From a bacterium D16-50 (GTDB taxonomy: Bacteria; Bacillota; Clostridia; Lachnospirales; Lachnospiraceae): a DNA stretch of 64,000 nucleotides. The stretch lies in assembly GCA_003612485.1 (NCBI GenBank), contig RAZA01000009.1:1-64000 (forward strand). The letters run 5' to 3'. A program made the position numbers and the translations under genes. Under the pieces are notes generated by a model. That model was given only the letters and a program-made list of their open reading frames with translations, was not told the origin of the DNA and did no database searches. This document shows, one piece after another, positions 1 through 64,000 of the stretch (position 1 is its first letter; every line of letters begins with the position of its first letter).

Positions 1-78
1 CCGAAAAATGCCCCGGAGGGGCTCATCCAAACCACCGGCAGAGCCGGTGGTCAAGCCGCACGGCTGTGATTTGTTTTC
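1..78. mobile_element. Cluster of three GC-rich hairpins, possible IS200/IS605-type end
   Basis: Three perfect stem-loops lie side by side: 10-22 (5-bp stem GCCCC/GGGGC), 31-51 (9-bp stem ACCACCGGC/GCCGGTGGT, 3-nt loop) and 54-65 (5-bp stem AGCCG/CGGCT). They sit in a GC-rich block that abuts AT-rich DNA where the AbiTii-like reading frame loses its expected sequence (about position 78). Subterminal hairpins are typical of IS200/IS605 ends, but no transposase is in the window because the block runs off the left edge. A terminator or another structured RNA is possible. Confidence 0.35.
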
Positions 79-570
79 AACTTTCGGAAAAATATTTAAA
101 ATTTGTGGCATATTTAATTGTATCTCAGCTGATTGTATAACCATCTCCATATCATTATTACACTTTACAATATATGGATAATATTCAGCAGGAATTATTC
201 TTCCTATGGATGTTCCCTTTCTTTTATATTTATGTATTGTCCCTTTTAACGCACCTATACTTTCTCTCATATTCGCATAATAAAACAGTTCCCGCTCGTT
301 TTCAGGCATATTGCCTAGAAATAAAGGCACATTACTGTATTTTAAGAATCTTGACATAGTTCCTTTTATATAGGAGCAAAATGACTGTCCCGAAATCCGT
401 TGATATTCAGGCACTTCCACATCATCCGGATATCCCTCTATTTCATAATTAACCCATTCTAATAATCTTTCGTCATCAAATTCCTATAACAATACTTTTG
501 TCCTCTTTAATGCTGTCTGTGTATCAATGCTTCCATTTGCTAAGTCCTTAATTATTTGACTTTTAGCCAT
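79..570 (-). pseudogene. AbiTii-domain protein, broken by an in-frame stop and 3' truncation
   Basis: Read on the minus strand from an ATG at 570 with a GAGAGGTGG ribosome binding site, the frame begins MAKSQIIKDLANGSIDTQTA and continues as a recognisable AbiTii-like N-terminal protein with a GYPDD and an SYIKG segment. A TAG at 484-486 (codon 29) interrupts it. After the stop the same frame stays open for over 130 codons to about position 78, where conserved-looking sequence gives way to the GC-rich hairpin block. AbiTii domains are linked to abortive-infection and other phage-defence proteins. The start overlaps the stop of the upstream pseudogene by one base, so the two were translationally coupled. 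The family call is from recognition, not from a search. Confidence 0.6.
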
Positions 571-806
571 CAAAACCACCTCTCAATCCAGCAAATAATA
601 TCTGTCCAAAAAGTAAATAAAAATGCAACAATAGCTGAGATGACAAATCCAGAAATCCAAGGATGCTGATCATAAAATCTTTTCTTTTATTTAGTTTGTC
701 TGGACTCATCTTTTTCTACGACATTAGAATTTATAATTTTTCCTTCAATTTTCTATGCAATATTGGAATTTGTAAATTTATTTCCATCGCCTATTTGTAT
801 TCCCAT
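570..806 (-). pseudogene. Small single-membrane-segment protein, two in-frame stops
   Basis: The frame from an ATG at 806 (GGAGAA ribosome binding site about 9 nt upstream) is 79 codons long and ends at 570-572, overlapping the AbiTii start by one base. It has a TAG at 753-755 (codon 18) and a TAA at 687-689 (codon 40). The N-terminus begins MGIQIGDGNKFTNSNI. The C-terminus has one clear hydrophobic helix (WISGFVISAIVAFLF) followed by a short aromatic tail. I do not recognise the family. Its coupling to the AbiTii-like gene suggests they worked together, and both are now disrupted. Confidence 0.5.
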
Positions 807-953
807 GAATCAGTTTCTCCTATTGCTACTTGTCAAGGACGTATTCATCATTTTTCATTACTTTTTCTTGATTTTCCCTATTTTCCATGCTCTAAGTCTT
901 TTTAACATAAACTCAGGTACAACCTGAAAGCTTCTGTTCTTACGAATTACAAT

Positions 954-1925
954 TCATGATAACGTGTACATTACTTCTCTTGATTCTTTTCCTTCGATAT
1001 TGTCACCCATATATTTTTCTTTCCTGCTGTGAGCAAACTCATACGCAACTTTCATATTAATAATCAGCTGCTGGCACTCTTCAAGACTTTCTCCGTTTGC
1101 GAGTTCCTCTCTGAAAAGCCAAATGACCGTTTCAATATACAAACAGCGCAATAAAATCTCACAAGGAATACCTACACCGTCACCAAGCTTTTGTACGAAA
1201 TCAATTACTACATCCTTTGGCGCTGAGGTCAAATCATCTCTAAACTCATCAAGTATAAATCTCGATAAATCAAATACAGGGTCGCCTATTACGCCTTTAG
1301 GGTCAATAACAGTATAGCCTCCATTTTCATTTTTAAGTATACTCTCATGGTGTAAATCACCGTGCAGCAGAAGATTGCGAGAATACTTTTTGCATATATC
1401 TGTAAGCATTCGCTCTGCACTGTCAAGATACTGATACAATTCTTCACAATCCTCACGATTTTTTGTACCCTTTTTGCCAGCTTCAAACCATTCGGTGTAT
1501 GTAGGGAATGTACTATCGGGCAAGTCAGTCTTGTGCAGTCCTTTAAATATTTCGCCTGCAATTTTAATACGTTCGTTGCGGGGAGCACTTTCATATAAAG
1601 TATAGGCAGGCACAATTCGTTCCATTATGTATACCTTATCATCAAATGAATACTCATAAATTTTACAAAAATTCTCACCTTGAAACAATTTTAATGCCAG
1701 TATTTCCTTGTCAAAACCATTGTTGATAAGAATTTTGAGAATAACCTTACCATATCGTTTTGAAACCGCATAGAAAATCAGGCTGTTAGCGGAAAACTCT
1801 GGCTTAAATTCTATTTCAGACAGCTCCCATTGTTTTTTGTATTTCTCTACAATATTGATTCGTTCGTTAAAGCTTTCTGTACCTAACTTTTTTAAAAATC
1901 GCTCCGCTATAATATCAGTCAGCAA
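954..1925 (-). CDS. Aminoglycoside/hydroxyurea-type phosphotransferase, APH(6)/Hur family
   Basis: This 323-aa protein has the fold signatures of the APH(6)/hydroxyurea kinase family: the catalytic loop HGDLHHESIL near residue 190, followed by the Mg-binding VIDPKGVIGDPVFDLSRF segment near 210. Members phosphorylate streptomycin-like aminoglycosides or small hydroxylated compounds in the cytoplasm; the substrate here cannot be read from sequence. The frame uses a TTG start with GAGAGGCGG upstream. It is somewhat longer than the usual 270-300 aa, with a charged C-terminal tail after residue 295. It lies in AT-rich DNA between the AbiTii remnant and a truncated Nudix gene, which fits horizontal acquisition. 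Confidence 0.75.
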   Translation of the reverse strand: MLTDIIAERFLKKLGTESFNERINIVEKYKKQWELSEIEFKPEFSANSLIFYAVSKRYGKVILKILINNGFDKEILALKLFQGENFCKIYEYSFDDKVYIMERIVPAYTLYESAPRNERIKIAGEIFKGLHKTDLPDSTFPTYTEWFEAGKKGTKNREDCEELYQYLDSAERMLTDICKKYSRNLLLHGDLHHESILKNENGGYTVIDPKGVIGDPVFDLSRFILDEFRDDLTSAPKDVVIDFVQKLGDGVGIPCEILLRCLYIETVIWLFREELANGESLEECQQLIINMKVAYEFAHSRKEKYMGDNIEGKESREVMYTLS

Positions 1926-2030
1926 TTTAAATCCGCCTCTCTCCTGTTTGTTAAATTCAAATTTTCACCTATTCGACCAATTCAAGTTTATCAAACTGTT
2001 CGACCTATTGGAATTTGTTGAAGAAAAAAT

Positions 2031-2303
2031 TTAATTCTCCATCAAATTCATTCCAAACATTTTATATCTTATTCCAACAGAACGAACCATTTTCCCGGTT
2101 TCGATAAACTGTTCAATTTCACTTTTAGATAACCATGTCCAGTCGACTACTTCACTTTTATCCAATATAACCTCTTCATCTTTTAAATCTTTTCTAACTA
2201 CATAAATATCCATAAAATAATTTCTGTGTTTATAAACTTCGTGCAGTTTTAACTCTATTTCTCTTGACAAATACCCTATGGGGGTATATTCTGGTTTTAA
2301 CAA
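2031..2303 (-). pseudogene. Nudix hydrolase, 5'-truncated (C-terminal remnant)
   Basis: The frame encodes about 80 residues resembling the C-terminal half of a Nudix hydrolase: YFMDIYVVRKDL, then SEVVDWTWLSKSEIEQFIETGKM. The catalytic Nudix box (GX5EX7REUXEEXGU) is absent. The first ~13 codons are read backwards through the promoter and operators of the copper operon, so the apparent TTG start at 2303 is an artefact. The break falls at about 2264, exactly where AT-rich DNA meets the csoR promoter. I infer a recombination or insertion junction that cut off the 5' half. Confidence 0.6.
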
Positions 2304-2324
2304 GAAAATACCCCTATAGGGTAT
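2264..2324 (+). promoter_or_regulatory. csoR-copA promoter with two CsoR-type operators
   Basis: A TTGACA at 2264-2269 is followed after 15 nt by TATATT at 2285-2290. Two 17-nt near-palindromes match the CsoR pattern of TACCC and GGGTA arms: ATACCCTATGGGGGTAT at 2271-2287, which covers the spacer and part of the -10, and ATACCCCTATAGGGTAT at 2308-2324, just downstream of the likely start site. CsoR repressors bind such sites and release them on Cu(I) binding, so the operon should be copper-induced and autorepressed. The 15-nt spacer is short, so the exact -10 is uncertain. Confidence 0.75.
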
Positions 2325-2348
2325 TTTGGCGTTGCAAGCTATTTTGCC

Positions 2349-2834
2349 ATGGTAAAATCAGACAATGGGAAAAAGGGAATGTTTTATGTGGAATCGGAAA
2401 GGATGAATAAGAAAGGGATGGGTATGCTGACGGAAGACATTCAGAAGCAATGGGAAGGAGAAATCGTGGAAAAAGAGGATGGCGTGGAAAAGGTGCATGG
2501 CATGGAAAAAAAGGATGGATCATGTGAGGGGGAAAGACAATCCTGCGGCTGCCATCAGAAGACCACGCCCCGTAGCGACGAGGAGCTGAAGCTGCTGAAG
2601 AATCGTTTGAACCGGATGACGGGCCAGCTGAACGGAATCGGAAAGATGCTGGATGAAAATAGATACTGCGGGGACGTGCTGAATCAGGTGGCAGCGGTGG
2701 AAAGCGCCTTGAAGTCCTTTGCGTACATGGTTCTTCAGAAGCATATGGAGACCTGCGTGACGGAGGAGATACGGAAGGGAAACCTATCCGTGGTGCAGGA
2801 GACGGTGGAGCTGGTGAAGAAGCTGGGGCGCTGA
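2349..2834 (+). CDS. csoR: CsoR-family copper-sensing repressor
   Basis: The C-terminal ~85 residues are a CsoR/FrmR (DUF156) helical domain. The three Cu(I) ligands have exact CsoR spacing: Cys107, then His132 (25 residues on), then Cys136 (4 further), with RMTGQLNGIGKML before them. The apparent N-terminus (about 75 residues) is long, charged and carries a cluster near 59-69 (C, then CGCH) that might bind metal or might lie outside the real gene. Internal ATGs at codons 11, 19, 24 and 26 have purine-rich upstream sequence, so the start is uncertain. Two CsoR-type operators lie upstream and copA follows 158 nt downstream, which supports an autoregulated copper operon. Confidence 0.88.
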   Translation: MVKSDNGKKGMFYVESERMNKKGMGMLTEDIQKQWEGEIVEKEDGVEKVHGMEKKDGSCEGERQSCGCHQKTTPRSDEELKLLKNRLNRMTGQLNGIGKMLDENRYCGDVLNQVAAVESALKSFAYMVLQKHMETCVTEEIRKGNLSVVQETVELVKKLGR

Positions 2835-2992
2835 AGGGAAGAGAGCGGAACAAATTCCCGCAGGCGGGAACTGGAAAAACAGTCTCGGAACGGAAGCGCC
2901 GGGAAGGAATTGCAGACAGGAAACGGCTGAAATTCCTTCCCTGAGAGTGGCGCTGAAGAGAAGAGACGGAACTATAATAGGAGGGCGAGGAT

Positions 2993-5900
2993 TTGAAGGA
3001 GAGGTATCATATATCGGGAATGACCTGCTCAGCCTGCTCTGCCCATGTGGAGAAGGCGGTAAATAAGCTGGAGGGGGTGGAGAAGGCTTCCGTCAATCTG
3101 CTGGCGGAGACTATGGAGATCAGCTATGAGGAAGGCAGGCTTGGCAGGGAAGAGATTGAGGAGGCCGTGGAAAAGGCGGGCTATGGGGCCTCGCTGATCA
3201 TAGGGGGAGCCCGCTCAGGATCCGGGACATCCGGAGGAACAGTAGGGGGCCAAAAGACTCAGCCATCGGAATACCACGGAGGGCAGAATGGTGAAAATCT
3301 GCCGGGAAGCGCAGGCGCACGGGCAGAAAAGAGGGGCAATAGAGGCAGCCTGCAGCGCAAGGCCAGAGAGGAGGCCCGGGCCATGAAATGGCGGCTGGGG
3401 ATTTCCATAGGTTTTTTGGCGCCTTTGATGTACGTGGCAATGTACCATATGTACAATGAGTGGTTCGGGATTCCCATTCCTTCTTTTGTACACAATTATT
3501 TTCATGGCAATGCAAATGCCATGACCTTTGCTATGACGCAGCTTCTGCTGCTTCTGCCCATTTTGTACGTGAACCGAAAATTTTTTGCAGTGGGCTTCAA
3601 GACCTTGAGACATTTATCGCCCAACATGGACAGCCTGATCGCTCTGGGGGCTTCCGCAGCCGTGGGGTACGGCATTTTCGCCATGTACCGCATCAGCTAC
3701 GGGCTGGGACATGGGGATCCGGCGCTGGTGGAGCAGTATTCTCATGATTTGTATTTTGAGTCGGCGGGAATGATTCTGACTTTGATTACGGTGGGAAAAT
3801 ATCTGGAGAGCCGTTCCAAAGGGAGAACCAGCGAGGCCATCACCAAGCTTATGGACTTGTCGCCTAAAACGGCGGTGGTTTTGAGGGACGGTCAGGAGGT
3901 GGAGGTTCCCACGGAGGAGTTGCGGGTGGGGGACGTCTTTTTGGTGAAGCCGGGAGGCATGGTGCCGGTGGACGGCACGGTGCTGGAGGGAAGCTCCAGC
4001 GTGGACGAGGCGGCCATCACCGGGGAGAGCGTTCCCGTGGAAAAGAGAGAGGGCGACCGGGTGGTGTCCGCAACGGTGAACAAGGCCGGATTCCTGAAAT
4101 GTCAGGCGGACAAGGTGGGGGAGGACACCACGCTGGCCGCAATCATCCGTCTGGTGGAGGAGGCGGGGGCAAGCAAGGCTCCAATAGCCCAGCTGGCGGA
4201 CAAGGTGGCGGGGATTTTTGTGCCGGTGGTGATGGGCATTGCGCTGGTGACGCTGATGGTCTGGCTTCTGGCGGGGGCCGGAGCGGAGTTTGCCATATCC
4301 AATGCTATTGCGGTGCTGGTAATCTCTTGTCCTTGTGCTCTTGGTCTGGCCACCCCCGTGGCCATTATGGTGGGAACCGGAGTGGGGGCCGGACACGGCA
4401 TTTTGATCAAATCCGGGGAGGCGCTGCAGCAGGCGCGGGATATTGACACGGTGGTTCTGGATAAGACGGGCACCGTCACCGCAGGCAGGCTGAAGGTCAT
4501 GGAGGTAAGCGTCTGCGTGCCGGATATGTCCATGGATACATTGCTGGAGATCACAGCGGCGCTGGAAAAAAAGAGCGAGCATCCTCTGGCGGAAGCCGTG
4601 GTAGGTCATGCGGATTCCATGGGGCTGTACATTCCTCAGGTCAGGGATTTTTGCGCGGTGTTTGGCCGGGGCGTGGAGGGCGTGCTGGACGAGGACATCC
4701 CGCCTCAGCCTATGGTGCGCCTGCATTCTGACGACGGGCCCACGGCTGTGGTCAGGGCGGAAGGCGGTATGGAAAAAGGTGCCGGGGAGGCGTCAGGAAA
4801 CGAGGGTGCAGTGGACGAAGGCAGCGTTTCGGGCAGGAACCTGATCCTGAATAGGAAGGACGCAGGGGCAAAGGCCGGGACCCGGTATTTCGTAGGAAAT
4901 CTTCCCTTCATGAAAGAGAATGGAATTGTCATAGACTCCATGGTGCTGGAGGGCATCAACCGGCTGGCGGACGAGGGCATGACGCCGCTGCTTACGGCCT
5001 CGGAGGGAAGACTTCTGGGAGTGATAGGCGTGGCGGACGAGGTGAAGCCCACATCCAGAAAGGCCGTCAGGGAGTTTCGGAAAATGGGTATCCGGGTGGT
5101 GATGCTCACAGGAGACAACAAGCGCACTGCGGAGGCGGTGAGAAAGCGCCTTGACATTCCGGAGGTGGTGGCGGAGGTTCTGCCGCAGGACAAGGAGAGG
5201 AAGATTCAGGAGCTGAAGGCCAAGGGGCATAGGGTGGCCATGATCGGGGACGGTATCAACGATGCGCCTGCCCTCACCGCTGCCGATGTGGGCATGGCCA
5301 TCGGAGCAGGGACGGACGTGGCCATGGAGAGCGCGGACATCGTGCTTATGAAGAGCGACCTGCAGGATGCCGTGACGGCGGTGCGCTTAAGCCGGGCGGT
5401 GATCCGCAATATCAAGGAGAATCTGTTCTGGGCTTTCTTTTATAATGTAATAGGTATTCCCTTAGCGGCCGGAGTGTGGTATCCTTTATTTGAGGTAAAG
5501 CTGAATCCTATGTTCGGGGCGGCGGCCATGAGCCTGAGCAGTATCTTCGTGGTGGGCAATGCCCTGCGCCTGAAGCGGTTTAAGAGCGGGTTCAAGACGA
5601 CGGATGCTTCCGGGGACGGACAGCATGGAGAAGCTGTGGCGGATGCGGAGAGCGTGAAGGCCCCGGCGGCTGCGGAAAGCGTGAAGGCTCCGGCAGCTGC
5701 GGAGAGCGTGAAGGCTCCGGCGGGTGCGGAGAGCGTGAAGACCCCCGTGACGACGGAAAACATGAAGGCGTCTGCGGAGAACATGCATGTGAGTCAGAAT
5801 TGCGGATTCTGCGAAGAGGGGACGGCGGCCTTAGGAGGCGGAGAGTGTGAGTTCAAAAATGATGATATTCCGGGCGGTGCCCATGGAGAAAGGAAGGAAA

Positions 5901-6124
5901 TGAATATGACGAAGAAAATGCTGATTGAGGGAATGATGTGCGGACATTGCACGGGCAGAGTTCAGAAGGCGCTGGAGGCTTTGGAGGGAGTGAAGGCCGT
6001 CACCATGAGCCTTGAGGAAAAGAGCGCTCTGGTGGAGCTTGGAGCAGAGGTTGCGGATGAAGTGCTGACTGGGGCAGTGACGGAGGCCGGGTACGAGGTA
6101 AAGGAAATCACAAATGAAAAATAA
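2993..6124 (+). CDS. copA: P1B-type Cu(I)-exporting ATPase with a C-terminal CopZ-like HMA domain
   Basis: This 1043-aa membrane pump exports Cu(I) using ATP. In order: N-terminal HMA ([14 protein letters not shown], residues ~9-22), a polar linker, four membrane segments, the actuator loop with TGES, the metal-site helix with CPC at residues 446-448, phosphorylation site DKTGT at D490, HP locus [19 protein letters not shown], and M7/M8 helices with the Cu-type YN and MxxSS residues. The nucleotide domain carries an unusual low-complexity insertion near 570-625. After M8 comes a four-and-a-half-copy 9-residue repeat (AESVKAPAA type) and then a second HMA (MCGHC) that resembles free CopZ. A TTG start is used after GGAGGG. 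The stop overlaps the next gene by 11 nt. Confidence 0.93.
5645..5779 (+). repeat. 27-bp tandem repeat inside copA
   Basis: About four and a half copies of a 27-bp unit start at 5645, 5672, 5699, 5726 and 5753. The first three are nearly identical and the last two diverge. They encode the 9-residue unit AESVKAPAA in the linker joining the ATPase core to the C-terminal HMA domain. The in-frame, Ala/Pro-rich composition suggests a flexible tether whose length may vary between strains. Confidence 0.9.
5906..6124 (+). other. Possible internal translation start giving free CopZ from copA
   Basis: An in-frame ATG at 5906 (copA codon 972) is preceded by AAGGAAGG with about 8 nt spacing, stronger than would be expected by chance in a linker. 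A second ATG sits at 5900. Initiation at 5906 would make a 72-residue HMA protein beginning [15 protein letters not shown], the size of a normal CopZ chaperone. This is inference from the ribosome binding site; the fused form is certain from the open frame. Confidence 0.45.
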
Positions 6125-7298
6125 ACTTTTTTATGTACTGTTTCTTGTGTATATTGCCATGGTGGCGTTCATTCTGTACATCAACGGTGTGTTTACAGGA
6201 GAGATCACGTCCCTGAGCAACCTGATCATCAACGGCGTGTTTCTCCTGATCATCGGGATTCTGTTTCTGATTTCCGGTGTGAGCTTTCTGCGTCTGAATC
6301 GTCTGACGGATGAGCTGGAAGATGTGGCGGAGGACCTGCTGAAGGAATATAAGGACGGGGGAGGCAAGAACCTCTGGGCGTCGCTGCAGGAGCGAAAGGG
6401 GCTTTTTGAGGACAGGAACTTAAGGGAGGCCTTCGGAAGATACCGGATGCAGATCCGGGGCAGCCGCAGAGGCAGACATTATGTGAACCCATGCGGCATC
6501 GAGGAATACGTCAACGAAGAGCTGCTGGAAAGGGTGGGATGCAATTTCTTCAATTCGGGCATTTCCGGAGCCATGACGGGACTTGGAATTCTGGGAACCT
6601 TCATCGGTCTGTCTCTGGGGCTTGGCTCCTTTGAGGGGGATGATATTTATACCATTTCAGATAATGTGGGTCCCCTGCTGTCGGGCATGAAAGTGGCATT
6701 TCATACTTCTGTATACGGTATAATATTTTCTTTGATATTTAATATCGTTTACCGCAGCATTATGGCGGATGCATATGAGAAGCTGGAGTATTTTCTGAAT
6801 GTTTTCAAACAGTGCGCCATGCCGCCGGAGGCCGAGTCAGGGGAGGAGAGTCTTACCGCCATGCTGGTGTATCAGGCGAATATGGCAAATTATATGAAGC
6901 AGCTGCTGGAGATATCCAGAGGGGAGGCCGGGGTTCAGACCGAGGCCATGGAGCGCTTGGCAGGCTCGTTTCTGGAGCAGCTCCAGTCCGTGATGGGAAC
7001 GGGCTTCAAGGGGCTTGACGGCGCGCTGAAGTCTGCCGCCCAGACCCAGACGGTGAACTCGGAGAGCAGCAGAAGGCTTCTGGATGCCGTGAACGCCCTT
7101 ATGGAGTCCAACCGGCAGATGCAGGAGACGATGTCTTTTATGATGGAACGGCAGGAACGGCTGGCAGGGGAGATCGATGCCCAGAAGCGGACGCTGGAGC
7201 AGGCCTGCGACGAGATCAGCCGGGACGTGAGCAACCAGCTCTATACATTTGAGCAAATGAGGAATTTATATGAGAACGAGAACCAGACGAAGGAATAG
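6114..7298 (+). CDS. MotA/TolQ/ExbB-family proton-channel protein, ZorA-like
   Basis: This 394-aa protein has two N-terminal membrane helices (residues ~5-24 and ~33-57), a cytoplasmic stretch, then the family core: [16 protein letters not shown] (~160-175) and [21 protein letters not shown] (~190-212), followed by a long helical cytoplasmic tail. The GLGTFxGL helix pair is typical of the ion-channel subunit of MotA, TolQ, ExbB and ZorA. The long coiled-coil tail is closest to ZorA of the Zorya defence system. Its start lies inside copA (11-nt overlap) and its end overlaps the OmpA/MotB-like gene by 29 nt, so it is translationally coupled on both sides. Alternatives are a cell-envelope motor or an uncharacterised Exb-like system. 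Confidence 0.75.
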
Positions 7299-8220
7299 GG
7301 AAGCATTTGCAGAGCATAGTTTCTGGCAGTCCTACTCGGACATGATGGCTGCGCTTCTGTTGATTTTTGTACTGATCATTGCCATCACTCTTGCGATCTA
7401 TAAGCAGAAGACCACGGATCTGGAGAAGTCCCAGAACAGTTTGGGCATTGCCAGACAGGAGCTGGATGACGCAAGGAAGGATCTGGAGGACGCCAGAAAG
7501 GATCTTGACGAGTATAGGGCGCAAATCGAGAAATCAAATCAAGAGCTGGCCGATTCCTTGGCCCAGCTGCAGCAGGCCTATGCCAATGCGGCTCTGACTC
7601 AGGATGAGCTGAACAAGGCCTATCTGGAGATCGAGAACGCAAGAAATGAACTGAGCGCCACCAAACAGGAGCTGGAGAACATCGTGGGCATCAGGACGGA
7701 CATCATCGGCGCGCTGCAGTCGGCGTTCAATAATTCTGCCATGAGTGTGGACGCTCAGACAGGCTCCATCACTTTTTCCTCGGATGTGCTGTTCCGCTAT
7801 GCCAGCGCGGCTCTGACGGAGGACAGCAAGAAGGCTCTGAAGGAGATCATACCTACCTATCTGGATGTGCTGCTGCAGGATGAATTCCGCGGGTATATCG
7901 CGGAGATCATCATCGAAGGCCATACGGACACGGACGGAGGCTATGAGATGAATATGGAGCTGTCCTTCAATAGGGCTTATTCCGTGGCGGAGTTCTGTAT
8001 GGATTCCAAGAACGGACTCAGCGAGGAGAAGATCGCGCAGCTCAAAAGCGTTCTGACGGTAAACGGACGTTCTTACAGTGATCCCATTTACAGAACCGAT
8101 GATCTGGGAAACCCTACGGAGCAGGTAGATATGCCGGCCTCCAGAAGGGTGGAGATCAAGTTCCGCCTGAAGGAGGACGAGATGATCGAGAAGATTCAGG
8201 GAGTGCTTGGGGGACAGTAG
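7270..8220 (+). CDS. OmpA/MotB-type peptidoglycan-anchored partner, ZorB-like
   Basis: The 316-aa protein has one N-terminal membrane helix (SDMMAALLLIFVLIIAITLA, residues ~19-38) with an Asp at its start in the position of the proton-binding Asp of MotB and ZorB. A long heptad-rich coiled coil follows (residues ~45-145), then an OmpA-like domain containing EGHTDTDGGYEMNMELSFNR, the peptidoglycan-binding signature. Such proteins sit with a MotA-like ring to form a proton-driven membrane motor. The ATG follows GAGGAATTTAT and lies inside the preceding gene. No ZorC, ZorD or ZorE homologue is recognisable next to it; clpB follows after 183 nt with its own likely promoter. Confidence 0.78.
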   Translation: MRTRTRRRNREAFAEHSFWQSYSDMMAALLLIFVLIIAITLAIYKQKTTDLEKSQNSLGIARQELDDARKDLEDARKDLDEYRAQIEKSNQELADSLAQLQQAYANAALTQDELNKAYLEIENARNELSATKQELENIVGIRTDIIGALQSAFNNSAMSVDAQTGSITFSSDVLFRYASAALTEDSKKALKEIIPTYLDVLLQDEFRGYIAEIIIEGHTDTDGGYEMNMELSFNRAYSVAEFCMDSKNGLSEEKIAQLKSVLTVNGRSYSDPIYRTDDLGNPTEQVDMPASRRVEIKFRLKEDEMIEKIQGVLGGQ

Positions 8221-8266
8221 AGGTACTGCAGGATGAATTCTTTTTGAAAAGTTTATGATTTCTTTA

Positions 8267-8294
8267 TTGATTTTTCTCCCAGAGCTGTTATATT
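8267..8294 (+). promoter_or_regulatory. Candidate clpB promoter
   Basis: TTGATT at 8267-8272 and TATATT at 8289-8294 are separated by 16 nt, in the short AT-rich gap between the OmpA-like gene and clpB. No CIRCE inverted repeat or CtsR-type heptad pair was seen. Confidence 0.5.
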
Positions 8295-8403
8295 TATCAT
8301 AGAACAGACAAAAAGAACCGGACAAGATAGGGCCATGGGCCGTGAAGGCCCGCGGCGCTTGCCGGTGCCAATGATACTTCGTCTGGGAAGAGGAGGATGT
8401 GGC

Positions 8404-10983
8404 ATGAATATACAGAGGTTTACGCAGAAGTCCATGCAGGCGGTGGAGGGCTGTGAGAAGCTGGCCTATGAATACGGCAATCAGGAGATTGAGCAGGAGC
8501 ATCTCCTTTACAGTCTGCTCACGGTGGATGACAGCCTGATTCTGAAGCTGATAGAGAAGATGGAGATACAGAAGGAGCATTTCCTGAACCGGGCGGAGCA
8601 GGCGGTTGTCAAGCGCACCAAGGTGCAGGGGGGCAAGGTCTTCGTGGGCAAGGATCTGAACAAGGTGCTGGTCAGCGCCGAGGACGAGGCCAAGGTGCTG
8701 GGGGATGAGTATGTGTCCGTGGAGCATCTGTTTCTGGCCATGCTCAAGTTCCCTAACCGGGAGATTGCCCAGATCTGGAAGGAGTACGGCATCACGGCGG
8801 AGCGCTTCCTGAAGGCATTGTCCACCGTCAGGGGGAACCAGAGGGTCACCAGCGACAATCCGGAGGCCACCTATGACACCTTGGAGAAGTACGGACAGGA
8901 GCTGGTGGAGAAGGCCAGAAATCAGAAGCTGGATCCAGTTATCGGCAGGGACAGCGAGATTCGCAACATCATCAGGATTCTTTCCAGAAAGACCAAGAAC
9001 AACCCGGTTCTGATCGGAGAGCCCGGCGTGGGAAAGACTGCGGTGGTGGAAGGGCTGGCCCAGCGTATCGTCAGGGGCGACGTGCCTCAGGGGCTTAAGG
9101 ACAAGAAGATTTTCGCGCTGGATATGGGAGCTCTGGTGGCGGGAGCCAAGTACAGAGGCGAGTTCGAGGAGAGGCTGAAGGCGGTGCTGGAGGATGTGAA
9201 GAGTAGCGACGGCCAGATCATTCTTTTCATAGACGAGCTGCATACCATTGTGGGCGCAGGCAAGACGGACGGCGCGCTGGATGCCGGAAATATGCTCAAG
9301 CCCATGCTGGCCAGAGGGGAGCTGCACTGCATCGGCGCCACCACTCTGGACGAATACAGACAGTATATCGAGAAGGATGCGGCGCTGGAGAGGCGTTTCC
9401 AGCCGGTGCTGGTGGAGGAGCCTACGGTGGAGGACACCATCTCTATCCTGCGGGGGCTGAAGGAGCGGTACGAGGTCTACCATGGCGTGAAGATCATGGA
9501 CAACGCGCTGGTCAGCGCTGCGGTGCTGTCCAACCGGTATATTTCCGACAGATTCCTGCCGGACAAGGCCATCGATTTAGTGGATGAGGCCTGCGCTTTG
9601 ATCAAGACGGAGCTGGACAGCATGCCTACGGAGCTGGACGAGCTGCAGCGCAAGATCATGCAGATGGAGATCGAGGTGGCTGCCCTGAAAAAGGAGGAAG
9701 ACCGGCTCAGTGTGGAGCGTCTGGAGGATCTTCAGCGGGAGCTGGCGGAGCGCAAGGAGGAGTTTGCCGCGGGAAAGGCCCAGTGGGACAATGAAAAGAA
9801 CTCTGTGGAGAAGCTGTCCAAGCTGCGGGAGGAGATCGACACAGTGAACGGAGAGATCCAGAAGGCCCAGATGGAGGGGAATCTGGAGAAGGCGGCGGAA
9901 TTAAGCTACGGCAGGCTGCCCGCCTTAAAAAAGCAGCTGGAGCAGGCAGAGCAGGCCGGCGCCAAGGAAATGTCTCTGGTGCGGGAGAAGGTTTCCGACG
10001 AGGAGATATCCAGAATTATATCCCGGTGGACCGGAATCCCCGTGGCGAAGCTTACGGAGAGCGAGCGCAACAAGACCCTGCATCTGGACGAAGAGCTGCA
10101 TAAGAGGGTCATCGGTCAGGAGGAGGGCGTCACCAAGGTCACGGAGGCCATCATTCGCTCCAAGGCAGGCATCAAGGACCCGTCCAAGCCCATCGGCTCT
10201 TTCCTGTTTTTAGGTCCCACCGGCGTGGGCAAGACGGAGCTGGCAAAGTCCTTGGCGGCAGCGCTTTTTGATGACGAAAACAACATGGTCCGTATCGATA
10301 TGAGCGAATATATGGAGAAATACTCCGTGTCCAGACTGATCGGAGCGCCTCCCGGATACGTGGGCTATGAGGAGGGCGGACAGCTGACGGAAGCGGTGCG
10401 CAGAAAGCCCTACAGCGTGGTGCTGTTCGATGAGATCGAGAAGGCCCATCCGGATGTGTTCAACGTGCTGTTGCAGGTGCTGGACGACGGGCGGATCACG
10501 GATTCTCAGGGGAGGACGGTGGATTTCAAAAACACTATACTCATCATGACCTCCAACATAGGGGCGGCATATCTGCTGGACGGCATCGGGCCGGACGGCC
10601 AGATCAGTCCTGAGGCGGAAAATAAGGTCATGAACGACCTGCGGAATCATTTCAGGCCGGAGTTTTTGAATAGGCTGGATGAGACTATTCTGTTCAAGCC
10701 TCTGAGCAAGGAGAACATCGGCGGCATCGTGAGCCTGATCATTGCGGATCTGAACAGACGGCTGGAGGATAGGGATCTGTCCTTGGAACTGACGGAGGAA
10801 GCGGTGCAGCTGATTGTGGACAATGCCTATGATCCGGTTTACGGGGCGCGGCCACTGAAGAGATATATTCAGAAGCATGTGGAGACCCTGACGGCGAAGC
10901 TGATCTTGTCTGACGGCGTTGGAGCCGGGGATAGGGTGCTGATATCTGTGGAGAACGGCGAGCTGGCGGCGGGAGTGAAGTGA
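8404..10983 (+). CDS. clpB: ClpB disaggregase (Hsp100 AAA+ chaperone)
   Basis: This hexameric cytoplasmic ATPase extracts polypeptides from aggregates with the help of DnaK. The ATG at 8404 is chosen because GGAAGAGGAGG lies just upstream and the protein then begins [20 protein letters not shown], the normal ClpB start; this gives 859 aa, the usual family length, and a longer frame from 8335 adds only unconserved residues. Domains are Clp_N repeats (1-145), AAA-1 with Walker A GEPGVGKT (205-212) and Walker [11 protein letters not shown], the coiled-coil M domain (~405-525), AAA-2 with GPTGVGKT (604-611) and the ClpB D2-small domain. The pore-loop motifs KYRGEFEER and GYVGYEEGG are intact. The M domain separates it from ClpA and ClpC. 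Confidence 0.96.
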
Positions 10984-11103
10984 CGGGCAGCAGCAAGGGG
11001 CGCTGGGGTCATGGAGATAATATCAGAACATGGAGCGCAGTGGCCATGGCTGTTGAAATGGGCGGCAGATGCCTATTCGGCGGGAGGAAGAAGGGAGCAG
11101 CGG

Positions 11104-11619
11104 ATGGATAAGACGGAATTTGTCACAGTAAAGGGAGACATCACCAAAGACCATGGCGTTACAGCCATCGTGAACGCTGCCAATACCAGTCTTCTGGGGG
11201 GAGGCGGCGTGGACGGAGCCATTCACCGGGGAGCGGGTCCTGAGCTTCTGGCGGAGTGCCGCCTTTTGAACGGGTGCAAAACGGGCAAGGCGAAGATCAC
11301 GAAAGCCTATAGACTGCCCTGCGAATATGTGATCCATACTCCGGGGCCCTGCTGGAACGGAGGAAATTCCAGAGAGCGGGAGCTTTTAGCGTCCAGCTAT
11401 CGGTCTTGTCTGGAACTGGCGGTGGAGAACGGTATACGGAGTATTGCGTTTCCGTCTATTTCCACGGGAATTTATCGTTTTCCTTTGGAGGAAGCGGCTT
11501 CCATAGCCGTGAAGACGGCAAAGGAATTTGCCGAGCAGCATCCGGGGGCGCTGGATGTGATCAAGTGGGTGCTTTTTGACGATAGAACACTTGAGGCCTA
11601 CGAGCGGGAGCTGGGGTGA
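11104..11619 (+). CDS. Macrodomain protein, O-acetyl-ADP-ribose deacetylase type
   Basis: About 171 aa from the ATG at 11104, preceded by GGAGGAAGAAGGGAGCAGCG; a frame from 11011 adds 31 unconserved residues. It is a stand-alone macrodomain of the MacroD/YmdB class. Ligand-binding motifs are visible: [23 protein letters not shown], and [10 protein letters not shown] near residues 115-124. These enzymes hydrolyse O-acetyl-ADP-ribose or remove ADP-ribose from proteins. It lies 120 nt after clpB on the same strand and is followed by a terminator. A role in stress recovery alongside clpB is inference only. Confidence 0.9.
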
Positions 11620-11648
11620 GCTGGCCCGTGGGCGGGGTTTTGTACGGA

Positions 11649-11683
11649 AAGTCCGATCTGTATGATGCAGGTCGGACTTTTTG
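11649..11683 (+). terminator. Rho-independent terminator after the macrodomain gene
   Basis: An 11-bp stem (AGTCCGATCTG paired with CAGGTCGGACT, one G-T pair) with a 7-nt loop is followed by TTTTT. It lies 30 nt past the stop codon. Confidence 0.85.
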
Positions 11684-11725
11684 TTCATGACAATAGAAGA
11701 CTCGCGAAGCGTGGATTCTATTGTT
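11684..11725 (+). repeat. 42-bp hairpin repeat, copy 1
   Basis: A hairpin with arms CAATAGAA and TTCTATTG and an inner CGC-GAA-GCG stem. The same 42 bases occur, reverse-complemented and without a mismatch, at 22445-22486. This copy is followed by a T run and may act as a second terminator. Confidence 0.85.
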
Positions 11726-11815
11726 TTTTGCTTGTAAAAAAGGCCGGAATTTGATAAAATGGGGGAATGTAAACGCTTACATAAAGTGGGACATCATTTT
11801 GAAAAGGGAGAAAAT

Positions 11816-11989
11816 ATGATACCGAAGGATCCGATTATGCTTTTGAGCTTTGTGAACATGAAACTGAGGGATTTTTATTCAGATCTTGACGTTCTCTGCG
11901 ATGAACTGGACGTGAGCAGGGAGGAGATCACGAATCCTTTGGAGGCTGCGGGATACCGTTATGATCAGGAGCGGAACCAATTTGTTTAG
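11816..11989 (+). CDS. DUF4250 family small protein
   Basis: A 57-aa protein beginning MIPKDPIMLLSFVNMKLRD and ending YDQERNQFV, matching the DUF4250 family that is common in Clostridia. The start is set by AAGGGAG a few nt upstream of the ATG at 11816; the longer frame from 11759 is not supported. The last 29 nt overlap the RACo-like gene, implying coupled translation. Function is unknown; the helical middle (LDVLCDELDVSREEI) resembles a small HTH-like fold, but I make no functional claim. Confidence 0.88.
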   Translation: MIPKDPIMLLSFVNMKLRDFYSDLDVLCDELDVSREEITNPLEAAGYRYDQERNQFV

Positions 11990-13400
11990 GGGTGCAGGAA
12001 AAGGTTCGGGCCTGCGCTGCCAGATCTGCACGGGCTGCGGTCTGTGTCCGGGGGCGGCTGTAGACAGACTGCAGGTAGAGGTGGCTGCTTCCGGAGCCGA
12101 AACGGGCAGAGGGCAGGCAGAGGCGGACTCCTCGGCGGCAGCGGAAAATAGGGAAAAAGGAAGGATACTCCATGTGCTGGCGGAGGATGCCCTGCTTGGG
12201 AAAAAATTTCCTCTGAAGGCAGGGGGCAGACGGCTGGTGACTGCGGACATCGGAACCACTACCATCGCCATGCTCCTATATCATGAAGACGGAAGCGTGG
12301 CAGACAGATATGTGGCCGTGAATCCTCAGACCATGTACGGAGCAGATGTGCTGTCCCGTATTCGTGAGGCGAGGCGGCCGGAGCATGCGCATAGGATGCG
12401 CAAGCAGGTGGAGGAGGTTCTGGAAAAGGGGCTTGAGCGTTTTTCAAGGGAACTGGCGGAGGGAGAGTCATTATCCATGGTTCTGGCGGCAAACACCACC
12501 ATGACATACCTTTTCATGGGTTGGGATGCAGAAGAGCTGGGACAGGCTCCCTTTGAGGCGTCCCGGCTGGGGGCTGTGGAACGGCAGGTGGCAGGAGTGC
12601 CCTGCTTCGTGTTTCCGGGGCTTTCCGCCTTCGTGGGCGGAGACATTGCGGCAGGTATTTACGCCTGCCGGATGGAGGAGAGAGAGGAGCTTACCCTGCT
12701 GGTAGATCTGGGCACCAACGGAGAGATGGTTCTTGGAAACCGTCACCGGCGGGTGGCCTGCGCCACCGCCGCGGGCCCTGCCTTTGAGGGAGGGGCCAAC
12801 GCGGGGATCTGGGGGGCGGACATGGTGAGCTTGCTGGCGAGGCTTTTGGAGGAAAATGTCATGGACGCCACGGGGCTTCTGGCGCCGGAATATTTTGACA
12901 AGGGAATCCGCATCGGCAATGTACTGGTGACGCAGGGGGCGGTGCGCAGCATCCAGCTGGCCAAGGCTGCCATTGCGGCGGGAATCGAGATCCTGCTGGA
13001 AAAGTACGGCATCCGGGGGGAACAGGTGGACAGAGTGGTGCTGGCGGGAGGTTTCGGCTATTATCTGCGTCCCACGGCGGCGGCAAGAATAGGGCTTTTG
13101 CCCAAGGAGCTGGCAGATAAGGCCGTCACGGGGGGCAATACGGCTCTGGCGGGGGCGCTGCTGGCAGGGAGACGCATCCTTTCGGGTGAAACCATGGCTG
13201 ATGCCGTTCAGGGGGAGGGAGACCGTCCTTGTGCCGGAACAGGCATTATAGGATCGGCAGCTCATACTCTTGCGGTGCAGTTAGAGCGCATGGCGGGGGA
13301 TACCGAGGTTGTCAATCTGGCCATGGAGGCCGGGTTTGATGGGAGATATGTAGAGAATATGGACTTTCCCCACTGGGACGTTTCGGGTCAAGGGGCGTAG
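11961..13400 (+). CDS. RACo/RamA-like ASKHA protein (DUF4445, corrinoid activator family)
   Basis: A 479-aa protein whose residues ~90-460 form an ASKHA ATPase-like domain of the RACo C-terminal type: VTADIGTTTIAMLL, LLVDLGTNGEMVLGN, TAAGPAFEGGANAGIWGA and VLAGGFGYYL. RACo and RamA use ATP to reduce the cobalt of corrinoid proteins to Co(I). The usual N-terminal [2Fe-2S] ferredoxin domain is missing; instead there is a short CQICTGCGLCPGA motif near residues 20-32 that could hold a different Fe-S centre. The start is uncertain because it lies within the DUF4250 gene. A UroD/MtaA-like protein at 45081 is the only other corrinoid-related gene in the window. The substrate protein is unknown. Confidence 0.8.
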   Translation: MIRSGTNLFRGAGKGSGLRCQICTGCGLCPGAAVDRLQVEVAASGAETGRGQAEADSSAAAENREKGRILHVLAEDALLGKKFPLKAGGRRLVTADIGTTTIAMLLYHEDGSVADRYVAVNPQTMYGADVLSRIREARRPEHAHRMRKQVEEVLEKGLERFSRELAEGESLSMVLAANTTMTYLFMGWDAEELGQAPFEASRLGAVERQVAGVPCFVFPGLSAFVGGDIAAGIYACRMEEREELTLLVDLGTNGEMVLGNRHRRVACATAAGPAFEGGANAGIWGADMVSLLARLLEENVMDATGLLAPEYFDKGIRIGNVLVTQGAVRSIQLAKAAIAAGIEILLEKYGIRGEQVDRVVLAGGFGYYLRPTAAARIGLLPKELADKAVTGGNTALAGALLAGRRILSGETMADAVQGEGDRPCAGTGIIGSAAHTLAVQLERMAGDTEVVNLAMEAGFDGRYVENMDFPHWDVSGQGA

Positions 13401-13544
13401 AGGGAGGGGGAAAGGGAGATGGAAGATAGGTGCAGCTGCTTCCTTTGAGGAGGCATGGCGAAAGGCCAAGGGGGCAAATGCGACGTTTGGGGCTTTGGCT
13501 TCGGGGAGCAGGCTGAAATGCGGCAGCGGGGGAGAGGATAGAAA

Positions 13545-15278
13545 ATGAAGCAGATTGTTTCAAAATACTTAAGGCCGTATTTCGGCCGCATGAGCGTGGG
13601 ATTTCTGATCAAGTTCGTGGGAACCATCATGGATCTGTGCATTCCCTATATTTTGGCTTATATCATCGATTCCGTCATTCCCATGAGGGATAGGGCGCGG
13701 GTCCTGCTCTGGGGAATGCTGATGTTGGTCTGCTCGCTGCTTGCAGTGTCCTTCAATATCATTGCCAACCGTATGGCCTCCAAGGTGGCAAGCGATGCCA
13801 CGGAGGTGATTCGGCATGATCTTTTTTCCAAGACCATGTATCTTTCCAATGCCAAAACGGATTCTTTTACAAAGCCGTCGCTGATTTCAAGAATGACTTC
13901 GGACACCTACAATCTGCACCAGATGCTGGGCCGGGTTCAGAGACTGGGGGTGCGGGCCCCCATATTGCTGATCGGCGGGGTCTGCGTGACCTTTACGCTG
14001 GACGGGGCCATGGCCTGCGTGCTTCTGGCCACTTTGCCGCTTCTGGGCTTCATTACGGTTTATGTTTCTCGGCGCAGCATTCCCATGTACGGCGTCCTGC
14101 AGGAGGCCAATGACCGGTTCGTGCGCATGGTGCGGGAGGACATAGCTGGAATCCGGGTGATCAAGGCATTGTCAAAGACGGAATATGAGACGGAAAAATT
14201 TCGTTCTATCAATAAAGAGGTGGTGGAGCGGGAGCGAAAAAACGGCATGGTGATGGCGGTGATCAATCCTTCCATGACTATTCTGCTTAATCTTGGGCTG
14301 GTGGGGGTCATTTTGGTGGGAGCTTACCGGGTGAATAGTGGCATTTCGGAGGTGGGAAAAATTCTGGCCTTCACCACTTATTTCACCATTATCCTAAACG
14401 CCATGCTTTCCATTTCCAAGATGTTCACCGTGCTTTCCAAGGCCATCGCATCCGGGAACCGTATCTGGCAGGTGCTGGAGTGCCCGGAGGACATGGAGGT
14501 TGTGGAGGCGCTGTACGAAGAAATACCTTGCGAGGGAACCGGCGCCGATGAGGAGATTTGCTTTGATCATGTGACTTTTTCATATCTGAAGGAAGGGGAA
14601 CCCAATATCAAAGATCTGAGCTTTCGGGTCCGCAAGGGTGAGACGCTGGGCATCATCGGGGAGATCGGCTCGGGAAAGTCCACCATCATCAATCTTTTGA
14701 TGAGGCTTTATGATGTGGATCAGGGCTGTGTCCGCGTTGGGGGAAGGGATGTGCGCTGCTATAGGCCGGAGGAGCTGAAGGCGAAATTTGGGGTGGTTTT
14801 TCAGAATGACACCATTTTTGAGGATACCATAGCAGGCAACGTGACGCTGGGCAGGGAGCTGGGAGAAGAGGAGATCTCGGAGGCCCTTCTCTATGCCAGA
14901 GCCAGAGAGTTCGTGGAGGGAAGGCAGGACAAGGAAGCGGATGCATTGAACATCCGGGGAGCGAATCTAAGCGGCGGCCAAAAGCAGCGGGTGCTGGTAG
15001 CCCGGGCGCTGGCGGCGAGGCCGGAAATCCTGATATTGGATGATTCCTCCAGCGCGCTGGACTATCGGACGGATGCGGAGCTCCGCAGGGGAATCAAGGA
15101 GCATTATAGTGATACTACTCTTGTGATCGTTGCCCAGAGGGTCAGTTCCATACGAAATGCGGATCATATATTGGTGCTGGAGGACGGCGCTCCCATCGGT
15201 TACGGCACCCATGAGGAGCTGATGGAAGGCTGTGGGGTCTATGGGGAGATCAGCAGAATACAGACTGGGGAGGTATGA
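13545..15278 (+). CDS. ABC exporter half-transporter (degenerate-site subunit)
   Basis: A 577-aa type IV ABC exporter with six membrane helices in the first ~310 residues and an ATPase domain after them. Walker A is GEIGSGKSTI, the signature is LSGGQKQR, and Walker B ends ILILDDSS, so the catalytic Glu is Asp. That change is typical of one partner of heterodimeric exporters such as TM287/288, BmrCD and LmrCD. The partner is the half-transporter at 16396, which keeps Glu. GGGGGAGAGGATAGAAA precedes the ATG. Substrate unknown; drug, lipid or peptide export is possible. Confidence 0.88.
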   Translation: MKQIVSKYLRPYFGRMSVGFLIKFVGTIMDLCIPYILAYIIDSVIPMRDRARVLLWGMLMLVCSLLAVSFNIIANRMASKVASDATEVIRHDLFSKTMYLSNAKTDSFTKPSLISRMTSDTYNLHQMLGRVQRLGVRAPILLIGGVCVTFTLDGAMACVLLATLPLLGFITVYVSRRSIPMYGVLQEANDRFVRMVREDIAGIRVIKALSKTEYETEKFRSINKEVVERERKNGMVMAVINPSMTILLNLGLVGVILVGAYRVNSGISEVGKILAFTTYFTIILNAMLSISKMFTVLSKAIASGNRIWQVLECPEDMEVVEALYEEIPCEGTGADEEICFDHVTFSYLKEGEPNIKDLSFRVRKGETLGIIGEIGSGKSTIINLLMRLYDVDQGCVRVGGRDVRCYRPEELKAKFGVVFQNDTIFEDTIAGNVTLGRELGEEEISEALLYARAREFVEGRQDKEADALNIRGANLSGGQKQRVLVARALAARPEILILDDSSSALDYRTDAELRRGIKEHYSDTTLVIVAQRVSSIRNADHILVLEDGAPIGYGTHEELMEGCGVYGEISRIQTGEV

Positions 15279-15287
15279 GGAGGCGAC

Positions 15288-15920
15288 ATGGAAAAACAGA
15301 CAGTAGAATTTCCTTTGGCAATGAGAGAATACCTAAAGGGAAAAGACTTGGTTGAAGTAGTGGATAATCACCGCAGCGGGGATAAGGTGTATCAGGTGGA
15401 TGATACATATATTCTGAAGATGTCTGAAAATGTGGAAAGACTTCGCCGGGAGATGGCTCTCAACGACTATCTGCGGGGCAGGCTGCCCGTATCCGAAACG
15501 GTTGCGTTTGCGGCGGAGGAAGAAAGGGCCTTTTACTTAAAAACAATGCTGCGCGGTGATAGTCTGGCGGACAAGAAGAATCTTCAGGATCCCCGGAAGC
15601 TGGTTGAGCTGCTGGTGAAAGCAGTGCATATGTTTCACGGCGTGGACGGCAGCGACTGTCCCATCAAATGTCCGGATTCTCAGGGCAGCTGTTTTGTACA
15701 CGGCGATTTCTGCCTTCCGAATATATTGGTTTGGGACGGAGAAATTAGCGGATTCATTGACACGGAGGCAGGGGGGCTGGGAGATCCTTGGATAGATTAT
15801 GCATGGTGCATCTGGTCTCTGGAGTATAATCTTGGAACGGACGAATATACGCCCCTTCTTCTGGAGGGCATAGGCATAGAATTCGACAAGGAAAAATTTG
15901 AATATTATACCCGTCTGTGA
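15288..15920 (+). CDS. Small APH-fold phosphotransferase
   Basis: A 210-aa protein starting 9 nt after the ABC exporter stop, with AGGAGGCGAC before the ATG. The catalytic loop VHGDFCLPNILV (~147-158) and metal-binding FIDTEAGGLGDPWIDYAW (~164-181) are those of APH(3')/choline-kinase-like enzymes. The N-lobe is recognisable (YQVDDTYILKMS). At 210 residues it is shorter than APH(3') enzymes (~260). Its position between the two halves of an exporter suggests modification of a compound the pump also handles, but this is inference. Confidence 0.8.
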   Translation: MEKQTVEFPLAMREYLKGKDLVEVVDNHRSGDKVYQVDDTYILKMSENVERLRREMALNDYLRGRLPVSETVAFAAEEERAFYLKTMLRGDSLADKKNLQDPRKLVELLVKAVHMFHGVDGSDCPIKCPDSQGSCFVHGDFCLPNILVWDGEISGFIDTEAGGLGDPWIDYAWCIWSLEYNLGTDEYTPLLLEGIGIEFDKEKFEYYTRL

Positions 15921-15950
15921 AACGGGACGCAGCTGGGAAGAGAGCAGGCT

Positions 15951-16270
15951 AGAGAGGACAAGACCGCAAGAAGGGCAAAAGAGCAAGGCGAAAAGAGTAA
16001 GACAGAGAAAAGAGCAGAGGACAAGGCGAAAAGAGCAAGGCGAAGAGGCAAGACCGCAAGAAGGGCAAAAGAGCAAGGCAAAAAGAGTAAGACAGAGAAA
16101 AGAGCAGAGGACAAGGCGAAAAGAGCAAGGTGAAGAGGCAAGACCGCAAGAAGGGCAAAAGAGCAAGGCGAAAAGAGTAAGACAGAGAAAAGCGCAGAGG
16201 GCAAGGCGAAAAGAGCAAGGCGAAGAGGCAATACCGCAAGCAGGGAAAAGAGCAAGATAAAAAGAGTAAG
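15951..16270 (+). repeat. 90-bp purine-rich tandem repeat
   Basis: Unit starts are at 15961, 16051 and 16141, giving an exact 90-bp period with a few substitutions per copy, then a degenerate partial copy. Similar purine-rich sequence, poorer in repeat order, continues to about 16390. The plus strand is almost free of T and consists of short runs such as AGAGCAAGGCGAAAAGAG. The unit is a multiple of 3, so a 120-codon frame (15898-16260) stays open, but it overlaps the kinase end, is Lys/Arg/Glu/Gln-rich, and has no good ribosome binding site, so I do not call it a gene. It fills the 475-nt gap before the next exporter gene. Confidence 0.9.
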
Positions 16271-16395
16271 ACAGAGAAAAGCACAAGGCGAAGAGGCAAT
16301 ACATCAAGCAGCACAGAGAGCAAATCGGAGAGGGTCGGAGAGGGAAAGACCGCAAGCAGGATAAAGAGCAAAGCAGAGAGGGCGAGACAGAGAGC

Positions 16396-18192
16396 ATGGC
16401 AACGGAAAGCGTGGAGAGAGCGGACAAAAATAGAAACGAGGCAGCGCAGAGCAGGCGGTATTCCGCAAAGACGATTCTGCGTTTGGGGAAATACATGCTG
16501 CAGTACAAATGGATGTTGGGGCTGGCGGCGGTATGCACGCTGGGCAGCAATCTGTTCTCCCTGATAGGGCCCAAGCTCACAGGTCTTTGCATCGGAGCGG
16601 TGGAGCCGGGAAGGGGCGCGGTGGACTTTGGCGCGGTGTTCTACTACGCCGCATGGATGGCAGGCTTTTATGTGGTGTCCGCCCTCATGTCCTATGGGCT
16701 GCAGGTACTGATGCTGACCATCAGCCGCAAGGTGGTGTATCGTATGCGGCAGGATGTGTTTGAGAGGCTCATGGGACTTCCGGCGGGGTATTTTGATATT
16801 CACCAGACCGGGGATATCATCAGCCGCATTTCCTATGACATCGACACGGTGAACGCCTCCCTTTCCAATGATCTTGTGCAGCTGCTGACCACAGTGATAA
16901 CGGTGATGGGGGCGCTGGTGATGATGGTGACGATATCACCGAAGCTGGTGCTGGTGTTCGCCTTCACGGTGCCCCTCTCTGTGCTGATCACCAAATATAT
17001 CACGGGGAGGACCCGGCCTCTTTTCCGGATCAGATCCGCCAAGCTCGGGGAGATGAACGGCTTTGTGGAGGAGATGATATCGGGCCAGAAGACCCTGAAG
17101 GCCTACGGCAGGGAGGAATACACCCGGAACCGCTTCAACGGAAAGAACAAGGAGGCGGTTGACGCCTATTACCGCGCAGAATACTATGGAAGTGTAGTGG
17201 GGCCTTGCGTGAATTTCATCAACAATCTTTCGCTGTCCCTGATCAGCGTGTTTGGAGCGCTGCTGTATCTGGCGGGCTCCATGAGAATAGGTGATATTTC
17301 CTCCTTTGTGCTGTATTCCCGGAAGTTTTCAGGCCCCATCAATGAGGCCGCCAATATTTTCAGCGAGCTGCAGTCTGCCCTTGCGGCGGCGGAGCGGGTC
17401 TTTCGCCTGATGGACGAGGCGCCGGAGCCTGCGGACGAGGAAGGGGCTGTGGAGCTTAAGGAGGCTCAGGGGGCTGTGCAGGTGCGAAATGTCAGCTTCG
17501 GCTATGTGCCCGGAAAGACCATTATCCATGACCTGAGCTTTCAGGCCAGACCCGGCAGGCTGATTGCCGTCGTGGGGCCCACTGGAGCAGGAAAGACCAC
17601 GCTGATCAATCTGCTGATGCGGTTCTACGATCCGGACAAGGGGGAGATTCTGGTGGACGAAAAGGATTCTAAGAGCTTCACCAGAGCCAGCCTGCGCAGG
17701 GCTTATGCCATGGTGCTGCAGGATACATGGCTGTTTTACGGCAGTATCTATGAAAATCTGGCCTACGGAAAGGAAGGCGCGTCCAGAGAGGATGTGGAGG
17801 CTGCTGCAAAAGCGGCTAGAATTCATTCCTTTATCAAGCGCCTGCCTCAGGGGTACGACACCGTGCTTACCGATGAGGGAACCAATATCTCCAAGGGCCA
17901 GAAGCAGCTGCTCACCATTGCAAGGGCTATGCTGCTGGACGCAAGGATGCTGATATTGGACGAGGCCACCTCCAATGTGGACACCCGTACCGAGCGTCAG
18001 ATCCAGAAGGCCATGCTGAAGCTGATGGAGGGAAAGACCTGCTTCGTCATCGCCCATAGACTGTCCACCATCGAGAATGCGGATCTGATTCTGGTAGTGA
18101 ACGGAGGAGAGGTGGTGGAACAAGGGACCCATAGGGAGCTGATGGCCAAGCAGGGCATGTACAGACAGCTGTACAACGCCCAGTTTGAGTAG
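16396..18192 (+). CDS. ABC exporter half-transporter (catalytic-site subunit)
   Basis: A 598-aa half-transporter with a ~35-residue charged N-terminal extension, six membrane helices and a C-terminal ATPase. Walker A is GPTGAGKTTL, Walker B is LILDEATSNVD with the catalytic Glu present, and the signature is the non-canonical ISKGQKQL. This complements the Glu-to-Asp change in the 13545 protein, as expected for a heterodimer with one consensus and one degenerate ATP site. It is separated from its partner by the kinase and the 90-bp repeat. The N-terminal extension runs into the purine-rich repeat, so an ATG a little downstream could be the true start. Confidence 0.86.
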   Translation: MATESVERADKNRNEAAQSRRYSAKTILRLGKYMLQYKWMLGLAAVCTLGSNLFSLIGPKLTGLCIGAVEPGRGAVDFGAVFYYAAWMAGFYVVSALMSYGLQVLMLTISRKVVYRMRQDVFERLMGLPAGYFDIHQTGDIISRISYDIDTVNASLSNDLVQLLTTVITVMGALVMMVTISPKLVLVFAFTVPLSVLITKYITGRTRPLFRIRSAKLGEMNGFVEEMISGQKTLKAYGREEYTRNRFNGKNKEAVDAYYRAEYYGSVVGPCVNFINNLSLSLISVFGALLYLAGSMRIGDISSFVLYSRKFSGPINEAANIFSELQSALAAAERVFRLMDEAPEPADEEGAVELKEAQGAVQVRNVSFGYVPGKTIIHDLSFQARPGRLIAVVGPTGAGKTTLINLLMRFYDPDKGEILVDEKDSKSFTRASLRRAYAMVLQDTWLFYGSIYENLAYGKEGASREDVEAAAKAARIHSFIKRLPQGYDTVLTDEGTNISKGQKQLLTIARAMLLDARMLILDEATSNVDTRTERQIQKAMLKLMEGKTCFVIAHRLSTIENADLILVVNGGEVVEQGTHRELMAKQGMYRQLYNAQFE

Positions 18193-18268
18193 GGGGCTTT
18201 GGGGTACATAAACACGGGAATCTATGGGTGGTGAGAATAGAATAGGCTTTTTTCCCATCATCCCCCTT

Positions 18269-19633
18269 TCAGTGATTCCGTTTCTTGCAGTGGGTCTGGG
18301 CCGGATTGTCGATCAGGTTTCCCTGACTGTCGAACCGGGAGCCGTGGCAGGGACAGTCATAGCTTGCTTCGTCAGGGTTCCATTCCAGCCGGCATCCCAT
18401 ATGGGGGCAGTTGGGAACCAGCGTCTTGTTTCCGGAAGGCAGGATATGCTTTGCCAGACCCTTTAATGTATAGGCTCCGTGTATGGCCAGATTCTTTGCC
18501 CCGTAGGCGGTGAAATGCCTTTGGGGAGAAAAGATGTCCCCCTGAGGACATTCCTCCCTGCAGATCATGGCGGTGAGGATTCGGGCGCTTGCCATGGCCG
18601 TGGTCATTCCCCATTTTCCGAAGCCTGTGGCAACGTACCAGCCGGGGTTTTTCCGGGAAAATCTGCCGATATAGGGAATTTGGTCCAGCGTCATGCAGTC
18701 TTGTGCAGACCAATGGGCTGTCTCCGAACATCCGGGATAGAGCTCTTTTGCCCTGCGGCGCAGGATCTCGTATCTGCAGCCTTTTTTTATGGTTCTTTGA
18801 TTCACGCCCGTTCTATGGCTTCCTCCCCCAAGCAGCAGAAGCTCTCCCTGAGGCCGGAAGGAAAGGCCGTCCTTGTCGATTCCCAGATACATGCCCTTTA
18901 GGGGTTTTGCCCCTTCCAAGGCCGCCACATAGCTGCGTTCCTGATGCATCCTTGCAAAATAGTATCCCGGCACATTGATAAAGGGGAAATGACATGCAAA
19001 TACGATGTTTTCTGCCGTGACGCAGCCTCTTTCAGTCTCTATGCGCGTTCCCGTCACCGTCAGCACCTTCGTGTGCTCGTAGACCTCCACTTCTTCCGCC
19101 AGCCCCTCCAGAAATTTCAGGGGATGGAATCTGGCCTGACATTCAAATTTGGCAGCGCCGGCTATGGAGAAGGGCAGCTCGCTGTCCGTCTCCAAGGAGG
19201 CACGGATGCCCAGCTCCTTGGCAGCAGCCACTTCCTCCATAAGTTTTTTTGTCTCTGTGCGGGAATACAAATAGGCCGGACACCGCACAAAATCACAGTC
19301 AATTTCTTTTTCGTGAATCAGTCTTTCATATTCTGCGATTGCCGCTTCATTTGCCTGAGCATAGTGCGTGGCCATTTCGTGCCCGAAACTGCGCAGCAGG
19401 CGGTCATAAACCAAGCCGTGCTGGGAAGTGATTTTGGCCGTTGTGTTTTTCGTCTGGCCGCCTCCGATTCGGTCCGCCTCCAGAACCACCGCCCGGACGC
19501 CTGCCTGCTTGAGATAATAGGCGGTAAGTATCCCCGCCAGGCCCGCTCCGATAACTGCCACGGGCACTTCCATGTTTTCAGGAAGCGGCTCCCGCTGCCT
19601 GATTTTTGTATCTGCAGTCCAAATAGATTCCAT
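18269..19633 (-). CDS. FAD-dependent oxidoreductase with C-terminal Rieske [2Fe-2S] domain
   Basis: A 454-aa protein. Residues ~22-350 are a DAO/GlpO-type FAD oxidoreductase with the Rossmann motif VIGAGLAGILTAYYL and a second FAD-contact region WYVATGFGKWG. The last ~80 residues form a Rieske domain with ligands C-P-H and C-P-C-H (NCPHMGC, DCPCHGSRFD). Such DadA-Rieske fusions are thought to pass electrons from substrate through FAD to the cluster; the substrate is unknown. No signal peptide is seen, so it is cytoplasmic. It converges with the exporter gene, 77 nt apart. Confidence 0.88.
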   Translation of the reverse strand: MESIWTADTKIRQREPLPENMEVPVAVIGAGLAGILTAYYLKQAGVRAVVLEADRIGGGQTKNTTAKITSQHGLVYDRLLRSFGHEMATHYAQANEAAIAEYERLIHEKEIDCDFVRCPAYLYSRTETKKLMEEVAAAKELGIRASLETDSELPFSIAGAAKFECQARFHPLKFLEGLAEEVEVYEHTKVLTVTGTRIETERGCVTAENIVFACHFPFINVPGYYFARMHQERSYVAALEGAKPLKGMYLGIDKDGLSFRPQGELLLLGGGSHRTGVNQRTIKKGCRYEILRRRAKELYPGCSETAHWSAQDCMTLDQIPYIGRFSRKNPGWYVATGFGKWGMTTAMASARILTAMICREECPQGDIFSPQRHFTAYGAKNLAIHGAYTLKGLAKHILPSGNKTLVPNCPHMGCRLEWNPDEASYDCPCHGSRFDSQGNLIDNPAQTHCKKRNH

Positions 19634-19751
19634 TTTGCGCCTCCGTGGCGGCCTCGTTCAGGGCCGCAGGTTCTGTCGTGATCTGAATAGTATGTACGCA
19701 AATGTGTGGAATATGCAGAGGGCAAATAATCATGCAGCACATGCCTTTTCT

Positions 19752-20333
19752 CTAAATATTTAGCAGATTGGCAATCTCGGAGAAGTTTATCAGCAAATCA
19801 TCATAGATATTGACTTTGATTATGGAATCAAAAGGATATTGAACGCTTATGATATTGCCCTCAAAGTAATTAACGGTTACAGTCTTTCGGCGTGGATCCA
19901 CGATCCAATACTCATGGACTCCGGCATTTTTGTAGTAATATGCCTTACGAATATAATCATCTGACGGATTACTGGGGGAGACAATCTCGATGATAAAATC
20001 AGGCGCACCATTGCAGCGTTTCCCATCCAATTTGCTCTTGTCGCATACAATCATAAGATCAGGCTGAACAATGGTGAGAGGAGCGTCATTCAATTTCACA
20101 TCAAATGGGGCATGAAACACCTTGCAGGAGCCTTTCTTGCTTTTGATATAGGTGTTGAGGATAGTAGTCAGCTCTGTGGAAATTGTCTGGTGGATTTCTG
20201 ATGGGCTGGACATGTAATAAATTTGCCCATCAAAGACTTCTGCTCTGACATCATCAGGGAGAGCTTCGTACTGCTCTAAAGTGGTAATTTGAGGTTGTGG
20301 CTGTAATGCTGGCATAGTGACACTTCCTTTCAT
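19752..20333 (-). CDS. Uma2-family (DUF820) PD-(D/E)XK nuclease-like protein
   Basis: A 193-aa protein with the Uma2 core: RAEVFDGQIYYM, then VQPDLMIVCD and DFIIEIVSPSN, which give the PD...(D/E)XK catalytic residues (D in QPD, E in IEI), and the YWIVDP strand. Family members are found in large numbers in cyanobacteria and some Clostridia; their nuclease role is predicted from structure, not established here. Most likely start is the second Met (MPALQPQ), although the frame opens at 20333. An XRE regulator lies 130 nt upstream on the same strand, so the two may form a small operon. Confidence 0.85.
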   Translation of the reverse strand: MKGSVTMPALQPQPQITTLEQYEALPDDVRAEVFDGQIYYMSSPSEIHQTISTELTTILNTYIKSKKGSCKVFHAPFDVKLNDAPLTIVQPDLMIVCDKSKLDGKRCNGAPDFIIEIVSPSNPSDDYIRKAYYYKNAGVHEYWIVDPRRKTVTVNYFEGNIISVQYPFDSIIKVNIYDDLLINFSEIANLLNI

Positions 20334-20462
20334 GGTTATTGTACGTGGTTTGGTGCTGCTTATTCTCCGGAGCTGGCAGCAGTCTTTTTGATGTTGAGAT
20401 TTTCTTTTCCGATAACAAAATAGGTAGGCCTGCTGCCAGAAGGAATATTCTGATTAGGGGAA

Positions 20463-20669
20463 TTATCTATTGTACTCCATAATGTCACCCGGCTGGCAGT
20501 CAAGGTATTCGCAAAGATTGCTGATTGTGCGTGTGTCTATAATGCCGCCCCCATGTTGTAGCTTTTTTATGGTTTCAGTACCAACGATTTTATCTTTGCG
20601 CAGGCTGTAAAAGGTTTTTCCATTTGCTGTTAACAATGATTCCAGTTTTTTAAAGCTGATGATGCCCAT
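20463..20669 (-). CDS. XRE/Cro-C1-type small DNA-binding regulator
   Basis: A 68-aa single-domain HTH protein of the Cro/C1 type: SFKKLESLLTANGKTFYSLR, GTETIKKLQHGG (recognition helix region) and NLCEYLDCQPGDIMEY at the end, the common ending of this small class. AAAGAGG precedes the ATG at a normal distance. Two 17-nt related sites and an extended -10 promoter lie directly upstream, consistent with autoregulation. Confidence 0.88.
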   Translation of the reverse strand: MGIISFKKLESLLTANGKTFYSLRKDKIVGTETIKKLQHGGGIIDTRTISNLCEYLDCQPGDIMEYNR

Positions 20670-20745
20670 TTATTCAACCTCTTTCTTTTGGCGTTTCAAT
20701 GAAGTGGCAAGAAATGAAGCCATTTTGTCCATGTCACGCTAATAT

Positions 20746-20823
20746 ATTATAGCATTTGTCACGTACTAAACCTAGTGGCAATGTGTACAAAGATTGTGAA
20801 AACAATACGTACTAACTTTAGTG
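20746..20823 (-). promoter_or_regulatory. Extended -10 promoter with two operator-like repeats
   Basis: On the minus strand, TGCTATAAT (20746-20754) is an extended -10. Immediately upstream are two direct repeats on the plus strand, ACGTACTAAACCTAGTG (20761-20777) and ACGTACTAACTTTAGTG (20807-20823), 14 of 17 positions identical and each with imperfect inverted symmetry (ACTAA...TTAGT). The first covers the -35 position. They are good candidates for operators of the adjacent XRE protein. Confidence 0.6.
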
Positions 20824-20839
20824 AAATAGTCGATAGAAA

Positions 20840-21000
20840 CTCCGCGTGCCCGGTGTCACGCAGGAAAAGCGTCAGGGTCTGCTGCAGTTCATAGCCGGAG
20901 GGGAGCAGGAGGAGCTTACCGTCTGCCTGAGGCAGGATAGGGCGAATTTATATGACAAATCTGCCGGAAGCGTTTGGAATAACGGAAAGGAACTGCGAAA
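20840..21000. other. Non-coding stretch, possible gene remnant
   Basis: Between the XRE promoter and the pfp promoter the plus strand can be read as about 50 codons ending LRQDRANLYDKSAGSVWNNG and then KELRKV and a stop, with no start codon or ribosome binding site. It looks like the 3' end of a lost gene, but I do not recognise the family. Confidence 0.2.
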
Positions 21001-21016
21001 AGTGTGATAATACATA

Positions 21017-21045
21017 TTGTATTTTCTCTGTATATTTGGTATGAT
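21017..21045 (+). promoter_or_regulatory. pfp promoter
   Basis: TTGTAT at 21017-21022 and TATGAT at 21040-21045 with a 17-nt spacer, 60 nt before the pfp start codon. Confidence 0.7.
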
Positions 21046-21104
21046 TTAGCAGACAGAGCAATTTGAACGGGCGTTACATTAATATAATTTTGGAGGAATC
21101 AGAA

Positions 21105-22349
21105 ATGGCAAAGAAACGCAACATCATTGTAGGACAGTCTGGCGGCCCCACTGCCGTGATCAATTCCAGTCTGGCAGGCGTCTATAAGACGGCCAGAGAG
21201 AGAGGCTTCCACAAGGTTTACGGAATGCTTCACGGAATTCAGGGCTTTCTGGACGAGCAGTATGTGGATCTGTCCACCCAGATCCATACCGACATGGACA
21301 TCGAGCTGCTGAAGAGAACTCCTTCCGCATTCCTTGGCTCCTGCCGGTTCAAGCTTCCGGAGATCCATGAGAACAGTGAGATCTACGAGAAGATTTTCCA
21401 GATTCTGGACAAGCTGGACATCGAAGCCTTCATTTATATCGGAGGAAACGATTCCATGGATACCATCAAGAAGCTGTCCGATTATGCCATCGTGAAGGGG
21501 CATGAGCAGAAGTTTCTGGGTGTGCCCAAGACCATCGACAACGATCTGGCCCTCACCGACCATACTCCGGGCTTCGGCAGCGCTGCGAAGTACATCGCCG
21601 CATCCACCAAGGAGATCATCAGGGATGCTCTGGGCCTGACCTATAACGATAAGGAGGCCATCACGGTCATCGAGGTCATGGGCCGCAACGCAGGATGGCT
21701 TACCGGCGCCACCGCTCTGGCCAGAACGGAGGAGTGCGAGGGTCCCGATCTGATCTATCTGCCTGAGGTTGTCTTCGACATCGACAAATTCCTGAAGACC
21801 ACGCAGGATCTTCTGAAGAAGAAAGAGTCCGTAATCATAGCCGTTTCCGAGGGCATCAAGCTTGCTGACGGAAGGTATGTCTGCGAGCTGTCCGGCGGTG
21901 CCGATTATGTGGATGCTTTTGGACATAAGCAGCTGCAGGGAACCGCCGCGTATCTGGCCGGCTTCCTTGGGGCAGAGACGGGCTGCAAGACCCGCAGCAT
22001 CGAGTTCTCCACCTTGCAGAGAAGCGCGTCCCACATGGCTTCCCGTGTGGACGTGGACGAAGCGTTCATGGTGGGCGGCGCTGCAGTGAAGGCTGCGGAC
22101 GAGGGAGACACCGGCAAGATGGTGGTTATCGACCGTGTTGCGGACGATCCCTACATGAGCGCTGCAGGCATCTATGACGTGCATCGCATAGCCAACAACG
22201 AGAAGCTGGTTCCCCGTTCTTGGATGAACAAGGAAGGAAACTACGTGACGGAGGAGTTTATCAACTATGTAGAGCCTCTGATTCTGGGCGACTACCAGCC
22301 CTTTATGGTGAACGGCCTGCCTCAGCATCTGGTGCTTAGAAAGAAGTAA
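21105..22349 (+). CDS. pfp: PPi-dependent 6-phosphofructokinase
   Basis: A 414-aa enzyme that reversibly phosphorylates fructose 6-phosphate using pyrophosphate, the glycolytic PFK step in many anaerobes. The ATG at 21105 has TTGGAGGAATCAGAA upstream and gives the usual start MAKKRNIIVGQSGGPTAVIN. PPi-type features: GGNDSMD instead of the ATP-type GGDGS, and PKTIDNDL with its Lys. The catalytic loop, MGRNAGWLTG and the ISEG-like VSEG segment are all present. The codon use (many GAG, CTG, AAG) is that of a highly expressed gene. It stands alone with its own promoter. Confidence 0.93.
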   Translation: MAKKRNIIVGQSGGPTAVINSSLAGVYKTARERGFHKVYGMLHGIQGFLDEQYVDLSTQIHTDMDIELLKRTPSAFLGSCRFKLPEIHENSEIYEKIFQILDKLDIEAFIYIGGNDSMDTIKKLSDYAIVKGHEQKFLGVPKTIDNDLALTDHTPGFGSAAKYIAASTKEIIRDALGLTYNDKEAITVIEVMGRNAGWLTGATALARTEECEGPDLIYLPEVVFDIDKFLKTTQDLLKKKESVIIAVSEGIKLADGRYVCELSGGADYVDAFGHKQLQGTAAYLAGFLGAETGCKTRSIEFSTLQRSASHMASRVDVDEAFMVGGAAVKAADEGDTGKMVVIDRVADDPYMSAAGIYDVHRIANNEKLVPRSWMNKEGNYVTEEFINYVEPLILGDYQPFMVNGLPQHLVLRKK

Positions 22350-22444
22350 GACTCAAGCAAGGTTTATGCGGAAGCTGTTGGGCATCCGGGGCGCGGCTCC
22401 GCTGTCCGACACGAGCCGTAGGAATTGTGTTTACAAGACAAACC

Positions 22445-22486
22445 AACAATAGAATCCACGCTTCGCGAGTCTTCTATTGTCATGAA
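22445..22486 (-). repeat. 42-bp hairpin repeat, copy 2
   Basis: Exact reverse complement of the element at 11684-11725, lying 96 nt past the pfp stop. No T run follows it on the plus strand. Confidence 0.85.
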
Positions 22487-22568
22487 TAAGAGCGGCAGCC
22501 CGCCATGCGCTATGGCGGACTGCTGCTTTGTGTTATGATAGCTGAAACGGAAATGATGAGGAGATGTT

Positions 22569-23288
22569 ATGGAAACAGTCAGGCGGGGCTATGAGCCGAA
22601 AGACATGGTTGAATTTGGTTCTAAAGCGGTTGAAAAAATGAGGGCTGCAGCGCAGGAGATGGTGTTTCTGCTGAATAGGGGATATGATACCAAATCCGCC
22701 TATACTTTTGTGGGGGATCATCATCTGCTCTCCTGGCGCCAACGAATGGCTCTGGCCCGGATTACATCGCCTCAGACTGCTCTGGAGGGGCGGGAGGGGA
22801 AGCGGCTGCTTCAGGCGCCGGAGTCTCTTGTTCTGGACGGGTTCAACACCATTATCACTTTGGAGGTGGCTTTATCCGGTTCCCTGCTTCTGGAGGGAAT
22901 GGATGGCACAATCCGGGATTTGGCCGGACTGCGGGGAAGCTATCGCATTGTAGACAAAACGGTGCGGGCAGTGGAACTGCTGCTGGGATGGATGGAAGAG
23001 CTGGGGGTAAAGGACGCTCTGTTTTACTTGGATCAGCAGGTATCCAATTCCGGTCGTCTTCGGGGGCTGCTGCTGGATAGAGCAGCCGATTCCGGTCTTC
23101 AGGTTGCAGTGGAACTGCATTCTGGTGTGGACGGCGTCCTCTCCCGTATGACAAACGTGGTCACTGCCGATGCCATCATTCTGGACAAGTGCGGCAGCTG
23201 GTTCAATTTAAACCGCGGACTGATCGAAAAGTATATTTTGGATGCGTGGATATTCCGGCTGGAAGGGCTGCCCGTATTGTTGAAATAA
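22569..23288 (+). CDS. DUF434/DUF5616 protein
   Basis: A 239-aa protein of the DUF434 family: an N-terminal helical region with YDTKSAYTFVGDHHLLSWRQRMALAR, followed by a C-terminal DUF5616-like domain with LVLDGFNTIITLEVALSG and YLDQQVSNSGRL. The invariant DGFN and DQxxSNSG residues suggest a nucleotide- or metal-binding enzyme, but no activity is known. ATGAGGAGATGTT precedes the ATG. It is a single gene with a strong terminator ~130 nt downstream. Confidence 0.85.
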   Translation: METVRRGYEPKDMVEFGSKAVEKMRAAAQEMVFLLNRGYDTKSAYTFVGDHHLLSWRQRMALARITSPQTALEGREGKRLLQAPESLVLDGFNTIITLEVALSGSLLLEGMDGTIRDLAGLRGSYRIVDKTVRAVELLLGWMEELGVKDALFYLDQQVSNSGRLRGLLLDRAADSGLQVAVELHSGVDGVLSRMTNVVTADAIILDKCGSWFNLNRGLIEKYILDAWIFRLEGLPVLLK

Positions 23289-23419
23289 CTTGATTGCCAT
23301 AGGAAGCATCTTCGGCATGGGGAGATGGAGAAGTGGGGACTCCGGTTTTTGAAAGGGTTCCTGAATGCCTTGACAAGTATATGACGGCAGAGCGATTTGC
23401 AGCGAAAATATGGAGATCT

Positions 23420-23458
23420 GCACCCGGACGGTGGTTTTTGCCGTCCGGGTGCTTTTTT
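23420..23458 (+). terminator. Strong Rho-independent terminator
   Basis: A 12-bp perfect stem (GCACCCGGACGG/CCGTCCGGGTGC) with a 9-nt loop and TTTTTT. It lies between the DUF434 gene and the convergent LacI-ribokinase gene. Confidence 0.92.
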
Positions 23459-23537
23459 ATCGGCCTTCGCCGGTTGCGCGGGGCAGCGGTTTCATATTCC
23501 GCGAAAGAGGAGATATGTGAAACACAAATCTAGGAGG

Positions 23538-25433
23538 CTATAATATGTCTTCCCTGCCCTCCCCATAGGCCTCCAGAGTATGTCTGTCGATCATGGCATT
23601 GGCAGCCCCTTGTCTGGAGATGCAGTATCCTGCCGCATAGTTGGCTATTCTGACAGCCTTTTCCATGGAACAGTCCTCTGCAAGAGAGGAGGCCAGAGCA
23701 GCAATGAAGGCGTCTGCCCCGGCGGTAGTGTCGGCAGGCAGGAAGCCTGGCGCCGCAGGAAAGAAGGTATCCGCTTGGGCGGACCGAAGATAGCATCCCT
23801 CCTGATCCAGAGTGATAATCACGACTTTTGCACCCTGAGAGAGAAAGAATGCTGCCTGCTCTTGAAAGCTGCTTTCTGGGGGACATAGGGAGGCAGCTTC
23901 TCTGCGGTTGGGCACGAAGATGTCCGTGTTTTCCAAAAGCTCCTTTGGGAGACTTCGCAGCGCGGCAGGCTTCACGATGGTAGAACAGCCGTGCTTTTTG
24001 GCGGTGACTGCCGCCTGCACGGCGGTCTCTGAGGAAATCTCGGTGGAGATCAGGCAGTAGCATGCGTTTTGGAATAAATGTTCGCGCTGCAGGATGTCCT
24101 GCGGTGAGAGGGAGCTGTTCGCGCCGGGCAGAACCGAGATGGCGCTCTCGCCGTTTTTTTCCGCATAAATATAGGCTTTTCCTGTCTGCATCTTTTGGTT
24201 CCGGTGTATTCCGCTGGTGATCACCTTGTTTTTTTCCAAGGCATCGAAAAGGACAGCCGAGTCTGCGTCAGTTCCCGTCTCCCCTATGAGGGCGGCCACA
24301 TGGCCTAGTCTGGCCAGACCTATTGACTGGTTCGTGCCTTTGCCGCCTACTGTGGAAGAGGAGCTTTGGATGTTCACCGTCTTTCCGTGCTGGGGCAGGG
24401 CTTCTACCTGAAAGGTGATATCCAGATTGAGGGCGCCTACCACCACAAAGCGTCGGCTGTGGTGGGGGGCCGGATGGCTGAGGCTGTCTTCGCTGTCCAG
24501 CTGTCTTGGGGTGGTGAAGACGATGGGCTCCCCATCCTCTGTCTTTTCGCAGAGGCGGACGAGCTGTTCGGCCACATATTTTCCGAATTCATGATACGGG
24601 ATCTGGATTCCGGATATCTCGCAGCGTCTGGGAGTCTCCTCAGGTTCTTTGAGACTGACGAGGGAAAAGGCGGAAGGGACAGGATAATGCGCGCGCGTCA
24701 TCTTTTCGTATAGTTCCACCGACTGCGCCAGATGGGAGCTGACAATGCCGGAGGTTCGGAGGTTTATGATGCTTTGAGTGCATTCGTCTCCTGCGGAATA
24801 AAAGACTCTTGCCTCGGAGAAAGGGATGTTATTGTAATAAAGGCAGTTTCTGAATCCCTTTAAAACGGCTGCCGACCGATGGCTTTCCGCTTTCAATAGG
24901 CAGGCGATGTCCTTGTGGCCATAGTCGATCAGGCTCTGGGTCATGGCGTAGCCCATACTCTCAAAATTTATGGAATAGGAAGGGGAAGATTTGGATAGGG
25001 CATTGATGAGGCATGCCGGGATGCTATGGCTGTCGAACTGCTGGAGACTCTGGACCTCCGCGGGGTTCACCGGCTCCCATATGACGCCGTCCACGTTATG
25101 GCCGCAGAGCACGGCTATGTTTTTTGCCTCAAGTTCCAAAGATTCACGGCTGTCCAGCAGCAGTATGGAATATCCTCTGTCTTGTGCCCTATGCAAAATC
25201 CCGTCGATCATGCGGCTTGCCTTGGAAGCATTGCGCAGCAGGACTCCCAGCATGAATTTCTTTGCCCTTGAGACGCTTTTAACGGTTCCGTAAGGGGTGA
25301 AATTGTATTCCTTCACGATTTTAAGAACGCGGCTGCGAGTCTGGGGGTTGATGTTGTCGGCTTTGTCGTTTATGACCTTGGAAACGGTAGAAACAGACAC
25401 GTCCGCAAGTTTGGCAATTTCCTTTATTGTCAT
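23538..25433 (-). CDS. LacI-family regulator fused to a PfkB/ribokinase domain
   Basis: A 631-aa fusion. Residues 1-60 are a LacI HTH (MTIKEIAKLADVSVSTVSKV), ~60-320 a periplasmic-binding-protein-like sensor domain, and ~328-631 a ribokinase-type domain (FVVVGALNLDITF, VGGKGTNQSIGLARLG). The sugar-contact residues seen in RbsK (N and D of NLD, GGKGTNQ) are kept. The anion-hole/catalytic motif reads DTTAGADAF, whereas the separate ribokinase at 29640 has DTTAAGDAF: the Gly just before the catalytic Asp is now Ala. It may be a weak kinase or a sugar-phosphate sensor. It is divergent from the sugar transporter and probably controls it. Confidence 0.88.
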   Translation of the reverse strand: MTIKEIAKLADVSVSTVSKVINDKADNINPQTRSRVLKIVKEYNFTPYGTVKSVSRAKKFMLGVLLRNASKASRMIDGILHRAQDRGYSILLLDSRESLELEAKNIAVLCGHNVDGVIWEPVNPAEVQSLQQFDSHSIPACLINALSKSSPSYSINFESMGYAMTQSLIDYGHKDIACLLKAESHRSAAVLKGFRNCLYYNNIPFSEARVFYSAGDECTQSIINLRTSGIVSSHLAQSVELYEKMTRAHYPVPSAFSLVSLKEPEETPRRCEISGIQIPYHEFGKYVAEQLVRLCEKTEDGEPIVFTTPRQLDSEDSLSHPAPHHSRRFVVVGALNLDITFQVEALPQHGKTVNIQSSSSTVGGKGTNQSIGLARLGHVAALIGETGTDADSAVLFDALEKNKVITSGIHRNQKMQTGKAYIYAEKNGESAISVLPGANSSLSPQDILQREHLFQNACYCLISTEISSETAVQAAVTAKKHGCSTIVKPAALRSLPKELLENTDIFVPNRREAASLCPPESSFQEQAAFFLSQGAKVVIITLDQEGCYLRSAQADTFFPAAPGFLPADTTAGADAFIAALASSLAEDCSMEKAVRIANYAAGYCISRQGAANAMIDRHTLEAYGEGREDIL

Positions 25434-25490
25434 GTTCCGCTCCTATAGAATTTTCTTTTGTTAGATTTCTGGAATACTTTTTTGTTTTCT

Positions 25491-25519
25491 ATTATGCAGC
25501 ATGATCATCCGATTGTCAA
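25491..25519 (-). promoter_or_regulatory. Promoter of the LacI-ribokinase gene
   Basis: On the minus strand TTGACA (25514-25519) and CATAAT (25491-25496) are separated by 17 nt, about 60 nt before the start codon. Confidence 0.7.
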
Positions 25520-25550
25520 CAGAAAAGCAGTGGTGTATGTGATAATGTAT

Positions 25551-25670
25551 AAGAAAATATTTTAAGAAAAAATTTTTTTATATATTTTGTAAAATATAAT
25601 TGACAAAATAAGGATTTTAATATATTCTGACAATAAGAAAACATTTTAGGAAAGAATTTTCTTTATGACA
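25551..25670 (+). promoter_or_regulatory. Sugar-transporter promoter with a repeated operator-like element
   Basis: TTGACA at 25600-25605 and TATTCT at 25623-25628 (17-nt spacer; TATATT at 25621 is an alternative). A ~32-nt element occurs twice in the same orientation, at about 25551 (AGAAAATATTTTAAGAAAAA) and 25637 (AGAAAACATTTTAGGAAAGA), flanking the promoter. The second ends in AAAGAATTTTCTTT, an inverted repeat. The pair is a candidate binding site for the divergently encoded regulator. Confidence 0.55.
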
Positions 25671-25766
25671 AATATATAATTATCAGGAAGAGCTTTGAGA
25701 CTTAGAGATTGTTGGTCGTGTACAAAAGAGAAGATGCTGAGGGTAGGACAAAACAAGGGAGGGAGA

Positions 25767-26723
25767 ATGATGGGTAATTTATCTGCGGTCGGCTTATCTG
25801 GGGGCAGGAAAAAAGGAAGGCATGGACTGCTGGAGCAGATCAAAAAGAATAGGTGCATCTATCTGTTCATGGCCGTCTCTCTTGGGTGGTATCTGCTGTT
25901 TTGCTATGGTCCTATGTATGGCCTTTTGCTGGCGTTCAAGGATTTCAACGCATCCAAAGGGATTCTCATGAGTCCCTTCGTGGGGCTGAAGCATTATAGA
26001 GAACTGTTTCAGAATGCGGAGTTTTTTGAGGCGTTCTTCAATACGCTGGTCATAAGCTTCAGCAGGCTGTTGGTTGAGTTTCCTGCGCCGATCATTCTGG
26101 CGCTGTTGCTGAATGAGCTTCGGGACGGGCCCTACAAGAAGACACTTCAGACGATCTATACATTTCCGTATTTTCTGAGCTGGGTCGTGGTGGGGAGCAT
26201 TGTTCTGAACATGCTGGGCAGCGACGGGGTGGTGAACAATCTTCTGAATATGACGGGAATCGGGAGCCAGAAGTTCCTTGCGGATAAATCGCTTTTCAGG
26301 CCGCTGCTCTATATCACCAGCATATGGAAATCGGCAGGCTGGACGAGCATCATCTATCTGGCGTCCATGTCTGCCGTGTCCCCGGAGCTATATGAAGCAG
26401 CCACCATCGACGGCGCCAACCGTCTGCAGCGCATCCGGTATGTGACCCTTCCGTGCATTCGTCCGACTATTGTGGTAATGCTGCTGATGGCCGTGGGAAA
26501 TACCATGAACGCGGGATTCGACCAGATTTTCAATATGTATAATCCGGCGGTGCGGTCGGTCTCCGAAATACTGGATACCTATATCTACAGAATCACGTTT
26601 CAGACATCAGGGGATTTCGGCTTCAGCACGGCAGTAGGGCTGTTCAAGTCTGTCATCAACTTCATCCTATTGTTTGCCTTTGACCGTCTGGCCAAGCGCA
26701 TGGGAGAGGAAGGGCTGTTCTGA
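25767..26723 (+). CDS. Sugar ABC transporter permease, LplB type
   Basis: About 318 aa from the ATG at 25767, which has AAGGGAGGGAGA upstream; an earlier frame start at 25695 is not supported. It has six membrane segments and the EAA loop EAATIDGANRLQRIRYVTLP that docks the ATPase. This class (LplB/YtcP) imports oligosaccharides in Firmicutes and normally uses a shared MsmX-like ATPase encoded elsewhere; no ATPase is present here. It is first in an operon with a second permease, a binding protein and probably the ribokinase. Confidence 0.9.
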   Translation: MMGNLSAVGLSGGRKKGRHGLLEQIKKNRCIYLFMAVSLGWYLLFCYGPMYGLLLAFKDFNASKGILMSPFVGLKHYRELFQNAEFFEAFFNTLVISFSRLLVEFPAPIILALLLNELRDGPYKKTLQTIYTFPYFLSWVVVGSIVLNMLGSDGVVNNLLNMTGIGSQKFLADKSLFRPLLYITSIWKSAGWTSIIYLASMSAVSPELYEAATIDGANRLQRIRYVTLPCIRPTIVVMLLMAVGNTMNAGFDQIFNMYNPAVRSVSEILDTYIYRITFQTSGDFGFSTAVGLFKSVINFILLFAFDRLAKRMGEEGLF

Positions 26724-26793
26724 GCGGGAGGTCACAGCCGTATTGGATAAAGAGGAGGATGGAGCGGAGGGTTACCGGGAAAGGAGAGGTATT

Positions 26794-27678
26794 ATGGCAG
26801 GAAAGAAGAGGGGTAAAAAGCGGCGGCAGGCTCCGGCGCAGCTGGTGATAGGTATATTTCTGGGACTTTTGGCGTTGCTGGTGGTGTTTCCGTTCTACAA
26901 TGCGATACTGGCATCCATATCAACGCAGAAGGAGTTTTCGCTGAATCCTTTGATGCTGTTTCCCAAGGAGCCGACGCTGTCGCCCTATACATATCTGATG
27001 GAGGCCACGAACCTGATGAAAGGATATGGGAACACGCTTTTCGTGCTTGTTCTGGGTGTTCCCTTCAATATGCTGGTCACAGTGGCAACGGGCTATGCCA
27101 TGGCCCGGCCTGCGTATCCGGGCAAGAAGCTGTTCGTGTTTCTGATCTTGTTCACCATGTATTTCAGCGGCGGTATGGTTCCGCTCTATCTGCTGATGAA
27201 GGATCTGCATTTGACGAACAAGCTCATAGGGATTGTGCTTCTGTATGGCGGCAATACCTTTTATGCGATTTTGATAAGGAATTTCTTCCAGTCCATTCCC
27301 AAAGAGCTGGAAGAGTCTGCGCGAATGGACGGGGCGGGGGAGTTTACTTTATTCTTCAGGATTTTGCTTCCTCTGACAGTGCCCATCCTTGTGACGGTTC
27401 TGCTGTTTTTCACGGTGGACAGATGGAACGAGTGGTTCAATACCATGATTATGGTGCGCAGCTCAGACAAATGGACACTGCAGGTCATTCTGCGAAACAT
27501 TGTATTTACCACGCTGGATGATATGGCCAGCCGCGTAGTATCGGTGGAAAAGACCTATTATTCCCTGAGCTTGAAGATGGCGGCAATAGTCCTCACCATG
27601 GCTCCGGTGATGGTTCTGTATCCCTTTACACAGAGGTTCTTTATGAAGGGTATTATGGTGGGCTCTGTAAAGGGATGA
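26794..27678 (+). CDS. Sugar ABC transporter permease, YtcP type
   Basis: A 294-aa partner permease. The ATG at 26794 follows AAAGGAGAGGT and is preferred over the frame start at 26674, which lies inside the previous gene. It has a Lys/Arg-rich N-terminus, six membrane segments and the EAA loop EESARMDGAGEFTLFFRILLP near residue 185. The C-terminal GIMVGSVKG is the usual YtcP ending. It pairs with the LplB-like protein to form the membrane channel. Confidence 0.9.
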   Translation: MAGKKRGKKRRQAPAQLVIGIFLGLLALLVVFPFYNAILASISTQKEFSLNPLMLFPKEPTLSPYTYLMEATNLMKGYGNTLFVLVLGVPFNMLVTVATGYAMARPAYPGKKLFVFLILFTMYFSGGMVPLYLLMKDLHLTNKLIGIVLLYGGNTFYAILIRNFFQSIPKELEESARMDGAGEFTLFFRILLPLTVPILVTVLLFFTVDRWNEWFNTMIMVRSSDKWTLQVILRNIVFTTLDDMASRVVSVEKTYYSLSLKMAAIVLTMAPVMVLYPFTQRFFMKGIMVGSVKG

Positions 27679-27784
27679 TGGATATACATAGAAAATGATG
27701 TCAATAGGAAGTAAGGGGGCAATTCAGCAACGGCTTCGGCGTTTTTGGGCGCATGGGCAAAACATCGATGAAGGAGGTAAAAGT

Positions 27785-29368
27785 ATGAGGAGAACAAGAA
27801 ATAGGATTTTGGCCGGTTTGTTGTGCGGAGCTATGGCGCTGAATATGGGTGCCTGCGGGCAGGATGACTCAGGGCGGAGAGAGAGCGGACAGATTCACTT
27901 TACTGCCACGTCCATCAATTTGCCGGACAATGTGAGTTTCATGGAAGACGACATCTATAAGGCCTATAACGAAAAATTCAACTTTACCTATGAGCTTACA
28001 AACATTACATGGGAGACTTGGGACGAGGGAGACCGCATTTGGATTATTTCCGGGGACATGCCGGACATGCTTTTCTGGAATTTCAATCTAAAGGATTATA
28101 AATCCTACACCAGTCAGGGGCTGCTGAAGCCGCTGCCGGAGGATCTGGAGGAAAAGTATCCCAATCTGGCGGCAGCCATGGAAAAGACGGGCATTGCAGG
28201 TTATCTGAAGTCCGTGGATCCGGAGAACAAGCTCTATATGATCCCCAATGTGATCTATCTGAATCCGCCTACAGAGACCACGGATATCATTTTGGATCCC
28301 AAGGTTCTCTATTACCGCAAGGATTGGGCCAAGGCCGTGGGCATAGACGTGGGGGAGACCATTACCACGGAGCAGGTCGCAGAGCTGGCCAAGGCGTTCA
28401 TAGAGAAAGATCCCGGCGGCAACGGCGCAGGAAAGACTATAGGATTGACTGCGACTCCGGGGAACATGGACGCAGTGTTTGTACAGAGCCATAACGCTTT
28501 CTTTAATCAGTTTTATAAAGGCGCGGACGGAAAGTATGTCTGGGGCGGCTTCGACGATTCTACTCTTGAGGGCGTGAAGGAACTGCGCAAATACTATGAA
28601 ATGGGAGTGATTGACCCTGACTATTATGCGTTCAAGGGCAAGGAGCACTATGAGAAGTTCGACAGCGGAATCGCAGGCATGTTCTTTGACGGCGCATCGG
28701 GAGCGAATGTGAACGAGCGTTTCCAGTCCTTTGCCCGCATGAATAAGGACATTAATCCTTCCGATGCCATCGGACTTTCCGTGGTGGTTGGAGCCGACGG
28801 GGTCTACCGCGGCGAACAGAACGTTATCAACTATTGGGCGGGGCTGCTGTTTAGGCCTGATCTGGACGATGAGGTTTTGGAATGCATTCTGAGCATTCTG
28901 GATTATTCTTGTACGGAGGAAGGGCAGAGGCTGATTCATCTGGGCATAGAGGGTAAAGACTTTACGCTGGACGGTGACGAAATCACTGTGACCAGAGAAA
29001 AAGATGCCAACGGAGAGTTCGTGTCCATTGCGGATCTTTATCCTTCCTATAATTTCTTCTTTACGAAGGCCGTGTTTCCGGATGACTGGTCCGCCCATGA
29101 CCCCTCTCTGCCCAAGGCGGTGCTGGAGCAGGCTATGAATATGTTCCATGTGAAGGAGCGGGCGGCAGAGCTGGTGGAGCCGGATTACGATGTGGTACTG
29201 TTTGACGGCGAACAGAAGCTGAAGTTCCCCATTTCCATAAATGAGATCATTACGGAAATCGTAGTTTCCGGCGACGATGTGGTCAAGCGCTGGGAGATCT
29301 TCAAGAAGGACAATGCCAAGACCGTGCAGGGCGTTCTGGATGAGATCAATGAGGCCCTTGCAAAGTAG
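27785..29368 (+). CDS. Extracellular solute-binding lipoprotein
   Basis: A 527-aa lipoprotein. The ATG at 27785 follows GAAGGAGGTAAAAGT. The signal peptide ends with lipobox MGAC at ~Cys24, so it should be lipidated and anchored outside the membrane. The remainder has the size and layout of the large LplA-type family 1 binding proteins that serve LplB/YtcP permeases (start WETWDEGDRIWIISGDMPDM, then many aromatic residues for carbohydrate stacking). The preferred sugar is unknown; the neighbouring ribokinases suggest a pentose-containing or ribose-yielding compound. Confidence 0.9.
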   Translation: MRRTRNRILAGLLCGAMALNMGACGQDDSGRRESGQIHFTATSINLPDNVSFMEDDIYKAYNEKFNFTYELTNITWETWDEGDRIWIISGDMPDMLFWNFNLKDYKSYTSQGLLKPLPEDLEEKYPNLAAAMEKTGIAGYLKSVDPENKLYMIPNVIYLNPPTETTDIILDPKVLYYRKDWAKAVGIDVGETITTEQVAELAKAFIEKDPGGNGAGKTIGLTATPGNMDAVFVQSHNAFFNQFYKGADGKYVWGGFDDSTLEGVKELRKYYEMGVIDPDYYAFKGKEHYEKFDSGIAGMFFDGASGANVNERFQSFARMNKDINPSDAIGLSVVVGADGVYRGEQNVINYWAGLLFRPDLDDEVLECILSILDYSCTEEGQRLIHLGIEGKDFTLDGDEITVTREKDANGEFVSIADLYPSYNFFFTKAVFPDDWSAHDPSLPKAVLEQAMNMFHVKERAAELVEPDYDVVLFDGEQKLKFPISINEIITEIVVSGDDVVKRWEIFKKDNAKTVQGVLDEINEALAK

Positions 29369-29377
29369 GCACGGGGA

Positions 29378-29400
29378 GGCCCGGCAGTTATTGCCGGGCC
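29378..29400 (+). terminator. Stem-loop after the binding-protein gene
   Basis: A 9-bp perfect stem GGCCCGGCA/TGCCGGGCC with a loop of about 5 nt, 10 nt past the stop. No T run follows, so it may be an mRNA-stabilising or attenuating structure that allows some reading into the ribokinase. Confidence 0.6.
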
Positions 29401-29639
29401 GGACGGACGGCGAATACATTAATACATAATTGTAGTTTACAGCCGAGCGGATGCATGCTATGATATCGGTTATGGGGCCTATGCTCCTAAGTCAGGACAG
29501 ACCTATGGGAGAACTGCAGATAGGGACTGGTGGAGCATTGTCGGCGTATTTGGAATAGGTTCGGGAGGCTGAGATGCCTTGGGTGCGGAAGGAAGGCTGG
29601 GGATAGGAAAGTTCAGGGGGTGGACTGGAGGAGACCGAA

Positions 29640-30584
29640 ATGAGAGACAAGAAAAGGATACTGGTCATCGGGAGCCTGAACTTGGACATGGTGGTCAGTG
29701 CGGATCATGTTCCGCTGGCGGGAGAGACGATTCTGGGCAGGAATATGGCTTTGGTTCCGGGAGGCAAGGGGGCGAATCAGGCCTGCGCGGCAGGAAGGCT
29801 GGGAGCGGACACAGTCATGCTGGGGGCCCTTGGACAAGACGCCCACGGAAGGCTCTTGGAGAGCAGTTTGAGGGAATCGGGGGTGGACGTGTCCAGACTG
29901 CTGTGGCGCGACCACAAGGAAACGGGATTGGCCATGATCACGGTGGGCGACAGCGGGGAAAACTCCATCGTGGTGGTGCCGGGGGCCAACGCCACCTTGA
30001 CTTTGGAGGATCTGGACAGGAACCGCGACCTGATCGAGGGCTGCGACGGGGTGATCCTGCAGCTGGAGATTCCCGTGGAGACCGTGTGCCATGGGGCGAG
30101 GCTGGCAAAGAGTCTGGGGAAGACGGTGATATTGGATCCTGCCCCCGTGCCCAGACATTTTCCGGAAGAGCTGTACGGATATGCGGATGTTATCAAGCCC
30201 AATGAGACGGAGCTGGGAATGCTCACCGGAATCAGTGATGTCACGAATCATCTTGAGGAGGCGGCGGAAGTCATCAGGAACCGGGGCGGAAAGGACTTGG
30301 TGGTGACGCTTGGGGAAAAAGGAGTATTCTTGGCGTCCAAGGTCTATGGAATCCGGAGAATCCCTGCCGTCAAGGTGAAGGCGGTGGACACCACTGCTGC
30401 CGGGGACGCCTTCACGGCGGCACTGGCCTATCAGCTGCTGGAGGGAAGGGGGCTGCTGGAGGCTGCAGAGTTTGCGAATTTGGTCTCCGCCATGGTAGTG
30501 ACCAGAAAGGGGGCGCAATCCTCCATCCCCTCAATGGAGGAGGTGGAGAACTGGAGAGACGCCGCGGAATTCCTGGAGGGATAG
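29640..30584 (+). CDS. rbsK: Ribokinase
   Basis: A 314-aa PfkB-family kinase converting ribose to ribose 5-phosphate. It has GSLNLDMVVSADHVPLAGET, GGKGANQACAAGRLG, ILQLEIPVETV, IKPNETE and the intact catalytic motif DTTAAGDAFTAAL near residue 253. GGAGGAGACCGAA precedes the ATG. It lies 270 nt after the binding-protein gene on the same strand; a function in the same sugar pathway is inferred from this context and from the ribokinase domain on the regulator. Confidence 0.92.
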   Translation: MRDKKRILVIGSLNLDMVVSADHVPLAGETILGRNMALVPGGKGANQACAAGRLGADTVMLGALGQDAHGRLLESSLRESGVDVSRLLWRDHKETGLAMITVGDSGENSIVVVPGANATLTLEDLDRNRDLIEGCDGVILQLEIPVETVCHGARLAKSLGKTVILDPAPVPRHFPEELYGYADVIKPNETELGMLTGISDVTNHLEEAAEVIRNRGGKDLVVTLGEKGVFLASKVYGIRRIPAVKVKAVDTTAAGDAFTAALAYQLLEGRGLLEAAEFANLVSAMVVTRKGAQSSIPSMEEVENWRDAAEFLEG

Positions 30585-30753
30585 AATGACGGATGGCAGC
30601 TTGGAATTTCTTCGGGAGAGGGCATAAAAAGAGGCTTTGGGTGGTCTTCTGGGGCAGGCGTGCCGAAAACTTGTGTGAAAAGGGCAAATAGGTGATTCCG
30701 GCAGTTCTCCGTGCATATATTGTACAGAGAAACACAGAGAATCGAGAGCGGAT

Positions 30754-31458
30754 ATGAAGAAAACGATGATGGCAATCCTGCTGTTTGATATGGTGGCAGG
30801 ATTGCTGTTTTTAGGTCTATATGGACTGCGGGACAAGGCGGTGGCGGCAGACAGCGGATTTGTGAGGGTTGTGGGAGGGGAGACGGAGTGGGAGCCTGAG
30901 GATGTAAAGAAGATTGCTATTACATTTGACGACGGCCCCCACCCTTCCTACACAGCCCAGCTCTTGGACGGACTGAAGGAAAGAGGGATACATGCCACAT
31001 TCTTTGTCACCGGGGAGCATGCGGAACTGCACCCGGAAATCATCCAAAGGATGGCGCAAGAGGGACATCTCATCGGCAATCATACATACAGCCACATTCA
31101 GCTGACGAAAAAGAATCGGGAAAAATTCAAGGAGGAGCTGATCAAGACAAATGAGATACTGAAGGAAATTACCGGTGAGGAAGTGCAGTATGTGCGGCCT
31201 CCCTATGGAAGCTGGGACAAGAGCTTCGAGAAGGAGCTGAACATGTTTCCGGTGCTTTGGACGGTAGACCCCTTGGACTGGTGTTCTAAGAACGTGAACT
31301 GCATCACGGAGAAAATCGTCAGCAAGACCGGGGAGAACGATATCATTCTGATGCACGACTATTATGACACCTCTGTGACAGCGGCGCTGAAAGCCATAGA
31401 CGAGCTGCTGGAGGAGGGGTATGTGTTCGTGACGGTGGAGGAGATATTATTTGACTGA
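30754..31458 (+). CDS. Polysaccharide deacetylase (CE4/NodB domain)
   Basis: A 234-aa exported protein. The hydrophobic N-terminus (MMAILLFDMVAGLLFLGLY) is a signal or anchor. CE4 motifs are complete: TFDDGPHP (metal Asp), NHTYSH (two metal His), RPPYGSWD, LWTVDPLDW and ILMHDYY. The family removes acetyl groups from peptidoglycan or other N-acetylated glycans at the cell surface, or acts in sporulation (PdaA/PdaB). No neighbour indicates which. Confidence 0.92.
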   Translation: MKKTMMAILLFDMVAGLLFLGLYGLRDKAVAADSGFVRVVGGETEWEPEDVKKIAITFDDGPHPSYTAQLLDGLKERGIHATFFVTGEHAELHPEIIQRMAQEGHLIGNHTYSHIQLTKKNREKFKEELIKTNEILKEITGEEVQYVRPPYGSWDKSFEKELNMFPVLWTVDPLDWCSKNVNCITEKIVSKTGENDIILMHDYYDTSVTAALKAIDELLEEGYVFVTVEEILFD

Positions 31459-31469
31459 TCGGTGGGGGG

Positions 31470-31690
31470 ATGGTAAAATTTAAAAGCAAAGTTTCATATT
31501 CAGGACAGAAAGAGTAAAAATCAGTTTTGAGTATGACCCCATATCCTTTCTGGTGAGCTTATGTGACGATTTGCAGGAATGGGAGCGTTTCTATTTGCTG
31601 ATTGACAACCGGCTGGTGAATGCAGGGGGATAGCGGATTGAGATTGTGCGGCGATATAGGGATGAATTCGCGGTATGTGTCTGAAGCGAT
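31470..31690 (+). pseudogene. Possible HD-domain protein remnant
   Basis: In one frame this gap reads ISFEYDPISFLVSLCDDLQ then EWERFYLLIDNRLVNAGG, a stop (TAG), then RIEIVRRYRDEFAV. The FLVSLCDDLQEW segment resembles the C-terminal part of some metal-dependent HD phosphohydrolases. It has no start and at least one in-frame stop. The family call is weak. Confidence 0.3.
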
Positions 31691-31742
31691 AAAAGGGTAT
31701 TATAGGAGGGGATAGGAGGGGATTGCCGGAAAGGAGGTAGGT

Positions 31743-33434
31743 ATGCCGAGAACAGTCAGCATCGGATGTCAGGATTTTGAAAAATTGAGAGTCCGTAATA
31801 ATTTCTATGTGGACAAGACTATGTTTATAAAGGAATGGTGGGAGGCGGAGGATGAAGTAACGCTGATCACCCGCCCCGGACGTTTTGGGAAGACTCTTAC
31901 TATGAGCATGCTGGAGAAATTCTTTTCCGTGGAATATGCCGGGAGGAGCGATTTATTTGAAGGGCTGGATATCTGGAATGAGGAGAAATACCGGGAGCTT
32001 CAGGGGACATATCCTGTGATTTTCATCAGCTTCGCCCCTGTGAAGGAGGGAACCTTTCTTAGTGCGCAGAAGAAAATATACTTTCTCATCGCGGAATTGT
32101 ATAATCGGTTTGATTTCCTTCTGGACAGCGGAATCCTAAAAGAGGATGAAAAAGAGTATTACCGTAAAGTATCCTTCGACATGGAGGCCAATATTGCCAC
32201 TGATGCCCTGAAAGCGCTGTCGGGCTTTTTGGCCAGATATTATGGGAAAAAGGCAATTATTCTTCTGGATGAATATGATACGCCCATGCAGGAGGCATAT
32301 ATTTATGGCTACTGGGAAGAACTGGCGTTTTTTACCAGAAGCCTATTCAATGCTACTTTTAAGACGAACCCCTATATAGAGAGGGCCATCATGACGGGGA
32401 TCACCAGAGTAAGTAAGGAATCCATGTTTTCAGATTTGAACAATCTGGAGGTGATAAGTGTCACTTCTGGAAAATATGGGAACGTCTTTGGATTCACGGA
32501 AGAGGAAGTATTTGCCGCACTGGATGAATATGCCATGACAGATCGAAAAGATGAAGTGAAGATGTGGTATGATGGGTTTTCATTTGGGCATTGGAAAGAT
32601 ATTTATAATCCGTGGTCTATCATAAATTTTTTGGATAAAAGGATGGCAGCACCTTACTGGGTAAACACCAGCTCCAACAGTCTGGCGGGAAAGCTGGTTC
32701 AGGAAGGCAGTCCGGAACTTAAGATGACAATGGAGGGACTGCTGCAGGGAGGGACTTTCCGCGCTTTTCTGGACGAACAGATTGTGCTCAGCGAACTGGA
32801 AAAAAGAGAAGGCGCAGTCTGGAGCCTGCTGCTTGCCAGCGGATATATAAAAGCCATATCAGCGGCGTTGAAGATGGAATATATGGAAATGGAGTACGAG
32901 CTGAAGCTGACCAACATGGAAGTTCGTTATATGTTCCTGCAGATTATCAGAAAGTGGTTCGGGGCGTGCCGCGGAATGCAGGATGGTTTTCTGAAAGCGC
33001 TGCTTTCCGACGATCTGGAGGGAATGAACGATTATATGAACGAGGTGTCCGGTGAAATGTTCAGCAGCTTTGATACCGGAAAAAAGCCATCGGAGAAAGC
33101 TCAGCCAGAGAGATTTTATCATGGATTTGTATTGGGGCTTCTGGCTCAGCTGCAGGACCGCTATGTCATAACTTCCAACAGAGAAAGCGGTTTGGGACGG
33201 TATGATATCATGATAGAGCCGAAGCGGGCCGGAGATGTCGCATTTATCATTGAATTCAAGGTAGTCCACGCAAAAAGACAAGAAACTCTGGAAGATGGAG
33301 TAAAGGCCGCACTGCAGCAGATTGAGGAGAAGCGGTATGAAGCTGTGCTGTTAAGCAGAGGGATAGAGCCTGAGAAAATCAGGAAATATGGATTTGCCTT
33401 TGAGGGAAGCCGGGTGCTGATAGGAAGCGCATAG
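31743..33434 (+). CDS. AAA-ATPase-like plus PD-(D/E)XK nuclease-like protein (DUF1703 type)
   Basis: A 563-aa two-domain protein. Residues ~1-330 are an AAA-ATPase_like domain beginning with the family's IGCQDFEKLR and NNFYVDKTMFI, a modified P-loop RPGRFGKTLTMSML and Walker B IILLDEYDTP. Residues ~400-560 are a PDDEXK_9-type nuclease fold ending GRYDIMIEPKRAGDVAFIIEFKV. These genes are abundant and variable in Clostridia and Bacteroidetes; their function is not established, with nuclease or mobile-element associations proposed. AGGAGGTAGGT precedes the ATG. The upstream gap holds only a gene remnant, which suggests recent insertion. Confidence 0.88.
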   Translation: MPRTVSIGCQDFEKLRVRNNFYVDKTMFIKEWWEAEDEVTLITRPGRFGKTLTMSMLEKFFSVEYAGRSDLFEGLDIWNEEKYRELQGTYPVIFISFAPVKEGTFLSAQKKIYFLIAELYNRFDFLLDSGILKEDEKEYYRKVSFDMEANIATDALKALSGFLARYYGKKAIILLDEYDTPMQEAYIYGYWEELAFFTRSLFNATFKTNPYIERAIMTGITRVSKESMFSDLNNLEVISVTSGKYGNVFGFTEEEVFAALDEYAMTDRKDEVKMWYDGFSFGHWKDIYNPWSIINFLDKRMAAPYWVNTSSNSLAGKLVQEGSPELKMTMEGLLQGGTFRAFLDEQIVLSELEKREGAVWSLLLASGYIKAISAALKMEYMEMEYELKLTNMEVRYMFLQIIRKWFGACRGMQDGFLKALLSDDLEGMNDYMNEVSGEMFSSFDTGKKPSEKAQPERFYHGFVLGLLAQLQDRYVITSNRESGLGRYDIMIEPKRAGDVAFIIEFKVVHAKRQETLEDGVKAALQQIEEKRYEAVLLSRGIEPEKIRKYGFAFEGSRVLIGSA

Positions 33435-33479
33435 TTTCCTGAGGGCCCGGTACATCGGACGAGGGAGGAGAAAGGCTGT

Positions 33480-35204
33480 ATGAAGCTTATTTTTGCATAT
33501 ATCAGAAAGCATTTGGGGATTTTTCTGCTCTCCACCCTTTTTCTGACCATGGAGGCCATGGCGGATCTTCTGCAGCCTGCGCTGATGTCCGGGATCGTGG
33601 ACAAGGGGATCAAAAATGCCAGTGTGAGGCAGATATGCGGCTACGGCGCGGTGATGCTGGGGATCGCTTTGACAGGGGCGGTCTGTGCCGTTGTGCGGAA
33701 TCGCTTTGCCAGCAAGGTGTCTCAGACCATCGGAAAGGAGCTGCGCAGGGATATGTACCACAATGTTTCGCTGCTTTCCATGGAAAATATAGACCGCCTG
33801 CGCCCAGCGTCCATTATCACCCGGATCACCAATGATGTGGCGCAGGTGCAGGAATTTATCAACGGCATTATGCGGATCATGGTGAAGGCGCCCATTACCT
33901 GTATCGGAGCCGTGGCGCTGATCATGGTGCAGACACCCCGGCAGGCTCCGGTGATGGCGGCAGTTCTGCTGGTGGTTTCAGGCTTGGTGCTTGCCAACAT
34001 GGGGATAGGCTATCCCCGGTTCGGGACAGTGCAGAGACGGATAGACGGTCTCAATGGCGTTGCCAGAGAATTTCTTTCCTCAGTCCGGGTGGTGAAGGCT
34101 TTCCGAGCCGAGGAAGAGGAGACTGAAAAGTTTGCGGAGGCGTCCCTTGCGCTTGCCCGGGCAAATACGGCGGCCCTCCGGACCATGGCAGTTTTTTCGC
34201 CGCTCATCAATCTGACGGTGAACTTCGGCATTGTGCTTCTTTTATGGATTTCCGGAGATGGGGAGGGCAGGGAGATCGGCAGACTCATGGCCTCCGTCAA
34301 TTATATGACGCAGGTTCTCTTCGCAGTCACCATGATAGCAAATACCCTGAATACAGCGGTCAGGGCGGTTGCGTCGGCGGAGAGGATCAAGGAGGTCCTT
34401 GACGAAAGACCGGCGCAGGAATTGCCGGAGAGGCCTCTTAGGCCCCGGATCGTGGGGGACATCCGGTTTGAGCAAGTATCTTTTGCCTATGGGGGAGCGG
34501 GAAAGGAAGCGCTTCATGACATGGACATACATATAAGGAGCGGAGAGACAATCGGAATTATCGGGGCCACAGGTTCGGGAAAATCAACGTTGGTGAATCT
34601 GGTTCCCCGCTTTTACGATGTCACGGCAGGCAGGATCCTGATAGACGGCTGCGATGTGACGCAGATAGATCCGGCGCATCTGCGGGCAGCCATTGGGGTA
34701 GTGCCTCAGAAGGCGCTTCTGTTCACGGGGACGATCCGGGAGAACCTGCGGTGGGGCCGTGAAGATGCAGGGGAAGAGGAGCTGCAGGCGGCGGCAAGGA
34801 CTGCCTGCGCGGAAGAGTTTATAAAAGGCAGCGGGCAGGGATACGACACCTTGCTGGGGCAGGGAGGCGTGAACCTTTCCGGGGGCCAGAAGCAGAGGCT
34901 GTCCATTGCCCGGGCGCTGGTGCGCAGCCCGCAGATATTGATTTTGGACGATTGTACCAGCGCGCTGGACGCACAGACGGAGGCGCAGGTGCTTTCAGGC
35001 CTGCGGTCGGCAGTGGGTCGGATGACGGTGCTGCTGGTCAGTCAGCGTATTTCCACGGTCATGGGGGCGGACCGTATTCTGTGCATGGATAACGGGCATA
35101 TGGAGGGATATGGAACTCACGAGGAGCTGATGGCATCCTGCAGGAGCTATCAGGAGATTTATCGATCTCAGATCGGGAGGGAAGAGGAGGCATGTGATGG
35201 CTGA
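33480..35204 (+). CDS. ABC exporter half-transporter (degenerate-site subunit, second pair)
   Basis: A 574-aa half-transporter with six membrane helices and a C-terminal ATPase. Walker A is GATGSGKSTL, signature LSGGQKQR, and Walker B ends LILDDCTSALD with Asp in place of the catalytic Glu. GAGGGAGGAGAAAGGCTGT precedes the ATG. The next gene overlaps its last codons by about 8 nt and keeps the Glu, so the two clearly form a heterodimeric exporter. Substrate unknown; drug or lipid export is common for this class. Confidence 0.9.
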   Translation: MKLIFAYIRKHLGIFLLSTLFLTMEAMADLLQPALMSGIVDKGIKNASVRQICGYGAVMLGIALTGAVCAVVRNRFASKVSQTIGKELRRDMYHNVSLLSMENIDRLRPASIITRITNDVAQVQEFINGIMRIMVKAPITCIGAVALIMVQTPRQAPVMAAVLLVVSGLVLANMGIGYPRFGTVQRRIDGLNGVAREFLSSVRVVKAFRAEEEETEKFAEASLALARANTAALRTMAVFSPLINLTVNFGIVLLLWISGDGEGREIGRLMASVNYMTQVLFAVTMIANTLNTAVRAVASAERIKEVLDERPAQELPERPLRPRIVGDIRFEQVSFAYGGAGKEALHDMDIHIRSGETIGIIGATGSGKSTLVNLVPRFYDVTAGRILIDGCDVTQIDPAHLRAAIGVVPQKALLFTGTIRENLRWGREDAGEEELQAAARTACAEEFIKGSGQGYDTLLGQGGVNLSGGQKQRLSIARALVRSPQILILDDCTSALDAQTEAQVLSGLRSAVGRMTVLLVSQRISTVMGADRILCMDNGHMEGYGTHEELMASCRSYQEIYRSQIGREEEACDG

Positions 35205-37008
35205 GAGGAGCGGAGGAGTGCCGCCTGCGAATCTGAATGGAATATCCCGTCCGGGCCGTGGCGGGGTGGTGGTGAAGCCTAAGAACATGAAGGGGACGCT
35301 GGGGCGTCTTTGGCGGCTGACAAAAGGACAGAGAAAGGGGCTGGGATGGATACTGCTTTTGTCCGCTTTCGCTTCTGCGGCCTCCATACTGTCTCCCTAT
35401 GTGACGGGAAGGGCAGTGAGCGCGGTCAGCAGCGGGGACGCGCTCTTCGGGGTTCTGGCCTGTCTGTGCGGGCTGTATCTGGGAGACTGGCTGGTGAAGT
35501 TCTTGCAGGCTTTTTTCATGGCGGCAGTGGGACAGAGGGTGATTTACCATATACGCAGGACTCTGTTTGACCGGATAAAGACATTGCCGCTGTCTTTTTT
35601 TGACCGGCACAGACATGGGGAGCTGATGAGCCGTCTCACCAATGACGTGGACAATATCAGTACCACCATATCCAATTCTCTGACGCTGCTTTTGACCTAT
35701 GGCTTTACTATAATCGGCATCTTTGTCATGATGGTGTGTCTGAATCCGCTTTTGACCATGGTGGCTCTGGCGGGGGTGGGGCTTATTTTCTTATTGACCA
35801 AGACGGTGACGAAACGGACCAGAAAGCTTTTCAGGGAACAGCAAAAAAATTTAGGAGCGCTGAACGGACAAGTGGAGGAAAGCGTTTCCGGGCTGTCTCT
35901 GATCAAGGCCTTCGGACGCGAGTGGGAGATGGAGCGTGAATTCGGGGAGAGAAACGATGCTCTCTGCAGGGTGTCCATAAAGGCGCTGATCTGTTCGGGA
36001 TATCTGATGCCACTTATGAATGTGGTGAACAATCTCTTGTATGTGGCGGTATCGGTGTTGAGCGGTATGCTGTTCGTGAACGGGAGAATCGCTGACATCG
36101 GGCTTGTCACCAGCTTTCTGCTCTATGTGCGTCAGTTTACCCGTCCCTTTGTGGAGATCGCCAATATCTACAACAATTTTCAGACTGCCGTGGCCGGGGC
36201 GGAGCGTGTGTTCGAGATTTTGGATGAGGCGCCGGAGCCTCCTGACAAGGAAGGCGCCTTATGTCTTGCCAGCCCCCATGGGGAGATCGAATTCCGGCAT
36301 GTGGGTTTCGGCTATGATCCGGAGAAGTCGGTGCTGAGGGATATTTCCGTGAGAATTCCGGCGGGGACGCAGGTGGCCATTGTAGGCGCCACGGGCTCCG
36401 GAAAGACGACGGTCATCAATTTGCTGACGAGATTCTATGATGTTTCCTCAGGAAGCATCCTTTTGGACGGCCATGACCTGCGGGACTACCGCATGGAAGA
36501 CCTGCGGAAGGCCTTCGGGGTGGTTCTGCAGGATACGGCGCTGTTTGCCGCGTCGATTAGGGAGAATATATCCTACGGGCATCCCGAGGCAGGCATGGAG
36601 GAGGTGCTAAGAGCGGCGGAAATCGCCGGGGCGGACAGCTTCATAGCCCGGCTGCCGGAGGGATATGACACGGTGCTGGAGCTTGGGGGCATGGAGCTTT
36701 CCCAAGGGGAGCGGCAGCTGCTGACGATTGCCCGCGCGGTGCTTGCGGACGCCCCCATCTTGATTTTGGACGAGGCAACCAGCTCCGTGGACACGGTCAC
36801 CGAGCAGAAGATACGGCGGGCCATGCTGAAGATGTGTGAAAACCGCACTTCCGTCATTATCGCCCATCGTCTTTCCACGATCCGCAATTCCGATCTGATC
36901 CTGCTGCTTGAGAACGGGGAGATTGCAGAGCGGGGAACCCATGAGGAGCTAATGGCGCTGGATGGAAATTATGCCGGAATGTATCGGACACAGACAAAAA
37001 TAGGATGA
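35197..37008 (+). CDS. ABC exporter half-transporter (catalytic-site subunit, second pair)
   Basis: About 603 aa. The ATG at 35197 is 6 nt after GAGGAGG; a GTG one codon earlier is also possible. It has six membrane helices, Walker A GATGSGKTTV, Walker B LILDEATSSVD with Glu intact and the non-canonical signature LSQGERQL. The arrangement repeats that of the 13545/16396 pair, so the window carries two heterodimeric exporters. A 50-residue N-terminal region precedes the first helix. Confidence 0.9.
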   Translation: MAERSGGVPPANLNGISRPGRGGVVVKPKNMKGTLGRLWRLTKGQRKGLGWILLLSAFASAASILSPYVTGRAVSAVSSGDALFGVLACLCGLYLGDWLVKFLQAFFMAAVGQRVIYHIRRTLFDRIKTLPLSFFDRHRHGELMSRLTNDVDNISTTISNSLTLLLTYGFTIIGIFVMMVCLNPLLTMVALAGVGLIFLLTKTVTKRTRKLFREQQKNLGALNGQVEESVSGLSLIKAFGREWEMEREFGERNDALCRVSIKALICSGYLMPLMNVVNNLLYVAVSVLSGMLFVNGRIADIGLVTSFLLYVRQFTRPFVEIANIYNNFQTAVAGAERVFEILDEAPEPPDKEGALCLASPHGEIEFRHVGFGYDPEKSVLRDISVRIPAGTQVAIVGATGSGKTTVINLLTRFYDVSSGSILLDGHDLRDYRMEDLRKAFGVVLQDTALFAASIRENISYGHPEAGMEEVLRAAEIAGADSFIARLPEGYDTVLELGGMELSQGERQLLTIARAVLADAPILILDEATSSVDTVTEQKIRRAMLKMCENRTSVIIAHRLSTIRNSDLILLLENGEIAERGTHEELMALDGNYAGMYRTQTKIG

Positions 37009-37015
37009 TGATGGG

Positions 37016-37249
37016 TCAAAGCCCCATCATCATCCCGATCAGCTGGTCCCGCTGTACGGCGTCCTCGGAACCCTTTGCCTTCATGGAGAGTCCGTCCAGC
37101 TCCGCCTTGCTGGCGGCAGCCTCCATCAGCTTATCCTGAAATGCTTTCTTTTCTTGTTCTGCCTTTTGCGCCCTTCTTTCTGCTCTTGCCCGATTCTGGA
37201 GCTTAAGGGTATTTTCCATGGAATTCATCAATTGCGTCATGTCTGTCAT
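37016..37249 (-). CDS. Small coiled-coil protein, unknown function
   Basis: A 77-aa protein from the ATG at 37249, which has AAGGAAGG 7 nt upstream; a frame start at 37285 is less likely. The sequence is highly charged and helical, with AERRAQKAEQEKKAFQDKLM in the middle and GMMMGL at the end. I do not recognise a family. It converges with the exporter gene and diverges from the membrane cassette at 37441. Confidence 0.55.
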   Translation of the reverse strand: MTDMTQLMNSMENTLKLQNRARAERRAQKAEQEKKAFQDKLMEAAASKAELDGLSMKAKGSEDAVQRDQLIGMMMGL

Positions 37250-37440
37250 AGAAGCACCTTCCTTATTTTGATATAATCTATTCATCTAACATATATATCG
37301 GCAGTTTTTTTGTATTTATTATGTATAAAGTCTGAAACTTTCTATGTTATATGTCGTTATATCATTAAAAGGTATTTAAGGGGATTCAAAGGTATACGGT
37401 ATAGCTTTGGCGGGCAATGAGGAAGACAAGGGGAGGGCAT

Positions 37441-38511
37441 ATGGGGCTTATGACGGCGGCATATTCGATTCTGCATCTGCTGGTGGATGGCGTCTGCGCT
37501 CTGGCGATGTTCGGATCGTTCCTTTTGGAGGAAGAGGGATATTTTCTGATGCTTATATACAATTTCTGCGCCTTTGCGCTTCAGATGCCCTTGGGTATTT
37601 TGCTGGACATGCTGGAGCTGAGGAAAGGGAAGAGAGGGAGAGGCCCGGATCCGGCCCTATGGGCTGCAGTGGCGGGTGTCTTGCTCACGACTGCAGGGGC
37701 GCTGACCCATCCGGCGGTTTTGGGAATGGGGAATGCCCTATTCCACGTGGGCGGGGGCGTGGGCTGTATCCGGGAGGACAACGCAGGAGGCTGGAAGGGG
37801 CGTGGGCTGGGAGTGTTCGTTGCGCCCGGAGCCATGGGCTTATATCTGGGAACGCTGTCTGCGAGGTATGGCGCGGGGGAGGCTTGGCTTTTGGGAAGCG
37901 GCGTTCTCATGGCGGTATTGTGCGGGGGGATGATATGCCTTGGAAGACGGCGAGAGGAGGGAAGCGAACGGAGAGAAGCGGCGGCCGGCGGCCTTGGAAC
38001 GGGCAGCAGCCGTACCGCCCTTAGAACGGGGCAGGGGTATGTCTTTTTGGCGTCGGTGTGTCTGCTGGTGGTGGTGCTGCGCTCCTATGTGGGAATGGCC
38101 GTGACATTCCCTTGGAAGACGGGAGTCTGGACAGGTTTTCTGGCCGTGCTGGCCATAGCGGGCGGGAAGGCGGCGGGAGGATTTGCGGCGGCAAGATATG
38201 GGGCTATGAAGACTGCTGCAGTGTCGCTGGCTTTGGCGGCAGTCTGCTATCTTTTTTCGTCTGTGCTTCCCTTGGGCCTTGCGGCGCTGTTTCTGTTCAA
38301 TATGACCATGCCCGTGACCTTGTACTGGATCATGAGGGGCATGCCAGACATGACCGGATTTGCCTTCGGCTTTCTGACCTTTGCCTTGTTTTTAGGCTTT
38401 CTGCCGGGATACTTCGGGCTGCTGCCTCAGGCGGGGGGGAGGATATTGGGCTGTATAGGATCCGTTCTTTCTCTGCTTTTGCTGTGGACGGCGGATAGGA
38501 GGAGAGGATGA
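37441..38511 (+). CDS. MFS-like multi-pass membrane protein
   Basis: About 356 aa with 10-12 hydrophobic helices, a central basic loop (GRRREEGSERRE) and an ALFHVGGG segment reminiscent of small MFS transporters. The ATG at 37441 follows AAGGGGAGGG; the frame also contains an ATG at 37417. Its stop overlaps the start of the next gene by 4 nt (ATGA). No substrate can be assigned. It is the first of three coupled or closely spaced genes for envelope proteins. Confidence 0.7.
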   Translation: MGLMTAAYSILHLLVDGVCALAMFGSFLLEEEGYFLMLIYNFCAFALQMPLGILLDMLELRKGKRGRGPDPALWAAVAGVLLTTAGALTHPAVLGMGNALFHVGGGVGCIREDNAGGWKGRGLGVFVAPGAMGLYLGTLSARYGAGEAWLLGSGVLMAVLCGGMICLGRRREEGSERREAAAGGLGTGSSRTALRTGQGYVFLASVCLLVVVLRSYVGMAVTFPWKTGVWTGFLAVLAIAGGKAAGGFAAARYGAMKTAAVSLALAAVCYLFSSVLPLGLAALFLFNMTMPVTLYWIMRGMPDMTGFAFGFLTFALFLGFLPGYFGLLPQAGGRILGCIGSVLSLLLLWTADRRRG

Positions 38512-38948
38512 GGGCGTATTTGTGGAGGATGTTTGCCGGCTCTTTAGGGCTTACTGTGGCGGCAGAGCTGGGAGTGGCAATTCTGTACTTATCTGTGGAG
38601 CGCTTGAGGGAGGGGGCTGGACGGGCCAAGGCCGGGGCCCGGCCCGGTTTGAGGGGAGCTTTTCCGTCTGGAGGCATGGGGCATGGGGCGAGGATTCTTC
38701 TTCTGACAGTGCTGGTGAATCTGCTGACAAATCCTCCGGCGGTGCTGGTCTGCTGGCTGGGGCGGCTGTGGATGCCTCCGGGGCTGCAGCTGTACTTGCA
38801 GCTGGCAGTTGAAGCCTTGGTGGTGGCGGTGGAGGGCGGCGTCTACGGCAGCTTCGGCGGGAAGCCCGGATGGAAGATCAAAAGGCCGATGCTGTTTGCC
38901 TTGGCGGCAAACGGGACGTCGTGGCTGCTGGGGCTGTGGCTGTCCTGA
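38508..38948 (+). CDS. Integral membrane protein, unknown function
   Basis: A 146-aa protein with about four hydrophobic helices (near residues 8-28, 65-80, 88-110 and 128-145). The ATG overlaps the previous stop by 4 nt and has AGGAGGAGAGG upstream. It resembles no family I know. Coupled translation with the MFS-like gene suggests a complex. Confidence 0.65.
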   Translation: MRAYLWRMFAGSLGLTVAAELGVAILYLSVERLREGAGRAKAGARPGLRGAFPSGGMGHGARILLLTVLVNLLTNPPAVLVCWLGRLWMPPGLQLYLQLAVEALVVAVEGGVYGSFGGKPGWKIKRPMLFALAANGTSWLLGLWLS

Positions 38949-39090
38949 TGTATATTGGCGGCGTACATGCATATGATAAGGAAGATTCGGCAGAGCTGCG
39001 GCAGACTGCAGGAAGGAAATGCCGCGGCCCTCTGATATGGGACGGGAATGTATTGATTTTGGCATCTTGCAAGGCGATAAGGAGGATATA

Positions 39091-39918
39091 ATGAAAAGAT
39101 GGCTTGGTATTCTGAGCGGATTGATCTGTTGCGCGCTGTGCTCGTTTTCCGTGCGAGCCGATATGATCTGGGAGCCGCAAGATTCCTTTTATGAGAGGCA
39201 TGAGAAGGAATGCGAATATGTGAATAGGCAGTTTACAGCCAATGGGCCCGATGGGATGGTCATAGTCTATAAGAGTCCGGAACTGCCGGAGATAGTGGAC
39301 ACATGGGAGAACGGCCATAGGGTTTCCATTATCTTTACTTATAGGGACAGCGACGGTATCCTATGGGGAATATATGACGATTATCGGGGGAAATGCGGCT
39401 GGGTGCCGATGGATTATATGAGTGTAGTGTATGATGATATTTCTTTCAGAGATGAATATGAAGGGGAGATCGAGATCCGGAAAGGGCAGCTGGATGACAA
39501 ATATCTGGGGACGGAGGTCTATTTTTGGTCTTATCCGGGGGGAGATGCCTATATACTTATGAAATTGTCCGAATACACACCGGAGTATGGAGAAACATTT
39601 GTGGACGAGGAAGGGAATGTCTGGGGAGGAGTGGGCTACTACTACGGCATCAAAAACAACTGGATCTGTATAGATAAGCCGGATGCAAGCTTTCAGGAGC
39701 TTTATCCGGAAGGCGGGCCCCGGAGAGGTAGGGGTTCTGACTCTGGGGAGGAAGAGTGGGGATCGGGGACGAAAACAGATGGGGACCGCATTGTTCCAAA
39801 GGGTGACAGCAGAGCCATGACGGTGACCTTGGCCATGGTGGCGCTGGTGGTGAGCGTCACGGCAGTGCTGCTAAGGATCCTGAAGGGAAGAGGAGAGCGG
39901 AAGGGTCTGGAAAAATAG
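39091..39918 (+). CDS. Exported protein with C-terminal membrane anchor, unknown function
   Basis: A 275-aa protein from the ATG at 39091, which follows AAGGAGGATATA. It has a signal peptide (WLGILSGLICCALCSFSVRA, cleavage likely near ADM), a ~200-residue extracellular region rich in Tyr, Trp and Asp with two SH3-like strands (GMVIVYKSPE and IIFTYRDSDGILWGIYDDY), a charged low-complexity stretch and a single C-terminal helix (MALVVSVTAVLLRIL) with a basic tail. It may bind cell-wall material. It completes the three-gene cassette; I do not recognise a named family. Confidence 0.7.
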   Translation: MKRWLGILSGLICCALCSFSVRADMIWEPQDSFYERHEKECEYVNRQFTANGPDGMVIVYKSPELPEIVDTWENGHRVSIIFTYRDSDGILWGIYDDYRGKCGWVPMDYMSVVYDDISFRDEYEGEIEIRKGQLDDKYLGTEVYFWSYPGGDAYILMKLSEYTPEYGETFVDEEGNVWGGVGYYYGIKNNWICIDKPDASFQELYPEGGPRRGRGSDSGEEEWGSGTKTDGDRIVPKGDSRAMTVTLAMVALVVSVTAVLLRILKGRGERKGLEK

Positions 39919-40000
39919 CAGACACAGCATAATATTTCCTCCTTCCTTGGTTGGACTGAATTTGAATGAAACTCTTGTGCTGGCATCCATAGATAGGATT

Positions 40001-40744
40001 CTACAGCACCTTTGCCAGAAAGTCTTTGGTGCGCTGCTGTTTGGGGGCGGAGAAGATGGCTTCGGGAATGTCCTCCTCCACGATTTTGCCTTCCGCCATA
40101 AAGATGACTCTATCGGCCATTTCTCTGGCGAAGCCCATCTCGTGAGTGACCACCACCATGGTCATGCCCTGCTTGGCCAAGCTTTTCATGACCTCCAGCA
40201 CCTCCCCTACCATTTCGGGATCAAGGGCGGAGGTGGGTTCATCGAAAAGCATTACCTGAGGATTCATGCAGAGCGCCCGGACGATGGCGATGCGCTGCTT
40301 TTGCCCGCCGGAGAGCTGGCTGGGATATGCCCCCGCCCTATCGGCCAAGCCCACTCTTTCCAGAAGCGTCATGGCCTGCTTTTCCGCCTCTGACGGGCTT
40401 TTTTTCAGCAGCTTAACGGGAGCAAGGGTCATGTTTTTCAGGATGGTCATATGGGGAAAGAGATTGAAATGCTGGAAAACCATACCCATTTTCTGTCTGT
40501 GGAGATTGATGTCGGTCTTTTTGTCGGTAATGTCCACTCCCTCAAAGAGAATCTGTCCGGCGGTGGGAACCTCCAGCAGATTGAGGCAGCGCAGAAAGGT
40601 GGATTTTCCGGAGCCGGAGGGGCCGATGACCACTACGACTTCTCCTTTGCGGATGGATGCGGTGACACCGTCCAGCGCCTTGATGCCGCCTCCGTCGAAA
40701 TGCTTCTGCAGGCCGGTGGCCTGAATGATATATTCATCGCTCAC
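40001..40744 (-). CDS. glnQ: Polar amino acid ABC transporter ATPase
   Basis: A 247-aa ATPase of the GlnQ/HisP family: Walker [17 protein letters not shown]-loop [11 protein letters not shown], signature LSGGQKQR, Walker [15 protein letters not shown] and an H-loop VTHEM. It energises amino-acid uptake. It uses a GTG start that overlaps the permease stop. The amino acid is unknown. Confidence 0.93.
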
Positions 40745-41516
40745 TGTTTCTTAGCCTCCTTTCCAGTCTTCCTACCAGGAAGGTGAAGAACATGACCAGC
40801 ACCAGATAGATCAAAGCCGACATCAGCAGGGGGAACAGATAGTCATAGCAGTTTCCGCCGATGATGTTGCCTGCGTAGGTTATGTCGGCCAATCCCACGT
40901 AGCCGGCCACGGCGGTTTCTTTCAGCAGCACGATGAACTCGTTGGCCAGAGTGGGGAGAGTGGCCTTGAAGGCCTGAGGCAGTATGATATAGCGCATGGT
41001 GGAAACATAGCCGAAGCCCAGACTGCGTCCCGCCTCCATCTGTCCCTGATCAATGGACATGATGCCGCCTCGGATGATTTCAGCCACGTAAGCTCCTGAA
41101 TTGATGCCGAAGGACAGCGCGCCTACCATGATCTTGTTTCTGCTGGTGGCAAAGACCACGAAATACATGATCATCAGCTGCACTACCATGGGCGTTCCCC
41201 GGATGACGGTAAGGTATACTCTGGCAACTCCATTGAGAAAGCCCAGAGCCATTTTGCCGGGCCCGTGCATTTCCGTGTGATTCTTGTCCCAGGACACCCG
41301 GATCAGGGAGACGACCACCCCCAGCAGCACGCCGATGAGCAGTGCGAGGAAAGTCAGCAGAAGAGTGTTGCCCAGACCCTTTAAATACATTTGGTAGCGG
41401 TTATCAAAAATAAAGCTTTTATAGATGTCATAGCCTATGTCATTGAGCCACTGAGGGCCGTTTTGTATCCAATCCGGCGCGTCCAGAAGCCAGTTTTGGG
41501 AAGCGGATGGTCTCAT
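40734..41516 (-). CDS. Polar amino acid ABC transporter permease
   Basis: A 260-aa permease with a HisM/GlnP-type membrane region. After an amphipathic N-terminus (residues 1-45) it has about five helices, and the EAA loop runs [20 protein letters not shown]. It ends in RRLRNSER, with its stop inside the glnQ start. One permease gene is present, so the transporter probably uses a homodimer. Confidence 0.92.
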
Positions 41517-41561
41517 AAGTAGTCTCCTATCATTTTATGGCGCTTGACCGCTGATTTACAA

Positions 41562-41592
41562 ATCAGGGGGTCAGCTGCTCCAACCCCCTGAT
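41562..41592 (-). terminator. Intercistronic stem-loop between binding protein and permease
   Basis: A 10-bp perfect stem (ATCAGGGGGT/ACCCCCTGAT) with an 11-nt loop. It lies downstream of the binding-protein gene and upstream of the permease, a common place for a stem-loop that raises binding-protein mRNA relative to the rest of the operon. Confidence 0.7.
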
Positions 41593-41634
41593 CTGCATTT
41601 CTATCTGTGTTTTCTTTGAAAAGATGTGCTATCG

Positions 41635-42438
41635 TTACTCTGCGGTAATGTACTTGGCGATAATTTTTCCTATAGTGCCATCATCAATCAGATCCTTCAG
41701 AGCGCCGTTCACGGCTTCATAGAGTTCGGCATTGTCCTTGCTCATGGCGATGGCATAATCCTCAGTGACATATTCGGTCTCAAGAATCTTGAGTCCCTCC
41801 ACCTCCTGAACAAATGCCTTGGCAGGCTCATTGTCGATTACAACACAATCTACCTTCCCGGTCTTCAGCGCCTGTACCGCTTCTGCCCCCTTGCTGTAGC
41901 GGTCGATGGTGCCAAACCCTTTCTTTTCGATGTCGTCCGTGGTGTAGAGATCTCCGGTGGTATTGCGCTGGACGCCTATCACATGGTTGGCGCCCTCTGC
42001 GAAAAGGTCGTCCAAGCTGACGATAGGGCTATCTTCGGTAACGATGATTACCTGCACGCCAGTGGCATAGCTGACAGTGAAACTCACTTCCTCCTGACGG
42101 TCAGGGGTGACGGTCATGCCTGCAAGACCGATGTCGGCCTTTCCGCTTGCGATAGTTCCGGTGATGAACTCAAATCCCATGTCGTCAATCTGAAGCTCCA
42201 GACCGAGCTTGTCTGCGATGGCGGATGCGATCTCCGCATCTATGCCCGTCACTTCGCCTCCCTCGATGTACTCGTAAGGGGGAAAGGTGGCGTTGGTAGC
42301 CATGATGAGCTTGCCTTCCACGACGGTGGTGAAACCTCTGTCGTTATTTGAATTATCCTTGTCTGCAGGTTTGCCGCCGCAGGCTGCCAGAGTAGACACC
42401 ATAGCCAGAATGCACAGCAGTGTGATTGATTTCTTCAT
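41635..42438 (-). CDS. Polar amino acid-binding lipoprotein
   Basis: A 267-aa lipoprotein from the ATG at 42438, which has GGAGGAGGATATT upstream. The signal ends with lipobox LAAC at Cys20. The SBP_bac_3 domain follows: MATNATFPPYEYIEGGEVTG, the IDAEIASAIADKLG helix, DIGLAGMTVTPDRQEEVSFT and VQRNTTGDLY. It is the first gene of the operon and captures the amino acid outside the membrane. Confidence 0.93.
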   Translation of the reverse strand: MKKSITLLCILAMVSTLAACGGKPADKDNSNNDRGFTTVVEGKLIMATNATFPPYEYIEGGEVTGIDAEIASAIADKLGLELQIDDMGFEFITGTIASGKADIGLAGMTVTPDRQEEVSFTVSYATGVQVIIVTEDSPIVSLDDLFAEGANHVIGVQRNTTGDLYTTDDIEKKGFGTIDRYSKGAEAVQALKTGKVDCVVIDNEPAKAFVQEVEGLKILETEYVTEDYAIAMSKDNAELYEAVNGALKDLIDDGTIGKIIAKYITAE

Positions 42439-42547
42439 AATATCCTCCTCCAAATATGTAATATGGCATACTTGCCGATTCGCATCTGTTCAAGGGCTTG
42501 GTAGGGCAACTTTGAGGCCCGGGCAAAAACGGCCTGCCAATGGACAG

Positions 42548-42576
42548 ATACTAGCACTTTATGGGGAAATTGTCAA
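42548..42576 (-). promoter_or_regulatory. Promoter of the amino acid transporter operon
   Basis: TTGACA (42571-42576, minus strand) and TAGTAT (42548-42553) with a 17-nt spacer, about 110 nt upstream of the binding-protein gene. Confidence 0.75.
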
Positions 42577-42700
42577 TAAATATTTGGTTTAAGAAACTTT
42601 CGTTGGAAATCAGCAAGGCTGTGTCTTCAAAATATACCTTTCAAAAACAACATAGCTGTTTAGGTTGTTATTTCCTGAGCCCTATATTATAATAGATTTT

Positions 42701-42890
42701 GATAATAGAATCATGTTTTAGATTCTATTATAGAATTTAGATAATAGAATTATGTTTTAAATTCTATTATAGAATTTAGATAATAGAATTATGTTTTAAA
42801 TTCTATTATAGAATTTAGATAATAGAATTATGTTTTAAATTCTATTATAGAATTTAGATAATAGAATTATGTTTTAAATTCTATTATAGG
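42701..42890. repeat. Five-copy 39-bp tandem repeat of hairpins
   Basis: Units begin at 42701, 42740, 42779, 42818 and 42857. Units 2-4 are identical; the first has two changes and the last lacks the final spacer. Each contains an 11-bp perfect inverted repeat (ATAATAGAATT and AATTCTATTAT) around an 8-nt loop, so the array can form five adjacent hairpins. It lies in the 585-nt gap between the divergent amino acid operon and the GNAT gene; outside it the gap holds only the two promoters. Confidence 0.92.
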
Positions 42891-42954
42891 AACAGAAAAA
42901 GTAACCTACGTTTCGGATATGGGCACCCATTGAGAAGCGGTTTGTGGATATGCA

Positions 42955-42983
42955 TTGTGAATAGCAGATAAAGAATTTATAAT
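42955..42983 (+). promoter_or_regulatory. GNAT gene promoter
   Basis: TTGTGA at 42955-42960 and TATAAT at 42978-42983 with a 17-nt spacer, 40 nt before the coding start. Confidence 0.65.
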
Positions 42984-43022
42984 GATATACATAAATCGGC
43001 ATTAGGAGGAATTGAAATTCTT

Positions 43023-43496
43023 ATGGAGAGATGGGATATGGAATTGAAGATACAAACCTATACAAAGGATAGAATACCGGACGTTCTGGATTTTGAAAGG
43101 AGATTGCGCAAGGAGGAAGATTTCTGGAGGTGGGAGATCGATCAGGCTTATGTCAGCGCTGTCGAAAGGAGCTTTGATGATAAGAGCTTCGACGATGCCA
43201 TTTCTCTGCTGGCATATGATGGTGGAGAGGTGGTTGGGAGGATTGACGCTTCCCTCATTGCAAGCCGTTTTGATGGGTCGAAAAAGGCGTATCTTGATTG
43301 GATCTGCGTCATAAAAAGCAGCAGGCACCGGGGTGTGGCGCAACGGTTGCTGGAATCTTTGCGGCAAATCTTAAAGGATAGGCAGATCGGCACGCTGATT
43401 GCTTTGACCGCCGCCAATGAGGAGGCACAGCATTTTTATAAGAGTGTTCCCGATTCTGTGATGAGGGATGTTGGCATTTGGATTGATATTAAGTGA
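43023..43496 (+). CDS. GNAT-family N-acetyltransferase
   Basis: A 157-aa protein with a GNAT acetyl-CoA-binding fold: YLDWICVIKSSRHRGVAQRLLESL gives the beta4 strand and the R/Q-X-X-G-X-G/A pyrophosphate loop (RHRGVA), followed by LTAANEEAQHFYKSV. The acceptor substrate is unknown. AGGAGG sits 13 nt before the ATG at 43023; a second ATG at 43038 has GGAGAG at a better distance. Confidence 0.85.
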   Translation: MERWDMELKIQTYTKDRIPDVLDFERRLRKEEDFWRWEIDQAYVSAVERSFDDKSFDDAISLLAYDGGEVVGRIDASLIASRFDGSKKAYLDWICVIKSSRHRGVAQRLLESLRQILKDRQIGTLIALTAANEEAQHFYKSVPDSVMRDVGIWIDIK

Positions 43497-43603
43497 TGGA
43501 AACACAAATTTTGTAATGACATATAAATATATGTTGTATTTGAAATTTTGCAAAAGGCAGAGAATTCTAAAAAAGGAGAAAGGAAAGGGTCAGGGTGTTT
43601 ATT

Positions 43604-45058
43604 ATGGGCGTTTTATCGGATTTGGAACCGAAGAAAGTGTTTTACTTTTTTGAGGAGATCACAAGGATCCCTCACGGTTCGGGGAATGTAGGACAGATCA
43701 GCGATTATCTGGCGGACTTCGCCAAAAAGAGAGGACTGTTCTGCATTCAGGACAAGCTGAAGAATATCATAATCGTGAAGGAGGCTACCTCCGGGTATGA
43801 GGGGGAGCCTGCGGTGATCCTACAGGGACATATGGACATGGTGGCGGTGAAAAAGCCGGATTGTGACATGGACATGAAAACGCAGGGCCTGCAGGTAGCC
43901 GTCCGGGGAGACGAGGTCTATGCCGAGGGAACCAGTCTGGGAGGAGACGACGGTATTGCTGTAGCTTATGCGCTGGCGCTTCTGGATTCCGATTCCTTGT
44001 CCCACCCCCGGCTGGAGGTAGTGATCACTGTGGACGAAGAGGTGGGGATGGACGGGGCCAGAGGAATCGACTTGTCCATGCTTACGGGAAACCGCATGAT
44101 CAATCTGGACTCGGAGGAGGAGGGGATCTTCCTGACCAGCTGTGCCGGAGGGGCCAGAGTACACTGTAGGCTGCCTCTGGACAGCAGAGAGAGGCAGGGA
44201 AGGGCAGTGGAGGTGACACTGGGAGGTCTTCTGGGAGGACACTCCGGAGGGGAGATCCACAAGGAAAGGGGCAATTCCAACTGTCTTTTCGGCAGGGTTT
44301 TATATAGGCTGGCCCAAAAGCTGCCGGTGAGCTTGTGTCAGGTGAAGGGCGGATTGGCGGATAATGCCATTCCTCGGGAGACCAAGGCCTTATTGGTGAC
44401 GGAGGCGGAAGCTGCCGGTGAGCTCTGTGCCGTGATAAAGGAGTTGGGAGAGGAGATCAGGGCGGAGCTGGGCTCTAAGGATCCCGATTTCTACATTGAG
44501 GCGAAAGAGGGCAAAGAAGGAAGCTTTTCTTGCGTCAGTCCGGAGCTTACCAAGGCTGCAGGGGCGTTTCTGTGCGCTCTGCCGGGTGGAGTGCAGGCCA
44601 TGAGCGCAGATATGCCGGGACTGGTTGAGACCTCTTTGAATTTGGGGATACTGAAATATGAGGAGGGGAACCTTCTGGCGGAATTCTCCGTCCGCAGCAG
44701 CGTGGAGAGCGCAAAGAGGGCCCTGATCGATAGAGTGGGCGCAGTGACCGGGCTTGCGGGAGGCGCCATTGAGGTCAGCGGTGACTATCCCGGCTGGAAG
44801 TTTCGCAAGGATTCCCCTCTGCGGGATAAGATGGTGAGGCTGTATGAAGAGATGTATGGCGCGGCTCCCAAGGTGGAGGCCATCCATGCAGGGCTGGAGT
44901 GCGGAATTCTTGGGAGCAAGATAGGGAATCTGGACTGTGTTTCCATGGGACCTGACATGAAGGCGATACACACTACAGAGGAGACTTTGAGCATTTCTTC
45001 CGTGAAGCGTGTGTGGGAGTATCTGGTGAGGCTGCTTGCCAAGAAGGATGAAGCATAA
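43604..45058 (+). CDS. pepD: Aminoacyl-histidine dipeptidase, M20C (PepD)
   Basis: About 484 aa from the ATG at 43604; a GTG at 43595 is also in frame. It is a cytoplasmic zinc dipeptidase that cleaves carnosine-like and other dipeptides. Motifs: LQGHMDMV with the first Zn ligand and catalytic Asp, SLGGDDGIAVAYAL, TVDEEVGMDGA with the catalytic Glu pair, and AIHAGLECG near the end. Length matches the family. It is followed 20 nt later by the UroD-family gene. Confidence 0.92.
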   Translation: MGVLSDLEPKKVFYFFEEITRIPHGSGNVGQISDYLADFAKKRGLFCIQDKLKNIIIVKEATSGYEGEPAVILQGHMDMVAVKKPDCDMDMKTQGLQVAVRGDEVYAEGTSLGGDDGIAVAYALALLDSDSLSHPRLEVVITVDEEVGMDGARGIDLSMLTGNRMINLDSEEEGIFLTSCAGGARVHCRLPLDSRERQGRAVEVTLGGLLGGHSGGEIHKERGNSNCLFGRVLYRLAQKLPVSLCQVKGGLADNAIPRETKALLVTEAEAAGELCAVIKELGEEIRAELGSKDPDFYIEAKEGKEGSFSCVSPELTKAAGAFLCALPGGVQAMSADMPGLVETSLNLGILKYEEGNLLAEFSVRSSVESAKRALIDRVGAVTGLAGGAIEVSGDYPGWKFRKDSPLRDKMVRLYEEMYGAAPKVEAIHAGLECGILGSKIGNLDCVSMGPDMKAIHTTEETLSISSVKRVWEYLVRLLAKKDEA

Positions 45059-45080
45059 AACAACACAGAGGAGCATGGCT

Positions 45081-46040
45081 ATGACAAAAAGAGAAAGGCT
45101 TTTGAACGCATTTGAAAACAAGCCCGTGGACCGGATTCCCGTGGGGTTCTGGTATCATTTTTCTCCGGATGAGGATCTGGGACAGGAGACGGTGGAGCAG
45201 CATCTTCAGCTGTATAGAGATACGGGCATGGACATGATCAAGGTCATGTGCGACGGCTATTTCAATTATCCCAATCCTTATATCCAAAGGGTTGCTTGTG
45301 CAGAAGACTGGTTTTCCATGACGCCTCTGGGGGAGGATCATCCCTATGTCACCAAGCAGGTTGAGCGGGCCAAGGGTGTGGTGAAGGGGGCGGCGGGAGA
45401 ATGCTGCGTCTTCTATAATGTGTTCTGCCCCATGTCCTTGATGCGGTTCGGTACCAGCGAGGAACTGCTGATGCGCCATATGCGGGAGAACCCTGACGCG
45501 GTGTGCCATGCATTCAAGGTCATAGCGCAGGATATCAAGGCGCTGGTGAGGCGGCTGATAACGGAGGCAGGCTGTGACGGCATCTATTACTGTGTGCAGA
45601 ATGCCGAGAAATTCCGGTTCACCGCCGAGGAATACCGCAGGCTGGTGACTCCGGCGGAGCTGGAGGTGCTAGAGTACGCCAACGGGCTCAGTGACAACAA
45701 CATTCTGCATTGCTGCGGCTGGGCAGGGGACCAGAACCGGGTGGAGGTCTGGCAGGACTATCCGGCGAAGGCGGTGAACTGGGCGGTGTATGTGGAAAAG
45801 CTTACGCTGGCGGAGGGAAAGAGATTCTTTGGAGGACGCTGCGTGCTGGGAGGCTTCGACAATAGGAAGACGGGAATTTTGTATTCCGGGAGCAGAGAGG
45901 AGATAGAGCGGGAGACGGAAAGGCTTGTGGAGGAGACGGGCCGTAGGGGCGTGGTTCTGGGAGCGGACTGCACTCTGCCCTCGGACATTGATTTGGAGAG
46001 AATGAAATGGGTGAGGGAAAAGCTGGAACAGCTGGCGTGA
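45081..46040 (+). CDS. Uroporphyrinogen decarboxylase-family protein (MtaA/UroD fold)
   Basis: A 319-aa protein. The start at 45081 is 7 nt from AGAGGAG; an ATG two codons earlier is possible. It begins MTKRERLLNAFENKPVDRIP, the standard opening of MtaA/CmuA-like and UroD-like proteins, and has the internal IYYCVQNAEKF and HCCGWAG segments. Members either decarboxylate uroporphyrinogen or move methyl groups to corrinoid or coenzyme M. No haem-pathway gene adjoins it, so a methyltransferase-type role is more likely; that is inference. Confidence 0.82.
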   Translation: MTKRERLLNAFENKPVDRIPVGFWYHFSPDEDLGQETVEQHLQLYRDTGMDMIKVMCDGYFNYPNPYIQRVACAEDWFSMTPLGEDHPYVTKQVERAKGVVKGAAGECCVFYNVFCPMSLMRFGTSEELLMRHMRENPDAVCHAFKVIAQDIKALVRRLITEAGCDGIYYCVQNAEKFRFTAEEYRRLVTPAELEVLEYANGLSDNNILHCCGWAGDQNRVEVWQDYPAKAVNWAVYVEKLTLAEGKRFFGGRCVLGGFDNRKTGILYSGSREEIERETERLVEETGRRGVVLGADCTLPSDIDLERMKWVREKLEQLA

Positions 46041-46099
46041 TAGGTATGGGGGCATAGTGCGAAATGCAGTTTCTGCAATGTGCCTATCCGGATTAGAAT

Positions 46100-46140
46100 T
46101 GCGGGGCAGAAGGAAGCAGGCTGCCCCGCAGTCTTTTTTT
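46100..46140 (+). terminator. Rho-independent terminator
   Basis: A 10-bp perfect stem TGCGGGGCAG/CTGCCCCGCA with an 11-nt loop and TTTTTTT. It ends the pepD-UroD transcript. Confidence 0.92.
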
Positions 46141-46245
46141 CAGTTTTGGAGAAAGGGCCTTTCGGGGAAAAGGCTTGGATGGACGGGGTTCTGACAAGGC
46201 AGACCTGCAGGATAATTTGAGGGAAAACAAGGGAGAAATGGTCAT

Positions 46246-47766
46246 ATGGATAAGAAGCTATATGAGAAGGTCGGTATCTGGCTTGAACAGCATAGGAAGC
46301 AGATGGAGAAGGACATTATGAGGCTGGTAAGGATACCCAGCATATCCTCGCCTTGGGGGGGCGGCGTTTCGGGGAGAGAAGAGGCATCGGAAGCCCCCTT
46401 CGGACAGCCCTGCAGGGATTGTCTGGAGGAGATGCTTGCCATAGGCCGCGAACATGGGTTTTATACGGAAAACTACGGAAACCGGGTGGGGAGTATAGGG
46501 GAACGGGAGAAGGACTGGGACAACATGATCGGCTTTTGGAACCATATGGATGTAGTGCCTGTGGGAAATCAATGGAAGTACGAGCCCTTCGTTCCTTTTG
46601 TGGAGGAGCCCTTTCTGATAGGACGGGGGTCTCAGGACAACAAAGGGCCTGCGGTGGGGATACTGTATATGATGGAATGTCTTCGGGAGCTTCAGGTTCC
46701 TCTGGGACATCAGATGTGCTTGTTCGTGGGAACGGACGAGGAGAGGGGGATGGAAGATTTAGAGTACTACATACAGCGCTATCCTGCTCCCCGTCTTTCC
46801 ATGATAGCTGACAGTGGGTTTCCGGTGTGCTATGGGGAAAAGGGAATCATTGAAGGCGGCCTGCGTTGTCCGAAGCTTACGTGGGAGGGAATTCGGGAGC
46901 TAAAGGGAGGAAGCGCCAGCAATATGATTCCGGATATGGCGTATGCTGTTTTGGAACGGACGGCTGCAGCAGAAAATGCGGTCATTAAAACTTTGGACAG
47001 GATAGAGAAGGGGGCGCCGAAAGGACAGACGCAGGTTCCCGCAGAGGCGCAGGCCCAAATAGAAGCGGTTTTTGAGCAGGACAGAATCCGTGTTGTCTCC
47101 AGAGGGAGGAGCAGACACAGCGCCTTTCCTCAGGGCAGCGTCAACGCCATTCACGGACTGATGGGTTTTCTGGCCGGGCTGGAGATTCTTCCGGCTGAGG
47201 ATGCAGGGCTTTTTGGCAGGCTGGCATTTCTGTCAGAGGAATATTTCGGGGAGCATATGGGAATCGCCTATGAGGATCAGGTGTCGGGACGAACCACTTG
47301 TGCAGCCACTGTGCTGAATATGGAGGAGGGAAAGGTATTTCTGCACTTCAATATCCGGTATGCCATCACTGCAAATCAGGAAGAAATGCTTAAGAATCTC
47401 CGTCGGACAGGGGAGGAAAACAAAATGAGCTGGGAACTCGGGCGAAATTCCGGGCCCAGCTACTTTCCGAAGGAGCATCCGGCGGTAGAGCGGCTGACAA
47501 ATCTTTACAATGAGATTACGGGCAGCCGGACGGAGAGCTTTGTCATGGGCGGCGGCACCTATGCAAGAAAGCTTCCGAGGGCTTTTGCCTATGGGATAGG
47601 CGCAATGAAGGAATCGGAGGAGGACAAGGAGGTCCGCAAGAGGCTTTTTCTGCCGGGACACGGCGGGGCCCACGAGCCGGACGAGGGGCTTAACGTAAGG
47701 CTTTTGACGGAGGCTATGAAAATATATGCCATGGCCATGGTTGAGCTGAAGGATTGTCAGCTATAG
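46246..47766 (+). CDS. M20-family metallopeptidase (PepV/ArgE-DapE type)
   Basis: A 506-aa M20 peptidase. Motifs: MIGFWNHMDVVPVGNQW with the first Zn His and Asp, GRGSQDNKGPAVGILYMM with the bridging Asp and FVGTDEERGMED with the catalytic Glu pair. The C-terminal HGGAHEPDEG carries the last Zn ligand. The layout fits PepV-like dipeptidases more than ArgE or DapE. GGGAGAAATGGTCAT precedes the ATG. Confidence 0.88.
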   Translation: MDKKLYEKVGIWLEQHRKQMEKDIMRLVRIPSISSPWGGGVSGREEASEAPFGQPCRDCLEEMLAIGREHGFYTENYGNRVGSIGEREKDWDNMIGFWNHMDVVPVGNQWKYEPFVPFVEEPFLIGRGSQDNKGPAVGILYMMECLRELQVPLGHQMCLFVGTDEERGMEDLEYYIQRYPAPRLSMIADSGFPVCYGEKGIIEGGLRCPKLTWEGIRELKGGSASNMIPDMAYAVLERTAAAENAVIKTLDRIEKGAPKGQTQVPAEAQAQIEAVFEQDRIRVVSRGRSRHSAFPQGSVNAIHGLMGFLAGLEILPAEDAGLFGRLAFLSEEYFGEHMGIAYEDQVSGRTTCAATVLNMEEGKVFLHFNIRYAITANQEEMLKNLRRTGEENKMSWELGRNSGPSYFPKEHPAVERLTNLYNEITGSRTESFVMGGGTYARKLPRAFAYGIGAMKESEEDKEVRKRLFLPGHGGAHEPDEGLNVRLLTEAMKIYAMAMVELKDCQL

Positions 47767-47861
47767 TGAGCGGCGCTGAATAACTTTTGAAAAAAGGGGC
47801 TTGTGGAATTATTTATAATCGTCTACAATAGCATTCATACGCTTAGAGGAGATGATGGATT

Positions 47862-49241
47862 ATGTGGGAAAAGGTAACTAGCTTGTTCGGAAAGGTGGAC
47901 ATGACTCAGGGACGGCCCTGGGAGAAAATCGTTATTTTCACGATTCCGATGCTGATCGGAAATATCGCCCAGCAGCTTTACAACACGGTAGACAGTATTG
48001 TGGTTGGAAAGTATGAGGGAGACAACGCTTTGGCGGCAGTGGGAAGCGCCGGCCCTGTATTCAATTTGCTTCTGGTGCTTTTTGTGGGTATATCCATGGG
48101 TGCCAGTATTATGGTGTCCCAGTATTTCGGCTCCCGTGATAGGGCAAATCTGTCAAAGACCATCGGCAGCACCATTACTTTGACAGCGGCGGCATCGGTG
48201 CTGCTGATGGTTGTGGGGGTGCTGACGATTCGGCCTCTGCTGGTACTGCTGGATACGCCGGACACATTGATAGACTGGTGTACCTCCTATCTGATGATTC
48301 TATTGCTGGGAATTGCCGGGCTGGCCTACTATAATATTCTCTGCGGGGTTCTGCGGGGATTGGGCGATTCCTTGTCGGCGCTGGTGTATCTTCTGGTGGC
48401 CACGGTGATCAATATTGTGCTGGATATCTGGTTTGTGGCAGGTCTTAGGCTGGGGGTTGCCGGTGTGGCTCTGGCCACGGTGATTGCGCAGCTGGTGTCG
48501 GCAGTGCTGTGCGTGATAAAGCTTAGGAAGATGACGGAGCTCTTCGACATGAAGCTTCATTATTTAAAGCCGGATAGGGAGAACATCATGACGGTGCTGC
48601 GGCTGGGCCTGCCGTCGGGACTTACGCAGGCGATCTTTTCCTTGGCCATGGTGATTGTGCAGTCCCTGACCAACAGTTTCGGGGAGATGATCATTGCTGC
48701 AAATGTCATTATCATGAGAGTGGACGGCTTTGCCATGATGCCCAATTTCTCTTTCGGCACGGCCATGACCACCTATGCGGGACAGAACGTGGGGGCCAGA
48801 GAATATGACAGAGTGAAGCTGGGAGCTAAGCAGGGCACGCTGATCGCAGTGGGCACTTCGGCAGCAATCACTGGACTGATTTTGCTGTTCGGACCCTATC
48901 TCATGGGAATCTTTACAAATACGGGAGAGCTGGCCAGGCTCAGCGCCGACATGATGAAGATTCTTGCGGTAGGCTATATCGCCATGGCGGTAACCCAGAG
49001 TCTTTCAGGGGTCATGCGGGGAGCCGGCGACACGGTTACTCCCATGTGGATATCCCTTTTGACAACAGTGGCCATCCGTGTTCCCGTGGCGTATGGACTG
49101 GTTTACCTGACAAAGACAGAGGTTCTGCCGCAAGGGCGGTATGAGAGCCTATGGATTTCTCTATTGGTTTCCTGGGTGCTGGGAGCGGTGGCAACATTTT
49201 TGTTTTACCGAGTGGGAAGCTGGAAAAAGAAGGCGCTCTGA
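47862..49241 (+). CDS. MATE-family multidrug/cation antiporter
   Basis: A 459-aa membrane protein with 12 hydrophobic helices in two halves. Each half starts with the family signature: FTIPMLIGNIAQQLYNTVDSI (residues 26-46) and LRLGLPSGLTQAIFSLAMVIV. It exports toxic compounds in exchange for Na+ or H+; the substrate is unknown. AGAGGAGATGATGGATT precedes the ATG. A -10-like TATAAT lies at 47814-47819. Confidence 0.92.
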   Translation: MWEKVTSLFGKVDMTQGRPWEKIVIFTIPMLIGNIAQQLYNTVDSIVVGKYEGDNALAAVGSAGPVFNLLLVLFVGISMGASIMVSQYFGSRDRANLSKTIGSTITLTAAASVLLMVVGVLTIRPLLVLLDTPDTLIDWCTSYLMILLLGIAGLAYYNILCGVLRGLGDSLSALVYLLVATVINIVLDIWFVAGLRLGVAGVALATVIAQLVSAVLCVIKLRKMTELFDMKLHYLKPDRENIMTVLRLGLPSGLTQAIFSLAMVIVQSLTNSFGEMIIAANVIIMRVDGFAMMPNFSFGTAMTTYAGQNVGAREYDRVKLGAKQGTLIAVGTSAAITGLILLFGPYLMGIFTNTGELARLSADMMKILAVGYIAMAVTQSLSGVMRGAGDTVTPMWISLLTTVAIRVPVAYGLVYLTKTEVLPQGRYESLWISLLVSWVLGAVATFLFYRVGSWKKKAL

Positions 49242-49302
49242 TAGGGATGTCCCCAGAGCAAAGGAAGAGGGATCAGGCTTGTGCCGAACGAGAGGTAGCT
49301 TT

Positions 49303-49719
49303 ATGAAAATCATGGTCAGCGCTTGTCTGCTGGGTGAGAACTGCAAGTACAACGGCGGAAATAATTATAGCGAAAAGGCGGCGCAGTTTTTAAGGGGGCA
49401 CGAGATCATCCCCGTCTGTCCGGAGGTTTTGGGGGGACTGCCCGTGCCCAGAGTGCCTTCGGAGATTGTGGACGGCAGGGTAGTGTCTCAGGAAGGGAGA
49501 AGCGTAGACAGGGAATTCCGTCTGGGAGCGGAGCTTGCCCTGAAAAGGGCGGTGGAAGAGGGCGTGGAGCTGGTGGTTCTGCAGTCCCGAAGTCCCAGCT
49601 GCGGTGTGAAGCAGATATATGACGGAACATTCTCCGGCAGAAAGGTAGAGGGGCAGGGAGTATTCGCCAAGCTTCTTTTGGAGAACGGCTTTTCGGTGCT
49701 GGATGCAGGGGAGCTGTAG
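49303..49719 (+). CDS. DUF523/TudS-type thiouracil desulfidase-like protein
   Basis: A 138-aa protein. The ATG at 49303 follows GAGAGGTAGCTTT; a longer frame from 49141 overlaps the MATE gene. The conserved residues are those of the TudS/DUF523 family: MVSACLLGENCKYNGG, CPEVLGGLPVPR and SRSPSCG, where three Cys bind a [4Fe-4S] cluster. Characterised members remove sulfur from 2-thiouracil; many homologues are untested. Confidence 0.88.
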   Translation: MKIMVSACLLGENCKYNGGNNYSEKAAQFLRGHEIIPVCPEVLGGLPVPRVPSEIVDGRVVSQEGRSVDREFRLGAELALKRAVEEGVELVVLQSRSPSCGVKQIYDGTFSGRKVEGQGVFAKLLLENGFSVLDAGEL

Positions 49720-49741
49720 CCGGAGCGCGCAATATCTTTTG

Positions 49742-50010
49742 TGAATATGACGGAAGTGCAAGGGAACATTGAAGTGCAAAGAACACTGAAATGCAAAGAA
49801 GGATTGGGGTGCAGAGAACACCGAAACGCAAGGTAGGATTGAAGTGCTAAGAAGGCTGAAATGCTAAGAAGGCCGAAATGAAAAAGAAGACTGAAGTGCA
49901 AAGTAGGCCGAAATGCAAAGTAGGATTGAGGTGCTAAGAAGGCCGAAATGAAAAAGAAGATTGAAGTGCAAAGTAGATCGAAATGTAAGGGAAGATTGGG
50001 ATACGAGGAG
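49742..50010 (+). repeat. Purine-rich tandem array of 17/18-nt units
   Basis: About 15 short units fill the 300-nt gap before the SpoU gene. Each starts near GAAATGCAAAG or GAAGTGCTAAG and ends in AAGGCC, AGGATT or AGACT. Units mostly alternate 18 and 17 nt, so the higher-order period is about 35 nt. Copies vary by several bases. Units carry no start or stop logic and no coding frame is convincing. The strand is purine-rich, like the 90-bp repeat at 15951. Confidence 0.88.
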
Positions 50011-50018
50011 AGCCGGCT

Positions 50019-50741
50019 ATGAAGATCCAGAGATATAGGCATGAACTTGAGGTATCGTATGCTTTGGGGGCTACGCTGACCTATGAGCTGGTCAGTCGTG
50101 CACCGGAGTCCGTGACGAGGGTTTTCGTCAGTTCTTCCACAGAGGAGACGGAAGGAATCGGGCGGCTTTTGAACCGCTGCCAAGAGCTGGGAATATCGGT
50201 GGAGCAGAGCGACAAGGCTTTTCACGTGCTGTCTCCAAAGGGCAACTGTTTTGTGATAGGAGAGTTTCGGAAGAAGGACATGAGAATTACGCCGGGCATG
50301 CATCTGGTACTGGTGAACCCCTCGGACGCAGGGAATCTGGGAACCATCATCAGGACGGCTGTGGGCTTCGGTATTGAGAACATAGCCATTATAAGGCCCG
50401 GAGTGGACTTTTACGATCCAAAGACAATCAGAGCTTCCATGGGAGCTGTCTTTCATGTGGCCATAGAATATTTCGGGTGCATAGAAGATTATAGAGAACG
50501 ATTTCCGGAGAACCGTCTGTATGCGTTTATGCTTTCTTCCAGCACGCCTCTCACAGAGATAGAAAAAGAGGAGCCTTGTTCACTGGTGTTCGGAAATGAG
50601 GCCACGGGTCTGCCCGATGCATACAAAGATTTCTGCCGAACTGTGGTCATCAAACATTCCAACAATATAGACAGTCTGAACCTGCCTATGGCGGCAGGCA
50701 TTGCCATGTATGAGTTCACGAAGGACAAATGGAGAGCATGA
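50019..50741 (+). CDS. SpoU/TrmH-family RNA 2'-O-methyltransferase
   Basis: A 240-aa SPOUT-class enzyme. Motif 1 is NPSDAGNLGTIIRTAVGFG, motif 2 LVFGNEATGLP and motif 3 SLNLPMAAGIAMYEF, which together form the trefoil knot that binds SAM. An N-terminal substrate-binding region precedes it. It likely methylates ribose in rRNA or tRNA; the target is not known. GAGGAGAGCCGGCT precedes the ATG. It converges on the GGDEF gene with only a few nt between. Confidence 0.9.
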   Translation: MKIQRYRHELEVSYALGATLTYELVSRAPESVTRVFVSSSTEETEGIGRLLNRCQELGISVEQSDKAFHVLSPKGNCFVIGEFRKKDMRITPGMHLVLVNPSDAGNLGTIIRTAVGFGIENIAIIRPGVDFYDPKTIRASMGAVFHVAIEYFGCIEDYRERFPENRLYAFMLSSSTPLTEIEKEEPCSLVFGNEATGLPDAYKDFCRTVVIKHSNNIDSLNLPMAAGIAMYEFTKDKWRA

Positions 50742-50747
50742 TTTGTT

Positions 50748-52010
50748 CTACATTCTTTCATCCCGATATAGGACATCCTTGAGAGGCAGCTTGTTTTTCT
50801 GCTTGTATTGGTACATTTTCGCATCGGCCTCCTGAATATAGGCCTCTACGGACATGTCCGTGTGGGCAGGAACAAAGCTGCTGGCATAGCTGAAACTCTT
50901 GGGGGAATCATTCCCGCAGCTGGCCTGCAGACTGCTGCGCAGCCGTTCCAGTTTCTCATCCTGCTTCTGGGGAGTAGTATCCGTCTGGAGCAGGATAAAT
51001 TCATCGCCGCCTACCCGGCATACTTCACTGCCCAGAGTCTGCAGGGCATCTGAAATCTCGATCAGGTAGCTGTCACCTCTTTCGTGTCCGAAAGTATCGT
51101 TATAATATTTCAGGTAATCCACGTCAATGAATGAAAGCGTGAAAGGCATTCCCTCCACTCGCCACTGCTCCATTTTTTCCATGGCATAGCGGCGGTTGTT
51201 CAGTTTGGTCAGAGAGTCAATGTAAGCCAGACGGTAGATCATGTTCTGCTGCTGCTTGCGCTCGGTTTCGTCCATGACGATATGAACCACGGCGTTCTTT
51301 TTTGCATCATGGTCTTCTGAGGGGCTGTCGCTGAACCAAGGGATAAGAAAGGACTCTACCTGATAAAAGGTTGTTCCGCTGTTGCCCGGATTGTCAACTT
51401 CCATGTTCCAGATCACGGAATCCTCATGTCCGTCCACGGGCTGCTGGGCTTCGGAATGCTGTGCGATCTGCTGCTGAATATGGGGCTGTTGCTGAATCAA
51501 ACGTTTGGTCAGCTGACTGGCAGCCTGAGGAAATGTCTTTTTGAACCAGTTCCCTGACCGGTTGATATGTACCTCCTGATCTGTGTCCACGGCATATACG
51601 AAAATCATGTTGTTGGTATAGTCAGTGAGGGCACGCACCAGAGTCAGATTGTTCTTCAGCTCCTGATTGCTCTTTTCCAGTTCCCAGCTGGTGTCGTCCA
51701 GAGCCTGAATGCTGTCCAGCAGAACCTGCTTCTCCATCTCGGCGTTCACGATATTTGACTGCAGCTGTGCAGTTATGGCATTGAAGGATTCGGAGAAGCC
51801 GGGTGTGAAATTCACACGTTGCGTATAATCTCCGTTGGCTATCTGGACTGCCTGCTTGGTCATGCGGCATAGAGAATCCTGCAGCGCAATCAAAATCTGA
51901 CCTAACGGCCGGAAGTCCGGTGGCAGGTCGGTGAGAGCCAGAGTGGCAGATTCTGGGCGACGCAGGATGTTCTGTAGATAGTCGTATAGGAGTTGAGCGG
52001 TGTTGTTCAT
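50748..52010 (-). CDS. GGDEF-domain diguanylate cyclase
   Basis: A 420-aa protein. Residues ~30-75 look like a HAMP-type segment, ~75-110 a coiled coil, ~110-250 a PAS-like domain (NNMIFVYAVDTDQEVHINRSG) and ~258-415 a GGDEF domain with YIDSLTKLNNRRYAMEKM, SFIDVDYLKYYNDTFGHERGD and the active site VGGDEF. It should make cyclic di-GMP from GTP. No membrane helix is seen, so it is cytoplasmic. No EAL or PilZ partner is nearby. Confidence 0.9.
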   Translation of the reverse strand: MNNTAQLLYDYLQNILRRPESATLALTDLPPDFRPLGQILIALQDSLCRMTKQAVQIANGDYTQRVNFTPGFSESFNAITAQLQSNIVNAEMEKQVLLDSIQALDDTSWELEKSNQELKNNLTLVRALTDYTNNMIFVYAVDTDQEVHINRSGNWFKKTFPQAASQLTKRLIQQQPHIQQQIAQHSEAQQPVDGHEDSVIWNMEVDNPGNSGTTFYQVESFLIPWFSDSPSEDHDAKKNAVVHIVMDETERKQQQNMIYRLAYIDSLTKLNNRRYAMEKMEQWRVEGMPFTLSFIDVDYLKYYNDTFGHERGDSYLIEISDALQTLGSEVCRVGGDEFILLQTDTTPQKQDEKLERLRSSLQASCGNDSPKSFSYASSFVPAHTDMSVEAYIQEADAKMYQYKQKNKLPLKDVLYRDERM

Positions 52011-52427
52011 CGAATCCCCCTATCTATATGATCTATGGGATCATAATGCTTCAAAGTTTTTTGGTGACAGTGTGGAGAGGGGCCGACAGCACACTGTCCT
52101 TTCCGTAGCAATATTTATTGTACCATATGTTGTGCCTAAGTGCAATATATGTTGATTTTCAATACAAAATAGAATTGTATAATACAAACTATGCTTTCTT
52201 GTATTTTTTGACATATATTTTTATTATATATTCATGGATAGTTGTGTAAGAAACTTTTTGTAGTTCTTTAAGATATTTATCAAGCGTAGAGGCTATTTTT
52301 TTATAATTGAATTGGCTGTCTTGTAAATTTCAGATCTCATTGATACGTGCAAATCGTAACAGCTGCGTTCTGGTTTTAATCATTTTTACCAGCTGGAAAA
52401 GAATAAATTGCTGATAGGAGAGTGCTG
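52011..52427. other. AT-rich intergenic region, no gene seen
   Basis: About 415 nt between the GGDEF gene and the next plus-strand gene. It is AT-rich with several T-runs and no convincing reading frame. I see no repeat or clear RNA structure. Confidence 0.6.
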
Positions 52428-52955
52428 ATGATAAACAAAAATACAGATCCAAAGCTTCACGAGTTCTGGGAGAAAAAATTAAGTGTAAATTACGATGTGG
52501 AATATGAGCGTTATAAAAAACTATGCGGACTTCCGTATAATAAGAAAACAGTTGATAAAAATTATCCTGACGAACAAGAACAAGATTTGCTTATATACGA
52601 TGTTTGGTATAAAAGTGTAATCAAAAGCATCAATAGGCTTACGTATGATGAAAAACAAGAGTATTTTAGGTATCTAGAACAAAAAACACGAGAAAATGAG
52701 GATAGATTTACGTTGGCACAGACGATTTTAGCCCCATTTATGGTTTTTTTTGTGAGCTTTATGTTGAGTATGCTGAATGATTTCATGGGTGAAGTTTATG
52801 GAGTGGCGAGATCCTTCGGCAGCTTACTTATAGGCTGTATTGTGCTATCACTATATACCTTTAAAGAACTGCTGGGGACCAAAGAAGCTGCTAACAGAAA
52901 ATATTTCTATCAGGACATGAAAGAGATTTTGGACAACGAAATAAAAGGTACTTGA
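52428..52955 (+). CDS. Small two-helix membrane protein, unknown function
   Basis: A 175-aa protein. The ATG at 52428 is about 8 nt after GGAG; a GTG at 52422 is also in frame. A hydrophilic, acidic N-terminal ~100 residues is followed by two membrane helices (FMVFFVSFMLSML and SFGSLLIGCIVLSLYTF) and a short charged tail. Its codon use is clearly more AT-rich than its neighbours, suggesting a foreign origin. I do not recognise a family; a toxin, phage or defence-related membrane protein is conceivable but unsupported. Confidence 0.6.
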   Translation: MINKNTDPKLHEFWEKKLSVNYDVEYERYKKLCGLPYNKKTVDKNYPDEQEQDLLIYDVWYKSVIKSINRLTYDEKQEYFRYLEQKTRENEDRFTLAQTILAPFMVFFVSFMLSMLNDFMGEVYGVARSFGSLLIGCIVLSLYTFKELLGTKEAANRKYFYQDMKEILDNEIKGT

Positions 52956-53136
52956 ATAAAGGCCAGTGAGAGGATAAGGTAGACTCCGGATGGTAAAGAG
53001 GATACGGCTGGTGAACCCGTTTGGAGAGTATATGATTGAAACAGCCAGTTTTTCAGGAAGTACATTACGGACATGGCAGGGCACACGGACATGCCGTGCA
53101 TGAACCGGTTCTGCGGGAGGAACAAGAAGACGTAAC

Positions 53137-53173
53137 AAAAAACTCCGGAACCCTGAAAGGGATTCCGGAGTTT
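53137..53173 (-). terminator. Terminator after tRNA-Ala
   Basis: On the minus strand a 10-bp stem AACTCCGGAA/TTCCGGAGTT (with extra inner pairs CCC/GGG) is followed by TTTTTTG, downstream of the tRNA. The ~180 nt from 52956 to 53136 holds no recognisable gene. Confidence 0.85.
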
Positions 53174-53270
53174 CATGCCATGTCAAGATGACGGAACGTA
53201 TGGATAATTTTTTGATTATCTTGCGATTATCTGGTATCCACAAACCAGACAGTACCAAAAATTAAGAAAA

Positions 53271-53343
53271 TGGAGCATACGGGATTCGAACCCGTGACCT
53301 CCACACTGCCAGTGTGGCACGCTCCCAACTGCGCTAATGCCCC
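53271..53343 (-). tRNA. tRNA-Ala, anticodon GGC
   Basis: A 73-nt cloverleaf on the minus strand: acceptor GGGGCAT/ATGCTCC, D arm GCGCAGTTGGGAGCG, anticodon stem CCACA/TGTGG around CTGGCAG (anticodon GGC) and T arm ACGGGTTCGAACCCGT. The discriminator is A and CCA is not encoded. It reads Ala codons GCC and GCU. Confidence 0.95.
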
Positions 53344-53352
53344 ATGCATTTC

Positions 53353-53380
53353 ATTATAACATAAAAAATAAAAAATTCAA
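53353..53380 (-). promoter_or_regulatory. tRNA-Ala promoter
   Basis: TTGAAT (53375-53380, minus strand) and TATAAT (53353-53358) with a 16-nt spacer, ending 10 nt before the tRNA. Confidence 0.75.
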
Positions 53381-53420
53381 TAGCGAAATTAAAAAAAGAA
53401 AGATAAATCTTGCGGAGGTA

Positions 53421-53449
53421 TTGTGGAGGTGGGAATTCTGCAATATAAT
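53421..53449 (+). promoter_or_regulatory. Cardiolipin synthase promoter
   Basis: TTGTGG at 53421-53426 and TATAAT at 53444-53449 with a 17-nt spacer, 42 nt before the gene. Confidence 0.65.
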
Positions 53450-53490
53450 GAGAGAAGGCTTAAATTTCAAAAGAGAAGAAGGGAGCAGGC

Positions 53491-55071
53491 ATGCAGGCGG
53501 AAAACGGTCAAAGCAGGGGAATACGTTTGTTGAAGAAGGGCAAGAGGGGGATGGCGCGCATTCTGTTCAGCCGTATCGGTTTGTTTATGACATTGCTGCT
53601 GCTGCAGGTGCTGTTCCTTGTGAGCTTATATTATTGGTTCCGGGAGTTTCGGCCACAGCTGTACAGCATTATGGTACTATTTTCTGTAATCATGGTCATC
53701 TATCTGCTCAACAGCAGGCTGGATCCCACTGCCAAGATCACATGGCTGGTGATTTTGATGCTGACGCCCGTATTCGGAGCGCTGCTGTACTGCTATGTAC
53801 AGCAGGACATCGGGCATAGGGCGCTGAAGGTGAGATTCGGTCAGATGATAGCAATGACCGAGGGACATCTTCCGCAGGCGGAGGACACTTTGAAAGGGCT
53901 TGTGGCGGAGAATCCCGGCGTCGCCTCGCTGGCGCACTACATCGGCAGGAGCGGCTGTTATCCGGTATATGGCCATACGGAGGTGACTTATTTTCCTCTG
54001 GGGGAGGACAAGTTCTCCGAGATGCTCAAACAGCTTGAGATGGCTGAACATTTCATTTTTTTGGAATATTTCATCATCAGCGAGGGGCGGATGTGGGGAG
54101 AGATTCTGGAGATTTTGGCCAGAAAGGCCAAGGCGGGCGTGGATGTTCGGCTTCTTTACGACGGAACCTGCGAACTTGCCCTTCTGCCCCATAAGTATCC
54201 TAAGCTTCTGAAAGAGCTGGGCATCAAGTGCAAGGTGTTCGCCCCCGTCTCCCCTTTTATCTCTACCCATTATAATTACCGGGACCACAGAAAGATATTG
54301 GTGATAGACGGGCACACTGCCTTCAATGGCGGTATCAATCTGGCCGACGAGTACATCAACCGGATAGAACGGTTCGGCCATTGGAAGGACACTGCGGTCA
54401 TGGTTCAGGGGGAGGCGGCAAAGAGCTTTACCCTGATGTTTCTGCAGATGTGGAATATTGATGTCAAAGAGCCTGAGTTCAAGGAGGTACTGGCGTGGCC
54501 GGACCGGCCAAGAGAAGGGGCAAAAGGATATGTGATTCCCTATGGGGACTGCCCTCTGGATGACGACAGGGTGGGAGAGATGGTGTACATGGACATTCTG
54601 AACCGTGCCGTAAAATATGTGCATATCATGACACCCTACCTGATATTGGACGGAGAGCTGGAGACGGCGCTGAAGTATGCGGCGGAGAGGGGTGTGGAGG
54701 TGGCGCTGATCCTTCCGGGCATTCCGGACAAGCGGCTGCCCTATGCTCTGGCCAAGACGCACTATGCCTCCCTCCTGAAGTCGGGGGTGAGGATCTATGA
54801 GTATACGCCGGGTTTTGTACATGCCAAGGTATTCGTAAGCGATGATGAAGAAGCGGTGGTGGGAACCATCAATCTTGACTATCGCAGCCTATATCATCAT
54901 TTTGAATGTGCTACTTACATGTATGGTACGGACTGCATTCACAAGATTGAGGCGGACTTTTCCGCCACCCTGCAGAAGTGCCGTCAGGTTACGGAGGAGA
55001 CCGTCAAAAAGGAAAAGCTGACCGTGAAGCTGATGGGAATACTGACGAAGGTGGCCTCCCCGCTTCTGTGA
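53491..55071 (+). CDS. cls: Cardiolipin synthase (phospholipase D superfamily)
   Basis: A 526-aa membrane enzyme that joins two phosphatidylglycerol molecules into cardiolipin. Two N-terminal membrane helices (~28-48 and ~56-72) plus a third near 84-100 precede two PLD domains. HKD motif 1 is HYNYRDHRKILVIDG, where the His-Lys-Asp pattern reads H-R-K-I-L-V-I-D, and motif 2 is HAKVFVSDDEEAVVGTINLD. GAAGGGAGCAGGC lies before the ATG; an internal start is less likely. Confidence 0.92.
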   Translation: MQAENGQSRGIRLLKKGKRGMARILFSRIGLFMTLLLLQVLFLVSLYYWFREFRPQLYSIMVLFSVIMVIYLLNSRLDPTAKITWLVILMLTPVFGALLYCYVQQDIGHRALKVRFGQMIAMTEGHLPQAEDTLKGLVAENPGVASLAHYIGRSGCYPVYGHTEVTYFPLGEDKFSEMLKQLEMAEHFIFLEYFIISEGRMWGEILEILARKAKAGVDVRLLYDGTCELALLPHKYPKLLKELGIKCKVFAPVSPFISTHYNYRDHRKILVIDGHTAFNGGINLADEYINRIERFGHWKDTAVMVQGEAAKSFTLMFLQMWNIDVKEPEFKEVLAWPDRPREGAKGYVIPYGDCPLDDDRVGEMVYMDILNRAVKYVHIMTPYLILDGELETALKYAAERGVEVALILPGIPDKRLPYALAKTHYASLLKSGVRIYEYTPGFVHAKVFVSDDEEAVVGTINLDYRSLYHHFECATYMYGTDCIHKIEADFSATLQKCRQVTEETVKKEKLTVKLMGILTKVASPLL

Positions 55072-55199
55072 AGCCGGAGGGCAGGAGGAAAGATTTTCGA
55101 TTTTCTTTGCAACAGTAGATTGTTCTCAGGGTAGGAATATGGTATGATGATTCAGAGAGGAACAAAAGGGTCAGCCATGGCTGAGGAGGGAGACGGAAT

Positions 55200-55433
55200 A
55201 TGCTGCTAAGTATGAAAAAGGACATGAAGAAACAGGTCAAGCGGGTGTGCAGGCAGACGGAGAAGCTTTTTAAGGAATTTGGGGAGGGGAAGTCTTCCGC
55301 AGAATATGATACGAATGTAGTGTTGATTAGAATGGACAAGATCGAGAATGAGCTGAAAGAGCTGCGGGAGCAGGTAAACCGCGAAAAGAAGCAGCAGTAT
55401 ATGGAGCGGCTGGGACGCACGTCGGTGCGTTAG
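55200..55433 (+). CDS. Small coiled-coil protein, unknown function
   Basis: A 77-aa, strongly charged, helical protein (KENELKELREQVNREKKQQ region at the C-terminal half). GGAGGGAGACGGAAT precedes the ATG, which makes translation likely. No family recognised. It may associate with the upstream cardiolipin synthase or simply be an orphan. Confidence 0.5.
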   Translation: MLLSMKKDMKKQVKRVCRQTEKLFKEFGEGKSSAEYDTNVVLIRMDKIENELKELREQVNREKKQQYMERLGRTSVR

Positions 55434-55474
55434 GCGCTGTGGCAAAAGCATTTAAAAATGTGGGGATACATAGA

Positions 55475-55503
55475 CGGCGGCACCCTAAAAAGGGTGCCGC
55501 CGC
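55475..55503. terminator. Bidirectional GC-rich hairpin
   Basis: A 12-bp stem CGGCGGCACCCT/AGGGTGCCGCCG with a short A-rich loop between the small coiled-coil gene and the convergent histidine kinase. No long T run on either side, so strength is uncertain. Confidence 0.65.
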
Positions 55504-55547
55504 TGCGTGATTCTATGGCTGCCGTATGGCAGGGAGAACAGGGAAGA

Positions 55548-58022
55548 TCAAGGCTGGATCTGGAAGGATATGTTCACAATGAACCGATCCGTATCAATAT
55601 CCAGAGAGAAGTTTCCTCCGCAGGCTTCCGTGAAGGTCTGGGCGATGGAAAGTCCGAGGCCGCTGCCTCCATCCGTGCGGCTCTGGTCGCCTCTGGCGAA
55701 TCGTTCCGTAAAGTCCTTGCCCTTTTCCGGCTCCACATGGGAGGTGTTTTTCACGCTGGCAACTGCCAGAGATTTGTCTGTCTTCAATGTCACATATACT
55801 CTGGAGCCGCTTAGAGAATATTGGAGAGCATTCTGAAACAGATTCTGAAAGACCCTATACATCCGCTGCCCGTCAGCCATGATCATCACCGGACTGTCCG
55901 GCAGCTGCGTGCGGAAGGTGACAGAGCTGCCGGCGATCTGCTCTTCCATGTCAGCGAGAGTCTGGCGCAGGAGTTTCCCGAAATCCAGCTGCTCCATGCA
56001 CATGGGCAGCTCTCCGGAAGCAGCCTTGCTGACCGTGAATACGTCCTGCACCATGTTTTTCAGGCGCTGGGATTTTTCGTCCAGAATCTTGACATAATCC
56101 ATTACATGCTCCGGCAGGTTCTTCTCCTGCTTCAGAAATTCCACATAGCTGATAATTGAGGTCAGAGGAGTCTTGATATCATGGGAGACATTGGCGATCA
56201 GCTCCACCTTCATCTGCTGGCTCTTCATCTGTTCCTCTACGGCCTTAGCCATGCCGTGCCGTATGTCTTCCAGCTGTTCTATGACCTTTTCCAGATCATG
56301 TCCGGCGAATTGCGCGTCGGTACTGCAGCTGTCATAATTTCCGTTGCGGATCTCGCTGATGCGCCGGGACAGAGTCTCCATATCCAAAGCCGTCTCCGCG
56401 TTCTTCCTGCCTATCAGGTATTCTGCTGCCAGAAAGCCTGCCGATGCTAAGAGAAACAGCAATAGCATTCCATAGTTTATAGGGCGGGACACGGAATTAA
56501 GAATCACTGTTGCCAGAGCCAGAATTCCGTAGGCTAAGGCAGCTGCAAGGGCGGCTGCGCTTCGGCGGGCCATTTTTTTTGCCAGAGGGCGGTTCAGCTC
56601 TTTGGCAGAGAATTTTCTGCAGAGTCCGGCGACCAGACTGCGCTTCCAAAATCCCTTGTTGTGCCTCAGATCATTCCACAAGAAATAGATTCCCCAGAAT
56701 AATATGATCCAGAATATGGAAGGGATGGACGCAAGCAGCAGGGGACCATAGCTTGATATGGCGGCAGTATAATTATAGTCGTACTGAAAAAAGAACTCCT
56801 GCCATAGGTCATATTCTGAACCATTGATCACGTAGATCAGGATGAATAAATACAGAAGGTATAGTATGGCCCCCGACAGCAGCACCTTAAACTCCACCCA
56901 TATCTTTGCCTGTATTCCGGCTATATCTGTCGCCGCCTGCCGCCTGCTTTTCCGGCAGAAGAGGGACAGCAATAGGAAAGCGGCTCCGGATGCCAGACAG
57001 ACTATGCTGTTGATCAGAAAGATTCTGCGCCCGTTCAGATTGTGCTGTATCCAATATAGAGAGCTTTCCAGCTGTCTAGTGCTGCTTCCGTAGCCCTCAG
57101 TGTACAGAACGGGCGCCTTTGCTGCGGCCATGTACACCTTCACTTTTTTCAGGCTCTCGGCGGGCTGGAGATTGCGGTATCCCGGAACCTCCCAGAGGCT
57201 GTCGTCGCGATAATAACCGTCTCCGTAGACATCCAGTTCACTCCCGTCCTTGACGATTCTGACCTTTTCTCCGTCAAAGTATAGAAGGAAATTGTAGCCG
57301 TCCGGCGTATTTAGGTTTCCGTCCGTCTTCAGAAGGTCGGAATTGGAATAGAGTACCTTCCCGTCATAGAGGATGGTATAGAGCAGATTCTGATCCCCTT
57401 TGATGCTTTCATGGTATTTTTGGGCAAGCTGTTTTTTCTGCTCCTCCGTGAGATGCTTGGCGCTTCGGTTGGAGTATCCGCTATAATACTCCAGATTTTC
57501 CAGATAGGATTCCAGACTATCCCGATAGCTTTCCATGTTGTCTCGGTAGGATTCCAGCTCTTTGGGAGCTTTCATGTCGCTGAGAGAATCTATTATTTCG
57601 AGATAGTTGTTCTGGAATTCGTATAAGTCTTTGAGATAGTTATACAAATCGTCAGGCGAAATGTTCCATTCTGCAGTTTCGGAATAGCCATCCTCATAGA
57701 TTTCGTTGAATATGGATTCGATATAGCCTTCATAGTCATATCCCTCTCCATAATAGACATCGCTGCCGTAGCGCCATATGTCCCAGAGATTCTGTCCGCC
57801 GGTAGCCATGATCAGGAAGCATTCCAGACGGTTCGAGATATAGGACCGGAACCTATCGCTCTGCTGATAGTCGTCCTCCAGCAGTTTATCGATCTGCGAG
57901 ATGCGGATTCCGTGCGGATTGTACCGCAGGAGGCCGGTCAAACCCTCCAGCGTCAGGCAGACGCCCAGAAAGAAGATGACGAAACTGATTATTTTTTTAC
58001 TTTTTTTCCATTTTGTATCCAA
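55548..58022 (-). CDS. Membrane sensor histidine kinase with large extracellular domain
   Basis: An 824-aa sensor. It has a first membrane helix at ~12-32, a ~290-residue extracellular sensor rich in Tyr, Asp and Ser, then five membrane helices (~334-545) and a short linker. The kinase follows: HisKA with NVSHDIKTPLTSI (phospho-His), N-box QNLFQNALQY and G-box GSGLGLSIAQTF. The six-helix arrangement with an intervening multi-helix segment is unusual. It overlaps the response regulator stop by 26 nt. Its signal is unknown. Confidence 0.88.
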   Translation of the reverse strand: MDTKWKKSKKIISFVIFFLGVCLTLEGLTGLLRYNPHGIRISQIDKLLEDDYQQSDRFRSYISNRLECFLIMATGGQNLWDIWRYGSDVYYGEGYDYEGYIESIFNEIYEDGYSETAEWNISPDDLYNYLKDLYEFQNNYLEIIDSLSDMKAPKELESYRDNMESYRDSLESYLENLEYYSGYSNRSAKHLTEEQKKQLAQKYHESIKGDQNLLYTILYDGKVLYSNSDLLKTDGNLNTPDGYNFLLYFDGEKVRIVKDGSELDVYGDGYYRDDSLWEVPGYRNLQPAESLKKVKVYMAAAKAPVLYTEGYGSSTRQLESSLYWIQHNLNGRRIFLINSIVCLASGAAFLLLSLFCRKSRRQAATDIAGIQAKIWVEFKVLLSGAILYLLYLFILIYVINGSEYDLWQEFFFQYDYNYTAAISSYGPLLLASIPSIFWIILFWGIYFLWNDLRHNKGFWKRSLVAGLCRKFSAKELNRPLAKKMARRSAAALAAALAYGILALATVILNSVSRPINYGMLLLFLLASAGFLAAEYLIGRKNAETALDMETLSRRISEIRNGNYDSCSTDAQFAGHDLEKVIEQLEDIRHGMAKAVEEQMKSQQMKVELIANVSHDIKTPLTSIISYVEFLKQEKNLPEHVMDYVKILDEKSQRLKNMVQDVFTVSKAASGELPMCMEQLDFGKLLRQTLADMEEQIAGSSVTFRTQLPDSPVMIMADGQRMYRVFQNLFQNALQYSLSGSRVYVTLKTDKSLAVASVKNTSHVEPEKGKDFTERFARGDQSRTDGGSGLGLSIAQTFTEACGGNFSLDIDTDRFIVNISFQIQP

Positions 58023-58725
58023 TGCCCCACACCACCTTTATATATTCTGGCTCTTTCGGATTCAGCTCAAGCTTTTCCCGGATGCGCCGGATATGCACCA
58101 TGACGGTGTTCTCCGATGCAAAGGCCTCTTCCTCCCACACTCTGCGGTAGATCTCCTCTGCCGGAAATACCCGGCCAAGGTTGCGCATGAAGAGCTCCAT
58201 AATTCTGGTCTCCGTGGCAGTGAGCTTCACGGGCTCTCCGTCCGCATAGAGGACTCTTTCCTCCGTGCTGTAGAGCAGCCTGCCGTTCTTGATTTCGGTA
58301 CTGCGGCAGCCGGCGTGGATATCGCCCAGACTGGTGTATCTGCGAAGCTGGCTTTTCACCCGGGCCGCCAGCTCTGCAGGATGATAGGGCTTTGCCACAT
58401 AGTCGTCGGCGCCCATGGACAGCCCCAGCACCTTGTCCGTATCTTCGCTTTTGGCGCTGAGGACGATGATGGGGATGTTCTGCTTCTCCCGGATGCGCAT
58501 CAGGGCGGATAGTCCGTCCAGCTTCGGCATCATCACATCGATCAGCACCAGCCGCACTTGATTGGAGGAAAGGATGTCCAGAGCCTGCAGTCCGTCATAG
58601 GCCTTCAGAACCCTATAGCCCTCTCCCTCCAGCAGGATGCCGAGGGCTTTTACAATTTCCCTATCATCATCAACTACCAGAATGCATTCGTCCATGCTGC
58701 CTACCATGCCTTTCTTCTGTCTCAT
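57997..58725 (-). CDS. OmpR/PhoB-family response regulator
   Basis: A 242-aa regulator: receiver domain with VVDDD and the phospho-accepting Asp in LVLIDVMMPKLDG, then SAKSEDTDKV and VAKPYHPAEL, and a C-terminal winged-helix with LTATETRIMELFMRN and VWEEEAFASENTVMVHIRRIREKL. It partners the histidine kinase. An internal ATG at 58695 (MDECILVVDDD) is the likelier start, because receiver domains usually begin there. It is the first gene of the pair. Confidence 0.9.
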   Translation of the reverse strand: MRQKKGMVGSMDECILVVDDDREIVKALGILLEGEGYRVLKAYDGLQALDILSSNQVRLVLIDVMMPKLDGLSALMRIREKQNIPIIVLSAKSEDTDKVLGLSMGADDYVAKPYHPAELAARVKSQLRRYTSLGDIHAGCRSTEIKNGRLLYSTEERVLYADGEPVKLTATETRIMELFMRNLGRVFPAEEIYRRVWEEEAFASENTVMVHIRRIREKLELNPKEPEYIKVVWGIGYKMEKK

Positions 58726-59169
58726 TCTTGAACCGTATCTTTGAGCCGATTTCAGGATATCCTGATTTCATTACAAATTTCGCAGGGTGTTTCTTACGGA
58801 TTTCTTACAATCCCTCACTTTATGAAATAAATTGCGCCGCCTATTGCTTCGCCGGCACCTTGGCCCGCGGCGATAGAACAGAATCATTATAGCAGAAATA
58901 TGTCCGGCTGCATAATGATTTTGGATCAATCTAAGAGCCGCAGAACAGCTAATATTCCTAATCTACCCCAAATTCGGTCAATATAAGCATGGATGAAGAC
59001 AGATACATATAAAAGAGGGTAAAACATACCTCTTTGGATTAACTGTCCAATGACAGATTTTTCCTTCTATAGTATGATAATAGGAAAGGGGGATGACAGA
59101 AAGGGAAATAGGGGCAGAGCGTGGGAGGATATCTGGATAAAGAGGGACTGACTGTAAGGAGGGACTGCG
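58726..59169. other. Intergenic region between divergent operons
   Basis: About 445 nt between the response regulator and the MoxR-like gene. It holds the plus-strand promoter at 59050-59078 and a 5-bp GC-rich inverted repeat (CGCCG/CGGCG) near 58848-58870. No gene was seen. Confidence 0.6.
59050..59078 (+). promoter_or_regulatory. Promoter of the MoxR-like gene
   Basis: ATGACA at 59050-59055 and TATGAT at 59073-59078 with a 17-nt spacer, 90 nt before the TTG start. Confidence 0.65.
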
Positions 59170-60600
59170 TTGAACATTGGGGAAGCGAAGGAGGAGCTGA
59201 GACGCACGGCGGAGATTTATCTGGATACGAATGAATACGGGGAATATACGATTCCCTACGAGAGACAGCGGCCTGTTCTTATAGTGGGAGCGCCGGGGAT
59301 CGGAAAGACCGCGGTGGCGGGGCAGATCGCAGCGGAGATGGACATTGCTCTGGTGTCCTGCTCTCCGGCGCATTATACAAAGCAGGGCGCTCTTGGGCTG
59401 CCATACATGGCAAAGAGGGAGTACGGAGGCAAAGCATGGCAGATTTCCCAGTACACTATGAGCGAAATCCTGCTTGCCGTATATGAGACTATGGAGGAAT
59501 CCGGCAGGAGGAGGGGGATACTGTTCCTTGACGAGATTCACCGTGTCCCGGAGGCCATGGTGCCCGTCATGCATTCCTTTCTGCAGAACAAAAGGCTTGG
59601 CGGAAAAAGCCTTCCGGAAGGGTGGGTCATAGCGGCGGCAGGGAACCCCATGGGGGACGGGATAGGGCAGTTGGATATCACTATGCTGGACCAGCTGAAA
59701 TTCCTTGAGGTGGAGGCGGATTTGGGGGCATGGAAGGCTTATGCCTACCCACAGGCGGTCCATGCTGCAGTGACCGCCTTTCTGGCTCTTTGTCCGGAAA
59801 GCTTTTATTCACTGCATGCTGCCGGGGAGGATCGGGAATATGTGACGGCCAGAGGCTGGGAGGACTTATCGGGAGCACTGAGGATGTATGAGAAAAAGGG
59901 CTTTCAGGCAGATGAAAAGCTGATTGGGCAGTATGTGGGGTGCAAAAAGACAAGAAGGCGGTTCAGGGAATGTTATGAGGTGTTTTTGAAGTGCAGGGAA
60001 AGGTTTTCGGCGGCGGATATTCTTGGGGGAAATTGGAGTTCGACCCTTGCGGGGAGAGCCGCAGAGGCGGAGCCGGAAGAGCGGACGGTACTTTCCCATA
60101 TGCTGCTGGAAGGTCTGAACAGACTTTTTTCAGAAACTGCGGGGCGGGAAGCGGTGCGGCGGAGGGTAGGGCGGCTTCTTGGGAATGCTCTGCCCCGGAG
60201 CGGGGAGGAAGGGCAGCTGCCGCCGTATGGACACCTCTATATCTTTCAGGAGCAGCTTAAGGAGGAGAGACGCAGGCGTCAGGCGGCCAACAGTCTGAGC
60301 CCTTCCCTGAAGGCAGAATATACCGAGGCGGAGAGACTGACGGCAGCATATCTGGAGGCGGCAAGGAGGGAAGGGGATATCCACGGACAGATTATGCTGT
60401 TCAAGAGGGAGATGGAGAATCTGGAAAGAGAGAGCGGGAAACAAGCGGAGAGAGCAGTGGCGGCGCTAAAAGAGGGGATGTCCTTCATGGAGGAGGTCTG
60501 GGGCAGGGGGCATGAGCTGGACACCTTCCGGAAGGAGCTTGCGGCCAATCCGTTCAGCAGCCGCTTTTCCTCGCCGGCAGCGTTGCCTATGAGCCTATGA
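59170..60600 (+). CDS. MoxR-like AAA+ ATPase
   Basis: A 476-aa protein. Residues ~30-250 form an AAA_5/MoxR-type ATPase: Walker A GAPGIGKTAV, Walker B GILFLDEIHRV, sensor 1 VIAAAGNP. The last ~200 residues are charged and largely helical, with no clear domain. It uses a TTG start 7 nt after AAGGAGGG. MoxR proteins nearly always act with a VWA-domain partner encoded next door; none is present here, and the next genes run the other way. It probably acts as a chaperone-like loader for a distant partner. Confidence 0.82.
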   Translation: MNIGEAKEELRRTAEIYLDTNEYGEYTIPYERQRPVLIVGAPGIGKTAVAGQIAAEMDIALVSCSPAHYTKQGALGLPYMAKREYGGKAWQISQYTMSEILLAVYETMEESGRRRGILFLDEIHRVPEAMVPVMHSFLQNKRLGGKSLPEGWVIAAAGNPMGDGIGQLDITMLDQLKFLEVEADLGAWKAYAYPQAVHAAVTAFLALCPESFYSLHAAGEDREYVTARGWEDLSGALRMYEKKGFQADEKLIGQYVGCKKTRRRFRECYEVFLKCRERFSAADILGGNWSSTLAGRAAEAEPEERTVLSHMLLEGLNRLFSETAGREAVRRRVGRLLGNALPRSGEEGQLPPYGHLYIFQEQLKEERRRRQAANSLSPSLKAEYTEAERLTAAYLEAARREGDIHGQIMLFKREMENLERESGKQAERAVAALKEGMSFMEEVWGRGHELDTFRKELAANPFSSRFSSPAALPMSL

Positions 60601-60727
60601 ATGCGAAGGAGAGTGCTGCTCCTGAGTCTGCGGCAGAGCCTCTGCCGGGTGCCTATATGGTGTGAATACAAAGGAGAATTGCGGAACCGTGGCGGGTGTG
60701 AAAGTATCTGGGGCAAGGGGAAGAAAG

Positions 60728-60759
60728 AGGAGCAGGCGGAAGTCTGACCACCTGCTCCT
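60728..60759 (-). terminator. Terminator after the TldD/TldE operon
   Basis: A 9-bp perfect stem AGGAGCAGG/CCTGCTCCT with a 14-nt loop, followed on the minus strand by CTTTCTT. It lies 60 nt past the TldE stop. Confidence 0.7.
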
Positions 60760-60818
60760 GAAATGAGAAAACCATGAAACATTTTGTGATTCATACAGAA
60801 TCTTGTACGGACATAAGA

Positions 60819-62117
60819 CTATTTCCCGGATATTACGACCTTGTCGAAGGCCATATAGGGCAGCACGGTAGTGCCGTCTGCCGTTGTCTCACGGGAGATT
60901 GCAACCAGATTGTTCAGAAGCTCCGCCAGATTTCCGTTGATCATGGTTTCGCTGACGGCTCCCTTGACTTTTCCGTCCTCAATGAGGAAGCTGTTCTTTG
61001 CCACGCCTGAGAAGTCACCGTTGACGCCGGGCTGCCCCCCTGAGAAGCGTCCTACGATAAGCCCCTTCTTGATGTTTTTGATCATGTCTTCATATGAAGT
61101 GTCGCCGCCCTCTATGATGACGGAGAAGGAGGAGTTCTTTGCAGGGGCGAATCCGGACTTGTTGGACACATACAAGGAGAGCATGAAGGACTTCAGCACG
61201 CCGTCCTTGATCAGGTCATAGTCTTGGGATCTGAAGCCGTCGTAGGTGTATTTTTCTCCGCATACGATGCGGGAATCTCCCGGACAAAGGGAGATCGTAA
61301 TGCGGCTGTCCGCCACCTGCTTCTCCAGTTTGTCCAGCCATATGCTGGTCTTTTCCAAAATAACGCCGTCCGATACAAAGTTGGAGACGGCGCTGCCCAA
61401 AAAGCCGCCCAGACTGCCGGGAGTGAGAACGATGACACCCTCGAATTTTCCCTCCATAGGTATGGTGGTAAGCTGGGCTTCCGTGTCGGACAGATCCTTT
61501 TCCAGAGATCCCAGCTCAATGAAAGGGCGATCCAGACTGTCCGTGTAGACACCGCTGCCGAAGAAGGAAGTGGTAGTCTCCCCCTCATGGGCAGAAAACA
61601 TAAGAGAGACGGAGTATGCGCCTGTGAAACTTTCAAACTCCGTGCCGTTTGTGTTCTGGTAGACGGAATGAACCTTGTCGTGGCTGACGATCATCTGCTC
61701 CATGATGATTTTGGGATGCCGTTCTGTGATATCCTTCATCAGCTCTCTGGTGCGCTGGAAGAAGAGGTCCATGTCAGGTTCATAGGCTCCGTCCCGGAAG
61801 GTTTCGGCCTCCTGTCTGGGGGCTATGTCGTAAGCCTCGTCAGGGATGCCGGATTCCGCAGATTTGATACAATCCATAACTGCGGAGTTTATGGAGCTGT
61901 CATCAAACTGGTTGATAAAAGCAGACCCCTTTTTGTTGTCCTTGTAGGCCGTGATAGAGAGGCTGCGGTCGAACAAGGTGCGAAACAAGGAGAATTCCCC
62001 TCCATCTACGTTGAATTCATGTTTTTCTTTTTCTGTCACGGTGAATTGGGCCTTTTGGGCGCCTGCCCCCTGCAGAGTTTTTTTCGTCTTTTCAGCAATC
62101 CGTTTTATGTCTTCCAT
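60819..62117 (-). CDS. TldE/PmbA-family metalloprotease subunit
   Basis: A 432-aa PmbA-type subunit. It has the family beta-rich C-terminal domain (VVLTPGSLGGFLG, YDGFRSQDYDLI, GVNGDFSGVAKNSFLIEDG) but no HExxxH, which is normal for TldE. It pairs with TldD to cleave unfolded or modified peptides and to mature some bacteriocins and antitoxins. The start is 1 nt after the TldD stop. Confidence 0.9.
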   Translation of the reverse strand: MEDIKRIAEKTKKTLQGAGAQKAQFTVTEKEKHEFNVDGGEFSLFRTLFDRSLSITAYKDNKKGSAFINQFDDSSINSAVMDCIKSAESGIPDEAYDIAPRQEAETFRDGAYEPDMDLFFQRTRELMKDITERHPKIIMEQMIVSHDKVHSVYQNTNGTEFESFTGAYSVSLMFSAHEGETTTSFFGSGVYTDSLDRPFIELGSLEKDLSDTEAQLTTIPMEGKFEGVIVLTPGSLGGFLGSAVSNFVSDGVILEKTSIWLDKLEKQVADSRITISLCPGDSRIVCGEKYTYDGFRSQDYDLIKDGVLKSFMLSLYVSNKSGFAPAKNSSFSVIIEGGDTSYEDMIKNIKKGLIVGRFSGGQPGVNGDFSGVAKNSFLIEDGKVKGAVSETMINGNLAELLNNLVAISRETTADGTTVLPYMAFDKVVISGK

Positions 62118-62118
62118 A

Positions 62119-63504
62119 TCAGCGACCTCCTATCATAACCTTGCAGCGAAGGGCGGGACCGCCCATTCCAACGGGCATCGGCTGTTTTTTGCCGCAGTAG
62201 CCGGAGCTTGCCCACTCTACGGTGTCGGACACCATATCCACGGTCTTCAGCATCTCGAAGGCCACGCCGGAGATTGTGGTGTCCAGAAGAGCCCGCCCCA
62301 GCTTCCCTTTTTTGATTTCATAGCCCATGTTGATGCCGAACATGAACTCGCCTGTGGTATCAGCCTGACCGTTGGTGCTGTTGAGCAGGTAATAGCCGTC
62401 TTCCACAGAGGCAATGATGTCCTCCAGCTTATCTTTTCCGGGCAGAACGGCAGTATTTCTCATGCGTATCAGCGGTTCGTCGGAAAAGGCCCATGCACGG
62501 GCGTTTCCTTTGGGCATCGCCTCGAAATGCTGGGCGCTTTCCCTGCTGTGCAAGTATCCCGTGAGGATTCCTTCCTTGATCAGAGTTGCATCCTGTGCAG
62601 GGGTTCCCTCGTCGTCCAGATATACGGGTAGAGGGGCAGGCTTTCCGAAAGCCGTGTGGGCGAAGTCCACGAGATTTACCAGCTCGGAGGCCACGCATTT
62701 GTTCAGGGCAGGCCCTGCCACGGAGCCTCCCAGCACCAGATCGGCCTCCACCGTATGCCCTACAGCTTCATGGGCAAGCATTCCGGACATAAGGCCGCCG
62801 AGAACCACGGTTTTGTATCCGGCTTCGGCATAGATGCCTTCCCGCTTATGCATAAGCTGTTCATAGAGGGCATCGATTTTAGAATAGCAGAGGGAAGGAT
62901 CCGTAAAGTTTTCGAGGAAGGTGCCGGAACCGCCGAAGGGTACGAAAAGCTCAATGGGGGTGCCGGAAGTAGTTTCGCTGTTCAGGAATACATAGACATA
63001 GCTTCTGGGGGCGCAGATATGCCCGTCATAGCCGTCGGAGGTGCATATGATCTTTTCCATGGAGTCCTCCATTGCCACTACGGAGCGGCTGGAGAGTTTG
63101 GGGCAGTGGGCGGTGATATAAGAATCCAGCTCCTTGGCGAATTCGATATAGTGCTTCTGCGCCGCGTCTTGTATCTTCTTGCTCAAGGGGATGCCCCCGC
63201 AGGGGATGATGGGCAAGGGTTCTTTTCCGCGGCCTACATGCCGGTCCATGAAAAGGGCATTTTCGGCAGCTGCCTTCAGCACGGTCTCCGCAGCCTCACC
63301 GGAACATTCTGCCATGGAAGAAAAGCCATAGACGCCGTTTTGGTATACTCTGGCACTGGTGCCGGAGCTTTCCATCCTTGCGTTTCCGGTGAGGTTGCCC
63401 TGCACCAGCGAGACTCTTCTGTTGCGGCTTTTCTGTTCCCTCAGCTCGGTGTGTACGCCGTTGGGAAAGAGCGCTTTTTTGTTTGAGACATGATCTTCTA
63501 GCAT
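62119..63504 (-). CDS. TldD-family zinc metalloprotease subunit
   Basis: A 461-aa TldD-type protease. The active-site helix has the HExxxH motif as HEAVGHTVEAD (around residue 245-250), where two His and a downstream Cys or His ligate zinc. The C-terminal TldD domain contains YLDDEGTPAQDATLIKEG and the FMFGINMGYEIKKGKLG segment. It is the first gene of the two-gene operon. GGAGGTAGACAAATGC precedes the ATG. Confidence 0.92.
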   Translation of the reverse strand: MLEDHVSNKKALFPNGVHTELREQKSRNRRVSLVQGNLTGNARMESSGTSARVYQNGVYGFSSMAECSGEAAETVLKAAAENALFMDRHVGRGKEPLPIIPCGGIPLSKKIQDAAQKHYIEFAKELDSYITAHCPKLSSRSVVAMEDSMEKIICTSDGYDGHICAPRSYVYVFLNSETTSGTPIELFVPFGGSGTFLENFTDPSLCYSKIDALYEQLMHKREGIYAEAGYKTVVLGGLMSGMLAHEAVGHTVEADLVLGGSVAGPALNKCVASELVNLVDFAHTAFGKPAPLPVYLDDEGTPAQDATLIKEGILTGYLHSRESAQHFEAMPKGNARAWAFSDEPLIRMRNTAVLPGKDKLEDIIASVEDGYYLLNSTNGQADTTGEFMFGINMGYEIKKGKLGRALLDTTISGVAFEMLKTVDMVSDTVEWASSGYCGKKQPMPVGMGGPALRCKVMIGGR

Positions 63505-63566
63505 TTGTCTACCTCCTCTTTATAGCTTTATCTCTGCTTAGAGATTGTTTTTGATGGTTTATAAAT

Positions 63567-63575
63567 ATTATAGCA
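63567..63575 (-). promoter_or_regulatory. Extended -10 promoter of the tldD operon
   Basis: TGCTATAAT on the minus strand, an extended -10 identical to that of the XRE gene, about 60 nt before the tldD start. Confidence 0.6.
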
Positions 63576-63712
63576 GATAATATTCTTTTGTACATATCTT
63601 ATCGAAAAATGCAGGCGGTATATTTTTAGCAAAAAATAAGATTCTGTTTATAGAAAATCCGGCTTTTTTTGATATGATATAGATGGTTGAATTTGGAAAA
63701 GGGAGGGACGGT

Positions 63713-64000
63713 ATGGGAACGATATTGAATTATCTGGAGCAATTTGGGAAATATACATTTTCGGAGATGCCTATGACGGAGCTGGACAGCCTTGCTCTGT
63801 GCCAGCTGTCGTACCTGAAGTTTGAAGGAATGGTGCCGGGAGCAAAGGACGGACTGGCATCCGTCACGCTGAAAAGTCTGGAGAGCCATCCTGAGTTCGA
63901 GAAGCTTTTTGCCGATGTCCGCTTTGAGAAAAACAATAGGGCTCTCATGAGGAGAATGCTGGAGGGCAAAAGGTTCGGAGGGATTCGTCTGAATCATTAT
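63713..64000 (+). CDS. DUF2974 (Mbeg1-like) protein, 5' part
   Basis: Ninety-six codons from the ATG at 63713, preceded by GGGAGGGACGGT, run off the window edge. The opening MGTILNYLEQFGKYTFSEMP followed by MTELDSLALCQLSYLKFEG matches the DUF2974/Mbeg1-like family, predicted alpha/beta-hydrolase (lipase-like) proteins. The catalytic residues would lie beyond the window. A TATGAT at ~63674 is a likely -10. Confidence 0.8.
   Translation, partial: MGTILNYLEQFGKYTFSEMPMTELDSLALCQLSYLKFEGMVPGAKDGLASVTLKSLESHPEFEKLFADVRFEKNNRALMRRMLEGKRFGGIRLNHY

Follow-up and report, generated by a model that had tools for sequence, protein, structure and literature searches.

We have identified, in a window of 64,000 nucleotides from the Lachnospiraceae bacterium D16-50 (the window being the whole stretch of DNA analysed), a single protein that joins a LacI-type regulator to a ribokinase-like PfkB domain. 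This protein is probably a ribose-responsive transcription factor that arose from an RbsR-type LacI repressor and a ribokinase, and in which the kinase half traded catalysis for sensing. We infer that the crippled ribokinase now serves as the ribose receptor, having lost catalysis and kept ribose binding, in a protein that would bind DNA. With the sugar pocket of the repressor itself decayed, sugar sensing has probably passed to the former enzyme, in a family of regulators whose genes lie beside those for nucleoside and ribose uptake. This reading draws on the architecture of the protein, substitutions found across its family, purifying selection, a conserved upstream palindrome and the gene context, all of which were computed (Table 1).

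Table 1. Features of the fusion locus, with positions in the window
Feature	Position	Strand	Basis
LacI-PfkB fusion regulator, 631 aa	23538..25433	-	single open frame; Pfam LacI + Peripla_BP_3 + PfkB
LacI helix-turn-helix, residues 2-47	25293..25430	-	PF00356, 56.3 bits (cut-off 27)
LacI core, ~residues 60-305, canonical effector pocket 0/7	24519..25256	-	Peripla_BP_3 and pocket score
PfkB (ribokinase-like) domain, residues 328-613	23595..24452	-	PF00294, 165.5 bits
Lys488, where E. coli RbsK has Asn166	23970..23972	-	family alignment
Altered anion-hole motif DTTAGAD, residues 568-574	23712..23732	-	sequence and family alignment
Predicted operator pair A	25548..25582	.	overlapping sites 25548-25569 (17/22) and 25561-25582 (17/22)
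Promoter-like TTGACA-17-TATTCT, between the operator pairs	25600..25628	+	consensus scan, weak evidence
Predicted operator pair B	25632..25666	.	sites 25632-25653 (15/22) and 25645-25666 (17/22)
ABC permease, divergent to the fusion	25767..26723	+	clusters with BPD_transp_1 permeases
Second ABC permease	26674..27678	+	BPD_transp_1, 34.8 bits
Presumed binding lipoprotein	27695..29368	+	position and lipobox-like start; no Pfam match
Standalone ribokinase RbsK, canonical DTTAAGD	29640..30584	+	TIGR02152, 329.9 bits

The original prediction of a LacI regulator carrying a full PfkB domain was confirmed by Pfam, which places PF00294 at residues 328-613. Peripla_BP_3 (PF13377) was found at residues 166-305 with 34.2 bits (cut-off 26.5), and residues 2-324 match CcpA (3oqm) in a phmmer search with an E value of 2.6e-23, so that a periplasmic-binding-protein-like core is present. 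Against the NCBIfam ribokinase model TIGR02152, which has a cut-off of 299.65 bits, the fusion scores below the cut-off (228.4 bits) and the standalone RbsK above it (329.9 bits). No ROK family was found among the seven Pfam matches of the fusion at E values up to 0.01, nor among the 25 of its 40 NCBIfam matches that were listed.

An AlphaFold2 model of the fusion was built with an alignment from 64 fusions, for which 63 of the 79 named loci were used; these loci were obtained by a pattern scan from the best 80 of 569 relatives. The model has a mean pLDDT of 91.7 and a pTM of 0.64. In this model the individual domains are confident and their relative arrangement is uncertain, and residues 52-54, where the LacI hinge would be expected, have a pLDDT below 50. 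The modelled PfkB part superposes on 1rkd, the structure of E. coli ribokinase with ribose and ADP, with a Z score of 43.7 and 1.6 A over 302 residues. Among the structural matches listed, neighbours were found for the PfkB part only, and these include nucleoside and pseudouridine kinases.

The PfkB domain of the fusion is altered in the anion hole. As had been noticed from the sequence, the fusion reads AGAD where the ribokinase 4 kb away reads AAGD; the complete motifs are DTTAGAD and DTTAAGD, the two genes are 4.2 kb apart, and the pattern (G/A)xGD is absent from the fusion. When aligned to RbsK of E. coli K-12, the motif corresponds to D249-D255, and Gly254 is replaced by Ala. Judging from this alignment, we take the loss of Gly254 to be the change that matters and the neighbouring replacement of Ala253 by Gly to be secondary. 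In human ketohexokinase, the motif forms the anion hole and the N of Gly257 contacts the beta-gamma bridge of the nucleotide (excerpt of PMC2651755), and Gly257 is the equivalent of the Gly that the fusion has replaced.

Alignment of the fusion family showed the same loss in most members. Among the hits of the whole-genome searches, the Gly254 equivalent is replaced in 35 of 38 fusions (by Ala in 28, Cys in three, Ser in two, and Val and Ile in one each), whereas 48 of 50 standalone kinases have retained it and two have a gap there. Before all sets were tallied, three copies (one broken, one split, one truncated) and 12 duplicates were removed; the Gly is then missing in 99 of 107 fusions, whose other eight members still have GAGD, and kept in 101 of 103 standalone kinases, again with two gapped. 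In two further-degraded fusions (L054:1497-3417 and L055:1422-3396), the kinase half reads SHTAGID and SHTAGVD, with Ser for Asp249 and GGKAS for GGKGxN. Another fusion, L023:1440-3420, has lost the catalytic Asp255 (DTTGAAN) and is the sole such case among the 107.

Three other accounts of the motif were considered and ruled out. The loss of the Gly across the fusion family rules out an oddity of one protein. A general looseness of this residue in PfkB proteins is ruled out by its retention in 28 of the 29 non-fusion PfkB loci read (13 genomes; 30 loci fetched of 44 matches), the exception, L184, being divergent; the residue before the Gly varies among A, C, G and S in the non-fusion PfkB loci of these genomes. 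The pattern scan for related loci included an anion-hole pattern, and a bias from this source was dismissed as well, since 68 of the 69 non-duplicate scanned fusions contain a different search pattern too, and among these the result is unchanged (Gly in 5 of 68).

The ribose site was retained together with this altered loop. E. coli RbsK contacts ribose through Asn14, Asp16, Gly42, Lys43, Asn46, Glu143 and Asp255 (excerpt of PMC9604405). Our score used six of these contacts (N14, D16, K43, N46, E143 and D255), leaving out Gly42, and by sequence alignment to E. coli RbsK all six are present in the window fusion; the expectation that the sugar-binding residues are kept thus holds for this protein. 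The complete set of six is present in 93 of 107 fusions versus 89 of 103 standalone kinases. Only one of the 107 fusions is without the catalytic Asp255, and Asn187, Glu190 and Thr223, which we take to be nucleotide-site residues, are found in 104, 103 and 106 of them, respectively. Because the nucleotide-site residues are kept, ATP or ADP could still be bound, and with Asp255 also kept in most fusions, slow turnover is possible.

In 15 pairs of close relatives, the dN/dS of the kinase half was 0.02-0.09 and that of the LacI core 0.03-0.13, with one core value undefined, and the kinase half had the lower value in 10 of the 14 pairs computable for both. Considering the kept residues and this purifying selection on the kinase half, the PfkB domain is maintained and is no relic. 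The same kinase-half values, together with relatives at 53-54% identity that likewise lack the Gly, rule out a sequencing error or a decaying gene. A kept ribose pocket beside an altered phosphate loop fits a sensor better than an enzyme.

On the other hand, the protein could be a bifunctional trigger enzyme, in which the PfkB domain is still a ribokinase, perhaps a slow one, and the regulator reads the ATP and ribose state during turnover. We consider this unlikely, though it is the strongest of the competing explanations. The Gly is present in all readable members of the 103 standalone kinases and in 28 of 29 other PfkB loci, its backbone NH makes the beta-gamma bridge contact in human ketohexokinase (excerpt of PMC2651755), and a separate PfkB kinase lies beside 32 of 48 long-flank fusions; yet Asp255 (106 of 107) and the nucleotide residues (103-106 of 107) persist, and GAGD is present in eight fusions. 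In the named set of 79 loci, 0 of 6 GAGD fusions and 34 of 73 others have a kinase scoring above 200 bits in the neighbourhood (p 0.03); this association has a p of 0.06 with longer contigs and a p of 0.18, which is not significant, at a 100-bit threshold. Since the GAGD fusions are without such a neighbouring kinase, some members of the family may still be enzymes.

The position of E. coli Asn166 also separates the two groups, being Lys in 103 of 107 fusions versus 0 of 102 readable standalone kinases, and further fusion-specific positions exist. Human ketohexokinase has Lys-Pro at the position of Lys488; hence, we do not claim that Lys488 alone stops catalysis. Together with the altered loop, however, this Lys may have remade the phosphate site, and in this case the PfkB domain would respond to something other than ribose, for example ribose 5-phosphate, a nucleoside or ATP/ADP. 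The nucleoside and pseudouridine kinases among the structural neighbours are consistent with such a ligand. Considering the proportions of fusions and standalone kinases in which the six ribose residues are complete, we regard another ligand as improbable, and more so than a trigger enzyme.

The LacI half was compared with 26 unfused LacI proteins, many of which lie beside a kinase gene. The fusions have lost the equivalents of E. coli RbsR Y74, D146, W147, R195, N246, D247 and D274; based on knowledge of LacI, PurR and RbsR, we take the scored positions to be the effector pocket and the hinge. Among 108 fusions, the pocket score out of seven was 0 in 60, 1 in 32, 2 in 11, 3 in four and 4 in one, whereas among the 26 unfused proteins it was 7 in 16, 6 in six, 5 in one, 4 in two and 2 in one. 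A score of at least 6/7 was thus reached by 0 of 108 fusions versus 22 of 26 unfused proteins, and the window fusion scores 0/7. The hinge signature (N, A, R/K, L/M) is 1/4 in the window fusion, and 4/4 in 0 of 108 fusions versus 18 of 26 unfused proteins. As the LacI core has lost its pocket residues, the PfkB domain is the only one that still resembles a sugar receptor. The original prediction had pictured two sugar-input domains, and this part was not supported, as there is probably one; the part that was supported is its interpretation of the kinase domain, with a motif change that proved to be family-wide and a sensor that fits better than an enzyme. A normal motif in all other fusions would have spoken against that interpretation, and the 99 of 107 fusions without the Gly decide this check in its favour.

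It is very improbable that the PfkB domain is a passive structural module and that the LacI core still senses some effector. The LacI core is under purifying selection (dN/dS 0.03-0.13) and is confidently modelled, as such an arrangement would have it, but a passive module would hardly keep the ribose residues in 93 of 107 members or show the lower dN/dS in 10 of 14 pairs, and the pocket of the LacI core is the one that has lost its residues.

A conserved palindrome was found upstream of the fusion genes. EM over 260 bp upstream of 107 fusion genes gave the 22-bp palindrome TTTAGGAAAATATTTTCCTAAA, which is without a central CG, with a log-likelihood of 589 versus 127-144 in five shuffled sets. 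In cross-validation, a model trained on 53 regions scored above 99% of shuffles in 33 of 50 dissimilar held-out regions. Sites of at least 17/22 were present in 47 of 107 upstream regions versus 0.0 expected from shuffles, and 31 of 107 regions are without a site of at least 15/22. The 79 named loci (1.21 Mb; best 80 of 569 relatives) contain 52 sites of at least 17/22, of which 45, from 40 loci, are no more than 400 bp upstream of the fusion start; sites of at least 14/22 are most often 13 bp apart (51 pairs). Three strong sites away from the fusion start lie ahead of nucleoside-related genes, which encode a nucleoside-hydrolase-like protein in L088, an ECF component in L132 and a PnrA-like binding protein in L134. 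The 22-bp palindromes upstream of the fusion genes of L082-L160 were often seen as overlapping pairs with a 13-bp offset, and some pairs are about 84-101 bp apart.

In the window, predicted operator pairs A and B are 84 bp apart in the gap between the fusion and the divergent permease, and a consensus scan gave 5 promoter-like sequences versus a mean of 1.9 in shuffles. At a stringency of 15/22, the palindrome matches at two further places in the 64-kb window. In the genome of the window, sites with one mismatch were found only in this intergenic gap, and the genome-wide count of the palindrome was no higher than that of the control. The lost hinge fits a palindrome without the central CG that is present in the printed RbsR3 consensus (excerpt of PMC4746261).

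The divergent permease of the window likely starts at ATG 25767, and the listed open reading frame starts at TTG 25695. The cluster in the window consists of permeases, a presumed binding lipoprotein and RbsK, and no recognised nucleoside hydrolase was found in it. Neighbours were counted in the 48 of the 79 named loci that have 7.5 kb on both sides, with clusters named by Pfam, and the values are raw counts from the fusion loci. In these 48 loci, genes of the nucleoside-hydrolase type were found in 23 and of the ADP-ribosylglycohydrolase type in 15, with either in 36. Transport genes included PnrA-like binding proteins in 12 loci, BPD_transp_2 permeases in 13, BPD_transp_1 permeases in 17 and ECF transporters in seven; a separate PfkB kinase was found in 32, and three had none of the listed types. 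Proteins of the ADP-ribosylglycohydrolase family, about 480 or 720 aa long, are a recurrent feature of the fusion clusters (e.g., L092:1370-3544) and may be ribosyl hydrolases of a nucleoside pathway. Elsewhere in the window, a protein with DUF434 and DUF5616 (22569-23288) lies between a PPi-type phosphofructokinase (21063-22349) and the fusion, and the tandem low-complexity repeats at 15898-16260 (such as RRKEQGEEARPQEGQKSKAKRVRQRK) leave several reading frames open on both strands.

Searches with the whole protein gave matches in 24 of 299 genomes of the family, including its own genome and one split and one truncated copy. In the order, 27 of 392 genomes matched, seven of them with internal stops that represent adjacent LacI and kinase genes, and in the phylum 25 of 398 matched, among which only the window's own was full-length without a stop. 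These searches scored the best three or four candidates per genome, and second copies may be missed. In all 79 named loci (best 80 of 569 relatives), one frame spans both halves. They are mostly from Lachnospiraceae and other Clostridia, with others from Enterococcus, Paenibacillus, Levilactobacillus, Erysipelotrichaceae and Treponema socranskii, and thus comprise Bacillota plus one Treponema. A single-protein scan of genome contigs gave no locus, and four plasmid records comprised two of Enterococcus raffinosus without annotation and two of Thermus with separate LacI and rbsK genes. All ten same-genus genomes listed were without a match at an E value of 1e-100, although the genome of the window has the fusion, and this patchy distribution within the genus points to gene transfer or to frequent loss. 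A split fusion, with the LacI and PfkB halves in two adjacent frames, is present in one genome (L030:410-1483 region, L027), and another genome (L029, L031) has a second, broken copy about 11 kb from an intact one.

In a FastTree phylogeny with the motif columns omitted, the fusion kinase domains formed one group with a support of 96. The standalone kinase L061 falls inside this group, at its base, and the next relatives, L063 and L064, are standalone kinases with the canonical motif. The LacI halves (39 of 108 fusions) formed one clade with a support of 94, which adjoins E. coli RbsR and regulators beside kinase genes with a support of 99. Because the GAGD members are nested, with at least seven changes on the whole tree, the motif state changed more than once. 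The near-basal fusion of Gordonibacillus kamchatkensis (L159:7983-9917) has the canonical motifs GAGD and NPAP, a pocket score of 4/7, a hinge score of 0/4 and a 19/22 palindrome 74 bp upstream. This protein is a possible intermediate with an active kinase, as suggested by its sequence, and the word intermediate is used with reserve because the deep branching is weakly supported (36). On balance, we find it about evenly credible that a sensor was transplanted: after the fusion of RbsR and RbsK, the LacI core would have given up its pocket and the ribokinase its catalysis, and the pseudo-ribokinase would have become the receptor of a hinge-less LacI-type repressor that reads a CG-less palindrome, with L159 as a living intermediate.

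Based on these features, we propose how the ribose-responsive regulator might work. Its ribose pocket is kept, and its loop for the ATP gamma-phosphate is altered, with Ala, Ser or Cys taking the place of Gly254 in most members. A signal ought not to be consumed by its sensor, which would explain the altered phosphate loop beside the kept sugar pocket. The LacI half, without its effector pocket and hinge signature, would serve as a DNA-binding and assembly scaffold. When there is no ribose, the fusion would sit on the palindromes between its own gene and the divergent transporter-RbsK operon and repress, perhaps with a DNA loop spanning 84 bp. Import and cleavage of ribosides would let free ribose accumulate and bind the PfkB domain. 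The lid of the PfkB domain would then close, as described for E. coli RbsK (excerpt of PMC9604405), and we infer that this closure would change the LacI dimer and take the protein off the palindromes. The separate intact RbsK would consume the ribose and thereby reset the switch.

The principle that a kinase fold can become a sensor is known, but the pair of parts is apparently new, and here the old sensor was apparently retired. ROK repressors such as NagC and Mlc join a DNA-binding domain to a sugar-kinase fold turned sensor, but they differ from the fusion in that they have another kinase superfamily and another DNA-binding domain. Both halves of the fusion descend from the RbsR and RbsK families; however, the fusion is one protein, has lost the LacI pocket, the hinge signature and the anion-hole Gly, and has a palindrome different from the RbsR3 consensus. 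In bifidobacteria, RbsR2 and RbsR3 control genes for nucleoside hydrolase, ribokinase and nucleoside transporters (excerpt of PMC4746261). Yeast Gal3p is a non-catalytic galactokinase relative that binds sugar and ATP and controls transcription (excerpt of PMC3409070); unlike the fusion, it has a galactokinase-family fold and no DNA-binding domain, and works through Gal80p. The plant PfkB proteins FLN1 and FLN2 are reported to be without fructokinase activity and are tied to plastid transcription (excerpts of PMC9698557 and PMC3409070). They have no DNA-binding domain, and their motif is changed in its second residue (GSGD or ASGD); because GSGD is also found in ordinary PfkB loci, the FLN lesion is not the same as that of the fusion, and the motif parallel is weak.

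A further comparable protein is RikA (STM3547) of Salmonella, which has a predicted DNA-binding domain before a PfkB domain with ribose kinase activity (excerpt of PMC13432705). Unlike the fusion, RikA has a DeoR-type domain, no LacI core and an active enzyme, and evidence from its authors indicates that the N-terminal part is not produced (same excerpt). Among open-access PMC papers, some represented by their titles and the beginnings of their abstracts, we found no published description of a LacI-ribokinase or LacI-PfkB fusion family; PMC4052901 has no mention of 'fusion', 'fused' or 'kinase domain', and PMC5882156 has no mention of 'kinase' or 'pfkb'.

In summary, enzymes turned transcriptional sensors are known case by case, from Gal3p, the ROK repressors and perhaps FLN. 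The present family has more than 100 members, in which a tree lets one follow how the catalytic loop changed and how the old sensor was lost; it also offers an apparent intermediate and a predicted operator. The question of how an enzyme becomes a sensor is thereby made testable with a few point mutants. For annotation, our study is a warning that neither 'ribokinase' nor 'LacI regulator' names more than half of such a fusion protein. For the organisms themselves, it points to a regulator of nucleoside and ribose salvage in gut Lachnospiraceae.
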